This document shows positions 1 through 39,972 of a stretch of DNA of 39,972 nt, piece after piece. The stretch covers positions 1 to 39,972 of IMG/VR virus record IMGVR_UViG_3300033064_002906; one strand, written 5' to 3'. The notes under the pieces were generated by a model. It had not been told where the DNA came from and ran no database searches. It worked only from the letters and a program-made list of their open reading frames with translations. The DNA comes from a virus. How positions within the stretch are numbered: position 1 is the stretch's first letter; each line of letters starts with the position of its first letter. The position numbers and the translations under genes are program-made.

Positions 1-8
1 AAAGAATT

Positions 9-40
9 CCCTTGACATCCGCAAGGTTTAGAGTTATCGT
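9..40 (+). promoter_or_regulatory. Promoter-like CCCTTGACA element
   Basis: TTGACA (12-17) is followed after 17 nt by TATCGT (35-40), a perfect -35 and a four-of-six -10. It would read rightward, against the minus-strand genes that follow. The CCCTTGACA core recurs at 1931, 1985 and, inverted, at 7973, so it may be a phage regulatory motif rather than an isolated promoter. Confidence 0.3.
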
Positions 41-72
41 TGCCTTGTGGATAGTACAAAGGTTAAAATTGG

Positions 73-384
73 TTATTTCTTGGGAGCCGTCACCCGAAAG
101 GGCCGGGGCCCTGGGGTACGATAGGGGGCGGGTTGGGATTTAGGTAAATGCCATGTTTCCTTGCAGTAACGATGCTCGATGTGCCAGTTGCGCCCGTCCA
201 TTTCCTGGATCTCAAAGAACACCTCTAGGTCAGCCGAGTTCATGCCGTCGAGGTCTTCAACGGGAAGCTCGGCCACTTTTCGGCCGGCTTTGGTCAATAC
301 CAGCCACCTGTCCGGCGACTGCATCACCCCGTCGCGCAGGGTTTTCGGTAGGCCGGAGCGATCTTGTAAATTGATTCCAGTCAT
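73..384 (-). CDS. Hypothetical early protein, 103 aa
   Basis: I do not recognise this protein. It is soluble, mixed in composition, with acidic stretches in the middle and a proline- and lysine-rich tail from about residue 80. The ATG at 384 follows a GGAGG ribosome site on the minus strand, 8 nt away. It ends a leftward run of four closely spaced early genes (1467 to 73), so it probably shares their transcript. A role in early takeover of the host is only inferred from position. Confidence 0.65.
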   Translation of the reverse strand: MTGINLQDRSGLPKTLRDGVMQSPDRWLVLTKAGRKVAELPVEDLDGMNSADLEVFFEIQEMDGRNWHIEHRYCKETWHLPKSQPAPYRTPGPRPFRVTAPKK

Positions 385-390
385 AGTTAT

Positions 391-603
391 TTACCTCCAT
401 TCCTTGGCGGCCTCCACAGTCGCCTGTTTTATTCGGCATGCTGCCGACGTGTATTTTGATTTATGGATATAGCGCACATAGCACCAGTCTACAATTTCAG
501 GCATCCCTCCGGGACCAATCCACTGTTTGTGGATATAGAGACGGTCCCCGCCCACATATTTTCTGATGCCCAGGTGCCTTTGACCGCATTTAGGGCATTT
601 CAT
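391..603 (-). CDS. Small protein with an N-terminal CxxC
   Basis: 70 residues. CPKC at residues 3-6 looks like half of a zinc knuckle; two later cysteines (about 41 and 56) could complete a zinc site, but the spacing is not a standard ribbon. The ATG at 603 has a GGGAGGG site upstream and begins just after the stop of the next gene upstream (606). Function unknown. Small zinc proteins of this sort recur through the early regions of this phage. Confidence 0.65.
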   Translation of the reverse strand: MKCPKCGQRHLGIRKYVGGDRLYIHKQWIGPGGMPEIVDWCYVRYIHKSKYTSAACRIKQATVEAAKEWR

Positions 604-605
604 GG

Positions 606-926
606 CTATTCCCTCCCCTCGGCGTCGGCCAGTTCAGCCCGGATCTGACAAGCAATGCACTCATCCTGCCCATTGCAGTATGTGGAGATTTGCGGCAATG
701 CCGACGTGAGCAATCCCCTCAACCGCTCGTTCTCCTCGGCCAGGCGCGGAGCATCCGCTATCAGGCGGGCGTTGGCCTTCATTTCCTTATTTTCGAGGTC
801 ATCCGGTCGGTACAGTCCCAAAACCTCGGCCACTGCGTTTTTGTCGGTTTGGATTATGATTTTGCGGAGTACGCCGTTTTTATACGTCCATTCTTTGGCC
901 GTCCATTTTCCCTTGGTATGTTCCAT
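606..926 (-). CDS. Hypothetical phage protein, 106 aa
   Basis: The central segment ANARLIADAP (residues 55-64) followed by a leucine- and glutamate-rich helix is a pattern I know from many phage early proteins of unknown function. Four cysteines near the C-terminus, including CIAC, may bind metal. The start at 926 is preferred over the in-frame ATG at 938, because GGAGG lies at the right distance before 926. Soluble; role unknown. Confidence 0.65.
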   Translation of the reverse strand: MEHTKGKWTAKEWTYKNGVLRKIIIQTDKNAVAEVLGLYRPDDLENKEMKANARLIADAPRLAEENERLRGLLTSALPQISTYCNGQDECIACQIRAELADAEGRE

Positions 927-963
927 TTCATCCTCCATGGGGGCCGGAGCCCCCGGTTGGTGG

Positions 964-1467
964 TTAGTTGTTATTGAGTATGAAGTCCGCCGCTTTTTGA
1001 GCCTGAGCCGCTGCCAGGATCACCATTTTGGGATCATCCTGCAATTTCCTGAGCCATGACTTGATATAGGCCGCGCTGTTCTCAAGTGCCGGGATTTTTT
1101 TTGGGTCAATCCCCTCACATTGTTCTACATTGAAAACCCTGTAATACCTGAGCAAGGGTATTGTTTTCTCTGTGATTTCGCCATCCGTGTCATCCTTGAC
1201 TTTGAATTGTTTCCAGAAGACTATCATGGTTGACTTCTCACCCTTTTTGACATTCCCTCCCAATTCCTGGGCTTGGTTGTAAGTCACCCAATAGGGCGAT
1301 GCGAACCTCTGGCATGACAGCAAGAAGACGTTAATGCCATTGTAATCCTTTTTGCTGATCAGGTTTTTGGGTCTTCCACCTACCCATGGTTGATGCCAGG
1401 GGATATCCCCTCTTTTCAACTCCTCAACGATCTTCTCTGTGATGATCTCATAAACCTTAGTGCTCAT
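964..1467 (-). CDS. ArdC-type antirestriction protein lacking the peptidase core
   Basis: Residues 1-125 match the N-terminal single-strand-DNA-binding domain of ArdC antirestriction proteins: KVYEIITEKI, an IPWHQPW segment, GINVFLL, YWVTYNQA, GGNVKKGEKS and a YRVFNVEQ strand. ArdC proteins are normally about 290-300 residues, with a C-terminal zincin-like peptidase carrying HExxH. Here the sequence passes straight to the extreme C-terminal helix of the family (AAYIKSWL, then AQAQKAADFIL), so about 130 residues including HExxH are missing. Total 167 aa. The ATG at 1467 follows GGGAGGG; a longer frame to 1554 has no ribosome site. First gene of the leftward cluster, where protection of incoming DNA would be needed. 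Confidence 0.85.
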   Translation of the reverse strand: MSTKVYEIITEKIVEELKRGDIPWHQPWVGGRPKNLISKKDYNGINVFLLSCQRFASPYWVTYNQAQELGGNVKKGEKSTMIVFWKQFKVKDDTDGEITEKTIPLLRYYRVFNVEQCEGIDPKKIPALENSAAYIKSWLRKLQDDPKMVILAAAQAQKAADFILNNN

Positions 1468-1846
1468 TTTCAATCCCTCCCTGTTTAGTGGTTTACCTTC
1501 TCCCGAGATCCCAGCAGAGACCCCCGGAGAAAGTGTGGGCTTCAGGTGGCCCACCGCACCGCCGCTTTTAGTAAGCTGCCAACTCCGGCTGATTGTTCGT
1601 GGGCATCCCCGGCGATCCCTGGATAATCTCAGACTGCGCCCTCCCCTTGTCGGTCCGTCTCGCTAGTATCATGGACTATGCTGCCCGCCCTCCCCGACTG
1701 TCTCTAAGCGCCTCCCCGACTCCAATCCTTCACCGTATTGGGTTTTGCCAGAGCTGAATTTTCAATGAACCGTTTTTTGTGTCTCTACCCTATGGGAGCA
1801 AAAAACCTATAACTTCCTATCATAGACACTTTGCGGAGGTGAAACT

Positions 1847-1885
1847 ATGCTAGATATGTCACGAGTGACAATTTGCGGCAAATAA
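1847..1885 (+). CDS. Possible 12-codon leader peptide
   Basis: ATG at 1847 lies 6-7 nt after a strong GGAGGTG site and opens only 12 codons, MLDMSRVTICGK, before TAA. Nothing longer follows in frame. Such a good ribosome site in front of so short a frame suggests a leader peptide or a decayed gene. It sits in the divergent control region, upstream of the TTGACA elements. Confidence 0.25.
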   Translation: MLDMSRVTICGK

Positions 1886-1984
1886 AAGCGACAGTGATGG
1901 GTACGATTACTGAACTTTGTCACCGATTTTCCCTTGACAGCCTATTGACTGGCAAAAGCGGCATGAAAACGTTTTGTGATTATT

Positions 1985-2016
1985 CCCTTGACAGGGTCCC
2001 CATAGTGTGCAAGGAT
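1985..2016 (+). promoter_or_regulatory. Candidate rightward early promoter
   Basis: TTGACA at 1988-1993, 17-nt spacer, weak AAGGAT -10 at 2011-2016 preceded by TGC (extended -10 form). It would start near 2023 and serve the cluster beginning at 2073. The copy at 1931 has the same -35 but no -10 at the right distance. Confidence 0.35.
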
Positions 2017-2072
2017 AGGTCAAATTTGATTCAACCCGATCCGAACGCACCAACCGCGACCAGGAGGGGAAA

Positions 2073-2417
2073 CTGAGTAGATACTCACGCAAGCGCCGAC
2101 GTATTGCAATACGTCGTCAATATGAACATGTAACATGGCCCACTATGGCTGCACTCCAGGATATTATAGAGATGCGGCTTTTTTTTGCCCAAAAGCGGTT
2201 CGATCGGATGATCCGGGAGGTCAAGCGCCGGCTATATCGGCGCCCACAAAACGTCATTAGAAAATATGCGAGGCAACGACCGACAAATAAAAGCGGACCA
2301 GATCCAAGCCGAGCAATACCAGCTATCAGAGGATCAAGGCCGGCCAACCGAGGATCCTATCGCTATCAAATGGCCTCCGGACCTCTGGGAGGTCCTAACA
2401 GTCAAGTATATGGGTAA
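2073..2417 (+). CDS. Very basic small protein, probable CTG start
   Basis: The frame has no ATG near its beginning, but an AGGAGGGG site (2062-2069) lies exactly right for the CTG at 2073. The N-terminus is extremely arginine-rich (SRYSRKRRRIAIRR), as expected for a nucleic-acid-binding protein; the middle is a basic amphipathic helix (about 25-70). From about residue 65 the frame overlaps the next gene and its composition looks less natural, so the two may be one gene split by a frameshift near 2280. An ATG at 2145 is the fallback start, without a ribosome site. A 20-bp perfect palindrome lies inside the first codons. Confidence 0.45.
   Translation: MSRYSRKRRRIAIRRQYEHVTWPTMAALQDIIEMRLFFAQKRFDRMIREVKRRLYRRPQNVIRKYARQRPTNKSGPDPSRAIPAIRGSRPANRGSYRYQMASGPLGGPNSQVYG
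2097..2116. promoter_or_regulatory. 20-bp perfect palindrome
   Basis: CGACGTATTGCAATACGTCG reads identically on both strands. It lies 24 nt into the arginine-rich frame that begins at 2073, downstream of the candidate promoter at 1985. It has no loop, so an operator for a dimeric repressor is more likely than an RNA hairpin. Confidence 0.6.
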
Positions 2418-2475
2418 TGACTCAACCAGAGCCCGTCTAGGTGCCCTCGCTATTCTCGCGGGCTATGAGGTGTAA
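2266..2475 (+). CDS. Hypothetical early protein, 69 aa
   Basis: The C-terminal half (PPDLWEVL, then STRARLGALAILAGYEV) reads like a real helical protein. The ATG at 2266 has no clear ribosome site and the first third overlaps the basic frame at 2073, so it may be the C-terminal part of that protein after a frameshift. It ends one base before the ATG at 2476, suggesting translational coupling. Function unknown. Confidence 0.45.
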   Translation: MRGNDRQIKADQIQAEQYQLSEDQGRPTEDPIAIKWPPDLWEVLTVKYMGNDSTRARLGALAILAGYEV

Positions 2476-2871
2476 ATGGGTACAGTCCTGGACCTGAAAA
2501 CTAGACAAGCCCTCGTTAAAGAGGTTCATCGCAAGCAGCTCGTCAAGGAGCTGGGCGAGCCAACATCAAACTTTTTCAGGACAAGCCATCTCACCCTTGA
2601 AGATCCTCATTTTATTAAACTGTCACCCCCGGCAAAGACCCTTTATCTCTATTTGTGCAAGGCTCGGAACCGGTTTCAACGACAACATGCCTATTTCACC
2701 CGGTCAGATCGGCAGCTCGTCAAAGACTCGGGGTTAAGCCGGTCCGCCATCGGTAAAGCCAAGCAGGAATTACAAGCCTATAAGTTCGTAGTCTGTAAAT
2801 CCAAACCCGGTGGACGAACCAAATATCTCATTATGGAATTCGATAAACTGGCCCGTAGTTTAAGCCAGTAG
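2476..2871 (+). CDS. Winged-helix DNA-binding protein
   Basis: 131 residues. The core from about residue 40 (FIKLSPPAKTLYLYL, a loop, FTRSDRQLVKDSGLSRSAIG, KAKQELQAYKFV) has the helix-turn-helix and wing pattern of phage replication-initiator and regulator proteins; GLSRSAIGKAKQEL is the recognition helix. GAGGTG precedes the ATG, which follows the previous stop directly. With no polymerase or helicase in the window, a role in recruiting host replication is possible, but a transcription regulator is equally compatible. Confidence 0.7.
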   Translation: MGTVLDLKTRQALVKEVHRKQLVKELGEPTSNFFRTSHLTLEDPHFIKLSPPAKTLYLYLCKARNRFQRQHAYFTRSDRQLVKDSGLSRSAIGKAKQELQAYKFVVCKSKPGGRTKYLIMEFDKLARSLSQ

Positions 2872-2919
2872 TGGCCCGCGAGAAAGGCCACGTACTATTA
2901 ATAAGGATAGTAATAAGAA

Positions 2920-3177
2920 ATGAGCTCAACCGACGAACAAATCATCCTGGGGTATATCGTCGCAATATTTGTCTTCGGGTTTTTTATCACCTTCGCCCTC
3001 GCCCTCGCCCACATCTGGCCCGACAGAGAGAGGACAGTAACCTGTACGGTAGGCAATCACCCGGTTAGCTCCAGCAAGGCATGGTATATGGACGGCTCGC
3101 TAACTGGTAAATATCACTGGCTATGCAATGACCATATCCACCAAATCTACCCCCACGCATCAGGAGACATCAGGTAA
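2920..3177 (+). CDS. Small membrane protein, 85 aa
   Basis: One clear membrane segment at about residues 9-30 (ILGYIVAIFVFGFFITFALA), then a polar domain with two cysteines and several histidines (TCTVGNHP, WLCNDHIH). The terminal TAA shares its last base with the ATG of the small terminase gene (TAATG), so the two are coupled. The polar domain could bind metal. Function unknown; an early membrane-acting protein is only a guess. Confidence 0.6.
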   Translation: MSSTDEQIILGYIVAIFVFGFFITFALALAHIWPDRERTVTCTVGNHPVSSSKAWYMDGSLTGKYHWLCNDHIHQIYPHASGDIR

Positions 3178-3680
3178 TGGGCGCAGAACAAGCCTTCTAC
3201 AAGGACCCCGAGACACTCCAGGCCGCCATCGATGCCTACTTCGATAAGTGCGACTCCTCTCCCATCATGGGCATAGTCCGGAAAAAAAATGCCGACCCCA
3301 TCGAAGTCAGGCTGGAACGACCATACACTGTAATCGACCTGGCGCTAGCTCTAGGGTTCGTTAGCCGGCAAAGCCTCGACGATTATGTGCACAAAAATGG
3401 AGCAAAAACATGGGCCTCTGGCATCATCAGGCGAGCGAAGGGCAAAATTGAGGGCCAAAGACTCCGAATGGGACTGCTGGGAGAAGTTGACAGTCACATT
3501 GCCAGGCTGGATTTGTCTAGTAATTTCGGCTACTCAGAAAAGAACGTCACTGAGCATCACCTGATCGACGACAGGATCACAGACGAGGAGCGCAGCCTGC
3601 TCAAGGACGCAGCTAAGCACCTGGCGGAGCAGCGCAAGTCACTGCCGGAGACTACTGTAAGTCCTGATGTGTCAGACTAG
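3177..3680 (+). CDS. terS: Terminase small subunit (P22 gp3-type)
   Basis: 167 residues. The N-terminus (FYKDPETLQAAIDAYFD) and the segment PYTVIDLALALGFVSRQSL match the P22 gp3-like DNA-packaging family: a substrate-recognition subunit that binds the pac or cos site and brings DNA to the large terminase. The middle (residues 80-105) is a basic helix; the C-terminal 40 residues are charged and helical. The gene lies 2 kb upstream of the large subunit, an unusually large gap filled with tiny ORFs. The start overlaps the previous stop by one base. Confidence 0.8.
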   Translation: MGAEQAFYKDPETLQAAIDAYFDKCDSSPIMGIVRKKNADPIEVRLERPYTVIDLALALGFVSRQSLDDYVHKNGAKTWASGIIRRAKGKIEGQRLRMGLLGEVDSHIARLDLSSNFGYSEKNVTEHHLIDDRITDEERSLLKDAAKHLAEQRKSLPETTVSPDVSD

Positions 3681-3797
3681 ACCCAACATAACCTGTTGAT
3701 ATTATTACAAGGTCTGATAATAATCTATTATGTTAACAACGGACGTAAGTGGCTGATATCATTAGAGATAGGGTGATTATCAGGGTAAAGCATGCTT
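3681..3797. promoter_or_regulatory. AT-rich region with nested inverted repeats
   Basis: After the small terminase gene the sequence turns AT-rich and contains ATTATTA/TAATAAT (around 3698-3722), a CTGATATCA...TGATTATCAG hairpin (around 3753-3782) and the palindrome AAGCATGCTT (3788-3797). It could be a promoter or operator, or part of a packaging recognition site. No run of T supports a terminator. Confidence 0.35.
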
Positions 3798-3898
3798 ATC
3801 CTGACAGACCCCGTCGTATGGGGGGGGCAGCCCCAGCAGGAAGGCGGCCTGATATATATGTGTCCCCTCCTCTCCCTAGTGCGTACTGATCCGGGGAT

Positions 3899-3943
3899 TG
3901 GTACCCCCTTTGGGTGTTATTTTTTGAAATTCGGGGGAGTTAT
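3899..3943 (+). repeat. Terminator-plus-ribosome-site cassette, copy 1
   Basis: GGTACCCC...GGGTG, then ATTTTTTGAAATTCGGGGG (3919-3937) and an ATG. The same arrangement and the same 19-mer appear at 4201-4250. Each has a short GC hairpin, a T run, a purine-rich ribosome site and a start codon. Confidence 0.6.
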
Positions 3944-4223
3944 GTGGTGTAGGGAGTGTGGTGGAACGGATCATTGGACGGCTCAGTGTCAGAGTAAGCC
4001 CCGTAAGGAGGCCAAAGCGAAGAAGCCCTGGGTGAAACCGACACTGACCAAAATCCATCTTATCCCAGCTGTTAGTCTAACAGAGACGAAAGCGGAGGCG
4101 CTTGAAAGGCTGGCGGGCGGGAATGTTAGTCTAACAAGTTCTGTTAGTCTAACGGGATTTGATAGGAAAACGTACCAGCGGGATTACATGAGGGGTGTTC
4201 GTGGTACCCCTGCCGGGGGTTGA
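3942..4223 (+). CDS. Small zinc-knuckle protein with repeated VSLT
   Basis: 93 residues from the ATG at 3942, which follows GGGGGAG; the frame is open further upstream but without a ribosome site. Residues 1-15 form a retroviral-type zinc knuckle, CRECGGTDHWTAQC (C-x2-C-x4-H-x4-C). A lysine-rich stretch follows, then VSLT three times, each encoded by the same 11-bp inverted repeat. The C-terminal DRKTYQRDYMRG resembles the tail of basic phage proteins. Probably binds nucleic acid; function unknown. Confidence 0.6.
   Translation: MWCRECGGTDHWTAQCQSKPRKEAKAKKPWVKPTLTKIHLIPAVSLTETKAEALERLAGGNVSLTSSVSLTGFDRKTYQRDYMRGVRGTPAGG
4071..4153. repeat. Three copies of GTTAGTCTAAC inverted repeat
   Basis: Copies at 4071-4081, 4125-4135 and 4143-4153. 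Each is a perfect 5-bp inverted repeat around a central T. Spacings of 54 and 18 bp keep all three in the same reading frame, where they encode VSLT. They could be operators inside a gene or a spreading repeat. Confidence 0.6.
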
Positions 4224-4250
4224 TTTTTTGAAATTCGGGGGTGATTTATG
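4201..4250 (+). repeat. Terminator-plus-ribosome-site cassette, copy 2
   Basis: GGTACCCC-TGCC-GGGGGT hairpin, then ATTTTTTGAAATTCGGGGG identical to 3919-3937 and the ATG at 4248. The short stem and T run could give partial termination between the two tiny genes. Confidence 0.6.
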
Positions 4251-4409
4251 TCTGACAAAGTTCTTTTTTTTAGGGGCAAGAAAGTTGACGATATGGATAG
4301 AGAGGCACTTATTGAGGCCGTTAAGTTTGGTGCTCATATGATAGAGACATTGGAGTTTGAAAAGAAGCACGAAAGGGAGTTTTTATTGGGATTGAGAGAT
4401 AGTGTCTAG
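4248..4409 (+). CDS. Small helical protein, 53 aa
   Basis: ATG at 4248 preceded by GGGGGTG. The product is charged and helical (DREALIEAVKFGAHMIETLE) with no membrane segment or cysteine. The stop shares a base with the GTG of the next gene (TAGTG), so the two are coupled. Too short to assign; it belongs to the run of tiny genes between the terminase subunits. Confidence 0.5.
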   Translation: MSDKVLFFRGKKVDDMDREALIEAVKFGAHMIETLEFEKKHEREFLLGLRDSV

Positions 4410-4537
4410 TGCGTAAGGGCAGGACGATATATCATTGCCATGGGGCCGGCCAGGGCAAGAAGTTGAGGGCGTATGGTTCTGTGGCTAAGGCCAAGGCGGC
4501 GCATAGGGCTATTATGGCGAAGAAGCGTGGCAAGTAA
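4409..4537 (+). CDS. Tiny basic protein, GTG start
   Basis: 42 residues, extremely rich in lysine, arginine and alanine. The pattern KGRTIYHCHGAGQGKKL and the tail AHRAIMAKKRGK resemble the basic C-terminal tails of some phage head proteins. The GTG overlaps the preceding TAG. Likely to bind DNA or another virion protein; the function is not known. Confidence 0.5.
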   Translation: MRKGRTIYHCHGAGQGKKLRAYGSVAKAKAAHRAIMAKKRGK

Positions 4538-4549
4538 AGGGGGATATAT

Positions 4550-4768
4550 ATGGCGTTGACAGAAGTTTCACTAAAGATCGCTTTTGGGGAAGGAGACTCA
4601 GGTTATATCCCGAAATATGAAAAAAGCAGAATTGGGATGTCGCTTGATTTTTTTGAACGCAAAGGTATTTTTGAGAACAAAGAACCTCCCTCGGGCCGTA
4701 TTCTTTCGGGTGGATGTGAGCATTATTTACCTAAATATGGGTGGAGGATAGAAGGCGAGTTTGGCTAA
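4550..4768 (+). CDS. Hypothetical protein, 72 aa
   Basis: GGGGGA ribosome site precedes the ATG. Soluble, with one cysteine and several aromatic and glycine residues; no motif I recognise. It continues the series of tiny rightward genes ahead of the large terminase. Confidence 0.5.
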   Translation: MALTEVSLKIAFGEGDSGYIPKYEKSRIGMSLDFFERKGIFENKEPPSGRILSGGCEHYLPKYGWRIEGEFG

Positions 4769-4786
4769 TGGGGGGGTAATTTTTTT

Positions 4787-4966
4787 ATGATGTGGTGCGA
4801 TAAGTTCAGACCTCCGGTGAAAGTCAAGCCTTGGATGCTACAGCCTGTTCCTAGACGGGTTAGGGATGACTTGGATAAGGCTGCGACGGTTGGAGATATT
4901 GAGCGGGTGTTAGACAGGTTGGATGCGCTTATTTCTGTTATGAATAAGTGGGAAATAAGGGGCTAG
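4787..4966 (+). CDS. Small helical protein, 59 aa
   Basis: Starts at one of two adjacent ATGs, preceded by a G-run and a T-run that resemble the cassettes at 3919 and 4219. The C-terminal half (DDLDKAATVGDIERVLDRLD) is a clear amphipathic helix; the N-terminal half is proline-rich. Similar short proteins sit between terminase subunits in other podoviruses, with no known function. Confidence 0.5.
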   Translation: MMWCDKFRPPVKVKPWMLQPVPRRVRDDLDKAATVGDIERVLDRLDALISVMNKWEIRG

Positions 4967-5015
4967 GTTCGCAACCGAAGAGGCGGTATACCCGACCGCC
5001 CTGCCCTTTTGCAAC

Positions 5016-5037
5016 TATCGGGGCCTTACGGGGAGGT
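5016..5037 (+). repeat. 22-bp direct repeat with ribosome site, copy 1
   Basis: TATCGGGGCCTTACGGGGAGGT. The copy at 5548-5569 differs by one base. It supplies the GGGGAGG ribosome site for the ATG at 5042. Confidence 0.75.
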
Positions 5038-5041
5038 TATC

Positions 5042-5452
5042 ATGATAAAGTACACGGAGTATTTCAAGGAGCAAGTTGGTATAATCATTAAAGTTATTGG
5101 TGAGCACGGGGGGGAGCTTCATCAGGACGATTTTGACAAGGAGTTCCGAAGTTTCGACCGGGTTGATGGCAAGGTGATAAGGAATAAAAACCTTTTCGGG
5201 TGGGTTCCCCTTTCCTGCATGATAGGGGCCATGGAGGGTGATATTTCGTGGAGCCGGTGGCTTGAATTAACTCAGGACATGGTACGAGAAGGTATAATTA
5301 GTATTAAAGGGACGACTCCGGATAGCGTTTATTTTCTAATTTACGGAAGGTATCCGCAGGGGACACTTTATTTATTTCCCACAGAAGAGGAGGCAACGCG
5401 ATTTTCCAAGAGTAGATTTTCCCCTGATTTACGACAATCCTGCGATTGCTAA
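5042..5452 (+). CDS. Chimeric ORF: unknown domain fused to a terminase fragment
   Basis: ATG at 5042 follows GGGGAGG by 5 nt. Residues 1-98 form a helical, possibly winged-helix domain that I cannot name. From about residue 100 the sequence changes to IYGRYPQGTLYLFP and FSKSRFSP, matching residues 79-107 of the large terminase encoded at 5724 (IYNRYPQGSMYVFP, FSKTRLNP), with about half of the positions identical. After SRFSP the terminase-like reading moves to the +1 frame and this ORF stops 8 residues later. The junction indicates recombination between unrelated genes; whether the fusion is expressed is unknown. Confidence 0.5.
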   Translation: MIKYTEYFKEQVGIIIKVIGEHGGELHQDDFDKEFRSFDRVDGKVIRNKNLFGWVPLSCMIGAMEGDISWSRWLELTQDMVREGIISIKGTTPDSVYFLIYGRYPQGTLYLFPTEEEATRFSKSRFSPDLRQSCDC

Positions 5453-5621
5453 ATACATTAGGGAGGGACAAGCGGCAGGCCAAACGCTTGTGAAGCCGAC
5501 TGAAGCCGTCATGATTAAGAGAATCGGCGGTTCAATGGTGAGACCATTATCGGGACCTTACGGGGAGGTGTGTGATGGGATTGAGATTAGTTCCGCTAAT
5601 AAATTCCGAGATTTTCATTAA
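5339..5621 (+). pseudogene. Frameshifted remnant of a second large terminase
   Basis: 5339-5423 reads as terminase residues 79-107 in the frame of the upstream ORF. A +1 shift near 5420 (TTTTCCCC) restores LIYDNPAIAKYI and AVMIKRIGGSMV, which align with IIYENECVKKYV and ATVKKIGKSSL of the intact protein. The similarity fades at the right-hand 22-bp repeat. It lacks the P-loop and Walker B regions. The divergence is too great for a recent duplication, so it is more likely a relic of a replaced or foreign terminase. Confidence 0.7.
5548..5569 (+). repeat. 22-bp direct repeat with ribosome site, copy 2
   Basis: TATCGGGACCTTACGGGGAGGT, one mismatch from the copy at 5016. It ends the terminase remnant and gives the ribosome site for the ATG at 5575. 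Confidence 0.75.
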
Positions 5622-5685
5622 GGCACTAAAGGCAGAAAATTTCAAATTGCAAGAGAAGATAAGGATTCAAGAGCCTTACGGTTGA
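5575..5685 (+). CDS. Tiny protein, possibly frameshifted
   Basis: 36 residues from an ATG with GGGGAGG upstream. The helix IKALKAENFKLQEKIRIQE is followed by an early stop. In the +1 frame the text continues sensibly as SLTVEDIDGGWGAIEYINGE to a stop at 5735-5737, overlapping the start of the large terminase, so the original gene was probably about 57 residues. This is the second +1 disruption within 300 bp. Confidence 0.35.
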   Translation: MGLRLVPLINSEIFIKALKAENFKLQEKIRIQEPYG

Positions 5686-5723
5686 GGATATTGATGGGGG
5701 ATGGGGGGCTATAGAATATATCA

Positions 5724-7403
5724 ATGGTGAAGAATAAGCCCCCTGAGATAGTCCTGGACCCCCGGAAGATGCGGATGGTGGATGCTTGGTACTGGGCGAA
5801 TTTCAGTCAGATCAAGCTGGGAACTGGAGATTTTACAACGGTTGGGCATGAATGGCAGATAGGGCCGCTGCAATGCGATGACCCATATCAATGCTTTCTG
5901 AAAGGAGCCCAATTAGGTTTGTCAACATTGGCGATGCTGAAGACCGTACACGGCCATATTTACAATCGGTATCCACAGGGTTCGATGTATGTTTTTCCTA
6001 ACAAGGATCTCATGTCGGATTTCAGCAAAACCAGGCTGAATCCGATTATTTATGAAAACGAATGTGTCAAAAAGTACGTTAAAAGCGAGTCGGGCATTCC
6101 GTCTATTGAGGCTGCCACAGTCAAAAAAATAGGGAAGTCATCCCTGTACCTAAGAAGTGGGCATGAATCAGGGAAAATTCAAGGTATAATGTCCACCTCT
6201 TCTGCCTTGATGTCTGTTTCTGCTGATCGGTTGGTTTTAGATGAACGCGACCAAATGGAAGATGACATGGTTGCCCTGGCGATGGCGCGTATTGACCATA
6301 GCAGTATCAGGGAAGTTGTCGAATTAAGCACGCCTACAATCCCCGATTACGGTATTGATGCCCGGTTCCAGAATTCAGATCAAAGAGTATGGATGATCAA
6401 ATGTGAGGCGTGTAGGACAGAGACCTGCTTGGAATTGGAATTCCCTGATTGCATTCTTGAAAGGCAGGATGGGACAGTCTTCAGAGCGTGCCACAAATGC
6501 AAAAAAGAAATTTTCCCTAGAAATGGACACTGGACGGCTCTTTATCCTGATAGAAAAAAGCTTACAGGATGGAAAATAAGCCAACTTAGTAGCGTTTTTG
6601 CACCTCTTGATATCATCTGGAAATCTTACCATGATCCTAGAAGTGAAAATCTTACCGTTGCCCAGGTTTACAACTCCAAGCTGGGGATGGCCTACATAGA
6701 GGCTGAGAACCGGCTGACCCAGAACGATATATTCCAGTGCTGCGGGAGGGAGCCGAACGGGAAGGCGCCCAGGACGGTCACGGCGATGGGGGTGGATGTC
6801 GGCAAGGACCTCCATGTGGTTATCGGGAGGCCGTTGAAGCAGGAGAAGGCGTACCGGATCGATTATGTGGGACGGGTGGAGAACTTCAATGACCTGCACG
6901 ACCTTGTTGACAGATACGATGTCAGGACTGCGGTGATAGACCAGGGTCCGGAGACCCGGAAGGTCCGGGAGTTCCAGGCGGCTGAAGATTGCAAGGTTTT
7001 CCTGTGTACCTACCTGGACAAACTGAGGGTTGCGGTCAGGGAAGACCAGAGGCGCGGGATGCTGACGGTCAACCGGACGGAGATTTGTGACAAAACACAT
7101 GAGATTTTCGTGAAGGCCGGGGCCATTGAGATTCCCCGCAGGTGTTCGGAAATCGACCAGTATGCCCTGGAGATGAGCAACACGGCCAAGCAACTGGAAG
7201 AAGACCAGAAAACGGGCTCCAAGATTTACAGGTATCGGAAGCTGGGGGAAGATCACTTTTATCACGCCACCAACTATTTCCTGCTGGCCTGCGATGATCC
7301 GGCCGTCAGGTATCCGATTCCGAATGCGTTTGAGATGGCGTCCATGGGGATGGGGAAGTCTGACCGAGAAAGAAACGATTGGGACCCACTTCACCGATCA
7401 TAG
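5724..7403 (+). CDS. terL: Terminase large subunit (GpA family)
   Basis: 559 residues; the ATPase-nuclease motor that packs DNA into the prohead. The ATPase domain has the GpA-type P-loop GAQLGLST (61-68) and Walker B RLVLDERDQ (169-177). Two CxxC pairs (C227/C230 and C256/C259) form the zinc ribbon typical of the family. The nuclease domain starts near 352 with the acidic strand MGVDVGKDLH (D358) and has a second acidic strand AVIDQGPET (D406). Length is normal. No good ribosome site precedes the ATG; the end of a broken small frame overlaps it, so coupling is possible. Confidence 0.93.
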   Translation: MVKNKPPEIVLDPRKMRMVDAWYWANFSQIKLGTGDFTTVGHEWQIGPLQCDDPYQCFLKGAQLGLSTLAMLKTVHGHIYNRYPQGSMYVFPNKDLMSDFSKTRLNPIIYENECVKKYVKSESGIPSIEAATVKKIGKSSLYLRSGHESGKIQGIMSTSSALMSVSADRLVLDERDQMEDDMVALAMARIDHSSIREVVELSTPTIPDYGIDARFQNSDQRVWMIKCEACRTETCLELEFPDCILERQDGTVFRACHKCKKEIFPRNGHWTALYPDRKKLTGWKISQLSSVFAPLDIIWKSYHDPRSENLTVAQVYNSKLGMAYIEAENRLTQNDIFQCCGREPNGKAPRTVTAMGVDVGKDLHVVIGRPLKQEKAYRIDYVGRVENFNDLHDLVDRYDVRTAVIDQGPETRKVREFQAAEDCKVFLCTYLDKLRVAVREDQRRGMLTVNRTEICDKTHEIFVKAGAIEIPRRCSEIDQYALEMSNTAKQLEEDQKTGSKIYRYRKLGEDHFYHATNYFLLACDDPAVRYPIPNAFEMASMGMGKSDRERNDWDPLHRS

Positions 7404-7413
7404 GCGAACCTGA

Positions 7414-7923
7414 TTATGGCAATAGCCTGAAAAATTCCTCTCCTCTTTGAATGGCATTTTCGGGTGGATTGCATTCATACACTTCATTTGCGATATGAAC
7501 GCTTTCCGTCCGGGTAATACTGGCGATTGCAGTTTTTTCCCATTCTTTCCGGCAGGGCCATGTTTTCATGAATTTTGCCGTTGGAGATGAGGTTTTAAAG
7601 GCAGCCATCCTGGAACTAGGATCAGTTGTAAAGCCAAATTTAAGACGGGACTTGTCGAATTCCGGGATAAGCTGGACAATATAGAAAAATCCATTGCTTT
7701 CATTGATTGGCTCTTTGACATTTCGGTAAAATCCTTGGGATTGCCTCAGTTCGATGACTTGCTCGGCATCCTCTATGGGAAGGGCCAACTCAAGTTGTTT
7801 TTTAGGTCCACGGACTTTCGTGAATGATATTCCGTGTTTAAGGACATAACGACGTAAGTTGGATCTATCCAGGCCTAATTTGAGGGATAATTCCTTCAGG
7901 GTGACATATTTTTCGCTTGACAT
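7414..7923 (-). CDS. HTH plus GIY-YIG-like (T5orf172/MUG113-type) protein
   Basis: 169 residues, opposite in direction to all its neighbours. Residues 5-40 (YVTLKELSLKLGLDRSNLRR) look like a helix-turn-helix; residues 77-140 have the T5orf172/MUG113 pattern of the GIY-YIG nuclease superfamily: GFFYIVQL, then KFGFTTDPSSRMAAF and WEKTAIASI, with the conserved glutamate in the last. Such genes act as mobile endonucleases or phage regulators. It has its own consensus promoter and sits between the terminase and the next late gene, 10 nt past the terminase stop, which fits insertion as a free-standing unit. Confidence 0.7.
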   Translation of the reverse strand: MSSEKYVTLKELSLKLGLDRSNLRRYVLKHGISFTKVRGPKKQLELALPIEDAEQVIELRQSQGFYRNVKEPINESNGFFYIVQLIPEFDKSRLKFGFTTDPSSRMAAFKTSSPTAKFMKTWPCRKEWEKTAIASITRTESVHIANEVYECNPPENAIQRGEEFFRLLP

Positions 7924-7950
7924 AGGGTTCCTCCATTGGTAAGATAACCT

Positions 7951-7978
7951 ATCATACCGTACTTACCGAATATGTCAA
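7951..7978 (-). promoter_or_regulatory. Consensus sigma-70 promoter
   Basis: On the minus strand TTGACA (7978-7973), a 16-nt spacer and TATGAT (7956-7951). It starts transcription about 20 nt before the ATG at 7923. The -35 is another copy of CCCTTGACA. This is the best promoter match I see in the window. Confidence 0.75.
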
Positions 7979-7990
7979 GGGGGAAAATTT

Positions 7991-8602
7991 ATGGAAGAGA
8001 AAAAAATTGAGTTAATTCTGATTATGGAGATGTTGGGAACCGTTCCCAAAAACAAACAAATCTATTCTGATTTCATCGTGGACAAGGCCATCAAGAAGGG
8101 TATCGACGTTAATGATGCTGAGGAACTTGAAACCGTTCAGGAATTAGACGAGAAAGGATTCACGGGGTTTCATGTGGATGAAGGCAAATTGTTCCTTTAC
8201 GATTATGTCGTGAAAGGGAACATCAAGGGAAATCTGGAAACCCTGATTCAATCAGGAACGATCAAGAAAATTCCCTCTTATAAGAAGGCCGTGGACAACA
8301 TGCTGTTCATCTTCCCGAGGAAACTTTATTTTTCCAATGGTTCGGGTTCTCCTGTCGTCAAACCGCACGGGATTCTTGAGAGACCGCTCCGGGCCATGAC
8401 GATGTTAGGACCGAGAGTGACGCTCACCAAAAGCGAATATGTAGATATTGGGACTAAAATCGGTTTTGAGGTCAAAATTCTTCCTAATCCGAAGATCACA
8501 TGGGAAGTGGTGGAAAAAGCCCTGGATTACGGCCAGTACGTCGGGCTTGGGCAATGGAGAGGGTCCGGCGGATATGGACGATATACTTGGCGATATGTAT
8601 AG
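7991..8602 (+). CDS. Conserved phage protein, possible RAMP-like fold
   Basis: 203 residues. It begins with a strand-loop of the kind KIELILIMEMLGTVP, followed by a helix, and ends with the glycine-rich GLGQWRGSGGYGRYTWRYV (185-203). That order, an N-terminal hydrophobic strand and a C-terminal G-rich loop with G-x-G-x2-R-x3-G-Y-G-R, is like RAMP (Cas5/Cas6/Cas7-type) RNA-binding proteins. The central RPLRAMTMLGPRVTL is a pattern I associate with unassigned phage proteins. The stop codon directly adjoins the phased GT array. I infer, without proof, that protein and array work together. GGGGGAAA upstream may serve as ribosome site. Confidence 0.6.
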   Translation: MEEKKIELILIMEMLGTVPKNKQIYSDFIVDKAIKKGIDVNDAEELETVQELDEKGFTGFHVDEGKLFLYDYVVKGNIKGNLETLIQSGTIKKIPSYKKAVDNMLFIFPRKLYFSNGSGSPVVKPHGILERPLRAMTMLGPRVTLTKSEYVDIGTKIGFEVKILPNPKITWEVVEKALDYGQYVGLGQWRGSGGYGRYTWRYV

Positions 8603-8916
8603 GTGCGGTGGGGTGACGTAACGGCAGGGTGATGTTGAGTAAGGTGGCGGTAATGTGAAGCACTGTAATGGTGCTGTACAGTTCGGGAGCCGTATAGTAA
8701 AGTTCGGGTAGGGTGCGGTGACGTAATGTGACGTTTGGGTGGGGCAGAGTGTTGTTCCGGTGTGGTGGAGTTGGGTACGGTAATGGTGAGGTGAAGTAAC
8801 GTAAGGTGCCGGTTATGTTCAGTATAGTAGCGTACTGTGATGGTTGCGTAACGTATCTTTTGGTATGGTACTGGTATCGTAGGGCGACGTGCGGCCCCGT
8901 TATGGCAATGTAAAGT
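8603..8916 (+). repeat. Helically phased GT array, non-coding
   Basis: A G followed by T (rarely C) recurs every 5 bp, with a 6-bp step about every 25 bp. Numbering from the base after 8600, the pyrimidine falls at 4, 9, 14, 19, 25, 30, 35, 40, 45, 51 and so on to 316. I count 61 expected positions and 59 matches (misses at about 8688 and 8859), average spacing 5.2 bp. An example is GGTGCGGTGACGTAATGTGA. The three or four bases between are variable, with C scarce. No convincing reading frame crosses it. It begins at the stop codon of the gene before it. The phasing equals half a B-DNA turn. Confidence 0.85.
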
Positions 8917-8943
8917 TTATATAAACAACTTCAATCGATTACG

Positions 8944-8975
8944 CCCTGTGTTTCATATGGAACATGGGGTTTTTT
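8944..8975 (+). terminator. Rho-independent terminator
   Basis: CCCTGTGTT pairs with AACATGGGG (9 bp with two G-T pairs) around an 8-nt loop, followed by six T. It separates the terminase/array unit from the head-gene unit. Confidence 0.8.
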
Positions 8976-9006
8976 ATTCCATTAACCACAAAAGGAGACA
9001 AGGGCG

Positions 9007-9252
9007 ATGAAGAAGAAATTATTTAGAGTTTTAGGCTATCTAGCCGTAGGCGTCCTGATTGTGGCGCTACCGCTTGTGTGGGCCACGGTTGTCAAGGATT
9101 CCATGACATTCGAGGGGCCGCTTACCATCAAGGCGGCTATTACTCACACGGGAAATAACACTCAGACGGGCGACTTGGCGCTTACGGGCGATATTACCCA
9201 AACCGGTGATCAGGCGGTCACGGGGAATGTTGTGGTAGATAGTGTCCGATAA
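9007..9252 (+). CDS. Secreted-type small protein with TGD repeats
   Basis: 81 residues with a clear signal-type start: MKKK, then a hydrophobic stretch (LFRVLGYLAVGVLIVALPLV) and WAT. The rest is a short-period repeat: HTGNNTQTGDLALTGDITQTGDQAVTGNV, as in the N-terminal shafts of phage fibres. AAAGGAGA precedes the ATG. It is the first gene after the terminator at 8944. Too short for a fibre alone; it may be a fragment or a small decoration protein. The signal peptide is unusual for a phage structural gene. Confidence 0.6.
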   Translation: MKKKLFRVLGYLAVGVLIVALPLVWATVVKDSMTFEGPLTIKAAITHTGNNTQTGDLALTGDITQTGDQAVTGNVVVDSVR

Positions 9253-9261
9253 GATCCAGTA

Positions 9262-9726
9262 ATGATTATCCGGGAGCCCGAACAACACGAAATACCCGAA
9301 CTGTACGAGATCCTTTCGCAATACCCTTCCTCCTTCCGGGACGAGATAGGCGAGGCGGGGTTTGTCCAGTGGTTCAAGGAGAACGCCCGATACCCCCTTA
9401 TAGGCGTTGAACATGGACAAATTCTCGCCTTTGTCTACCTCGACTATGTGAGCGAGGGGCATTATGCGAACGTGGTGTTTGCCAAGCGGAAGGGTATTGA
9501 CTACGTTCAATTATTGAACGCTATCCGGAGGGCCGGTCTCCCGTATTATTTTGCGCTCGACATCGTGAAGCTCACGGCTACTGCGCCTGTCGGTCATAGG
9601 GCGAGCGTTCATTTCCTGAACAATGTGGGATTCACCCTGGACGGTATTTTGAAAAAACACGCTAAAATCAAGGGTGTATGGCATGATTACCACCTTTTTT
9701 CTTATCTGAGAGAGGATCTGAAATGA
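9262..9726 (+). CDS. GNAT-family N-acetyltransferase-like protein
   Basis: 154 residues. Fold markers of GNAT acetyltransferases: IIREPEQHEIPELYEIL at the start, a central strand ILAFVYLDY, and GHRASVHFLNNVGFTLDG (about 112-129), which resembles the late acetyl-CoA-binding region and the usual GF of GNATs. The end, HDYHLFSYLREDL, is the last strand. Similar proteins stand between terminase and portal in other podoviruses; the substrate is unknown. Its end overlaps the next ATG by 4 nt (ATGA). Confidence 0.75.
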   Translation: MIIREPEQHEIPELYEILSQYPSSFRDEIGEAGFVQWFKENARYPLIGVEHGQILAFVYLDYVSEGHYANVVFAKRKGIDYVQLLNAIRRAGLPYYFALDIVKLTATAPVGHRASVHFLNNVGFTLDGILKKHAKIKGVWHDYHLFSYLREDLK

Positions 9727-9938
9727 GTTTTTTATTTGGCAGTCCGAGCATGCCACAATTACCCCCTGAAGTTGGACCTCCTCCCACAAAGGACGATGCG
9801 GCAGTAAAGAAGGCGGCGGAGGATGAGAGACAGAGAATCAGGCTGATGCGTGGGCGCAGCTCCACGATTCTCACGGGCGGGACGGGCGTTATTGACGACC
9901 CTATGCTTATGCGTAAAACTTTGCTAGGCGGGACTTGA
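9723..9938 (+). CDS. Small proline-rich virion-associated protein
   Basis: 71 residues: a proline-rich start, a charged helix (DDAAVKKAAEDERQRIRLMRG) and a glycine-rich end with LTGGTG. Small proteins with this outline commonly precede the portal gene in podoviruses and are assigned to the virion. ATGA overlap with the acetyltransferase gene; 1 nt before the portal ATG. Confidence 0.6.
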   Translation: MSFLFGSPSMPQLPPEVGPPPTKDDAAVKKAAEDERQRIRLMRGRSSTILTGGTGVIDDPMLMRKTLLGGT

Positions 9939-9939
9939 A

Positions 9940-11601
9940 ATGACAGACAAAGTTGACGACATCAAGAAGACCCTGAAGATATTAGAGGAAGTCCGTAGCC
10001 AAAGGGAACGGGTTTGGCAGGACATCATCGACTATGTGCTTCCCGGACTTGAGACAATTTTGATTCAGGATGCTGCGGACCGGGGAAAGCGTATAGGAAC
10101 CAAACGGTACGACGGAAGCGGGGTGTCGGCCTTGCAACTTTTCGCCGATGGGCTTTATGGCTACCTTGTGTCTCCTTCCATTCCCTGGCTTCGGCTGAAA
10201 ATGTCGAAAGACGTGATGGAGATCCCCGAAGTAAGGGTGTGGCTTCAGGACATCGAGGAACACTTTTATTCCGTCTTTTCCGGCACGAACTTCTACGAGT
10301 CCATGTCCACCTATTTTGAATATACTCCTGCGTTCGGGTTCGGGGTTCTGTATTCCGAAGAAGATGTGTCGAGGAACAAGATTGTCTTTCACGTGTACCA
10401 TCCCGGCGAATGTTATATAGCCGAAAACAAGTACGGCTTTGTGGATCAGATTTACCGTAAGTGCAAAATCGAGGCGTATAAGGCCTATGAGATGTTCGGG
10501 GAAAACTTGTCTCCTAACCTGAAAGCATCTCTGGAGACCGATAAGTTCAAAATGCACGACTTCATCCATGCCGTATACCCTCGCAAAAACCGGGATGATA
10601 GCAAGATCGACTCAGGAAACAAACCGTTTGAGTCTATCTGGATACAAGTGGGCGCCGAACCTCAAAGCAAGATCGTTAAGGAGTCCGGGTACGATTGGAA
10701 TCCCTATCACGTTTGGCGATTCAAGAAGGGTACGACCCCTTACGGCATGGGGCCTGCCGAGGACGCCCTGATTGAGATTATGGGGGCCAGCCAGATTTCC
10801 AAGAGCTTACTGAGGGCGGCTGAACTGTCCGTGGACCCTCCCTATAATGTGCCCAGCAATCTTTTCGGGAAGGTGGATGTTACGCCTCACGGATTCAATT
10901 TCTATGAAGACCCCCAAAAGGTTGTGAGTCCCGTTACTACGGGAATCAACTTCCCTATCGGGGTGGACCGGGAAGAGAGGATGCAGAAGGCCATCGAGAG
11001 GCATTTCAAGGTGGAGTTTTTTACCCTCCTGAGTCAACAAGAGAACAGGGCGAAGACGGCCACGGAAGTAATCGAACTACAGGGCGAAAAGGCGGCAGTT
11101 CTTGGGCGACCCATAGGCAGGCTTAATACGGAGTGCCTGAATCCCATCATAGATCGTGTGTTCCAGATTGAATTGAATGCAGGGCGGCTGCCCCCCATGC
11201 CGGATATTCTGTTTGAGAAATTTGCGGGATACAACATCGAAGTTGACTATATGGGGCCCTTGGCCCAGGCACAAAAGAAGCTTTTCCAGATGCAGGGGTA
11301 TTTACATGGACTCGACCAAATAGGCCCGGTTCTTCAAATCAGGCCCGAAGTAGCAGATATCATTGACTGGGACGAAACTGCCAGGGGTATCTTGCAGGTA
11401 CACGGATTTCCGCAGAAAGCCATTATCGATAAAGCCCTTGTCGAGAAAATCAGGCAAGCGCGTCTTGAAGCTATGCAACAGGAATCTAAAATGCAGGAGC
11501 TTGAGCAGGGCGTTGGGTTGGCAAAGGGCATAGGAGAAGCAGGCCAGGCCATGCAGGGGCTTGAGGGAATGATACCCGGAGCGGCTGGCGGTCAAGCATG
11601 A
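9940..11601 (+). CDS. Portal (head-tail connector) protein
   Basis: 553 residues, matching the T7-type head-to-tail connector family: an N-terminal helix with SQRERVWQDIIDYVLP, the DGSGVSALQLFADGLYGYLVSP segment (about 58-79), PWLRLKM, and a long helical stem ending in a Gln/Met-rich and Gly-rich tail. It forms the dodecameric ring at the unique vertex, through which DNA enters and leaves and to which the tail attaches. The length suits the family (about 500-560). Its last codons overlap the next ATG. Confidence 0.9.
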   Translation: MTDKVDDIKKTLKILEEVRSQRERVWQDIIDYVLPGLETILIQDAADRGKRIGTKRYDGSGVSALQLFADGLYGYLVSPSIPWLRLKMSKDVMEIPEVRVWLQDIEEHFYSVFSGTNFYESMSTYFEYTPAFGFGVLYSEEDVSRNKIVFHVYHPGECYIAENKYGFVDQIYRKCKIEAYKAYEMFGENLSPNLKASLETDKFKMHDFIHAVYPRKNRDDSKIDSGNKPFESIWIQVGAEPQSKIVKESGYDWNPYHVWRFKKGTTPYGMGPAEDALIEIMGASQISKSLLRAAELSVDPPYNVPSNLFGKVDVTPHGFNFYEDPQKVVSPVTTGINFPIGVDREERMQKAIERHFKVEFFTLLSQQENRAKTATEVIELQGEKAAVLGRPIGRLNTECLNPIIDRVFQIELNAGRLPPMPDILFEKFAGYNIEVDYMGPLAQAQKKLFQMQGYLHGLDQIGPVLQIRPEVADIIDWDETARGILQVHGFPQKAIIDKALVEKIRQARLEAMQQESKMQELEQGVGLAKGIGEAGQAMQGLEGMIPGAAGGQA

Positions 11602-11816
11602 CGGATATTTCCAAGGAAGAATTAGACCGCAGGAACAGGTACAGGAACGTATTTGCGACACCGCACGGCAAGGTGGTTCTTGCGGATATATTACTTGAAC
11701 TGCGATTCTTTCAGGAAATAAAGACAGAAGAAGATAAGTTTTTATCAAATTATGCCAAGAGACTGCTTCACCTTTGTGGTGGATGGTCTTGTGAGTTAGC
11801 GAAGCAGAAAGACTAA
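11598..11816 (+). CDS. Bbp19-like phage protein
   Basis: 72 residues. FATPHGKVVLADILLEL (about 19-35) is the signature of the Bbp19-like domain described from Bordetella phage, present between portal and scaffold in BPP-1-like podoviruses. Helical and soluble; function unknown. ATGA overlap with the portal gene, and followed directly by a terminator. Confidence 0.7.
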   Translation: MTDISKEELDRRNRYRNVFATPHGKVVLADILLELRFFQEIKTEEDKFLSNYAKRLLHLCGGWSCELAKQKD

Positions 11817-11840
11817 CGTAACATCAAATAAGGTTTCACC

Positions 11841-11874
11841 AAACCCTTCCAGATTAATCCTGGCGGGGTTTTTT
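11841..11874 (+). terminator. Rho-independent terminator
   Basis: AAACCC/GGGGTT with an inner CCAG/CTGG stem, then TTTTTT. Partial read-through here could set the ratio of portal to scaffold and coat. Confidence 0.75.
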
Positions 11875-11896
11875 ATTCCAAATTTTAGGAGGACTT

Positions 11897-12670
11897 ATGA
11901 CTGAAGGCAACCTGAACAGTGATGGGACGGGAGATGCAGGCGACCAACATTTAGACAATCAAGGCGGTGTTATACCAGCATGGATGGCGCAAAATCCAGA
12001 CGACCTAAAGACCAACGAAATTTTAGCCAAAAATCCCACGATAGGGGATTTAAGCAGAAACTATCTTGATCTTCATGGGAAGTCTGCAAACGCTGTTCAA
12101 ATACCAGGGAAAGACGCCACTGATGAGGATCGGGCGACCTTCTATCAAAGATTGGGAAGGCCCGACAAACCCGACGGCTACCAGTTTGAAGAAATGAAGC
12201 TGCCGGACGGCCTTGAGTACAGCAAGGACACCGAAAAGGAATTTCGTAAGGTATTCCACGGCCTTGGCTTGAGTAACGAGCAGGCGACAAATATCCATAA
12301 ATCGTACATGGGTATGCTTGTCAGTGAACACAAGAAGCTGGGGGAACTCTCCAAGCAGTATCAGGAGAAGACCATTCAGACCCTCAAAGACGAATGGAAG
12401 GATGACTACAGTTCCAATGTGGAGCTGGCGAACAAAGGAAGAAAGAAAGCCAGCGACCTTGCGGGAGTGCCAGAGGAGTTTACCAAGTTCATGAACGATT
12501 CACGGCTTGGAGACCATCCTTTGTTCCTGAAAGTGTTTCATGCGATCGGCAAGGCTATTTCGGAAGACACAGCATTAGGCACTGGCGGCGGTGCGGGTCT
12601 GGCAACAGACGTTCCTAGAGGACCGGACGGCAGACCACTACTCCGATTTCCCTCTATGGAAAAAAAGTGA
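11897..12670 (+). CDS. Scaffolding protein
   Basis: 257 residues, acidic and mostly helical. The N-terminus is glycine-, asparagine- and aspartate-rich; residues 60-100 include the pattern IPGKDATDEDRATFYQRLGR and PDGYQF common in podovirus scaffolds; the middle is coiled-coil-like; the C-terminus has a glycine-rich linker and a short basic end. It would guide coat assembly and be expelled or degraded. Placed right before the coat gene; TTTTAGGAGG precedes the ATG. Confidence 0.8.
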   Translation: MTEGNLNSDGTGDAGDQHLDNQGGVIPAWMAQNPDDLKTNEILAKNPTIGDLSRNYLDLHGKSANAVQIPGKDATDEDRATFYQRLGRPDKPDGYQFEEMKLPDGLEYSKDTEKEFRKVFHGLGLSNEQATNIHKSYMGMLVSEHKKLGELSKQYQEKTIQTLKDEWKDDYSSNVELANKGRKKASDLAGVPEEFTKFMNDSRLGDHPLFLKVFHAIGKAISEDTALGTGGGAGLATDVPRGPDGRPLLRFPSMEKK

Positions 12671-12700
12671 CACTGATTTTTCCTACGGAGGATTCTATAA

Positions 12701-13696
12701 ATGGCAACTCTAACCCCTTATAACAAACTGAATGTTGTGGAACTGGCAAGACGTAAGGACCCTAGCGGGAACCTTATGGCGATTGCCGAAGTTCTCAACG
12801 AAGACAACCCCATCCTTCAGGATGCGCCGTGGATGGAGGCGAACGATACGTTCACACACAAGTCCACCAGGCGGCTGTATGTGCCTGGCGGGACGTGGCG
12901 CAAAATCAACGCCGGTGTCGGAATTACGGCTACCCGGACCATTGAAGTGATTGATGGCATCGGGATGCTTGAGGCATATTCCGAGGCCGACAAGGATCTT
13001 ATTGACTCCTTTCCTAGTCCTGTCCAGGCAAGAATGGACGAGGCGAGAGGTTTTATCGAGGGTATGAGCCAGGAACTCGCTCAGACCTCTTTCTATGGGG
13101 CTACAGTCACTACGCCTGAAGAGTTCAACGGCTTTGCGGCGCGGATGGCTTCCCTGGCAACCACAACGAACGTGAGGAACGCTGGTGGTTCCGGTTCGGA
13201 TCTGACGAGTATCTTTATCGTCCAGTGGGGCCTTGCAAGGGTGTTCATGGTTTATCCCAAGGGCAGTCCGTTTTTGGGCATCAAGCACGCAGACCTTGGC
13301 GAGGTGACGGTTTCTACGTCCACCACGGCCATTGCGAGCGCGGCCCAGTACCAGGCCTATCGGGACCATTTCCAGGTGAAGTGCGGCCTGGTAGTCAGAG
13401 ACGACAGGTGCATTGCTCGGTTGGCGAATATTTCGCCCACAGGCACAACCAACCTGTTTGACGAAGACGACCTGATTACCCTTCTGAACAGAATGCCTCA
13501 AGCTGGACGGGGAGCCAGTATTTATGTAAACGACACGGTTCTTACCCAGATGGAAATTGCTCTGAAGGATAAGAACAATGTCAATTACACTGCGGCAAGA
13601 GGCGAGGGATTGGCCGGCGAGCCCGTCCTGTTCTTCAGGAACAACCCGGTCAAAAAGTGCGATCAGATCGTGATTACCGAAGACGCACTAACCTAA
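12701..13696 (+). CDS. Major capsid protein (GP7/Bbp17-like)
   Basis: 331 residues with the outline of the BPP-1/Bbp17 type HK97-fold coat: LTPYNKLNVVELARRKDP start, MEANDTFTHKSTRRLYVPGG (about 47-66), EARGFIEGMSQELAQTSFYG (spine helix, about 112-131), and a domain ending FFRNNPVKKCDQIVITE. A strong GGAGG lies upstream. Like its relatives it would not need a protease, as a separate scaffold is present. Confidence 0.9.
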   Translation: MATLTPYNKLNVVELARRKDPSGNLMAIAEVLNEDNPILQDAPWMEANDTFTHKSTRRLYVPGGTWRKINAGVGITATRTIEVIDGIGMLEAYSEADKDLIDSFPSPVQARMDEARGFIEGMSQELAQTSFYGATVTTPEEFNGFAARMASLATTTNVRNAGGSGSDLTSIFIVQWGLARVFMVYPKGSPFLGIKHADLGEVTVSTSTTAIASAAQYQAYRDHFQVKCGLVVRDDRCIARLANISPTGTTNLFDEDDLITLLNRMPQAGRGASIYVNDTVLTQMEIALKDKNNVNYTAARGEGLAGEPVLFFRNNPVKKCDQIVITEDALT

Positions 13697-13715
13697 CGAA
13701 AGGAGGTAAAAAACC

Positions 13716-14195
13716 ATGATACTTGATGCAGAATTTGAATTCAGTGATCTACAGACTCTTGCCAGCAAGTCGGCAAGTTCCGAGACCCAAAGCACCAATA
13801 TATCGTACTTGACCGGCGGGAAGGCCGGGAAAGACGGTTGGGGCACAGCCCTTGCGGATCTATTCAGGGGCGGGACTGTTTACTGGCATACCCAGATCAA
13901 TGTTATTCTGGACTGCACGGGAGCTTCGGTCCTTGAAGCCCGGTTGTATGTTCATTCGGCGGCAACATCTATCAAGAGCGGGAACAAACTCATTGAAGTG
14001 GCTTTCCCGGTGGATGCGGCGGCTGGAACGATCAGGACCGTTTCGGTTCCGAACATCGAGTTCGCAAGCACCGAGGTGTATCTGGGTGTTGTGTACTTCG
14101 TGAGCGGAGGGACCAAGATACTTACAGGTTATGTTGATTCCTGGCTGTCCAATTCTCCCGGAGAAACCCAGCTTGCCGGATCTTCATTGACCTAA
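13716..14195 (+). CDS. Bbp16-family capsid cement protein
   Basis: 159 residues. MILDAEFEFSDLQ, the charged middle and the run of alternating beta-type residues (EARLYVHSAATSI, EVYLGVVYFVSGG) match the Bbp16 cement proteins, which sit on the coat surface and stabilise the head. AAAGGAGGT stands before the ATG. The gene directly follows the coat gene, as in BPP-1-like phages. Confidence 0.8.
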   Translation: MILDAEFEFSDLQTLASKSASSETQSTNISYLTGGKAGKDGWGTALADLFRGGTVYWHTQINVILDCTGASVLEARLYVHSAATSIKSGNKLIEVAFPVDAAAGTIRTVSVPNIEFASTEVYLGVVYFVSGGTKILTGYVDSWLSNSPGETQLAGSSLT

Positions 14196-14222
14196 ACCTT
14201 AACCGAAGCCATCCGTTGGCTG

Positions 14223-14247
14223 GCGGGGGCTACCCGGCCCCCGCTTT
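14223..14247 (+). terminator. GC-rich hairpin, probable terminator
   Basis: Perfect 8-bp stem GCGGGGGC/GCCCCCGC with a 6-nt loop, followed by only TTTAT. Strong stem but short T tract, so termination may be partial. Confidence 0.65.
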
Positions 14248-14265
14248 ATCAAAGAAAGGGGTTTT

Positions 14266-15063
14266 ATGGCTACGCATTTAAAGAAATTGGAATTGGCGAA
14301 TGCCAATATGTTCTCTGATATTTTCCAGATTAATCTTGTCGGCAAACTACGGCAGCATGGCATCGTCGGGAAAACACATAAGATCGATACTGCTACCGGG
14401 AAGATTATGCCGATTCTTAGCGCAGGACATGACACGTCTACTCCGTGGGTTCATGTGAAACAAAGTCCCGACAGGGACTGTGATAGGTACGAAATAATAG
14501 AAAGGGTATTCGGGTTTATCCCTACCCCGTGTCTTGCCTGCTGGAAGGTTGTGGCTCGGCCAAAGACCCTTTTGGAGTTGTTCAAACTCTATAATCTGCA
14601 AGTGGGCATGAACGAGGAAGAGGATGTCGCCTGTAAGTGCGGCATCGAGATCGATAGGCCGTATGTTCATGCTTTGTACGGCGGGTATTTCTATTGCCGA
14701 AGTAAGGAAAGCGGGTTTGAGAGATACCGGCAGGTCAGAAAACTTGTAGATGAGCAAATAGGGAAGCACGTCCCCATCATTCTGAAGCGGTACTGCACGG
14801 AATTTGAACTGAAGTACGGGGATAGCAAGGGTTACAAGCAACCCAAGGCGGCAAAAACATGGGAAGAATTGATGGACAAGTATTTTGTCTCCGGCCCGAA
14901 ATCCACCAAGCAACCTCAAATTACGGTTGCCGATGTGATGGAGCGGTGGATACGGTACGCTGAAATAAGCGGGGACGAAACGGTTCTCATGTTCAACAAC
15001 GGCGAACACCTTTTTAGACAAGTGAGATCCTATCACAAAGAAGCGGAGGTAAGTCATGCCTAG
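14266..15063 (+). CDS. Hypothetical virion-region protein with cysteine pairs
   Basis: 265 residues between cement and tail genes. Cysteine pairs CLAC (about 87-90) and CKCG (about 125), with a further Cys near 145, could bind zinc. The C-terminal third is helical. I do not recognise the family. It sits in the structural operon, so a virion or assembly role is likely, but metal-binding regulators also occur here. Its last codons overlap the ATG of the next gene by 8 nt. Confidence 0.6.
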   Translation: MATHLKKLELANANMFSDIFQINLVGKLRQHGIVGKTHKIDTATGKIMPILSAGHDTSTPWVHVKQSPDRDCDRYEIIERVFGFIPTPCLACWKVVARPKTLLELFKLYNLQVGMNEEEDVACKCGIEIDRPYVHALYGGYFYCRSKESGFERYRQVRKLVDEQIGKHVPIILKRYCTEFELKYGDSKGYKQPKAAKTWEELMDKYFVSGPKSTKQPQITVADVMERWIRYAEISGDETVLMFNNGEHLFRQVRSYHKEAEVSHA

Positions 15064-15475
15064 ATTCATGTGTATCGTGGATTGCGTTATAAGCAATAAA
15101 ACATCGGACGGAAAACCCTACCCCAAAAGGTGGAAGGCGGGGCAGATTTACGAGGGCAAAACAATACCCAATCATCACTTTGTCTCGATGGAGCCCGAAA
15201 ATCAGGGGAAGGACGTTTACGACATCCTGAAGGAGAAGCTGGAGGCGACCGGGGTTTATGTCGATGATGAAATGACCGTTCCCCATCTTCAGAAACTCCT
15301 GGCCGAGAAGAGGGCGGAGAAAAGGGATGAAAATGAAATTCCTATCATCAAAGCCCTGCTGGACAAGCACGGGATCAAATACCATCGCAATACGGGGATA
15401 AACAAACTTTTAGCCTTGATTCATTCCAATAGCCTTGAAGATGACTTGGAAAAGGCGAAAACCAAAGAGGTATAG
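15056..15475 (+). CDS. Protein with C-terminal HeH/LEM-like motif
   Basis: 139 residues. The C-terminal part IPIIKALLDKHGIKY, a short turn and INKLLALI has the helix-extended-helix (HeH/LEM, SAP-like) pattern common in phage head-to-tail region proteins; TVPHLQKLLAE (about 80-90) may be a first, weaker copy. The N-terminal half is a small beta domain. HeH motifs often bind DNA or other virion proteins. AAGCGGAGGT precedes the ATG. Confidence 0.65.
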   Translation: MPRFMCIVDCVISNKTSDGKPYPKRWKAGQIYEGKTIPNHHFVSMEPENQGKDVYDILKEKLEATGVYVDDEMTVPHLQKLLAEKRAEKRDENEIPIIKALLDKHGIKYHRNTGINKLLALIHSNSLEDDLEKAKTKEV

Positions 15476-15479
15476 CTAA

Positions 15480-16319
15480 ATGGCGTACTCATCCGCATAC
15501 GAGATTTGCAACCTTGCGCTTGCCAAGATAGGACAGAAGGCCATTACGTCTGCTCAGTTTACTACGCCCGGCACGAACGAGGCGGCGCGGTATTCCGTGG
15601 CATTCTACACGCCCGAAAGGGATCTGTTGCTTGAGAGCTTCCCATGGAAGTTCGCCATAAGGCGGGTTATTTATGACATTGACGACTATGACAATGCCAC
15701 GATAACGAGCATTACGGCGGCTGATCCTGCGGTGTTGACCTCTGCAACGCATGGGTTGGCTGACGGCTATGAGCAGGGCGTCTATCTTTGGGACACGGGA
15801 GAAGAAGATTACGACAACGAGATATTCTCCATTGTCTATGTGGACGCCAACAGCTTTCAGCTTCGTAAACAGGACAAGACAACCGCAATAGACGGAACGG
15901 ATATCGGGGCCATAGCAACCGGGTATTGGAGAATGGCCCCACTGGATGAGTACACCTACCTCTTTTCCCTTCCCTCGGACATTCTCAGAATCCAAAGACT
16001 CATCAGCGCAAACTCGGACTACAAGCGGGAAGGAACTTATATCCTGACGGATGATGATGTGGTGTCTATTGAGTATATTGCCAGCATTACGGACGTGAGC
16101 GTTTATGATCCATCGTTTGTGAACGCTTTGACTGTCAAATTGGCGGCAGAGCTGGCAGGTTCCCTGGTCGGCAAGGCTGACATGAAGGCTCTGTTTTTAG
16201 AAGAGTTCTACAAGGTTGCCATACCGCATGCCTACCGAATGGGGGCCATCGAGGGAAGGCCGAAAGACAAAGGAGAAGTATCAACATCCTTAACGTCCTG
16301 GCAGCAGGCGGGTAGATAA
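15480..16319 (+). CDS. Tail tubular protein A (T7 gp11-like)
   Basis: 279 residues. The start (EICNLALAKIGQKAI, then ARYSVAFYTPERDLLLESFPWKFA) is the signature of tail tubular protein A, the ring below the portal. It is longer than T7 gp11 (about 196) because a roughly 75-residue beta domain is inserted near residues 65-145; the same insertion occurs in many podovirus homologues. TAATG overlap with the next gene. Confidence 0.85.
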   Translation: MAYSSAYEICNLALAKIGQKAITSAQFTTPGTNEAARYSVAFYTPERDLLLESFPWKFAIRRVIYDIDDYDNATITSITAADPAVLTSATHGLADGYEQGVYLWDTGEEDYDNEIFSIVYVDANSFQLRKQDKTTAIDGTDIGAIATGYWRMAPLDEYTYLFSLPSDILRIQRLISANSDYKREGTYILTDDDVVSIEYIASITDVSVYDPSFVNALTVKLAAELAGSLVGKADMKALFLEEFYKVAIPHAYRMGAIEGRPKDKGEVSTSLTSWQQAGR

Positions 16320-19300
16320 TGAAAAAGTGGCTTTTCATAACATCCCTGGTTTTCGTTTTGTGCATCGGTGGATGGGTCTATGGTGAGAATTATTATTTCA
16401 CCAACTTTACCAGCGGCGTGTTCAGCAGGAAACTTGATGCCAGGGTTGACTTCGAGAAGTTCTTCAACGGCGCAAGGCAACTTGAAAATATGCTCGTCTA
16501 TCCGCAGGGCGGGGCATACAAGAGGCCGGGACTGAAGTATGTTTCAGGGGTCAGCAATAGTGCCGAAACCGTAAGACTTATCCCCTTTGTGTTCTCTACC
16601 GAACAAGCCTATGTCATCGAAATGGGGGCGGGATACGCCCGGTTTTACAAGGATGGGGGGCAGATCCAGACGGTAGATAGTTATACCCCGCTTTTGCTCC
16701 ACGGCGATGGCAACGATGCTGCTACGACCTTCACTGATTCCTCGACTACCGGATACACCGTTACAACCTATGGCAATGCCCAGATTGATACGGCGCAAAA
16801 GAAATTCGGGACCGGATCGGCCTTATTCGACGGAACCGGGGACTATTTGTCCGTCCCCGATAATGCCGACTGGTTTATGGGAACCGGGGCGTTTACGTTT
16901 GATTTTTGGGTGAGATTCTCCGAGGTCGCCCGAATCTCCACAATCTATTACCAATCGGATGCCACAGCCGGAGATATGATTTGGTTCTACTATGATGGAA
17001 ATCGGGATGTTTTGCGCCTATTAGTCGTCGATGCGGCGGCGGTCGTAGTGGACATTGAAAAAACATGGACCGCCTCAATTTCAACTTGGTACCATGTTGC
17101 TCTTCTAAGAGACGGCGATGACTTCACGATGTATGTTGATGGGGTCAATATTGGTAGCGCCTCGGACACCGACGCGCTGCCCGACCATGATGGCACTATC
17201 GACATAAGCGGAGGAATCCCCACAACCTCCGTGCTTGATTTCAGTGGCCAATATCACCTCATAACTGCCCTGAGTGCGCCTATTCGTAGTGCTGGCGCTG
17301 TCAAATGGGGAACTGGGTCGCTTTATTTTGATGGGACCGATGATGCGTTTTTAACCTCGGATCACGCGGATTGGGATGTTGCGACCAAGGCAAACTTCAC
17401 TATCGATATGTGGGTCAAACATACCGACCATGCGGGCGTTGAAGGGTATGTGACGCAGAGTGAAGATTCAAGTAATTTCTGGTCAATCTACCATCAGGAT
17501 GGCGCCGGCTTAAGGTTTTTGATCTACGGCGGTGGAGTTGTTGTCGTGGATACCGGATTTGCTGGTGAAATAACCGACACCGATTGGCACCATGTGTTGG
17601 TCGCTAAGGTCGGAACAGAGTACGGCATTTATCTTGATGGAACGCAGGTCTCCTACACGGATGACGCCGATACAGACATATTTGCTGGAAATCTTTATGT
17701 TGGATTTGTCTATGTAGCCGGTAATGTGTTCTTGAATGGGTATATGGATGATGTTCAACTAACCCATACCAACCTTTTTAGTGCTGCTCCCAATGTCGGA
17801 CTCACGGATACGATAACAATGCCCACTGCGGCCGCCACAGAGGGCTCAGGAAAACTCCTTATCCGAGGTGATTTCTACGACCTGGCCGGTCAGATAGACG
17901 AATTTCGAATCTCAAAAGGCATTGCCCGATGGACGGCAGATTTCACGCCTCCTACCGTAGCTTATCCTTCGAATGAAACAGGCGGAGGTGGGGTAACATG
18001 CGAGATAACCACACCTCCCTATTCTGAAAGTGAGTTGCCGTTCCTGAAATATACCCAGTCCGCCGATTATCTCTACCTCGCGAATCCTTACGAATCTCCC
18101 TATACGCTCACAAGATCAAGTCATGTCTCCTGGACCGCGACAGAGTTTATATGCTCGGGCGCGACCCCCTGGAGCGGCGCCACGGGCTACCCCAGTGCCG
18201 TAGAGTTTCACGAGGAGCGTCTTTGCTGGTCGGGAACTACGCCATATCCTCAACGGATATTCATGAGCAAGTCCGGGGATTATGACGATTACACGACCGG
18301 CTCCAGTGCTGATGACGCCATAGACATAACTATTGCCGCCTCCGAAGTGAACGCCATCAGGTGGATGTTGAGCGGGAAGGTACTCGCGCTTGGAACCACA
18401 GGAGGAGAATGGAATATCGGCCCGCTTGATTCGACAACCCCATTGACTCCAAGCAATATTCAGGCCAAACGTCAAACCAACTTTGGATCGGCCAATATAC
18501 AGGCTATATCGGCAGGAAAACAAATTCTCCATGCCCAGTACGGGGGCAAAAAACTAAGGGAATACGCCTATTCGTGGGAAGCTGATAGCTACCAGTCAGC
18601 TGACCTTCTCTTACTAGCCGAGCATCTTACTGAAAATACCACCATTAAAGAAATAGCCTTCCAGAAGACGCCGAACAATATTCTATGGTGCGTGTTGAAC
18701 AACGGCGATATGCTCGCCTTGACGTACCTGCGCGATCAGAACGTAGTGGCTTGGAGTGAGGTTACGACAGAAGGAAATTTTGAGAATGTGGCCGTTATCC
18801 CCGGTCCAAACAATAAGGAGCAGGTGTGGGTTGTCGTCAAACGAACCGTGGACGGGACCGACTACAGGTTCATTGAATATTTCGAAGATGTTCACGATTC
18901 TGACGCAGCGGATTCCTTTTACGTTGATTCAGGACTTTCCTATGAAGGATCGGGCACAACCACGGTATCGGGCACAACCACGGTATCTGGCCTTGACCAT
19001 TTGGCCGGAGTATCGGTAGCCGTATTAGCCGATGGATATTATGAAGGCGAACAAACCGTAACTAGTGGAGGCACCATTACTGTTACGGCATTATCATCCA
19101 AAATTCATGCCGGATTGTCCTATACGGCGACCCTTGAGACAATAGACCTTCCCCCAGGTACGGGGATAGACAGGCGCATCATAGAAGTCACCCCGAGGTT
19201 TTACAGGGCCTGTCAAGGGGAGTGGGGATCCACAAGCGCAGATCTCGACACCATTGATTTTGCGGCGTCAGGCACGACTCCATATACCGGAAGCATCGAT

Positions 19301-19402
19301 TTACCCTTTCCGGGGGGTTGGAAAAAGGACCAAACGATTCTATTTCAGAGTGATGAACCTTTACCGTTTTCCATTAGCGGAATACTTGTGAGGTATCAGT
19401 AA
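16319..19402 (+). CDS. Tail tubular protein B-like with signal peptide and nested LamG domains
   Basis: 1027 residues. Core of a podovirus tail nozzle: NFTSGVFSRKLDARVDFEKF (29-48), VYPQGGAYKRPG, then, after a long insertion, TPPYSESELPFLKYTQSADYLYL (564-586) and the tube region. Residues 1-22 form a signal-type segment (MKKWLFITSLVFVLCIGG) not expected in this family, with no in-frame ATG between it and the conserved core. Residues 120-555 hold LamG-like jelly-roll sequence: LLLHGDGNDAATTFTDSS and FDGTGDYLSVPDNADW, interrupted near 300-500 by a second LamG. A perfect 18-bp tandem repeat encodes SGTTTV twice. LamG domains in tail proteins usually bind glycans. Confidence 0.85.
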   Translation: MKKWLFITSLVFVLCIGGWVYGENYYFTNFTSGVFSRKLDARVDFEKFFNGARQLENMLVYPQGGAYKRPGLKYVSGVSNSAETVRLIPFVFSTEQAYVIEMGAGYARFYKDGGQIQTVDSYTPLLLHGDGNDAATTFTDSSTTGYTVTTYGNAQIDTAQKKFGTGSALFDGTGDYLSVPDNADWFMGTGAFTFDFWVRFSEVARISTIYYQSDATAGDMIWFYYDGNRDVLRLLVVDAAAVVVDIEKTWTASISTWYHVALLRDGDDFTMYVDGVNIGSASDTDALPDHDGTIDISGGIPTTSVLDFSGQYHLITALSAPIRSAGAVKWGTGSLYFDGTDDAFLTSDHADWDVATKANFTIDMWVKHTDHAGVEGYVTQSEDSSNFWSIYHQDGAGLRFLIYGGGVVVVDTGFAGEITDTDWHHVLVAKVGTEYGIYLDGTQVSYTDDADTDIFAGNLYVGFVYVAGNVFLNGYMDDVQLTHTNLFSAAPNVGLTDTITMPTAAATEGSGKLLIRGDFYDLAGQIDEFRISKGIARWTADFTPPTVAYPSNETGGGGVTCEITTPPYSESELPFLKYTQSADYLYLANPYESPYTLTRSSHVSWTATEFICSGATPWSGATGYPSAVEFHEERLCWSGTTPYPQRIFMSKSGDYDDYTTGSSADDAIDITIAASEVNAIRWMLSGKVLALGTTGGEWNIGPLDSTTPLTPSNIQAKRQTNFGSANIQAISAGKQILHAQYGGKKLREYAYSWEADSYQSADLLLLAEHLTENTTIKEIAFQKTPNNILWCVLNNGDMLALTYLRDQNVVAWSEVTTEGNFENVAVIPGPNNKEQVWVVVKRTVDGTDYRFIEYFEDVHDSDAADSFYVDSGLSYEGSGTTTVSGTTTVSGLDHLAGVSVAVLADGYYEGEQTVTSGGTITVTALSSKIHAGLSYTATLETIDLPPGTGIDRRIIEVTPRFYRACQGEWGSTSADLDTIDFAASGTTPYTGSIDLPFPGGWKKDQTILFQSDEPLPFSISGILVRYQ
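18949..18984 (+). repeat. Perfect 18-bp tandem duplication
   Basis: Two identical 18-bp units (18949-18966 and 18967-18984), coding SGTTTV twice in frame, inside tail tubular protein B. Probably recent slippage. Confidence 0.85.
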
Positions 19403-19403
19403 G

Positions 19404-19877
19404 ATGATAGCACTTTTAATCATAGGTCTCGCATTGTCAGCGATTGGCATGATTAGCTCTGGCCAGGCCCAAGCGAAGGCGGCTAGATATAATGCCCAGG
19501 TTGCCGAAAGACAGGCCACAGCTGCAACACAAAAAGCGGCTTACGAGGAAGAAATGAGGCGGGAAAAGGGCCGGAAACTTTCTGCGAGCCAACGGGCCGC
19601 AGCAGGGGCCACGGGTATCACAATGGAGAGCTTTTCCGATGTGTTTGCCCAGACTGCCCTAGATACGGAACTTGATGCCCTTGCTATCCGGTACGGGGGG
19701 GATATTGGATCGTCCATGTATAAATCAGAGGCGACAGGCCAGAGATTCACAGGGACACAAGCAAAGAAGGCGGGCACTATTTCGGCTGGCGCAACGCTTC
19801 TTACCGGGGCAGGGACGGTGATGGGTGCTTATCAGTCAGGTTTAAATAAACCCAGGGAAATTGAGATAACACGATGA
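19404..19877 (+). CDS. Internal (ejection) virion protein, small
   Basis: 157 residues. A hydrophobic N-terminal segment (ALLIIGLALSAIGMISSG), an alanine/glutamine-rich helix (QAQAKAARYNAQVAERQATA) and a glycine-rich C-terminus are typical of the T7 gp14-like and P22-type small ejection proteins, which leave the head with DNA and help build a channel across the envelope. One base separates it from the tail gene; ATGA overlap with the next. Confidence 0.8.
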   Translation: MIALLIIGLALSAIGMISSGQAQAKAARYNAQVAERQATAATQKAAYEEEMRREKGRKLSASQRAAAGATGITMESFSDVFAQTALDTELDALAIRYGGDIGSSMYKSEATGQRFTGTQAKKAGTISAGATLLTGAGTVMGAYQSGLNKPREIEITR

Positions 19878-21355
19878 GAATTCCAGGCTCACAGAGAACC
19901 GAAACGATACCAGGCGGGGCAAACGTAGCCCCCATTAGTCTTGCGGCAGCCGCTGCCCCGTATCAGGCATTGGCCGGCATGGGTGAAGCCGTTTCCGGCC
20001 TTGGGGAAGTCCTGCTAAAGCGTCAACAGAAGATGCAGGAGCTTAGGGATTACAATGACGCCACAAATGCCCAGTTGGAACTAGAAGAATATTCAAGACA
20101 GAAGAAAATGGAAATCGCGCAACTCGCGGGGCAAAGTGCTTTAGACATTTACCCCATATACAAACAGGATTTTGAAAAACAGATGGCCGATATTTCGAGC
20201 AAGCTATCCGAGGGAGCCAAGCCTGTATTTGAAAAGCTATCCAGGGCCGAACAAGAGAAATACCTTGGGTCTTTATCCAGTCATGTAGCTACACAAACAA
20301 AGGTATATAACATCGATAGCCGGGACGCTTGGCTGAATGGGAGGCTGAAGGCAATAGCTGAAAATCCATTGTCTTTTGATGCCGAACTACAGAAGGGAAA
20401 TGCCAAAATAGAATCCTCTACACCCGGACCCGAAGGTGTGCTTGAGAAGGATAAGTTTTACAAGACTGCTAGGGCTGCCCAGCTTGATGTGCTTCTGACG
20501 AAAAACACTCTTATAGGATTGAGACTTTCAGAAGAGTACGTGGATTCGATAAGGGAGCAAATAGGTAAAGACCTTTACCTGGAATACAAGGATAAATTCA
20601 AAACAAGGCGGGGGGCCATAGAAGCAAAGCAACGGGAAGAGGCAAGAAGAATCAAGTCGGATTATGAATTGGAAGTCGGAAACACGGTGTCGGGACACAT
20701 CAACAAGAAAAATTATCCTGATGCGCTTGATGCGATCAACAAGTCACAGGTTGACGAAACGGACAAAAGGAAATTATACAGCCTCGTCAATACTGCAATG
20801 AAATCGGGCAAGGAAACTGCCACGGACCCAGGGGTTAATGCACAACTATTGATTAAACTGCAAGACCCGTCATATTTAAGGAGCGACTTGAGACAAGATA
20901 TTGCTGATGCTACCCTTGCGGGACAGATAACCGCTGAAAGGGCTTCTACCTATTATAACGGGTTAGATGATCCTGTTTTCAAGGATGAATATTTCAAAAG
21001 TATCAATAGCATGTATAGACAGCATTTCGGTTGGAGCAGTGCTTCTGAAACCTTTTTTCATCCTGAAGGTGCCATTAGTTACGATATGGCTGTGAATAAA
21101 TTACTTGGAAGGATCAGGAAAGAAGGCCTTATCGGGGCAGACGTAAGGAAGGCCGGAATTGAAATCGGCTTGCCCTTGTTTGCTGATTTTTGGGTAAAGA
21201 CAAAGTTCATGTCTCCCGCTGAGGCGGCATTGAACGTAAAAAGGTTGGCAGAGTCGGCGGGGATAAAAGTCAGGAAACCAAGCGTGGAAGAGTTGGGCGG
21301 GGAAGAGAAAAAAGAGGGCGATATAAGACGACCCCTTACATCATTTTACGAGTAA
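19874..21355 (+). CDS. Internal (ejection) virion protein, middle
   Basis: 493 residues, mostly helical. MRIPGSQRTETIPGG, then a Gly/Ala-rich segment and long coiled-coil-like helix (KRQQKMQELRDYNDATNAQL), match the middle ejection protein of BPP-1-like podoviruses in position and composition. No enzymatic motif seen. ATGA overlap upstream; 3 nt to the next gene. Confidence 0.7.
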   Translation: MRIPGSQRTETIPGGANVAPISLAAAAAPYQALAGMGEAVSGLGEVLLKRQQKMQELRDYNDATNAQLELEEYSRQKKMEIAQLAGQSALDIYPIYKQDFEKQMADISSKLSEGAKPVFEKLSRAEQEKYLGSLSSHVATQTKVYNIDSRDAWLNGRLKAIAENPLSFDAELQKGNAKIESSTPGPEGVLEKDKFYKTARAAQLDVLLTKNTLIGLRLSEEYVDSIREQIGKDLYLEYKDKFKTRRGAIEAKQREEARRIKSDYELEVGNTVSGHINKKNYPDALDAINKSQVDETDKRKLYSLVNTAMKSGKETATDPGVNAQLLIKLQDPSYLRSDLRQDIADATLAGQITAERASTYYNGLDDPVFKDEYFKSINSMYRQHFGWSSASETFFHPEGAISYDMAVNKLLGRIRKEGLIGADVRKAGIEIGLPLFADFWVKTKFMSPAEAALNVKRLAESAGIKVRKPSVEELGGEEKKEGDIRRPLTSFYE

Positions 21356-21358
21356 ACA

Positions 21359-24300
21359 ATGCCATTCAATTTGAACAATGCAATCAAGGAAGGGTATTCC
21401 CACGAAGAGATAGTTAATTCTATCGGCCCTACTATAAATATGGACATAGAGGGTGCATTAAAGGAGGGATATTCATACCAGGAAATGGCTGAGGATTTGT
21501 CCGGGAGAACATTTCCTCCCTATAGGGATACGGCTGAAGCAATTAAGAGATTGAATGTTCCAAAGATAAATGACCCAAACAATATGACAGCGTTTGACAG
21601 GTTTAGAATTGACACATATTTGAAGGCTGCGGAACCAGAGGTCTCTCATGCTGCCAGAATAAACGCTATAAGCGAAATGAAACGCAGGGAATACGGGGAG
21701 ATCAGGCAAGAATACCCATCGTTCAAGGAAGCAATCAAGAATATACCAGAAAATATGGGTAATATAATTGAAGCATTTGGTTCTCTTATGGTTGGCTTAC
21801 CGGTATTAACAGTCAAACAGATTAAGGAGGTGAGCGAAAAATCCAAGGTGGAAAGCAAACAGAGGATTGCTAATCTTGGTGGACCGCCGATGACCGAAGA
21901 AGATTTGATGATCTTGAATCGACCTTATTACATAGAAGAAAGAATAGAGGAAGGGGTTGAATGGGTCAGGGAAGGATGGCCTTATTTCAAGGAACGCCCA
22001 TTTCTTCATGCCGGGTTCTGGATGGAAGAAAACCCGGTTGACACTGTTTTATTCGGCATTGGCGCATGGCAAGCACTTGGGGCAGGGCTAAGGGGAGCCG
22101 GACAAGTCAGTAAACTAGCGAAGGTAAAGGAACTTCTTAAAATATCCGGTAGGGAGCCGTTCCACATTGGCAATATTGCGTTAGCGCGGCAGTATTCCAA
22201 AAACCCATTGACGAAGGCGTTCATACAGAAACCGTTTGATGCTGCGATGGAAAGATGGCCTAAACTGAAGGGAGCCATTGAGAAATACAAGGGTGGTAAG
22301 ATGACTACCCAGATGCGTAATAAGTATGCTGAAATGAACTTCATCGAAAGGGTTCAGCTCCACCAGCAGATATTCAGCGAACTTGAGAAACTAAGCCCCG
22401 ATGAATTGAAATTAGCCGTGCCGTTTCTTGAGGGTAGATTGCACTTCATGGAGAACTTGCCTGGTGATGTACAAGGCATTGTTGATTTGAGCAAGGGTGC
22501 GAAAAGGATTGTCAGGGAGCCTGAGATTCCACCAATAAAAGTAGGGGCGGCAGAAACTCCATTTCAAGTATACCAAGCCCTCAAAACAGAGAAAGGCTAT
22601 TCTTCTATTGAGATTGCTGACCTACGTAACCGTTTATTCCCCGGTATAGCCGACGATATTGCAGAGCGTCAAGCCAAAATGGAAAAACTCATAAGAGACA
22701 ACCCTAAACAATTTGAGACATCGAAAGGCGATTGGTCTTTGTCTGATGAGCATGTCAGGAGTGGCGGAGTTCAAATATTACCGGATGGCCGGCCTGAACT
22801 ATTGGTAAAAGTGAAGGAAGGAGCGAAAGTAATCCCCGAAGCCAAAGGGATTCTGGAAGTTGTTCCTAAAGCCACAGAACTTGAAGTCTTTTGGAAGAAC
22901 GGAGGCATACCTTCCCGAATAGGCCGGGGCATGGAGAATGTCAACCCCCAGAGAGTCAGGGACTTTGAGGGTTGGTACAGGGGTTTCCAAAAAGAAATAG
23001 AGCATGGATTCAGGTTGAATGAAAAAATGACCCCCGCACAACTTGAGGATGTAATCTACAAGCCCATTGAAATTGAAACGGGACTATCAAGGGCAGCAAT
23101 AAAAGAAGAACTTGGGGATTTTTTACCTGCATATGTACATCATTATTTCCCTGAAAAAGCGAAAGATATGTTGGGCGTTCATTTTGCGGAGACTACGGGT
23201 AAGGCATATAAGCCTGGGGCATTGAAACATAGGTTAGGGGTCAAAGGATACTCTGAAGATATGGCGGAGGTTTTACCGCGTCTTGCATCGTCTTATGTCA
23301 AATGGAAAAATACTCAGGCATTCTTGAAGGAATTTACGGATACTTTTGGTATTCCTGCCAACCTGAAAGACATCAAGGTTACAAAGCTTGGATTGCAAAT
23401 CGGGGATGAGGTTTATGCTAATCATAAGATAGTTTCTCCTGATGGTCTGTTAAGGTTCTATCGTGGCGAGGTTGATGCTTGGAAAGAGATAGCGAAACGG
23501 ATGGACGATACGGTAGATTTCGATGAAGCGATAGTCGGAATGATGGAGGAACTTCACGCGGGAATCGGGGAAGTCACTAAACCATTTGTCGGGGTGACTA
23601 AAAACGTCAGAGTATGGTTAGTCCCGGAGGAAGCGTATGCCAAACTGGAAACAATGGCGACTCCGATATTCGGTTCAAAGGCGATACAGAATGCCATAAG
23701 GATAGGCATGGATAAACCGACTCAAATGTGGAAAGACAGCGTTCTTGCAATGACCCCCAGGTGGATCAAAAATAATGTTGTCGGTGATATTATATTCAAT
23801 TCCTTCGAGGGTGTTGGGCCACTAAGTTACACAAGAATGATGCAGAGTTATGGAGGGAAGTATAAAGACATTTTCCCCGATGAGGTTCTGCGGGCCTCAT
23901 TCGCTAATGTTATGAAATATAACCCACAATTAGGCTCAGCAGAAAAAACTGTTATAGGCGGGTTCATAAAAAAGGTAGGAGAAACCAAGCCCGCCAAAAT
24001 TGCCGAGGCAATTAAAAACGCAGGCTACAGTATCAATACTGCTATCGAGCAACCGTTTGTGAGGGCATTGTATATTAAGCTGGCAAGGCAAAAAGCAAAA
24101 AATATGTTGAAAGCAGAGGGTGTACGAATTACTCCTGAAAGCATACTGTCTACGATGGGAAGGATAAAAGATACCCCTGCGCTGAAGGAACCCATCGTAA
24201 AAAGGCTGAAGGAAACCCTGCCTGTATTCAATATTCTTGGAAACTTTGAAATGAAATATGGCCGCAGGGCGATGCCTTTTCTTAACTGGTACAAGTTCAT

Positions 24301-25162
24301 GGCGCAATATGGCGCAAAGTTGCCAGCGAGACATCCATTCAAACTTGCAGGAGTAAGGGGATTATCTGAGCTGGGCGAAAAAGAACGTGAACAAGCGTTC
24401 ATTCAGTATTTTCCATACATGAAAGACCAAATTGAAAAAGAAGGTGGTATCCCTCAAAGATTTTCCGGGATGTGGCCGATAGCGACTGATGAAAAAACAG
24501 GGGAGGGAATATTCTTTAGTACCAGGGGGATGAACCCTTTCAACACCCTAGAGGATTTCACCAATATGCGATTCTTTAGCATGATGAGTCCTATCATCAA
24601 AGTTGGCGCAGAACGGGCACTAGGAATAGATACCTTCACGGGGAGAAAGTTTGATTCGGCTTACCCGCTTGATGTTTCCCCCGAAGGAGAAGTGGAGGAA
24701 AAAGACAAACCAAAACCGGGGTTTTTTCACCATGTCTTCAGGCAGGTTCCACAGTTCAAATTGTTAGAACAGATATTAACGCCTTCTGAGCAATATTCTG
24801 ATGGGACTATTTTCAACCCGAAACCAATCAGAGATCCAATAACGGGAGAACCGAAATATCCGATAAAATCACTTGAGAAGATTCTTAATTACATAGGCAT
24901 AGACAGGAAAACCATTGATGTTGAAAAGTGGTTTTATAAACATGAAAATAGAATAAGAAGCAAGGCGGCAGTTACCCATAAAAATCTTTTATTTGAACCC
25001 AACGCTCTTACCTTGGCAGAACATCAGGCCATCATGAATGATATAAGAGACGACGAGAAAATGATGGGCAAGATTAAGGATGCGATTCGAAGACGTAAGC
25101 GGTACGAAATGAAGGAAAAGAAAGAAGAACTAACAATAATCAAGGAGAGCAAAACGCAATAA
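21359..25162 (+). CDS. Internal (ejection) virion protein, large
   Basis: 1267 residues, the largest gene in the window, in the place of T7 gp16 or the large BPP-1 ejection protein. It starts with a duplicated short motif (NAIKEGYSHEEIVNSIG and GALKEGYSYQEMAEDL, residues 6-44). The middle is helical; one hydrophobic stretch near 135-150 (IIEAFGSLMVGLPVLTV) may interact with membrane. I see no clear lytic transglycosylase or peptidase motif. Likely ejected with the DNA. Confidence 0.7.
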   Translation: MPFNLNNAIKEGYSHEEIVNSIGPTINMDIEGALKEGYSYQEMAEDLSGRTFPPYRDTAEAIKRLNVPKINDPNNMTAFDRFRIDTYLKAAEPEVSHAARINAISEMKRREYGEIRQEYPSFKEAIKNIPENMGNIIEAFGSLMVGLPVLTVKQIKEVSEKSKVESKQRIANLGGPPMTEEDLMILNRPYYIEERIEEGVEWVREGWPYFKERPFLHAGFWMEENPVDTVLFGIGAWQALGAGLRGAGQVSKLAKVKELLKISGREPFHIGNIALARQYSKNPLTKAFIQKPFDAAMERWPKLKGAIEKYKGGKMTTQMRNKYAEMNFIERVQLHQQIFSELEKLSPDELKLAVPFLEGRLHFMENLPGDVQGIVDLSKGAKRIVREPEIPPIKVGAAETPFQVYQALKTEKGYSSIEIADLRNRLFPGIADDIAERQAKMEKLIRDNPKQFETSKGDWSLSDEHVRSGGVQILPDGRPELLVKVKEGAKVIPEAKGILEVVPKATELEVFWKNGGIPSRIGRGMENVNPQRVRDFEGWYRGFQKEIEHGFRLNEKMTPAQLEDVIYKPIEIETGLSRAAIKEELGDFLPAYVHHYFPEKAKDMLGVHFAETTGKAYKPGALKHRLGVKGYSEDMAEVLPRLASSYVKWKNTQAFLKEFTDTFGIPANLKDIKVTKLGLQIGDEVYANHKIVSPDGLLRFYRGEVDAWKEIAKRMDDTVDFDEAIVGMMEELHAGIGEVTKPFVGVTKNVRVWLVPEEAYAKLETMATPIFGSKAIQNAIRIGMDKPTQMWKDSVLAMTPRWIKNNVVGDIIFNSFEGVGPLSYTRMMQSYGGKYKDIFPDEVLRASFANVMKYNPQLGSAEKTVIGGFIKKVGETKPAKIAEAIKNAGYSINTAIEQPFVRALYIKLARQKAKNMLKAEGVRITPESILSTMGRIKDTPALKEPIVKRLKETLPVFNILGNFEMKYGRRAMPFLNWYKFMAQYGAKLPARHPFKLAGVRGLSELGEKEREQAFIQYFPYMKDQIEKEGGIPQRFSGMWPIATDEKTGEGIFFSTRGMNPFNTLEDFTNMRFFSMMSPIIKVGAERALGIDTFTGRKFDSAYPLDVSPEGEVEEKDKPKPGFFHHVFRQVPQFKLLEQILTPSEQYSDGTIFNPKPIRDPITGEPKYPIKSLEKILNYIGIDRKTIDVEKWFYKHENRIRSKAAVTHKNLLFEPNALTLAEHQAIMNDIRDDEKMMGKIKDAIRRRKRYEMKEKKEELTIIKESKTQ

Positions 25163-25176
25163 GGAGGGAATCAAAA

Positions 25177-25533
25177 ATGAAAAGGATATTTGTCATGGGC
25201 CTTGCGGTCCTTTTTTTGTGCCTGTCGTCTGTGGCTCAAGCCGACAATAAGCCGAGGGTGCTGGGGGATGAAGACATTGTTGTGTCGGGAACAACGGTCT
25301 ATACCCTTACGCCTACCAGTGGTGCGATTAGTGCCTTGATTACTATACAAGGCGATGCTGTCAGATGGAAGGGGCATACCACGAATCCATCAGCGGCCAA
25401 TGGGGGCTTTTTGTATGCCGGTGATTATTTGTATTTGGGTAGTCCGTATCAGTTATCCAACTTCGGGGCCATCCTGTCGTCCGGTGGAAGTGGAACAACG
25501 ATCTATGTCATTTATTACGGCCCGAGTGACTAA
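25177..25533 (+). CDS. Secreted-type protein upstream of the fibre gene
   Basis: 118 residues with a textbook signal peptide: MKR, a hydrophobic core (IFVMGLAVLFLCLSSV) and AQA before cleavage at about 22. The mature part is a small beta domain with SGTTVYTLTPTSG and ISALITIQGDAVRW, resembling accessory beta proteins near phage fibres. AAGGAGGG lies upstream. Either exported by the host Sec system or a cap or attachment piece of the fibre. Confidence 0.65.
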   Translation: MKRIFVMGLAVLFLCLSSVAQADNKPRVLGDEDIVVSGTTVYTLTPTSGAISALITIQGDAVRWKGHTTNPSAANGGFLYAGDYLYLGSPYQLSNFGAILSSGGSGTTIYVIYYGPSD

Positions 25534-25542
25534 GGAGGTAAT

Positions 25543-27426
25543 GTGATGAAAAAACGACTTATCGTTTGGGGGCTTGTAGCCCTTCTGGTTGGCAGTTTTT
25601 TCGGGTTCGGTAATGTGGGGGCCGAAAACAGCATATGGATAGAACGCGCTAACAGTTGTAGCATCTTCAGGCTCACCACTACGATCCTGAATACGGCCCA
25701 TACGTGGGTGTCTTCGCAAACGTTCACTACCGTTGATATCAATGGCGGCACGGTTGATGCTACAACTGTTGGGGCATCTACCCCGGCAGCAGGGGCCTTT
25801 ACGACCGTGAAGGCTACCACGGGTGCGGCAACGTCTAAAGTATTTACTTCCGATGCGTCTGGTAATGCTACTTGGGAGGACGCACCTACTGGTACTCTTC
25901 CTAATCCCACTACAAATATTGGCGCAATGCTTGAGGGTAGTGGTACAAGTACCTTTGGGGTGGTAACTGCAGTTCCTAAACTTGTCGCTATGATGACCAA
26001 CCCAAAAGCCATGTCCCAGGGCGTCCACATGACCGCAGCGGCAAGCGGGAGCAATGGGATTGCGGTTGCCGATGACGATGATATTGACTTCGGGACAGGG
26101 GACTTCACGTTGGTCTGGAGGGGGAGTCTGCCAGATTGGACGCCTGTCGGCGCTACCCCAAGACTCTTCTATAAATACCAAAATGCTGATAATAGATGGG
26201 CTTTTACTGTTGGGGCAGATGGAAAAGTTTATGTATTTGCTATTGCCGGTGCTGCTACAATATTTACTAACACCTTTTCCGATACGAATGCATTTATAGA
26301 TGGCACATCGCACGAGGTTGTTGTTGTTATAACGAGAGAAACGGCAAGCACCGCAGGCTCGGCAGTTTACTATTTTGATGGTGTTTTAGCTGGAACAAGT
26401 GCATGGTCAGCAGCAGCTACGGTGGCAATCAATAATTCTGGCACCTTGGAAATTATGGGGGGTATCGGGCGTAGATACGCTAGCAGCATCCACTCCACCT
26501 ACACCTACAACCGAGCCCTGACCGCAGCCCAGGTCCTCTCCCTCTACCGGAACGGGGTGGACTTTTTTGATAAATACGGAAATCAAACCAGCCTGAATCT
26601 TGCCACGTTAGCCAATAGCGGAACTTCAGCGTATGACACCTTTGACGGGGCATCCACAACGGCATTTCATGCGGTAACGGACGGAAGTGACGTTGCCAGG
26701 GCCAGCACTACCGATGCCATATCATATGTGTCAGGGTACAAATACGAAGTATCCTTTACGTCCTCTGCCGTTACGGGGACGGCCCCCACCTATGGACCTG
26801 CGAAAGATGGTGATGGGACCGCCTTAACGGGAGGAGTCCAGACAAATACTGTAGCGGAGGGTCTAAATACCTACGAGTTTACAGCAGGGGAAACAGCAAC
26901 GGGAACGGTGGTATGGTCTAATACTGCCGCTTCGTCTGAATACACCATATCGTTGTTCTCCATTACCAAACTCGGCGCGACATTAGCCCTTGAGTCGGAA
27001 GGGATTCAGCCATCGCCGGGGCAATGGCTGGACAGTTCGGGCAATAAGCTCCATGCCAAAATGCCTGCTACCGGTGCTTCACTTGTCCGTTCTGAGAGGG
27101 ATTTTACTGTAAAATGGACAAACTCATGGAGTGGCACAAACGAATTGCAATATATTGGGGGAATCAATGAATCCATCCTTCCCACAGATTGCTATATCAC
27201 AAGCATCATAGGCGTCATTTCAGGAACCACCATTGAGGACGTAACGGTAGGCGACGGAGCTGATGCTGATAGATTTGTGACCATTACAACGGGACTGGCT
27301 GCGGGAACAACCTCTTTCACCGTTGCAAACCCAATTAGCGACGCGACAAACTACGATTTGACCGTTACCCCTGATGCGGCGTTTACGGGATCTATTCGAT
27401 GGACAATTTCGGGTATTGTGTTATGA
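25543..27426 (+). CDS. Tail fibre / receptor-binding protein with LamG domain
   Basis: 627 residues. A signal-type start (MMKKRLIVWGLVALLVGSFFGFGNVGAE), then the fibre shaft pattern VDINGGTVDATTVGASTPA and AGAFTTVKATTG (about 65-95) common in phage tail fibres. Residues 165-345 form a LamG-like jelly roll (DIDFGTGDFTLVWRG, YYFDGVLAGTSAW, YNRALTAAQVLSLYRNGVD); two further beta domains follow. It probably recognises a surface glycan. AAGGAGGT precedes the ATG. Confidence 0.75.
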   Translation: MMKKRLIVWGLVALLVGSFFGFGNVGAENSIWIERANSCSIFRLTTTILNTAHTWVSSQTFTTVDINGGTVDATTVGASTPAAGAFTTVKATTGAATSKVFTSDASGNATWEDAPTGTLPNPTTNIGAMLEGSGTSTFGVVTAVPKLVAMMTNPKAMSQGVHMTAAASGSNGIAVADDDDIDFGTGDFTLVWRGSLPDWTPVGATPRLFYKYQNADNRWAFTVGADGKVYVFAIAGAATIFTNTFSDTNAFIDGTSHEVVVVITRETASTAGSAVYYFDGVLAGTSAWSAAATVAINNSGTLEIMGGIGRRYASSIHSTYTYNRALTAAQVLSLYRNGVDFFDKYGNQTSLNLATLANSGTSAYDTFDGASTTAFHAVTDGSDVARASTTDAISYVSGYKYEVSFTSSAVTGTAPTYGPAKDGDGTALTGGVQTNTVAEGLNTYEFTAGETATGTVVWSNTAASSEYTISLFSITKLGATLALESEGIQPSPGQWLDSSGNKLHAKMPATGASLVRSERDFTVKWTNSWSGTNELQYIGGINESILPTDCYITSIIGVISGTTIEDVTVGDGADADRFVTITTGLAAGTTSFTVANPISDATNYDLTVTPDAAFTGSIRWTISGIVL

Positions 27427-27439
27427 TATAAATAGGATA

Positions 27440-27490
27440 AGCGGGATAGGGTCGCCCCCGAAAAGCCGGAACCCTACCGGCCTTCCCGCT
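27440..27490 (+). ncRNA. Structured intergenic hairpin
   Basis: AGCGGGA/TCCCGCT (7 bp) encloses AGGGT/ACCCT with a bulged interior. There is no T run. It separates the fibre gene from the HNH gene and may be a processing, stability or insertion-site structure. Confidence 0.4.
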
Positions 27491-27521
27491 AAACAATAGG
27501 GCAATCAGAAGGGAGATTGAT

Positions 27522-28118
27522 ATGAAAGCGAAAAAATATCTAACACAAGAAGAAATTAAAAGGTTGTTTAATTATGATCCAGAGATGGGAATTTTCACTT
27601 GGAAACATAGATCTGAGGGTACGTTCTTGGCGAACGAGCACCAAAACCTAACCTGTAGATTATGGAATGGTAAACATGCGGGCAAAAGAGCAGGGCAAAA
27701 CCTAAAGAGATATAGAATAATCAAGGTGAAAGGTGGACGTTATCTTGAATCAAGGTTGGCATATATATATGTCCATGGGGACGTTTTAAGTCAAGATGAC
27801 GAGATGGACCATAAAAATAGAGATAGTTTCGACGGTAGAATAGAAAACTTAAGATTGTCAACTCGACAATCAAATATGAGAAACTGTAATCCTAGGAAGA
27901 ATAATACGTGTGGAGTTAATGGAGTTTGTTTCCACAAAAGAGATAATTTATGGGTGGCTTCCGTTAGGAGCGGAGGCAAGAAAATAAGGGTTTGTCACTC
28001 TAAAGATTTCAGGAAGGCGGTACAAGCCCGCTATGATGCAGAAGTCAAATACGGCTACACGAAAGTTAATCCAGAATCAACGGCATATCAATACCTACAA
28101 GGAGGAAAACAACCATGA
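27522..28118 (+). CDS. HNH homing endonuclease with AP2-like domain
   Basis: 198 residues. LFNYDPEMGIFTWK is the usual first strand of HNH_3-type phage endonucleases; MDHKNRDSFDGRIENLRL (about 90-107) is the HNH core with DHKN. GVNGVCFHKRDNLWVASV onward is an AP2-type DNA-binding domain. The gene is more AT-rich than its neighbours, and stands alone between tail and lysis genes, as expected of a mobile endonuclease. AGAAGGGAGA precedes the ATG. The next gene overlaps by 4 nt. Confidence 0.85.
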   Translation: MKAKKYLTQEEIKRLFNYDPEMGIFTWKHRSEGTFLANEHQNLTCRLWNGKHAGKRAGQNLKRYRIIKVKGGRYLESRLAYIYVHGDVLSQDDEMDHKNRDSFDGRIENLRLSTRQSNMRNCNPRKNNTCGVNGVCFHKRDNLWVASVRSGGKKIRVCHSKDFRKAVQARYDAEVKYGYTKVNPESTAYQYLQGGKQP

Positions 28119-28321
28119 TAATCGAACTCAGTAACGGCATACAATGTGAGATCAAACTCATCAACCTTGCACACGGGTCAATGGACTACCGCAGGATCAA
28201 CGACCCGGTTTACGGCGGGGATTGCATGACTCCCGTTGTACTCTCGGAAGAGGCCCTAGCCCTTGCAAAAGAAGAGATCAAAGCGGCCCTTGAAGCGGAA
28301 CTCGTGGAACCCAAAGAGTGA
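28115..28321 (+). CDS. Hypothetical protein, 68 aa
   Basis: AAGGAGGA lies upstream of the ATG, which overlaps the end of the HNH gene. Small beta-type N-terminus with IELSNGIQCEIKL, then a helical, acidic C-terminus (EEALALAKEEIKAALEAEL). Not recognised. GC content returns to the level of the late genes. Confidence 0.55.
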   Translation: MIIELSNGIQCEIKLINLAHGSMDYRRINDPVYGGDCMTPVVLSEEALALAKEEIKAALEAELVEPKE

Positions 28322-28381
28322 TAGGAAATACCTGACATGAAGCCTAAAAACGGCACAGTGGCTAAAATAGGGGGTTAAGGA

Positions 28382-28585
28382 ATGTCAAACAGTATCTCAA
28401 ATGAAACCTTTAGCGGAATGACAACGGACAGCAAATTAGACGTGCTGTTCGATTACAGCGTGGCCATGTGCGAAGACATCAAGGCCCTCAAGAAACGGAA
28501 AAAATTTGATACGGTGGTTTCTGGCGGCATGGGGTTTGTCGGGGGTTTCACGGCTGTACTGGCAAAGGCGGTGTTTTGGAAATGA
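28382..28585 (+). CDS. Holin-like small membrane protein
   Basis: 67 residues: a soluble helical N-terminus (TTDSKLDVLFDYSVAM), a KKRKK cluster and a C-terminal hydrophobic segment (VVSGGMGFVGGFTAVLAKAV). One membrane segment after a charged helix is like the XhlA-type holin accessory proteins. Its TGA overlaps the ATG of the next gene. A holin role is inferred from location next to the endolysin gene. Confidence 0.5.
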   Translation: MSNSISNETFSGMTTDSKLDVLFDYSVAMCEDIKALKKRKKFDTVVSGGMGFVGGFTAVLAKAVFWK

Positions 28586-28749
28586 CAAGATACGACCTTA
28601 GAAACTTTTGCTCTATGTTTGAAATCGATCTGGAAGCGGCTCTTTCGTGTCTGAATAGTGGGGAAACATGGAAGGCTAAGCATCGGCTTGAAGAAGTCCT
28701 CAAATCGCTTAGAAAGATAAAGGAACATGAGCAGGCAGATAAGAGTTGA
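28582..28749 (+). CDS. Small helical protein, 55 aa
   Basis: ATG in an ATGA overlap with the holin-like gene. The product is helical and charged (KAKHRLEEVLKSLRKIKEHE) with two cysteines. Its last 23 nt overlap the endolysin gene in another frame. Unassigned. Confidence 0.5.
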   Translation: MTRYDLRNFCSMFEIDLEAALSCLNSGETWKAKHRLEEVLKSLRKIKEHEQADKS

Positions 28750-29080
28750 AGTCAAACCAGAGGTAATCCTCTGGCCGGCGCATTTCCACTCCTACCATGT
28801 GGGGCGGATCCTGAAGGCTGTAGAGAACAACTGGCCGGAAGAGTCCGACCTTATCGTGATTACGAGAGGAGCCGAACCCGTACCGACCGGGGCCCCCCAT
28901 AGCAAGCACCTGATCGGCAAGGCGTATGACTTTCGCACCAAGCATCTCCCGCCCGAAGTGGACCGGGAGGCCTTGCTCCATAAGATCATGGGCGATCCCC
29001 CGATGAACAATGGCTATTACGGTTATTTCAGGCGGACGGAGCAGGGTGTTGAGTGGATTCATATACAATTTTGCAGATAA
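28727..29080 (+). CDS. M15-family peptidase, probable endolysin
   Basis: 117 residues. HSKHLIGKAYDF (about 58-69) gives the SxHxxGxAxD-type motif of M15 (VanY/L-Ala-D-Glu) peptidases, with zinc ligands H61 and D68; EWIHIQF (109-115) provides the acid E109 and third ligand H112. It would cut peptide bonds in peptidoglycan. Short for the family (130-150) but all motifs are present. No signal peptide, so a holin would be needed. AAAGGA precedes the ATG. Confidence 0.8.
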   Translation: MSRQIRVEVKPEVILWPAHFHSYHVGRILKAVENNWPEESDLIVITRGAEPVPTGAPHSKHLIGKAYDFRTKHLPPEVDREALLHKIMGDPPMNNGYYGYFRRTEQGVEWIHIQFCR

Positions 29081-29231
29081 CCTCATGTACCACGAGTACA
29101 AGGAGATCGGCGATCCCTTTGGTGGTCGCTGCACAACCACAGCAGGCTCCCCGGATCCCTTAGGAGAGGCCCACGCAGGGGGGCGAGTAAGTAAGGGCTA
29201 ACCTGCCGTTTTAAACAAAAGGAGAAAGGGA

Positions 29232-29654
29232 ATGAAGGCAAGAGTTTTTGTCTTAACCGCAATCGCCCTGTTTCTGATGGGCTGTGCAACCATTCCGCCG
29301 CCCAACATGGAGCAGGAACAAGTTACCGAAATCGGTTATTCCTACCAGGGTCTCATTGACCCCGCCGAGTTTCAATCCTGGATAGAGGTGTATAGCGAAC
29401 CCATAATGACACCATTCGGGGTTATCTTCGATCTGTACTTACGGAATCCTGACCCAGAAGCCCAAATCCAATTTGCCAATGTGCTTGTCTCTGGTCAGGG
29501 TATCGGAGAATACTATCTTTTCTACGATGGTCAGTTCTATCAGTACGGCCTGAACGATGAAACAAGCTGTTACGAAAAGAAGGATATCAACGCGGAACTT
29601 TTGGAGATCCTGAAAAGTGACTTCGAGATGGCTTTCGGGATTGTAGCGAATTAA
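29232..29654 (+). CDS. Lipoprotein, 140 aa
   Basis: Signal sequence with lipobox LMGC (cysteine at about 18), so lipidated. The mature part is a beta-rich domain of about 120 residues (FGVIFDLYLRNPDPEAQIQF). Too large for an o-spanin. Phage lipoproteins in lysis or late regions can block superinfection. AAAGGAGAAAGGG lies before the ATG. Coupled by TAATG to the next tiny gene. Confidence 0.65.
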   Translation: MKARVFVLTAIALFLMGCATIPPPNMEQEQVTEIGYSYQGLIDPAEFQSWIEVYSEPIMTPFGVIFDLYLRNPDPEAQIQFANVLVSGQGIGEYYLFYDGQFYQYGLNDETSCYEKKDINAELLEILKSDFEMAFGIVAN

Positions 29655-29728
29655 TGAAACCTACGGCCTTATGGCTCCTGCTACTGGCATGGGGCTTCAT
29701 AGTAATCTCAATTTTTCAAGGAGGATAA
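29654..29728 (+). CDS. Tiny membrane peptide, 24 aa
   Basis: MKPTALWLLLLAWGFIVISI plus four residues, one membrane segment. TAATG overlap upstream; its last codons contain the GGAGGA ribosome site of the next gene. Possibly a holin regulator. Confidence 0.4.
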   Translation: MKPTALWLLLLAWGFIVISIFQGG

Positions 29729-29731
29729 GTC

Positions 29732-29944
29732 ATGAAAGCACAGATTTTAGCAGCATTGATTGGTCTTTTTATGAAAACTCTGGAATCCGAGAAGGCGGAG
29801 GAAATCACAAAAAGGTTCGCCGACTTCCTGTTGGACTTCATCGAAGATCACGTTTTGGGGTCCGCCTCCACTGTGGATGACAAGCTCATTCTACCCCTGT
29901 GCGACCTTGTGCGGCGCACCTTCAATATCCCGGATAATGACTGA
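29732..29944 (+). CDS. Conserved lysis-region protein, 70 aa
   Basis: A short hydrophobic start (AQILAALIGLFMKTL), then an amphipathic helix and the ending TVDDKLILPLCDLVRRTFNIPD, a pattern I have seen in small proteins near phage holins. No full membrane segment. Function not assigned. GGAGGA precedes the ATG; TGATG overlap with the next gene. Confidence 0.55.
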   Translation: MKAQILAALIGLFMKTLESEKAEEITKRFADFLLDFIEDHVLGSASTVDDKLILPLCDLVRRTFNIPDND

Positions 29945-30027
29945 TGTGGTGGTTCATTGCGGGTCTGATAACTGGATGGATCACGGCTGGCCTTGTTCTA
30001 TGGCTCTTAATCTATCATTCGTGGTGA
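29944..30027 (+). CDS. Tiny membrane peptide, 27 aa
   Basis: MWWFIAGLITGWITAGLVLW plus seven residues, a single membrane segment. The ATG overlaps the previous TGA. A pinholin or antiholin is possible. Confidence 0.4.
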   Translation: MWWFIAGLITGWITAGLVLWLLIYHSW

Positions 30028-30031
30028 CGAA

Positions 30032-30226
30032 ATGTGGATAGCCATTGGTGGAATCGTTGTCATTCTGGCCGTCATTTGGGCGGCGTATGCGGTAGGGAAA
30101 AGCCATGGAAAGACTGACCAACAAAAGAGGGATGCGGAGAACCAGGCGGAAGACATGGCCCGCAATGCTGGTGTTGCTGCTCAGCCTGACATTCCTAGGC
30201 CCTTGGGGGGGATGCGCCCGCGTTAG
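30032..30226 (+). CDS. Inner-membrane spanin (Rz-like)
   Basis: 64 residues: N-terminal membrane anchor (IGGIVVILAVIWAAYAVG, about 5-22) and a charged periplasmic helix (KTDQQKRDAENQAEDMARN). This is the i-spanin layout, though short. An o-spanin-type gene lies inside and beyond it in the +1 frame, the same organisation as lambda Rz/Rz1. Together they would fuse inner and outer membranes in the last step of lysis. Confidence 0.65.
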   Translation: MWIAIGGIVVILAVIWAAYAVGKSHGKTDQQKRDAENQAEDMARNAGVAAQPDIPRPLGGMRPR

Positions 30227-30365
30227 GGTCTATCCCCCGTTTCCGCTTCCAAACGAGCATGTGGTGAAGACTTTGGACGACCTCTCGGAGAAGGATGCCG
30301 ATGTCAAATCTTGGCTGAACCGTCTTCGTGTTTTGTGCATCCAGCTCGGGACCTGCAAGGAATGA
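30132..30365 (+). CDS. Outer-membrane spanin (Rz1-like lipoprotein)
   Basis: From the ATG at 30132: a basic start (MRRTRRKTWPAM), hydrophobic core (LVLLLSLTFLGPWGG) and lipobox cysteine, then proline-rich YPPFPLP and a short helix. 77 residues. Rz1 proteins are lipidated, proline-rich and encoded out of frame within Rz, all of which are seen here. The ATG at 30165 is an alternative start. The presence of an o-spanin argues for a host with an outer membrane. Confidence 0.7.
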   Translation: MRRTRRKTWPAMLVLLLSLTFLGPWGGCARVRVYPPFPLPNEHVVKTLDDLSEKDADVKSWLNRLRVLCIQLGTCKE

Positions 30366-30397
30366 CATTTGACGCTCGCCGAAGGGAGGATTTGGAG

Positions 30398-30583
30398 ATG
30401 AGTAAGGCGGAAAACTCCGGATTTAACTATTATGCTGGAAGGAGTTCTTTTTGTCCTGATGGCCTAACTTGGAAATGTGGCAAATGCAAAAGCTATTCAA
30501 TCGTGGAACATCCTAAGGGCTTTGAATGTGTGCATTGTGGAAAGGTTAGGATATCCAGACGAGAAATGGAGCAAACCGATTAG
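30398..30583 (+). CDS. Zinc-ribbon protein, 61 aa
   Basis: GGGAGGATTTGGAG precedes the ATG. Residues 27-47 carry CGKC and CVHCG, 15 residues apart, a classical zinc ribbon. A longer frame starts at 30362, overlapping the o-spanin stop by ATGA. Function unknown. Confidence 0.55.
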   Translation: MSKAENSGFNYYAGRSSFCPDGLTWKCGKCKSYSIVEHPKGFECVHCGKVRISRREMEQTD

Positions 30584-30596
30584 GGACGTGCAAGCC

Positions 30597-30767
30597 ATGA
30601 CCCCCTGCGACGACTGCAAGAAACAATGCCCCTACCCACCTGGCGGTGTTGGCTTATGGGCCAGGCGGGGGTACTGTCCTTTTGCGGATCTGCCCAAGGC
30701 GATTGTCGCTCAGAAGGGAAAGCGGTCCGGCCAACAGAAGGGCAGGAAGGTTAAGGAGGGTAGGTAG
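30597..30767 (+). CDS. Cysteine-rich basic protein, 56 aa
   Basis: CDDCKKQC and a later Cys form a probable metal site; the C-terminal 20 residues are Lys/Arg/Gly-rich (GKRSGQQKGRKVKEGR). No strong ribosome site; the gene lies 13 nt after the preceding stop. Last gene before the bidirectional terminator. Confidence 0.45.
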   Translation: MTPCDDCKKQCPYPPGGVGLWARRGYCPFADLPKAIVAQKGKRSGQQKGRKVKEGR

Positions 30768-30776
30768 CATCAAAAA

Positions 30777-30822
30777 ATGAAAGGAAGCGTCTAGCTGGCG
30801 AGCCGAGACCGCTTCCTTTCAT
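30777..30822. terminator. Bidirectional terminator hairpin
   Basis: ATGAAAGGAAGCG and CGCTTCCTTTCAT form a perfect 13-bp stem, extended by TCT/AGA past one bulge. On the minus strand it is followed by a T run (complement of AAAAAA at 30772-30777). It lies where the long rightward late region and the leftward early region converge. Confidence 0.75.
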
Positions 30823-30842
30823 CCCGCACTACAATTCAGGCT

Positions 30843-30886
30843 GACCCCGTAGCTCGAACGGATAGAGTTCTTGCCTACTAAGTAAG
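30843..30886 (+). tRNA. tRNA-like 5' half (partial)
   Basis: GACCCCG, TA, then D-arm GCTC...GAGT (30852-30868) and a five-pair anticodon arm CTTGC-CTACTAA-GTAAG (30870-30886), with T33 and AA at 37-38; the anticodon would be ACT. The D-loop GAACGGATA is normal. No T-arm or 3' acceptor strand follows, so it is a fragment: a decayed phage tRNA or the trace of recombination at a host tRNA gene. Confidence 0.5.
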
Positions 30887-31041
30887 CTTTAACGTACCAT
30901 AAAACTTTCTTGATGTCAATAGGCAAAATGGAGGATCAAGCCTTGAATCAGCAAAACGATAGAATAATGTATCCTAAATGTGATCATCAGTGAATCGATG
31001 ATATCCAAGGGTGGCCTGGTACGGCCGCAAAGGAATTAGGG

Positions 31042-31152
31042 ATGCCAATAGGGGTTATAGCCTGCCCCCATTGCGGTCTGACGGGATGTGGGCTGATAGA
31101 AAAAACATGTCCTGCTTGTGGTCAGCCATATTGGCCTGAAAGCGGAGGATAG
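31042..31152 (+). CDS. Tiny zinc-ribbon protein, 36 aa
   Basis: CPHCG and CPACG, 15 residues apart (MPIGVIACPHCGLTGCGL...), complete a minimal zinc ribbon. AGGAATTAGGG precedes the ATG. Stand-alone ribbons of this type are common in phages; the role is unknown. Confidence 0.5.
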   Translation: MPIGVIACPHCGLTGCGLIEKTCPACGQPYWPESGG

Positions 31153-31159
31153 GTGTGTT

Positions 31160-31315
31160 ATGGATGGGATAGATTATGAGGGGATGGAATTGGGTCATGC
31201 CTGTAAAGCGTTGGCAAGAAAATATATAGAAAGCAACCCAAATTTTCCAAGTAAACCATGTGATAACCAAAGGTGGCATAACCGGAGGGAAAAAACATTG
31301 GGAAGTACACGCTAA
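31160..31315 (+). CDS. Small protein, 51 aa
   Basis: Begins 7 nt after the zinc-ribbon gene, without a strong ribosome site. LGHACKALARKYIES is helical, the C-terminus basic. The end contains GGAGGGAAAAAAC, which leads into another open frame (-1). Confidence 0.4.
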   Translation: MDGIDYEGMELGHACKALARKYIESNPNFPSKPCDNQRWHNRREKTLGSTR

Positions 31316-31458
31316 ACCAACTCGAACAGCAGGAGCGGGAGGCCGTAAAGGCACGAACCAAGATTCTGGGTATGCCAGACGGCGAGGACAGGAATAGGCG
31401 CTTGCAGATCGTCCTGAAGGTGCTTGGGCGCATCAGGGGGCAAATTAGATTGATATGA
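31297..31458 (+). CDS. Helical frame without a normal start
   Basis: 53 codons, GKYTLNQLEQQEREAVKART and on, clearly protein-like with an amphipathic helix, but the only codon after the in-frame stop with a well-placed GGAGGG is ATT. It could use ATT, an internal ATG at 31369, or be reached by a -1 shift at AAAAAA from the preceding gene. It is the last plus-strand frame before the convergent early region. Confidence 0.35.
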   Translation: MGKYTLNQLEQQEREAVKARTKILGMPDGEDRNRRLQIVLKVLGRIRGQIRLI

Positions 31459-31506
31459 CTTCCCGGACCTCTCAACCCACAGAAGAGGAGGTATCGGGGG
31501 CCGACG

Positions 31507-31851
31507 CTATCCTGGGCTCTTAAAGGCGGCTCGGGGTAGCGTTTGTGCTTGGTTGAATAAGTTCCCTTGTTGCTTGAGATATTCCTGATATTCTGCCTCT
31601 TTCTTTTTACGCTCCTGGATGTGCTCGAAGATTTGCCCCACTGTTCTATTTTCATCATCATCGCCGTATGGGTAGGCATTTTTCCATACTTCAAAAAGAC
31701 CTGTTGGCTCTCGAAATACGCTAACATTCCATGCTGTTAGATTTTGGGTTTCCTCTTTTAATCCATCTAAGGCAACATCTTTGGCCTCACCGTCTGTTTC
31801 AGCCATGGCATAAATAACGATGTCAAAGCTGGCCTCATAAAGTGTCTTCAT
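31507..31851 (-). CDS. Hypothetical early protein, 114 aa
   Basis: YEASFDIVIYAMAETDGEA with later LTAWNVSVFRE is a pattern I know from unassigned phage proteins; the C-terminal half is a charged helix. AAAGGAGAGAG precedes the ATG. It is the last gene of the leftward early run, 685 nt from the bidirectional terminator. Confidence 0.6.
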   Translation of the reverse strand: MKTLYEASFDIVIYAMAETDGEAKDVALDGLKEETQNLTAWNVSVFREPTGLFEVWKNAYPYGDDDENRTVGQIFEHIQERKKKEAEYQEYLKQQGNLFNQAQTLPRAAFKSPG

Positions 31852-31864
31852 CCCCTCTCTCCTT

Positions 31865-32224
31865 TCACTTCACCCACCTTTCTCCGTCCCACTTCTCCCT
31901 GTACTTCGCCCACATATAGGCTTGGGCGTAGGCTTGCTCGGGGGTGGAAGCTTCCCGTTCTACAAGAGCATTCTCACCTGATTTGTCCCATATAGTTACA
32001 GTGTAATTTCCTGTGCTGCCTGATATATGCTCTAAGTCCCATTGCCATTCATCCAGCCTCTCCTGCCACCAAGATTGGGAGGGGTAATAGAAAATGCGTT
32101 CTTCGCCTTTACCATCAATATGTATGACACTGATAGTACGGCAAAGACTCCTATCCTTCGTACATTCCTCCCGAATCCTTGGATCATCAACCATCTTGCG
32201 GTAGGTCTCGCTATTGTCGGTCAT
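31865..32224 (-). CDS. Hypothetical early protein, 119 aa
   Basis: The start at 32224 follows AAAGGAGA; an open frame to 32290 lacks a site. Charged N-terminus (NSETYRKMVDDPRIREE), then a beta-type domain rich in tryptophan (SWWQERLDEWQWDLEHI). Unassigned. Confidence 0.6.
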   Translation of the reverse strand: MTDNSETYRKMVDDPRIREECTKDRSLCRTISVIHIDGKGEERIFYYPSQSWWQERLDEWQWDLEHISGSTGNYTVTIWDKSGENALVEREASTPEQAYAQAYMWAKYREKWDGERWVK

Positions 32225-32234
32225 GGCTCTCCTT

Positions 32235-32459
32235 TCACTCTCCCTTGGCGTCCCGGAGGACGGCCTTAATGCTCTTTTGCATCTCGCCATATTTTATCTT
32301 TTCCCTTCCCACGAGTGGACTATTATACCATACCAACATTCGCTCCATGGCCTCAATCAGCCTCTCTACCCTATCCGCCACCCCCTCCAGACTTATGCTC
32401 AACTGGCACTCCCGGAGGCGCTGAACGTCCTTACGGTGCTGGGCTAGTGTAAAGTTCAT
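32235..32459 (-). CDS. Helical protein, 74 aa
   Basis: ATG at 32459 after AAAGGAGA. Residues 5-45 form a long amphipathic helix (LAQHRKDVQRLRECQLSI, then GVADRVERLIEAMERM). The start overlaps the previous gene by 4 nt. Unassigned. Confidence 0.55.
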   Translation of the reverse strand: MNFTLAQHRKDVQRLRECQLSISLEGVADRVERLIEAMERMLVWYNSPLVGREKIKYGEMQKSIKAVLRDAKGE

Positions 32460-33010
32460 GGTCTCCTTTCCACAAGTTCCATAATTGCACATTGTTCTAA
32501 AAACCCTTCAAGACACATCGGGCAATACATCTTTCGTTCCGGAGGCCCTTCAAGGTTGGTTTGATACTCCCCCTCATGCTCACAAACTGGGCAACGAAAG
32601 GTTTTGTTGATATAAAGAACAGGAGGGCCACAATCTCTAGTTACTGTTACAGTGAAATCTTTGTCTCCAAAACCCAGATCGTTATCAACATCTTCTATCT
32701 TTATGCCCTCTGATGATACCTCCGCCTTAAAATGTATCCAAGGTCTTTCTGGTAGGTCCTCCGCCCGCTTGATCCGAAGCTCAAGATCCTGGCAATGCAA
32801 GGATAGTTCGTTCACCGACTTCTGCTCGGCCTTGAGCCGGGCTTCGAGGTCTTCAGCGTATCGGCTCATGGCCTTGAAATACTCATAGTAATCAACCTGA
32901 TGAGTCTCCTCAGACTGGAAATCCTTAACCTTCGGTCTTACCATCCTGCCCGCCTCACACAGTGGACACCCCCACACAAACTCCTGATGCGCGCTACATA
33001 TTCCGCTCAT
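32456..33010 (-). CDS. Coiled-coil and zinc-site protein, 184 aa
   Basis: An N-terminal Cys/His group (CSAHQEF, CPLC), a coiled coil from about 40 to 90, a beta domain, and a C-terminal zinc ribbon (CPVCEHEG, then CPMC). The site before its ATG is one copy of the repeated GTCGTGAAGGAGGGCAA module. Unassigned; could bind nucleic acid. Confidence 0.6.
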   Translation of the reverse strand: MSGICSAHQEFVWGCPLCEAGRMVRPKVKDFQSEETHQVDYYEYFKAMSRYAEDLEARLKAEQKSVNELSLHCQDLELRIKRAEDLPERPWIHFKAEVSSEGIKIEDVDNDLGFGDKDFTVTVTRDCGPPVLYINKTFRCPVCEHEGEYQTNLEGPPERKMYCPMCLEGFLEQCAIMELVERRP

Positions 33011-33158
33011 CTTCCTTGCCCTCCTTCACGACTAAGATCCGGATCTCATCGGCACTTTTCCCCGCACACATGGATATAACTTTGTACCAAGTTGGTAAAT
33101 TGTTAAGTTGATTCTCACAGCTCATGCGACTGCCTATGATAATTAGGTAACGATTCAT
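32994..33158 (-). CDS. Small protein ending in a KEGK module
   Basis: 54 residues from the ATG at 33158. N-terminal beta strand YLIIIGSRMS, helical middle, and tail VVKEGKEDERNM encoded by the repeated module that is also the ribosome site of the next gene. Unassigned. Confidence 0.5.
   Translation of the reverse strand: MNRYLIIIGSRMSCENQLNNLPTWYKVISMCAGKSADEIRILVVKEGKEDERNM
33014..33032 (-). repeat. GAAGGAGGGCAA coupling module, copy 1
   Basis: On the minus strand GTCGTGAAGGAGGGCAAGG: codes for VVKEGK at the end of one gene and provides GGAGGG for the next. Other copies at 33160 and 33377. Confidence 0.65.
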
Positions 33159-33373
33159 TCCTTGCCCTCCTTCGCTAGACATCTTGGGCAGCAGGGGTAA
33201 AGTTCCCCCTCTTTCCTGCTGCCCCGCCATTCCCAACCCTCTGGAAGCTTACCATCGACTATTGTGGCGACGCTGACAGTCAGATATTCAGGGTTGTTCT
33301 CAGCTTGCCTAAATGATGAAAGAGGGGGCCAACATATGATACCCTCACAAGCCTGCTTTCTTATCCGCGCCAT
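33155..33373 (-). CDS. Small protein with CCPRC, KEGK tail
   Basis: 72 residues. One cysteine near 14 and CCPRC near the C-terminus suggest a metal site. The tail AKEGKE is encoded by the second copy of the module. ATG at 33373 follows the third copy. Confidence 0.55.
   Translation of the reverse strand: MARIRKQACEGIICWPPLSSFRQAENNPEYLTVSVATIVDGKLPEGWEWRGSRKEGELYPCCPRCLAKEGKE
33160..33176 (-). repeat. GAAGGAGGGCAA coupling module, copy 2
   Basis: Minus strand AGCGAAGGAGGGCAAGG: codes AKEGK and serves as ribosome site for the ATG at 33158. Confidence 0.65.
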
Positions 33374-33563
33374 TTTGCTTGCCCTCCTTCACGACGATCT
33401 GCGGCCTATATATAGCCATATACCCTAGATCCGCTTTTACAATATGCCCTGTCTGGTCGGCATGTTCCCTCGCTTTTCGCTGAACGGTTAAATAATTTTC
33501 ACAATGCCAGTCACATCCCGTGCAATCAGCTATTCCGTGGACAAGCCATTTAGTAACTTTCAT
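33345..33563 (-). CDS. Small C2H2-like zinc protein, KEGK module inside
   Basis: 72 residues from the ATG at 33563. CTGCDWHCENYL, then AREHADQTGH gives C-x2-C and H-x5-H in the pattern of small phage zinc fingers. VVKEGKQ is encoded by the third copy of the module, after which the frame goes on for 10 residues past the next gene's ATG. Confidence 0.6.
   Translation of the reverse strand: MKVTKWLVHGIADCTGCDWHCENYLTVQRKAREHADQTGHIVKADLGYMAIYRPQIVVKEGKQNGADKKAGL
33377..33395 (-). repeat. GAAGGAGGGCAA coupling module, copy 3
   Basis: Minus strand GTCGTGAAGGAGGGCAAGC, nearly identical to copy 1; ribosome site for the ATG at 33373. Confidence 0.65.
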
Positions 33564-33763
33564 CGCCAAATCCTTCCTTCAGCATCGACCTTCAGGCCAA
33601 AGTCGATGATGCCTTTTTTGAGATGGAAATTTACCACCTTCAGCGCCTTCACTTCTTTCTCCAATTCCACCACCACCATCTCCGTATCCAGGGGGCACTC
33701 TGCCAGTCCGGGTCCGGCTAGGTGGCTTAGGGCGAGGATCAGGAGGTAGACGGGGAGTTTCAT
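33560..33763 (-). CDS. Secreted-type small protein, 67 aa
   Basis: Start at 33763 after a G-rich site. A signal-type segment (KLPVYLLILALSHLAGPGLA), then a charged coiled-coil-like helix (VVVELEKEVKALKVVNFHLK). Possibly exported or membrane-anchored. Overlaps its neighbours by 4 nt. Confidence 0.5.
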   Translation of the reverse strand: MKLPVYLLILALSHLAGPGLAECPLDTEMVVVELEKEVKALKVVNFHLKKGIIDFGLKVDAEGRIWR

Positions 33764-33939
33764 CCCCCCGCCTTTCCGGCCAAGACTTGCTCGCATTCCT
33801 GCCTTATCGCCTCTTTCATGTCCCGCACATTGGACCGTGAGTTTACCCATTTTTGGATGCGACCCATAGACCGCATCAGCCTGTCACGTTCGGCCTTCAA
33901 CTTCTCAAACTCATCCATTGCTCCGTCTAGGTCGCACAT
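33760..33939 (-). CDS. Helical protein, 59 aa
   Basis: ATG at 33939 after GGGAGA. Entirely helical and charged (DEFEKLKAERDRLMRSMGRI). ATGA overlap with the secreted-type gene. Unassigned. Confidence 0.5.
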   Translation of the reverse strand: MCDLDGAMDEFEKLKAERDRLMRSMGRIQKWVNSRSNVRDMKEAIRQECEQVLAGKAGG

Positions 33940-34292
33940 GGGTTCTCCCTCATTTCTTCTTGAATGTCTTCAATAACATAGTCCGGCACGTTATAGCCCA
34001 GACCCTTGAGCCACTTGACCCGTTCCAAGAAAGATTCCAGGTCCGGGTCGTTGAAAATCTTACCGTCTTCGGATAGGCCGATTGGTTTAAGTTTAGATTC
34101 ATCGAGAGCCTGAGCCTGGGCTCTGTATCCCTTTAGCCAATCATCGGCTGATACTTTCAAAATATCAGGCATTTCAGGAATAGGCCCAATACGTTTTCTG
34201 GCCGCCACATGGGTAGTATAGCCCCCACTGGTATCAGCATAGCAATACAGGTCGCATTTCCAGTTGTCCGAACTCCATCGGCAGTAACTCAT
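33927..34292 (-). CDS. Conserved phage protein (MSYCRWSSDNWKCDLY type)
   Basis: 121 residues from the ATG at 34292. MSYCRWSSDNWKCDLYCYAD followed by GYTTHVAARKR is a recognisable start of a widely spread phage protein family of unknown function. The rest is helical. ATGA-type overlap with the DUF5131 gene. Confidence 0.65.
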   Translation of the reverse strand: MSYCRWSSDNWKCDLYCYADTSGGYTTHVAARKRIGPIPEMPDILKVSADDWLKGYRAQAQALDESKLKPIGLSEDGKIFNDPDLESFLERVKWLKGLGYNVPDYVIEDIQEEMRENPCAT

Positions 34293-35086
34293 GGTAGTTG
34301 CCTCACTTTCAACGCTTCGGGAAATAGGTTGATGTCGTGGCAGACGCGGCCGTTCAGGTCGATCTGTTTTACAAAACATTTTACCCCGGCCGCTTGGCAT
34401 TGCTCCACTACGCTGACCATGTTCTCGATCGGGCAGGGCCTCCGGTTCTTGCCGGACTCAGCTCCCAATATTAACCAGTCCACCTCATAAAGATGTAGAC
34501 CAAACTGAACCATTTTTAAGGCTGGTTCATACGATATCCATTTTTTGCCAGGGACATTGAGGAAATCATGTTTCTTAGAAGTCCAATCCTCTTGGTCGCA
34601 GACGGAGACGCCCCAATAGATATTTTTTAAATGGTTTTTAAAATGCGATTTACTTTTATCGTTATAATATTGACGCAACCAAGTGTCTACTTGAGTGAGC
34701 ATTTTAAGTGGCTGTTTTGTCAGGAAATAAAATTCGTGCACTGGCTTTACCCATATTATCCTTCCCATAATTTTGTTAAACCACTCGATCGGCACCTGCT
34801 CGTCAAACAGATCCCCGGTAAAGCAGACCCCTATCCGGCGAGGCTTGCGCCAGTGTAGGGGCTGGTCCAGACGGTCAGCGTGGAATTGGACGGTCGAAAA
34901 GGGAAGCGGAGCACATTGAACAGGGCTTTCTCCTCTCACATATCGGTACGGGGCATCTTCATCCCACCCATGAATCGCCGGGAACCGCTTCAGTAAGGGG
35001 GGCACCCAGCAGCGGGCCTTACACCCCTTTCCCGAGCAGCCGGAGACCACGTTCCAACTCTCATCCAAATAGTTTATGCCCGTCAT
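34289..35086 (-). CDS. Phage Gp37/Gp68-like protein (DUF5131)
   Basis: 265 residues. WNVVSGCSGKGCKARCW (about 11-27) is the cysteine motif of this family; the strands IGVCFTGDLFDE, EFYFLTKQP, IYWGVSVCDQED, WISYEPAL and VDWLILGAESG, in order, match its TIM-barrel-like body, reminiscent of radical SAM enzymes. The reaction is not known. It is common in early phage operons. Length normal. Confidence 0.8.
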   Translation of the reverse strand: MTGINYLDESWNVVSGCSGKGCKARCWVPPLLKRFPAIHGWDEDAPYRYVRGESPVQCAPLPFSTVQFHADRLDQPLHWRKPRRIGVCFTGDLFDEQVPIEWFNKIMGRIIWVKPVHEFYFLTKQPLKMLTQVDTWLRQYYNDKSKSHFKNHLKNIYWGVSVCDQEDWTSKKHDFLNVPGKKWISYEPALKMVQFGLHLYEVDWLILGAESGKNRRPCPIENMVSVVEQCQAAGVKCFVKQIDLNGRVCHDINLFPEALKVRQLP

Positions 35087-35520
35087 ACGTCCTCCTTTTC
35101 AGCCTTCTCAGGCGGGGGGATGAAAACCCCGTGTTCACTCGCCGCCCACCTTGCAATACGCTCAACATAGCTTTGTTCATCACTGAAAAACTCTACGGTA
35201 CTCATTTTCGTGGTGCTGCCTCCGATGGTCCGGGAAGGATCAATCTTGCTAGGAATCGGATTAAACATGAGCTTCATTTCCTCGTGCATCTCTTCGGGGT
35301 CATAGCCAAAATGGTTAGACAGGATTGCGATTTCCACACCCCAATAGTAGCGGTTCTGCTCGTCTGACCGCTTGGCCCGATGCTTGCGAATGACGATCTC
35401 GACATGGCTTCCCGTCCGAAACGTCATGCACCATCGTGCAATGGCCTGCTTGACGTGATCGAGCATCTTGAGCTTACCGTCAACTATGTCGGCTTCGAAG
35501 ATGGGGATGGGCTGTTTCAT
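35083..35520 (-). CDS. ninB: NinB-like recombination protein
   Basis: 145 residues from the ATG at 35520 (GGAAGGAGG upstream). KRSDEQNRYYWGVEIAILS and SKIDPSRTIGGSTTKMST, then YVERIARWAASEHGVFIPPP follow the lambda NinB (Orf) type, a protein that helps load single-strand annealing machinery onto SSB-covered DNA. It sits beside exonuclease and annealing genes, which supports the role. Confidence 0.75.
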   Translation of the reverse strand: MKQPIPIFEADIVDGKLKMLDHVKQAIARWCMTFRTGSHVEIVIRKHRAKRSDEQNRYYWGVEIAILSNHFGYDPEEMHEEMKLMFNPIPSKIDPSRTIGGSTTKMSTVEFFSDEQSYVERIARWAASEHGVFIPPPEKAEKEDV

Positions 35521-36125
35521 GCCAATGCCTCCTTCCACATCTCAAGCATTTCCTCAATGAACTCATCAGCCCCAACCTCAAGGGTTGCAATCTCCTTTTC
35601 GTCACGCTCAAGTCTCATCGTGAACATCGGGAAAATGTCGTCTTTCAGATAGGGGCAGTACATGACGTAATCAATCCAGGTAAGGTTGGCCCTCCGGAGC
35701 GTCCACTGACATTGCTTCCGGCGATCGGTGGCTATCTTGCGGGTGACTTTGGTTTCTACGAATACCGAGGGGATTGCTATTTTGATTTCCACTCCGCCAT
35801 CCGTGCCCACAAGGCCATCAGGTGAAACGTGCTTGTGGGGACCATCCTTGATAATGGCTATTTGCCTTACCTCTACGTCCCGGTTGAACTCATAGAATGT
35901 CCGCGCCGTTGGTTCATATTCAATGCCCGCCTTCATATCATCAGTGGGCTTTTGCTGCTTCTTTTTGCCGGACATTAATTCCCCTACGAGGGCGTACATG
36001 AGGCCCTTGCGGACCTTCCCCTCACCCTTTGCAACAGCCTTAGAGATGGAACTTCCACCGATTGACCCGATTCGCAGGGCCATCCATTCGGGCGATAGCT
36101 GATCTATGGTGTCGATGATTTCCAT
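35517..36125 (-). CDS. YqaJ-type exonuclease
   Basis: 202 residues. LSPEWMALRIGSIGGSSI at the start, GIEYEPTARTFYE, SPDGLVGTDGGVEIKI (catalytic D and E-x-K) and QCQWTLRRANLTWIDYV are the lambda-exonuclease/YqaJ motifs. It would degrade one strand of double-stranded DNA ends and work with the annealing protein. ATGA overlap with the NinB-like gene. Confidence 0.87.
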   Translation of the reverse strand: MEIIDTIDQLSPEWMALRIGSIGGSSISKAVAKGEGKVRKGLMYALVGELMSGKKKQQKPTDDMKAGIEYEPTARTFYEFNRDVEVRQIAIIKDGPHKHVSPDGLVGTDGGVEIKIAIPSVFVETKVTRKIATDRRKQCQWTLRRANLTWIDYVMYCPYLKDDIFPMFTMRLERDEKEIATLEVGADEFIEEMLEMWKEALA

Positions 36126-36128
36126 TAC

Positions 36129-36767
36129 TTAGGGAACCTTCTTTTTCAGCGCGGTCAAAACTCTCTGGTGGAGCGCCGCCGGGATTTTCTCTATGGACTC
36201 CACCTCGAAATGCTTAAGCAACGGCTTCCCATCGGAGTTTATCAACTTCAGGAGGTCCTGGATCTCGATAAGCTGGTCCTGATTGATATACTCCGTCTTC
36301 GCGGATGGTTCTTTGTATTTCGACCCATCCCATAACCCGGCGTAAATGTCCGCAGCAATCCCGATCATTTTCATGGCTACGCTCAGGGCGTCCGTGATTG
36401 CCATTTTGTAGCCCTCATCCGAGCTATGCAGCCCCGCCTTTTCCTTTTCGATCAGCATGGACCCACCGATTCCTGGAATGGGGTCACTCCACGCATCATC
36501 GATTTTGACGCAAAGGGAAATGTCTGCAAAAGCGAATACCTGTCCAGCATGCCCAGGCTCATTCCAGACGCGATTGACGCTGTATTTCCACCCGGTTCCG
36601 CATGGGCCGAAAGCCTTGGTCATGGCCTCATACCGCCACTGTGGGTTGATGTCCGTTTTGCCCGATAAGCGGCCCCCGCTGATTTGGCGTAAGGCCGTGG
36701 TGGGTGGGCGCTTTAGGGCGTTCCAAAACCTTAGATTATCTTGCGATTTAGGCTGTTCTTCCATCAT
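36129..36767 (-). CDS. Rad52-like single-strand annealing protein
   Basis: 212 residues. WRYEAMTKAFGPCGTGWKY (about 44-62) and SSDEGYKMAITDALSVAMKM (about 113-132), then IAADIYAGLWDGSKY are characteristic of Rad52/22-type phage annealing proteins. The C-terminus is a helical, variable tail. Paired with the YqaJ exonuclease 3 nt downstream. Start at the ATG 6 nt after GGAGG. Confidence 0.8.
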   Translation of the reverse strand: MMEEQPKSQDNLRFWNALKRPPTTALRQISGGRLSGKTDINPQWRYEAMTKAFGPCGTGWKYSVNRVWNEPGHAGQVFAFADISLCVKIDDAWSDPIPGIGGSMLIEKEKAGLHSSDEGYKMAITDALSVAMKMIGIAADIYAGLWDGSKYKEPSAKTEYINQDQLIEIQDLLKLINSDGKPLLKHFEVESIEKIPAALHQRVLTALKKKVP

Positions 36768-36930
36768 CAACCTCCTCCACCTTGCACCTGACGAACCCGG
36801 CAGACAGGGCCGCTTTAAGTGCCCGGTAGTCCCGCAGGTACGGGTAGCCTGTTTTCGTCTCCCGGATTTCCATCACGTATTCCCGGCCGAAAAAAGCCGG
36901 TGTTCTTATTGTCACTTTTATGGTCTTCAT
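36748..36930 (-). CDS. Small basic protein, 60 aa
   Basis: A beta-rich start (TIKVTIRTPAFF) and helix (ALKAALSAGFVRCKV). The last 20 nt overlap the annealing-protein gene; the ATG overlaps the upstream TGA. Unassigned. Confidence 0.55.
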   Translation of the reverse strand: MKTIKVTIRTPAFFGREYVMEIRETKTGYPYLRDYRALKAALSAGFVRCKVEEVDDGRTA

Positions 36931-37100
36931 GGGGCCTCCTCCTCGTCCATATCCTCAATTTCATCTGACCCACAATCGGGGCACAGGTTAAAGTGTATCA
37001 GAGATTCCGGCCTGTCGCTCCCTGAGTCCTCATCGGAACAAACCAATTCCGAGTGATGGCCGGACCAGCTACAAGACGTACATTCTACATCGTCTTCCAT
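36927..37100 (-). CDS. Acidic zinc-ribbon protein, 57 aa
   Basis: CTSC at residues 7-10 and CPDCG about 28 residues later form a zinc ribbon in a highly acidic protein (tail DEIEDMDEEEAP). GGAGGGG lies upstream of the ATG at 37100. Unassigned. Confidence 0.55.
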   Translation of the reverse strand: MEDDVECTSCSWSGHHSELVCSDEDSGSDRPESLIHFNLCPDCGSDEIEDMDEEEAP

Positions 37101-37101
37101 C

Positions 37102-37278
37102 TCACCCCTCCTTCAGTTTTTGAAGCAACTCCCTGGCAATCGCACACCGGACAATCCGCCCGACTTTCTTCAGGCACAGCTTGTTGCGAATAGATACCCC
37201 GACCTTGCAGCATTCCAAAAATAGGCGGGGTTCATTCTTCTGGTTATGGCAGACATTTATGGGTGCAAGTTCAGTCAT
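37102..37278 (-). CDS. Cysteine-rich protein, 58 aa
   Basis: Start at 37278 after GGAGG. Five cysteines (VCHN, ECCKV, LCLKK, RCAI) might bind a metal. Basic overall. Unassigned. Confidence 0.5.
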   Translation of the reverse strand: MTELAPINVCHNQKNEPRLFLECCKVGVSIRNKLCLKKVGRIVRCAIARELLQKLKEG

Positions 37279-37315
37279 TTCAGATCCTCCACCGGAATCC
37301 CCGGCTATTGCTCTG

Positions 37316-37492
37316 TTATACATACGGAGTAATGCCGAGCTTTTCTTTCCACTCTTTTTTTATTAACTCATAGTCTTCATCAGATATTTCCAGATTTTCA
37401 AGGAACTCTCTGTAACTATCCCGCGCAGCACTTTTTGTGAGAAAATACATAAGTAATTGCATTTTTGCGTGTAGCTTCTTATCCATCTTCAT
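37316..37492 (-). CDS. Small helical protein, 58 aa
   Basis: Fully helical (AKMQLLMYFLTKSAARDSYR, then EDYELIKKEWKEKL). ATGA overlap with the XRE regulator, so translated with it. Such a partner could be a modulator of the regulator; not recognised. Confidence 0.5.
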   Translation of the reverse strand: MKMDKKLHAKMQLLMYFLTKSAARDSYREFLENLEISDEDYELIKKEWKEKLGITPYV

Positions 37493-37695
37493 TTCCCCGC
37501 CAGTTCATCAAGGGTTACGCCCAAGATCCTGGATATTCCTTTGAGCGTTTGAAGGGTAGGAGTCGCTTGGCCGTATTCGATCCGACACAAGGCAACCGGA
37601 GTTATGCCAATCTTTTCAGCTAATTCGTACTGCATAAGACCTTTCACCTTTCTCAGCTCTCTTACCCGTTCTCCAAGTGTCTTTTTTCTTGACAT
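37489..37695 (-). CDS. XRE-family (Cro/CI-type) regulator
   Basis: 68 residues, a single helix-turn-helix domain: LGERVRELRKVKGLMQYELA, GITPVALCRIEYGQATP and LKGISRILGVTLDEL. It is the first gene after a minus-strand terminator, with AGGAG 11 nt before the ATG, and heads the recombination and early gene run. No partner integrase is visible. It could control early transcription by binding the AT-rich inverted repeat upstream. Confidence 0.8.
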   Translation of the reverse strand: MSRKKTLGERVRELRKVKGLMQYELAEKIGITPVALCRIEYGQATPTLQTLKGISRILGVTLDELAGK

Positions 37696-37697
37696 GG

Positions 37698-37729
37698 ATT
37701 ATAATACTCCTGTATAACTATAATTGCAA
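37698..37729 (-). promoter_or_regulatory. Promoter/operator of the XRE regulator
   Basis: On the minus strand TTGCAA (37729-37724), 17 nt, then TATTAT (37706-37701) overlapping TATAAT. ATTATAGTTATAC and GTATTATAAT form an imperfect inverted repeat around the ribosome site. Transcription would start almost at the ATG, so another start or a leaderless message is possible. Confidence 0.35.
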
Positions 37730-37730
37730 C

Positions 37731-37769
37731 AAAAAAAGGCGACCCCCGCGCATTATTTCAGGAGCCGCC
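37731..37769 (-). terminator. Rho-independent terminator (minus)
   Basis: On the minus strand GGCGGCTCC pairs with GGGGGTCGCC (G-T pairs included), then seven T. It ends the leftward run that comes from 39972 and isolates the regulator operon. Confidence 0.75.
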
Positions 37770-37772
37770 CTT

Positions 37773-38084
37773 CTACAATGCCACCATTGAGACCGGGTGC
37801 CCTGGCGTGTGATTGATGACGCGACCAGGGATAAACAGGCCCAAAGTGGCAAGTTTCGAATTGCCTTGGCTGTACTTTAACAGACTGGCATATGCTCTGT
37901 CAATAAAAGTCAGAGGGCCTAATCCTATTAAGGAACGGCCAGGCTGGGTTCGGCACACGTTCCCCGAGATCCCCGGAAACGGCTTCTCCAAACGTGTACC
38001 TGATAAAGCATTGTGGAAGCCCACTTCAATTCCAAGCCCTGCCCGTAGGCCACTCTGGGTCTCATAGAACCGGTTTGCCTTCAC
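37773..38084 (-). CDS. Hypothetical protein, GTG start, 103 aa
   Basis: GTG at 38084 overlaps the preceding TGA, with GGAGGGGGGAG upstream. A mixed-composition protein with SGLRAGLGIEVGFHNALSGT and PGRSLIGLGPL; no motif recognised. It ends 4 nt before the terminator. Confidence 0.5.
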   Translation of the reverse strand: MKANRFYETQSGLRAGLGIEVGFHNALSGTRLEKPFPGISGNVCRTQPGRSLIGLGPLTFIDRAYASLLKYSQGNSKLATLGLFIPGRVINHTPGHPVSMVAL

Positions 38085-38326
38085 TCTCCCCCCTCCGGCA
38101 AGCCCTCGGCGATCTCTTCCATATATCCTTCGTACTCACGAATCAGCTTATGGAGATCAATAGCAGCATCTTTTATACATCGCACGGACATCGCAGCTTC
38201 ATCGTCTTTCGGGTTCGAGTTACGCACAAAAGCGTCCAAGGCGGTATGTGCATCTTCAAGCCAGTTGTGAGCGTCACGGACGTATCGGGCCGGATCATTT
38301 TGGTATTGCTCTATGTACGGTTTCAT
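38081..38326 (-). CDS. Helical protein, 81 aa
   Basis: Start at 38326 after GAGGAAG. Helical with YVRDAHNWLEDAHTALDAF and IDLHKLIREYEGYMEE; acidic. 4-nt overlaps with both neighbours. Unassigned. Confidence 0.6.
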   Translation of the reverse strand: MKPYIEQYQNDPARYVRDAHNWLEDAHTALDAFVRNSNPKDDEAAMSVRCIKDAAIDLHKLIREYEGYMEEIAEGLPEGGE

Positions 38327-38658
38327 GGCTTCCTCGGCCTCCCGGCAAGGCACTCCTCGAACCGTTCCATCCACATCATCAATTCATCATAATCAGGTTT
38401 CCACTCGTCCCCCTCGGGTTTGGGCGGGTCGAGGATGAGCACGGTTCTGTTGGAATAGGTATTTTCTTCAAAACCTATATATTCCCCGTCCTGGAATGCT
38501 GTCTCGCCTTGGGGAACTCCATACCTCAGTCGATCCCCGTCGATGACGTGGCGGGGGTCGATCAACGTTTGATCATCATAAGAACGCCCAACGGGCCGGA
38601 ACCCTACCGTTCGAGTAGTGTCTGACTCCACTTCCATTATAACGAATGTCTTTTCCAT
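38323..38658 (-). CDS. Hypothetical protein behind a structured leader, 111 aa
   Basis: Mixed alpha/beta (FVIMEVESDTTRTVGF, QDGEYIGFEENTYSNRTVLI), acidic C-terminus. Not recognised. The ribosome site GAGGGGAG lies inside a potential hairpin, and the 220-nt leader upstream can fold into a pseudoknot, so its translation is probably regulated. Knowing this protein's role would show what the leader senses. Confidence 0.6.
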   Translation of the reverse strand: MEKTFVIMEVESDTTRTVGFRPVGRSYDDQTLIDPRHVIDGDRLRYGVPQGETAFQDGEYIGFEENTYSNRTVLILDPPKPEGDEWKPDYDELMMWMERFEECLAGRPRKP

Positions 38659-38703
38659 GTCTCCCCTCGGCGCGGCAGGGAGACCACCCCTGGAGACCCT
38701 GCC
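38659..38703 (-). promoter_or_regulatory. Ribosome-site switch: two exclusive hairpins
   Basis: On the minus strand, GGCAGGG (38703-38697) pairs with CCCTGCC (38680-38674), or GTCTCCC (38684-38678) pairs with GGGAGAC (38665-38659), which includes the ribosome site and ends next to the ATG. They share bases 38678-38680, so only one can form. The first would free the ribosome site, the second would hide it. Confidence 0.55.
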
Positions 38704-38719
38704 ACGCGGTTAGAGTTGG

Positions 38720-38838
38720 GGTGAAGGTTTCAGGTTACCAAGTGGGCGGTTCGTGGTGAGCAAAAAGCAAGGTTCGCACTTACTTTTACCGCTTGGCTTC
38801 TTACGGCTCTTCACCGGTGCAATCCTGCTGCTCACCAC
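38720..38838 (-). ncRNA. Pseudoknotted leader RNA candidate
   Basis: Perfect complementary pairs: CTTCACC/GGTGAAG (38809-38815 with 38720-38726), ACCGCTTGG with CCAAG...CGGT (38788-38796 with 38738-38750, one bulge) nested inside, and GTGGTGAGCA/TGCTCACCAC (38753-38762 with 38829-38838), which crosses both. This is a pseudoknot of 7, 9 and 10 bp in a non-coding gap, ahead of the ribosome-site switch. No known class recognised. Confidence 0.5.
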
Positions 38839-38881
38839 TCCCCGCTAGTTGTGTTGATTTCAGGTTTCCTTCCAACAGGGT

Positions 38882-39160
38882 CTACTTGTCGTTCTCCCAC
38901 GCCTCTTGGAGCTGGACTATGGCGTTCGATGTCCGTTTCTCCGACAGGGCCAAAGACCCATACAAGGCCGGAAGGGTGAATGTGTCTTTGCCGTGATGAC
39001 CATGAATTTCTAGGTATCCATCCAAGGCTTCCCGAAGTTTGAGCGTCGCATCAAGATCCATTTTGGCCCTTGCGATCTCGCTTTCGTAGTCCCTTTTGCA
39101 ACGCTCAAGGGTTTTGGGTCCGTCTGAATATCCACCCCCACTATCTTCAAATACTCCCAT
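38882..39160 (-). CDS. Helical protein, 92 aa
   Basis: AAAGGAGGT precedes the ATG. Charged, helical (CKRDYESEIARAKMDLDATL); HGHHGKD may bind metal. Followed by the 220-nt structured gap. Unassigned. Confidence 0.6.
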   Translation of the reverse strand: MGVFEDSGGGYSDGPKTLERCKRDYESEIARAKMDLDATLKLREALDGYLEIHGHHGKDTFTLPALYGSLALSEKRTSNAIVQLQEAWENDK

Positions 39161-39383
39161 GATCTACCTCCTTTCCTGAATTTGTCGGCCATTCACCTCT
39201 CGGTGGCCCGTTTGCCTTCAGGCCGGCCTTCATGTTGCCTTTTGGCTCATCATATGAGTCTGCCTGGCTAGGCGGTATAAAGGTGCCCTCAGAACCCACC
39301 GGACCGTCAGCTAAAAGCCGTTGGAGGGTCGGGAGTGAGGGCGTAATGCCTCTGTGAAGATACTTTGGGAATGGTTCAATCAT
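39147..39383 (-). CDS. Proline-rich protein, 78 aa
   Basis: ATG at 39383 overlaps the end of the preceding gene; a GTG 6 nt upstream is an alternative. Rich in proline and glycine (SEGTFIPPSQADSYDEPKG), probably flexible. Unassigned. Confidence 0.5.
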   Translation of the reverse strand: MIEPFPKYLHRGITPSLPTLQRLLADGPVGSEGTFIPPSQADSYDEPKGNMKAGLKANGPPRGEWPTNSGKEVDHGSI

Positions 39384-39591
39384 AACCACATCCCGTTAGG
39401 TCTATTCCGTTTAATGTGTCACTAAGCCAATCCCGCATCCATTCTTCATTGTTGCTCCATGCCTGTCGGAATGTTAGCCTGCCTGCATTGATGTCCTCAA
39501 CGTACATGAATTCAAATCCCGTTCCCCTTTCAAACTCATTAATTGCCGAACGCTGTTTCCCGTTGAGCCTGTCAGTCTGTTTCGTTGCCAT
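39376..39591 (-). CDS. Hypothetical protein, 71 aa
   Basis: NGKQRSAINEFERGTGFEF, then GRLTFRQAWSNNEEWMRDWL, a compact helical protein. Weak ribosome site; the start could be the GTG 3 nt upstream. Unassigned. Confidence 0.5.
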   Translation of the reverse strand: MATKQTDRLNGKQRSAINEFERGTGFEFMYVEDINAGRLTFRQAWSNNEEWMRDWLSDTLNGIDLTGCGYD

Positions 39592-39631
39592 CACTCAATC
39601 ACCCGAATTCTCCCCTGAGCGTCCAGGGGGT

Positions 39632-39739
39632 TCAATAAGCAATGTCGTCTCTCCGCTTCCGGTCACGCCGCTCAAGCAGCCATCCGATGATGCAGGCCAC
39701 CAGAAAAGCACCGCCGAATATCACTATCAGGGTTTTCAT
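39632..39739 (-). CDS. Tiny membrane protein, 35 aa
   Basis: AGGAGG precedes the ATG. One membrane segment (LIVIFGGAFLVACIIGWLL) followed by ERRDRKRRDD, so inserted with a basic cytoplasmic tail. Function unknown. Confidence 0.5.
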   Translation of the reverse strand: MKTLIVIFGGAFLVACIIGWLLERRDRKRRDDIAY

Positions 39740-39754
39740 GCTTTCCTCCTGCCC

Positions 39755-39972
39755 CTATTCGCTAAGATATCTAGCTACCATCGCAGTAAGCCGACGATTG
39801 AATTTAGATAACGCCGCAGCCCACGCCGCATCCCTCGCCGCAACACTCGCCGCAGCCGTTTCCTCGACTGTTGCCTCTCCTCGCACAAGGCGGCGGTTGG
39901 TTTCAATGCAATTTCGCGGGCGGTTATCGCCGGGATAATCTTGCTCGTAGATTATCAGTGATTGCTCTGCGA
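39755..39972 (-). CDS. Alanine-rich protein, 5' end cut by the window
   Basis: The last 72 codons of a minus-strand gene that runs off the right edge. YPGDNRPRNCIETNRRLVRG, then an alanine/arginine run (TAAASVAARDAAWAAALSKF), follows the YP-D-RPR-x-AIE and alanine-rich helix pattern of a common phage and bacterial protein type. If position 1 joined to 39972, the frame would stay open across the join but finds no ATG, so closure is not shown. Confidence 0.6.
   Translation of the reverse strand, partial: AEQSLIIYEQDYPGDNRPRNCIETNRRLVRGEATVEETAAASVAARDAAWAAALSKFNRRLTAMVARYLSE

Follow-up and report, generated by a model that had tools for sequence, protein, structure and literature searches.

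A phage locus with a predicted RAMP gene and a probable guide RNA array of five- and six-base units, related to VIPR systems

Viral Interference Programmable Repeat (VIPR) systems were first described in a 2026 preprint (PMC13142463; doi 10.64898/2026.04.26.720920), according to which small phage-encoded RAMP proteins, called Vipr, use guide RNAs of alternating GGY and NN. Only the NN bases pair with the target, one target base being skipped per unit, and the systems repress competing phages and satellites (PMC13142463). The examples presented in the preprint are the systems of phage SUSP1 and of a P. fulva prophage; for SUSP1, the guide RNAs (vrRNAs) were sequenced and their co-purification with Vipr was demonstrated (PMC13142463). 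Both examples are of type II, in which discrete RNAs of 9-16 YNNGG units are followed by an invariant structured 3' tail. The preprint distinguishes seven types, one of which carries hammerhead ribozymes between the guides, and refers to overlapping arrays in staggered arrangement as well as to related consensus motifs (PMC13142463). VIPR is also a proposal, only months old, for the ancestor of CRISPR RAMPs.

Here we analyze a window comprising a whole IMG/VR record of 39972 bases. It derives from a tailed phage whose genes encode a gpA-type terminase, a portal of podovirus type (Head-tail_con) and a capsid protein. After the terminase gene, between it and the portal gene, lies an inserted cassette in which a gene of previously unassigned family is directly followed by a non-coding tandem array (Table 1). 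We estimate a probability of roughly 90% that this array specifies a long guide RNA (vrRNA), which forms a VIPR-type system with the predicted RAMP protein encoded immediately upstream of the array.

Table 1. Features of the cassette and its borders in the window
Feature	Coordinates	Strand	Basis and remarks
Inserted cassette, 1560 bp	7389..8948		blastn, window versus L153, which has 44 bp there (L153:11663-11706)
169-aa protein in the cassette, divergent from vipr	7414..7923	-	Weak HTH and T5orf172 (GIY-YIG-type) matches
Promoter-like site TTGACA-17-TAAGAT, TG before the -10	7917..7945	+	Consensus match only; 4 found versus 3.0 expected in shuffles
vipr candidate, 203-aa predicted RAMP protein (Cas7/Csm3 fold, C-terminal glycine loop GLGQWRGSGGYGRY)	7991..8602	+	AlphaFold2, PDB structure matches, profile matches
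Putative guide RNA (vrRNA-like) array	8603..8919	+	61 units GTDNN: 49 five-base, 12 six-base (GTDNNG); same architecture beside nearly all homologs
Intrinsic terminator, 12-pair	8943..8976	+	Common to relatives without the cassette

A free search of the window for paths of five- or six-base steps over G-pyrimidine dinucleotides returned 61 phased units, 59 of which start with G-pyrimidine (GT in 53, GC in 6); the two misfits are GAGCC at 8687 and TTTTG at 8858. The steps comprise 48 of five and 12 of six bases (312/60 = 5.20), exactly as counted in a preliminary description made from the sequence alone. The path scores 54, compared with 10.8 ± 2.8 (maximum 21) in 1000 dinucleotide-preserving shuffles and with 5 for the runner-up elsewhere on the plus strand of the window. 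The Fourier analysis which that description had called for likewise gave a peak, with GT power of 36.3 at period 5.2 versus a maximum of 6.9 across 300 shuffles. The six-base steps are also real, but the strict 25-bp spacing attributed to them is not: they recur at intervals of 3-6 units (16-31 bp). With about one six-step per 5-6 units, a mean step of 5.2 follows. All 12 six-base units have G as the sixth base (p ~2e-6 given 33% G at position 5). The consensus is G-T-D-N-N, and because position 3 nearly always avoids C (C in 1 of the 61 units), positions 4-5 are the only unconstrained ones.

No open reading frame of at least 60 aa covers the array in any frame, and a coding explanation was rejected. 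As reported earlier, the upstream gene's stop codon marks the start of the array, which ends before a terminator located 24 bp further on; the hidden Markov model (HMM) used for array calling counts the final codons of that gene, GTATAG, as the first unit. The array RNA shows no secondary structure beyond that of shuffles (z 0.02), and CRISPR-type identical repeats with unique spacers are absent from the locus. A scan of the whole window at Rfam gathering thresholds detected no hammerhead ribozymes and only two RNAs, both copies of the int-alpA sRNA (RF02996; 4956-5023 and 27439-27501) within a single phage window. Tandem Repeats Finder reports no long array at the locus, so the units must be very diverged, as they would be in a decayed simple repeat or a low-complexity stretch arisen by chance. 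That reading is refuted by the path score, far above the shuffled maximum, and by the recurrence of the same 5/6 architecture beside ~100 homologs of the upstream gene.

The protein encoded by this gene has no match in Pfam, PHROGs or NCBIfam. Its AlphaFold2 model, built from a 38-sequence alignment, has a pLDDT of 90 and a pTM of 0.83, and the 50 best PDB chains listed for it are all of CRISPR-Cas RAMP type or bear a RAMP domain. They include type VII Cas7 (Z 13.2, 164 residues, 4.6 Å), Csm3, Cmr4 and gRAMP, with sequence identities of ~9-18% in the structural alignments, and in a library of viral structures the model matched a phage protein that bears the name Cas system-associated RAMP. Profile comparisons gave independent agreement, with a match to type VII Cas7 (E 7e-4), and 9 of the 38 family members matched the PADLOC profile Cas7_IIId (E 1e-4). 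A C-terminal GxGQWRxxxxGR(F/Y) motif is almost invariant across the family, and the C-terminus of the window protein has the look of a RAMP glycine loop. Thus, a RAMP protein of the Cas7/Csm3 fold is predicted with high confidence. The SUSP1 record contains a RAMP-like gene on the minus strand (L007:28474-29061; C-terminus of the product, GVGDWRPRFGRF) with GGTNN runs visible on both sides of the locus. The runs and the glycine loop mark it as the putative Vipr gene, and the family of the window protein aligns with its product over 177 columns (profile match, E 4e-6). No cas genes were recognized among the neighboring proteins scanned.

We collected homologs from 56 IMG/VR loci, from contigs of bacterial genomes (48 loci, most of them in Clostridia MAGs) and from five phage records, and called the adjoining arrays with a small HMM for 5/6-step arrays. 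Among 103 homolog loci, 69 have the array directly downstream of the gene and 29 have it directly upstream, usually no more than 50 bp away; 12 loci were not scored as either, 5 of them with the array overlapping the called end of the gene and most of the others being contig ends or fragments. The impression, voiced in the preliminary description, that related stretches occur in other phages was therefore well founded. The family arrays are unbroken, of roughly 25 to 314 units, with the consensus G-H-D-N-N and an extra G about every six units; G carries 1.4 bits of information, position 3 ~0.1 and positions 4-5 ~0.03, which leaves NN free. Six-base units recur every 5-7 units (mean gap 5.67, sd 2.04, versus 5.15 for random placement), a spacing far more regular than chance, and in the family as a whole, which gut phages dominate, they are conserved as GCAANG.

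Near-identical genes can carry almost wholly different arrays that have in common short segments in the same phase. In three pairs of homologous segments, 110 of 110, 98 of 98 and 57 of 57 positions were in phase while the filler bases had changed. The earlier argument that recent duplication does not explain the array also holds. Such turnover with the phase kept is what hypervariable guides would be expected to look like. In one array (L024:4655-4964), single 26-base modules are tandemly duplicated, hinting that the module is the unit of change. No 3' tail common to the family was seen after the arrays. The locus is minimal: no gene is common to the neighborhoods of most loci, no accessory (vap) gene is conserved, and regulator-, SSB- and recombination-like genes recur beside the RAMP gene in many relatives.

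Several other loci in the collection deserve mention. Strict GGY/NN runs, in places split by a four-base GCAG, are found at L028:3890-4058, L028:4790-4933 and L029:1649-1944 in contigs that also hold 5/6 arrays; these runs are probably VIPR arrays of the classical form located alongside the variant ones. The array HMM also picked up a regular 15-base repeat, GCARACCTCYACGGG, at L042:6171-6475, which is a different kind of repeat. In the bacterium Porcincola intestinalis (L108, L111), a single genome contains two RAMP genes and a long array beside each of them, which makes it a good candidate for laboratory work.

The preliminary description had interpreted the rhythm at the level of DNA, proposing a protein filament or a structural signal (packaging, origin or anchoring) that touches alternate sides of the helix with each GT step. 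The mean step of 5.2 is half of 10.4, the family mean is 5.17 ± 0.025, and the array of the window lies near the terminase gene. However, a lock to the helix predicts that module lengths compensate one another, with a lag-1 correlation near -0.5, whereas 1548 modules yielded -0.09, compared with -0.12 ± 0.03 when shuffled within arrays, that is, no compensation. Furthermore, the array follows the RAMP gene and not the terminase: it is restricted to a single strand and coupled to a single gene, and an adjoining array accompanies practically every relative of the encoded protein, whereas the close relatives L152-L154 have the terminase region in common with the window and no array. The protein encoded upstream has the predicted fold of the RNA-binding CRISPR RAMPs, which build filaments on RNA, and its relatives use GGY/NN guide RNAs (PMC13142463). 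We consider the DNA-level interpretation extremely improbable.

An alternative at the level of RNA would be autoregulation, with the RAMP protein coating its own untranslated RNA in the control or stabilization of the message and the variable bases carrying no information. The trp RNA-binding attenuation protein (TRAP) binds 11 (G/U)AG triplets spaced by 2-3 bases, and periodic triplets two bases apart resemble such sites; the arrangement of the array directly at the end of the gene (69 loci) or directly before it (29 loci) would also suit a TRAP-like control. Yet arrays exceeding 300 units are needless for a simple binding site, turnover of the array is almost complete between near-identical genes, and relatives of the protein use such RNAs as guides (PMC13142463), all of which makes autoregulation very unlikely.

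How the guide RNA array might operate can be inferred from the published VIPR relatives. It would make up the 3' portion of the vipr transcript, which would stop at the terminator, and the promoter-like site upstream would serve both the vipr candidate and the array. The RAMP protein would oligomerize on the array RNA, one five-base unit per subunit, with each subunit gripping the fixed G-T-D and presenting positions 4-5, the two free bases. Taken together, the free bases of consecutive units would base-pair with a DNA target in a discontinuous manner and thereby block its transcription; the targets would most likely belong to competing phages. The extra G, every 3-6 units here and about every six in the family, could be a boundary separating overlapping guides or a regular element that sets the register of the protein-RNA assembly, rather than a correction for the helical repeat of DNA. 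More tentatively, the 5/6 register might constitute a distinct noncontiguous mode of guide reading, in which a module of about six units, ended by the extra-G unit (which in the gut clade is GCAANG), would match either a single guide or a single turn of the RAMP filament. If so, unbroken arrays of up to ~60 modules would be multi-guide RNAs without repeats, an organization absent from the main text of the preprint.

Searches for targets with all arrays, allowing skips of 0-3 bases and various treatments of the six-base units, gave nothing above shuffled controls when run against ~0.56, 1.24 and 2.7 Mb of sequence from VIPR loci, related phages and prophages, a small sequence space. Nothing beyond chance was found with module pairs separated by a free gap, in close relatives of the window phage or in three exact-pattern scans of IMG/VR. 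The best match of these scans, 18 of 18 bases in a gene (GRTITWGEL) present on three contigs, could not be extended and was treated as chance; the contig that carries it has no match for the capsid protein of the window. Hot-spring phages related to Hydrogenobaculum phage 1 gave no targets either, array calling being unreliable in those AT-rich genomes. The dinucleotides formed by the NN bases resemble genomic DNA in general, and codon positions 1-2 are not singled out. Since most guides of environmental phages should target sequences outside the few Mb searched, the absence of a target says little.

Comparison with the close relatives shows how the locus was assembled. The terminase-portal site is a cargo spot, because it holds the RAMP gene and array in the window, other genes in L152 and 44 bp in L153; the genes in L152 (L152:11659-13070) are, as we read their sequences, an N6-adenine-methyltransferase-like gene and another small gene. 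By this comparison, the vipr candidate and its array are cargo inserted after the terminase gene, and the terminator behind the array is the ancestral terminator of the terminase gene. The HTH and T5orf172 matches of the 169-aa protein (E 0.013 and 0.07, respectively) are both below curated cut-offs, and its gene is not conserved beside other vipr genes.

This large clade, whose roughly one hundred loci contain several thousand guide units, offers material for decoding how guides are read, and the regular sixth base is a concrete feature that any structural model of the protein-RNA filament must accommodate. The locus also illustrates that a system of this kind can be found from the rhythm of the raw sequence alone.

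Among known systems, TRAP is similar in recognizing RNA triplets at a period of five or six bases and differs in its unrelated fold, its 11 sites and its fixed function without hypervariable information. The RAMPs of Class 1 CRISPR systems (type VII Cas7, Csm3 and Cmr4) are closer: the predicted fold, the length and the glycine loop are alike, and they provide the model, in which RAMPs form a filament on RNA and pairing is interrupted periodically. The differences are the period, five bases here versus six, the low sequence identity noted above, and the lack of recognizable CRISPR repeats or cas genes near the vipr candidate. VIPR is the closest match, with a small phage- or prophage-encoded RAMP protein possessing an RRM core and a glycine loop, a minimal locus, and an adjoining non-coding array in which five-base units, each with two hypervariable bases, are repeated in tandem. 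Thus, the locus appears to be a member of a very recently described kind that departs from the main text of the preprint in several respects: the unit is GTD-NN (G-H-D-NN in the family) rather than GGY-NN; a sixth base, G, is added about every six units in the family; no vap gene is conserved; in contrast to type II, 61 units with interspersed six-base units run unbroken and the family has no common tail; and, in contrast to the ribozyme-bearing type, the window contains no hammerhead at Rfam gathering thresholds. The clade may already be one of the seven VIPR types that the preprint distinguishes (PMC13142463).
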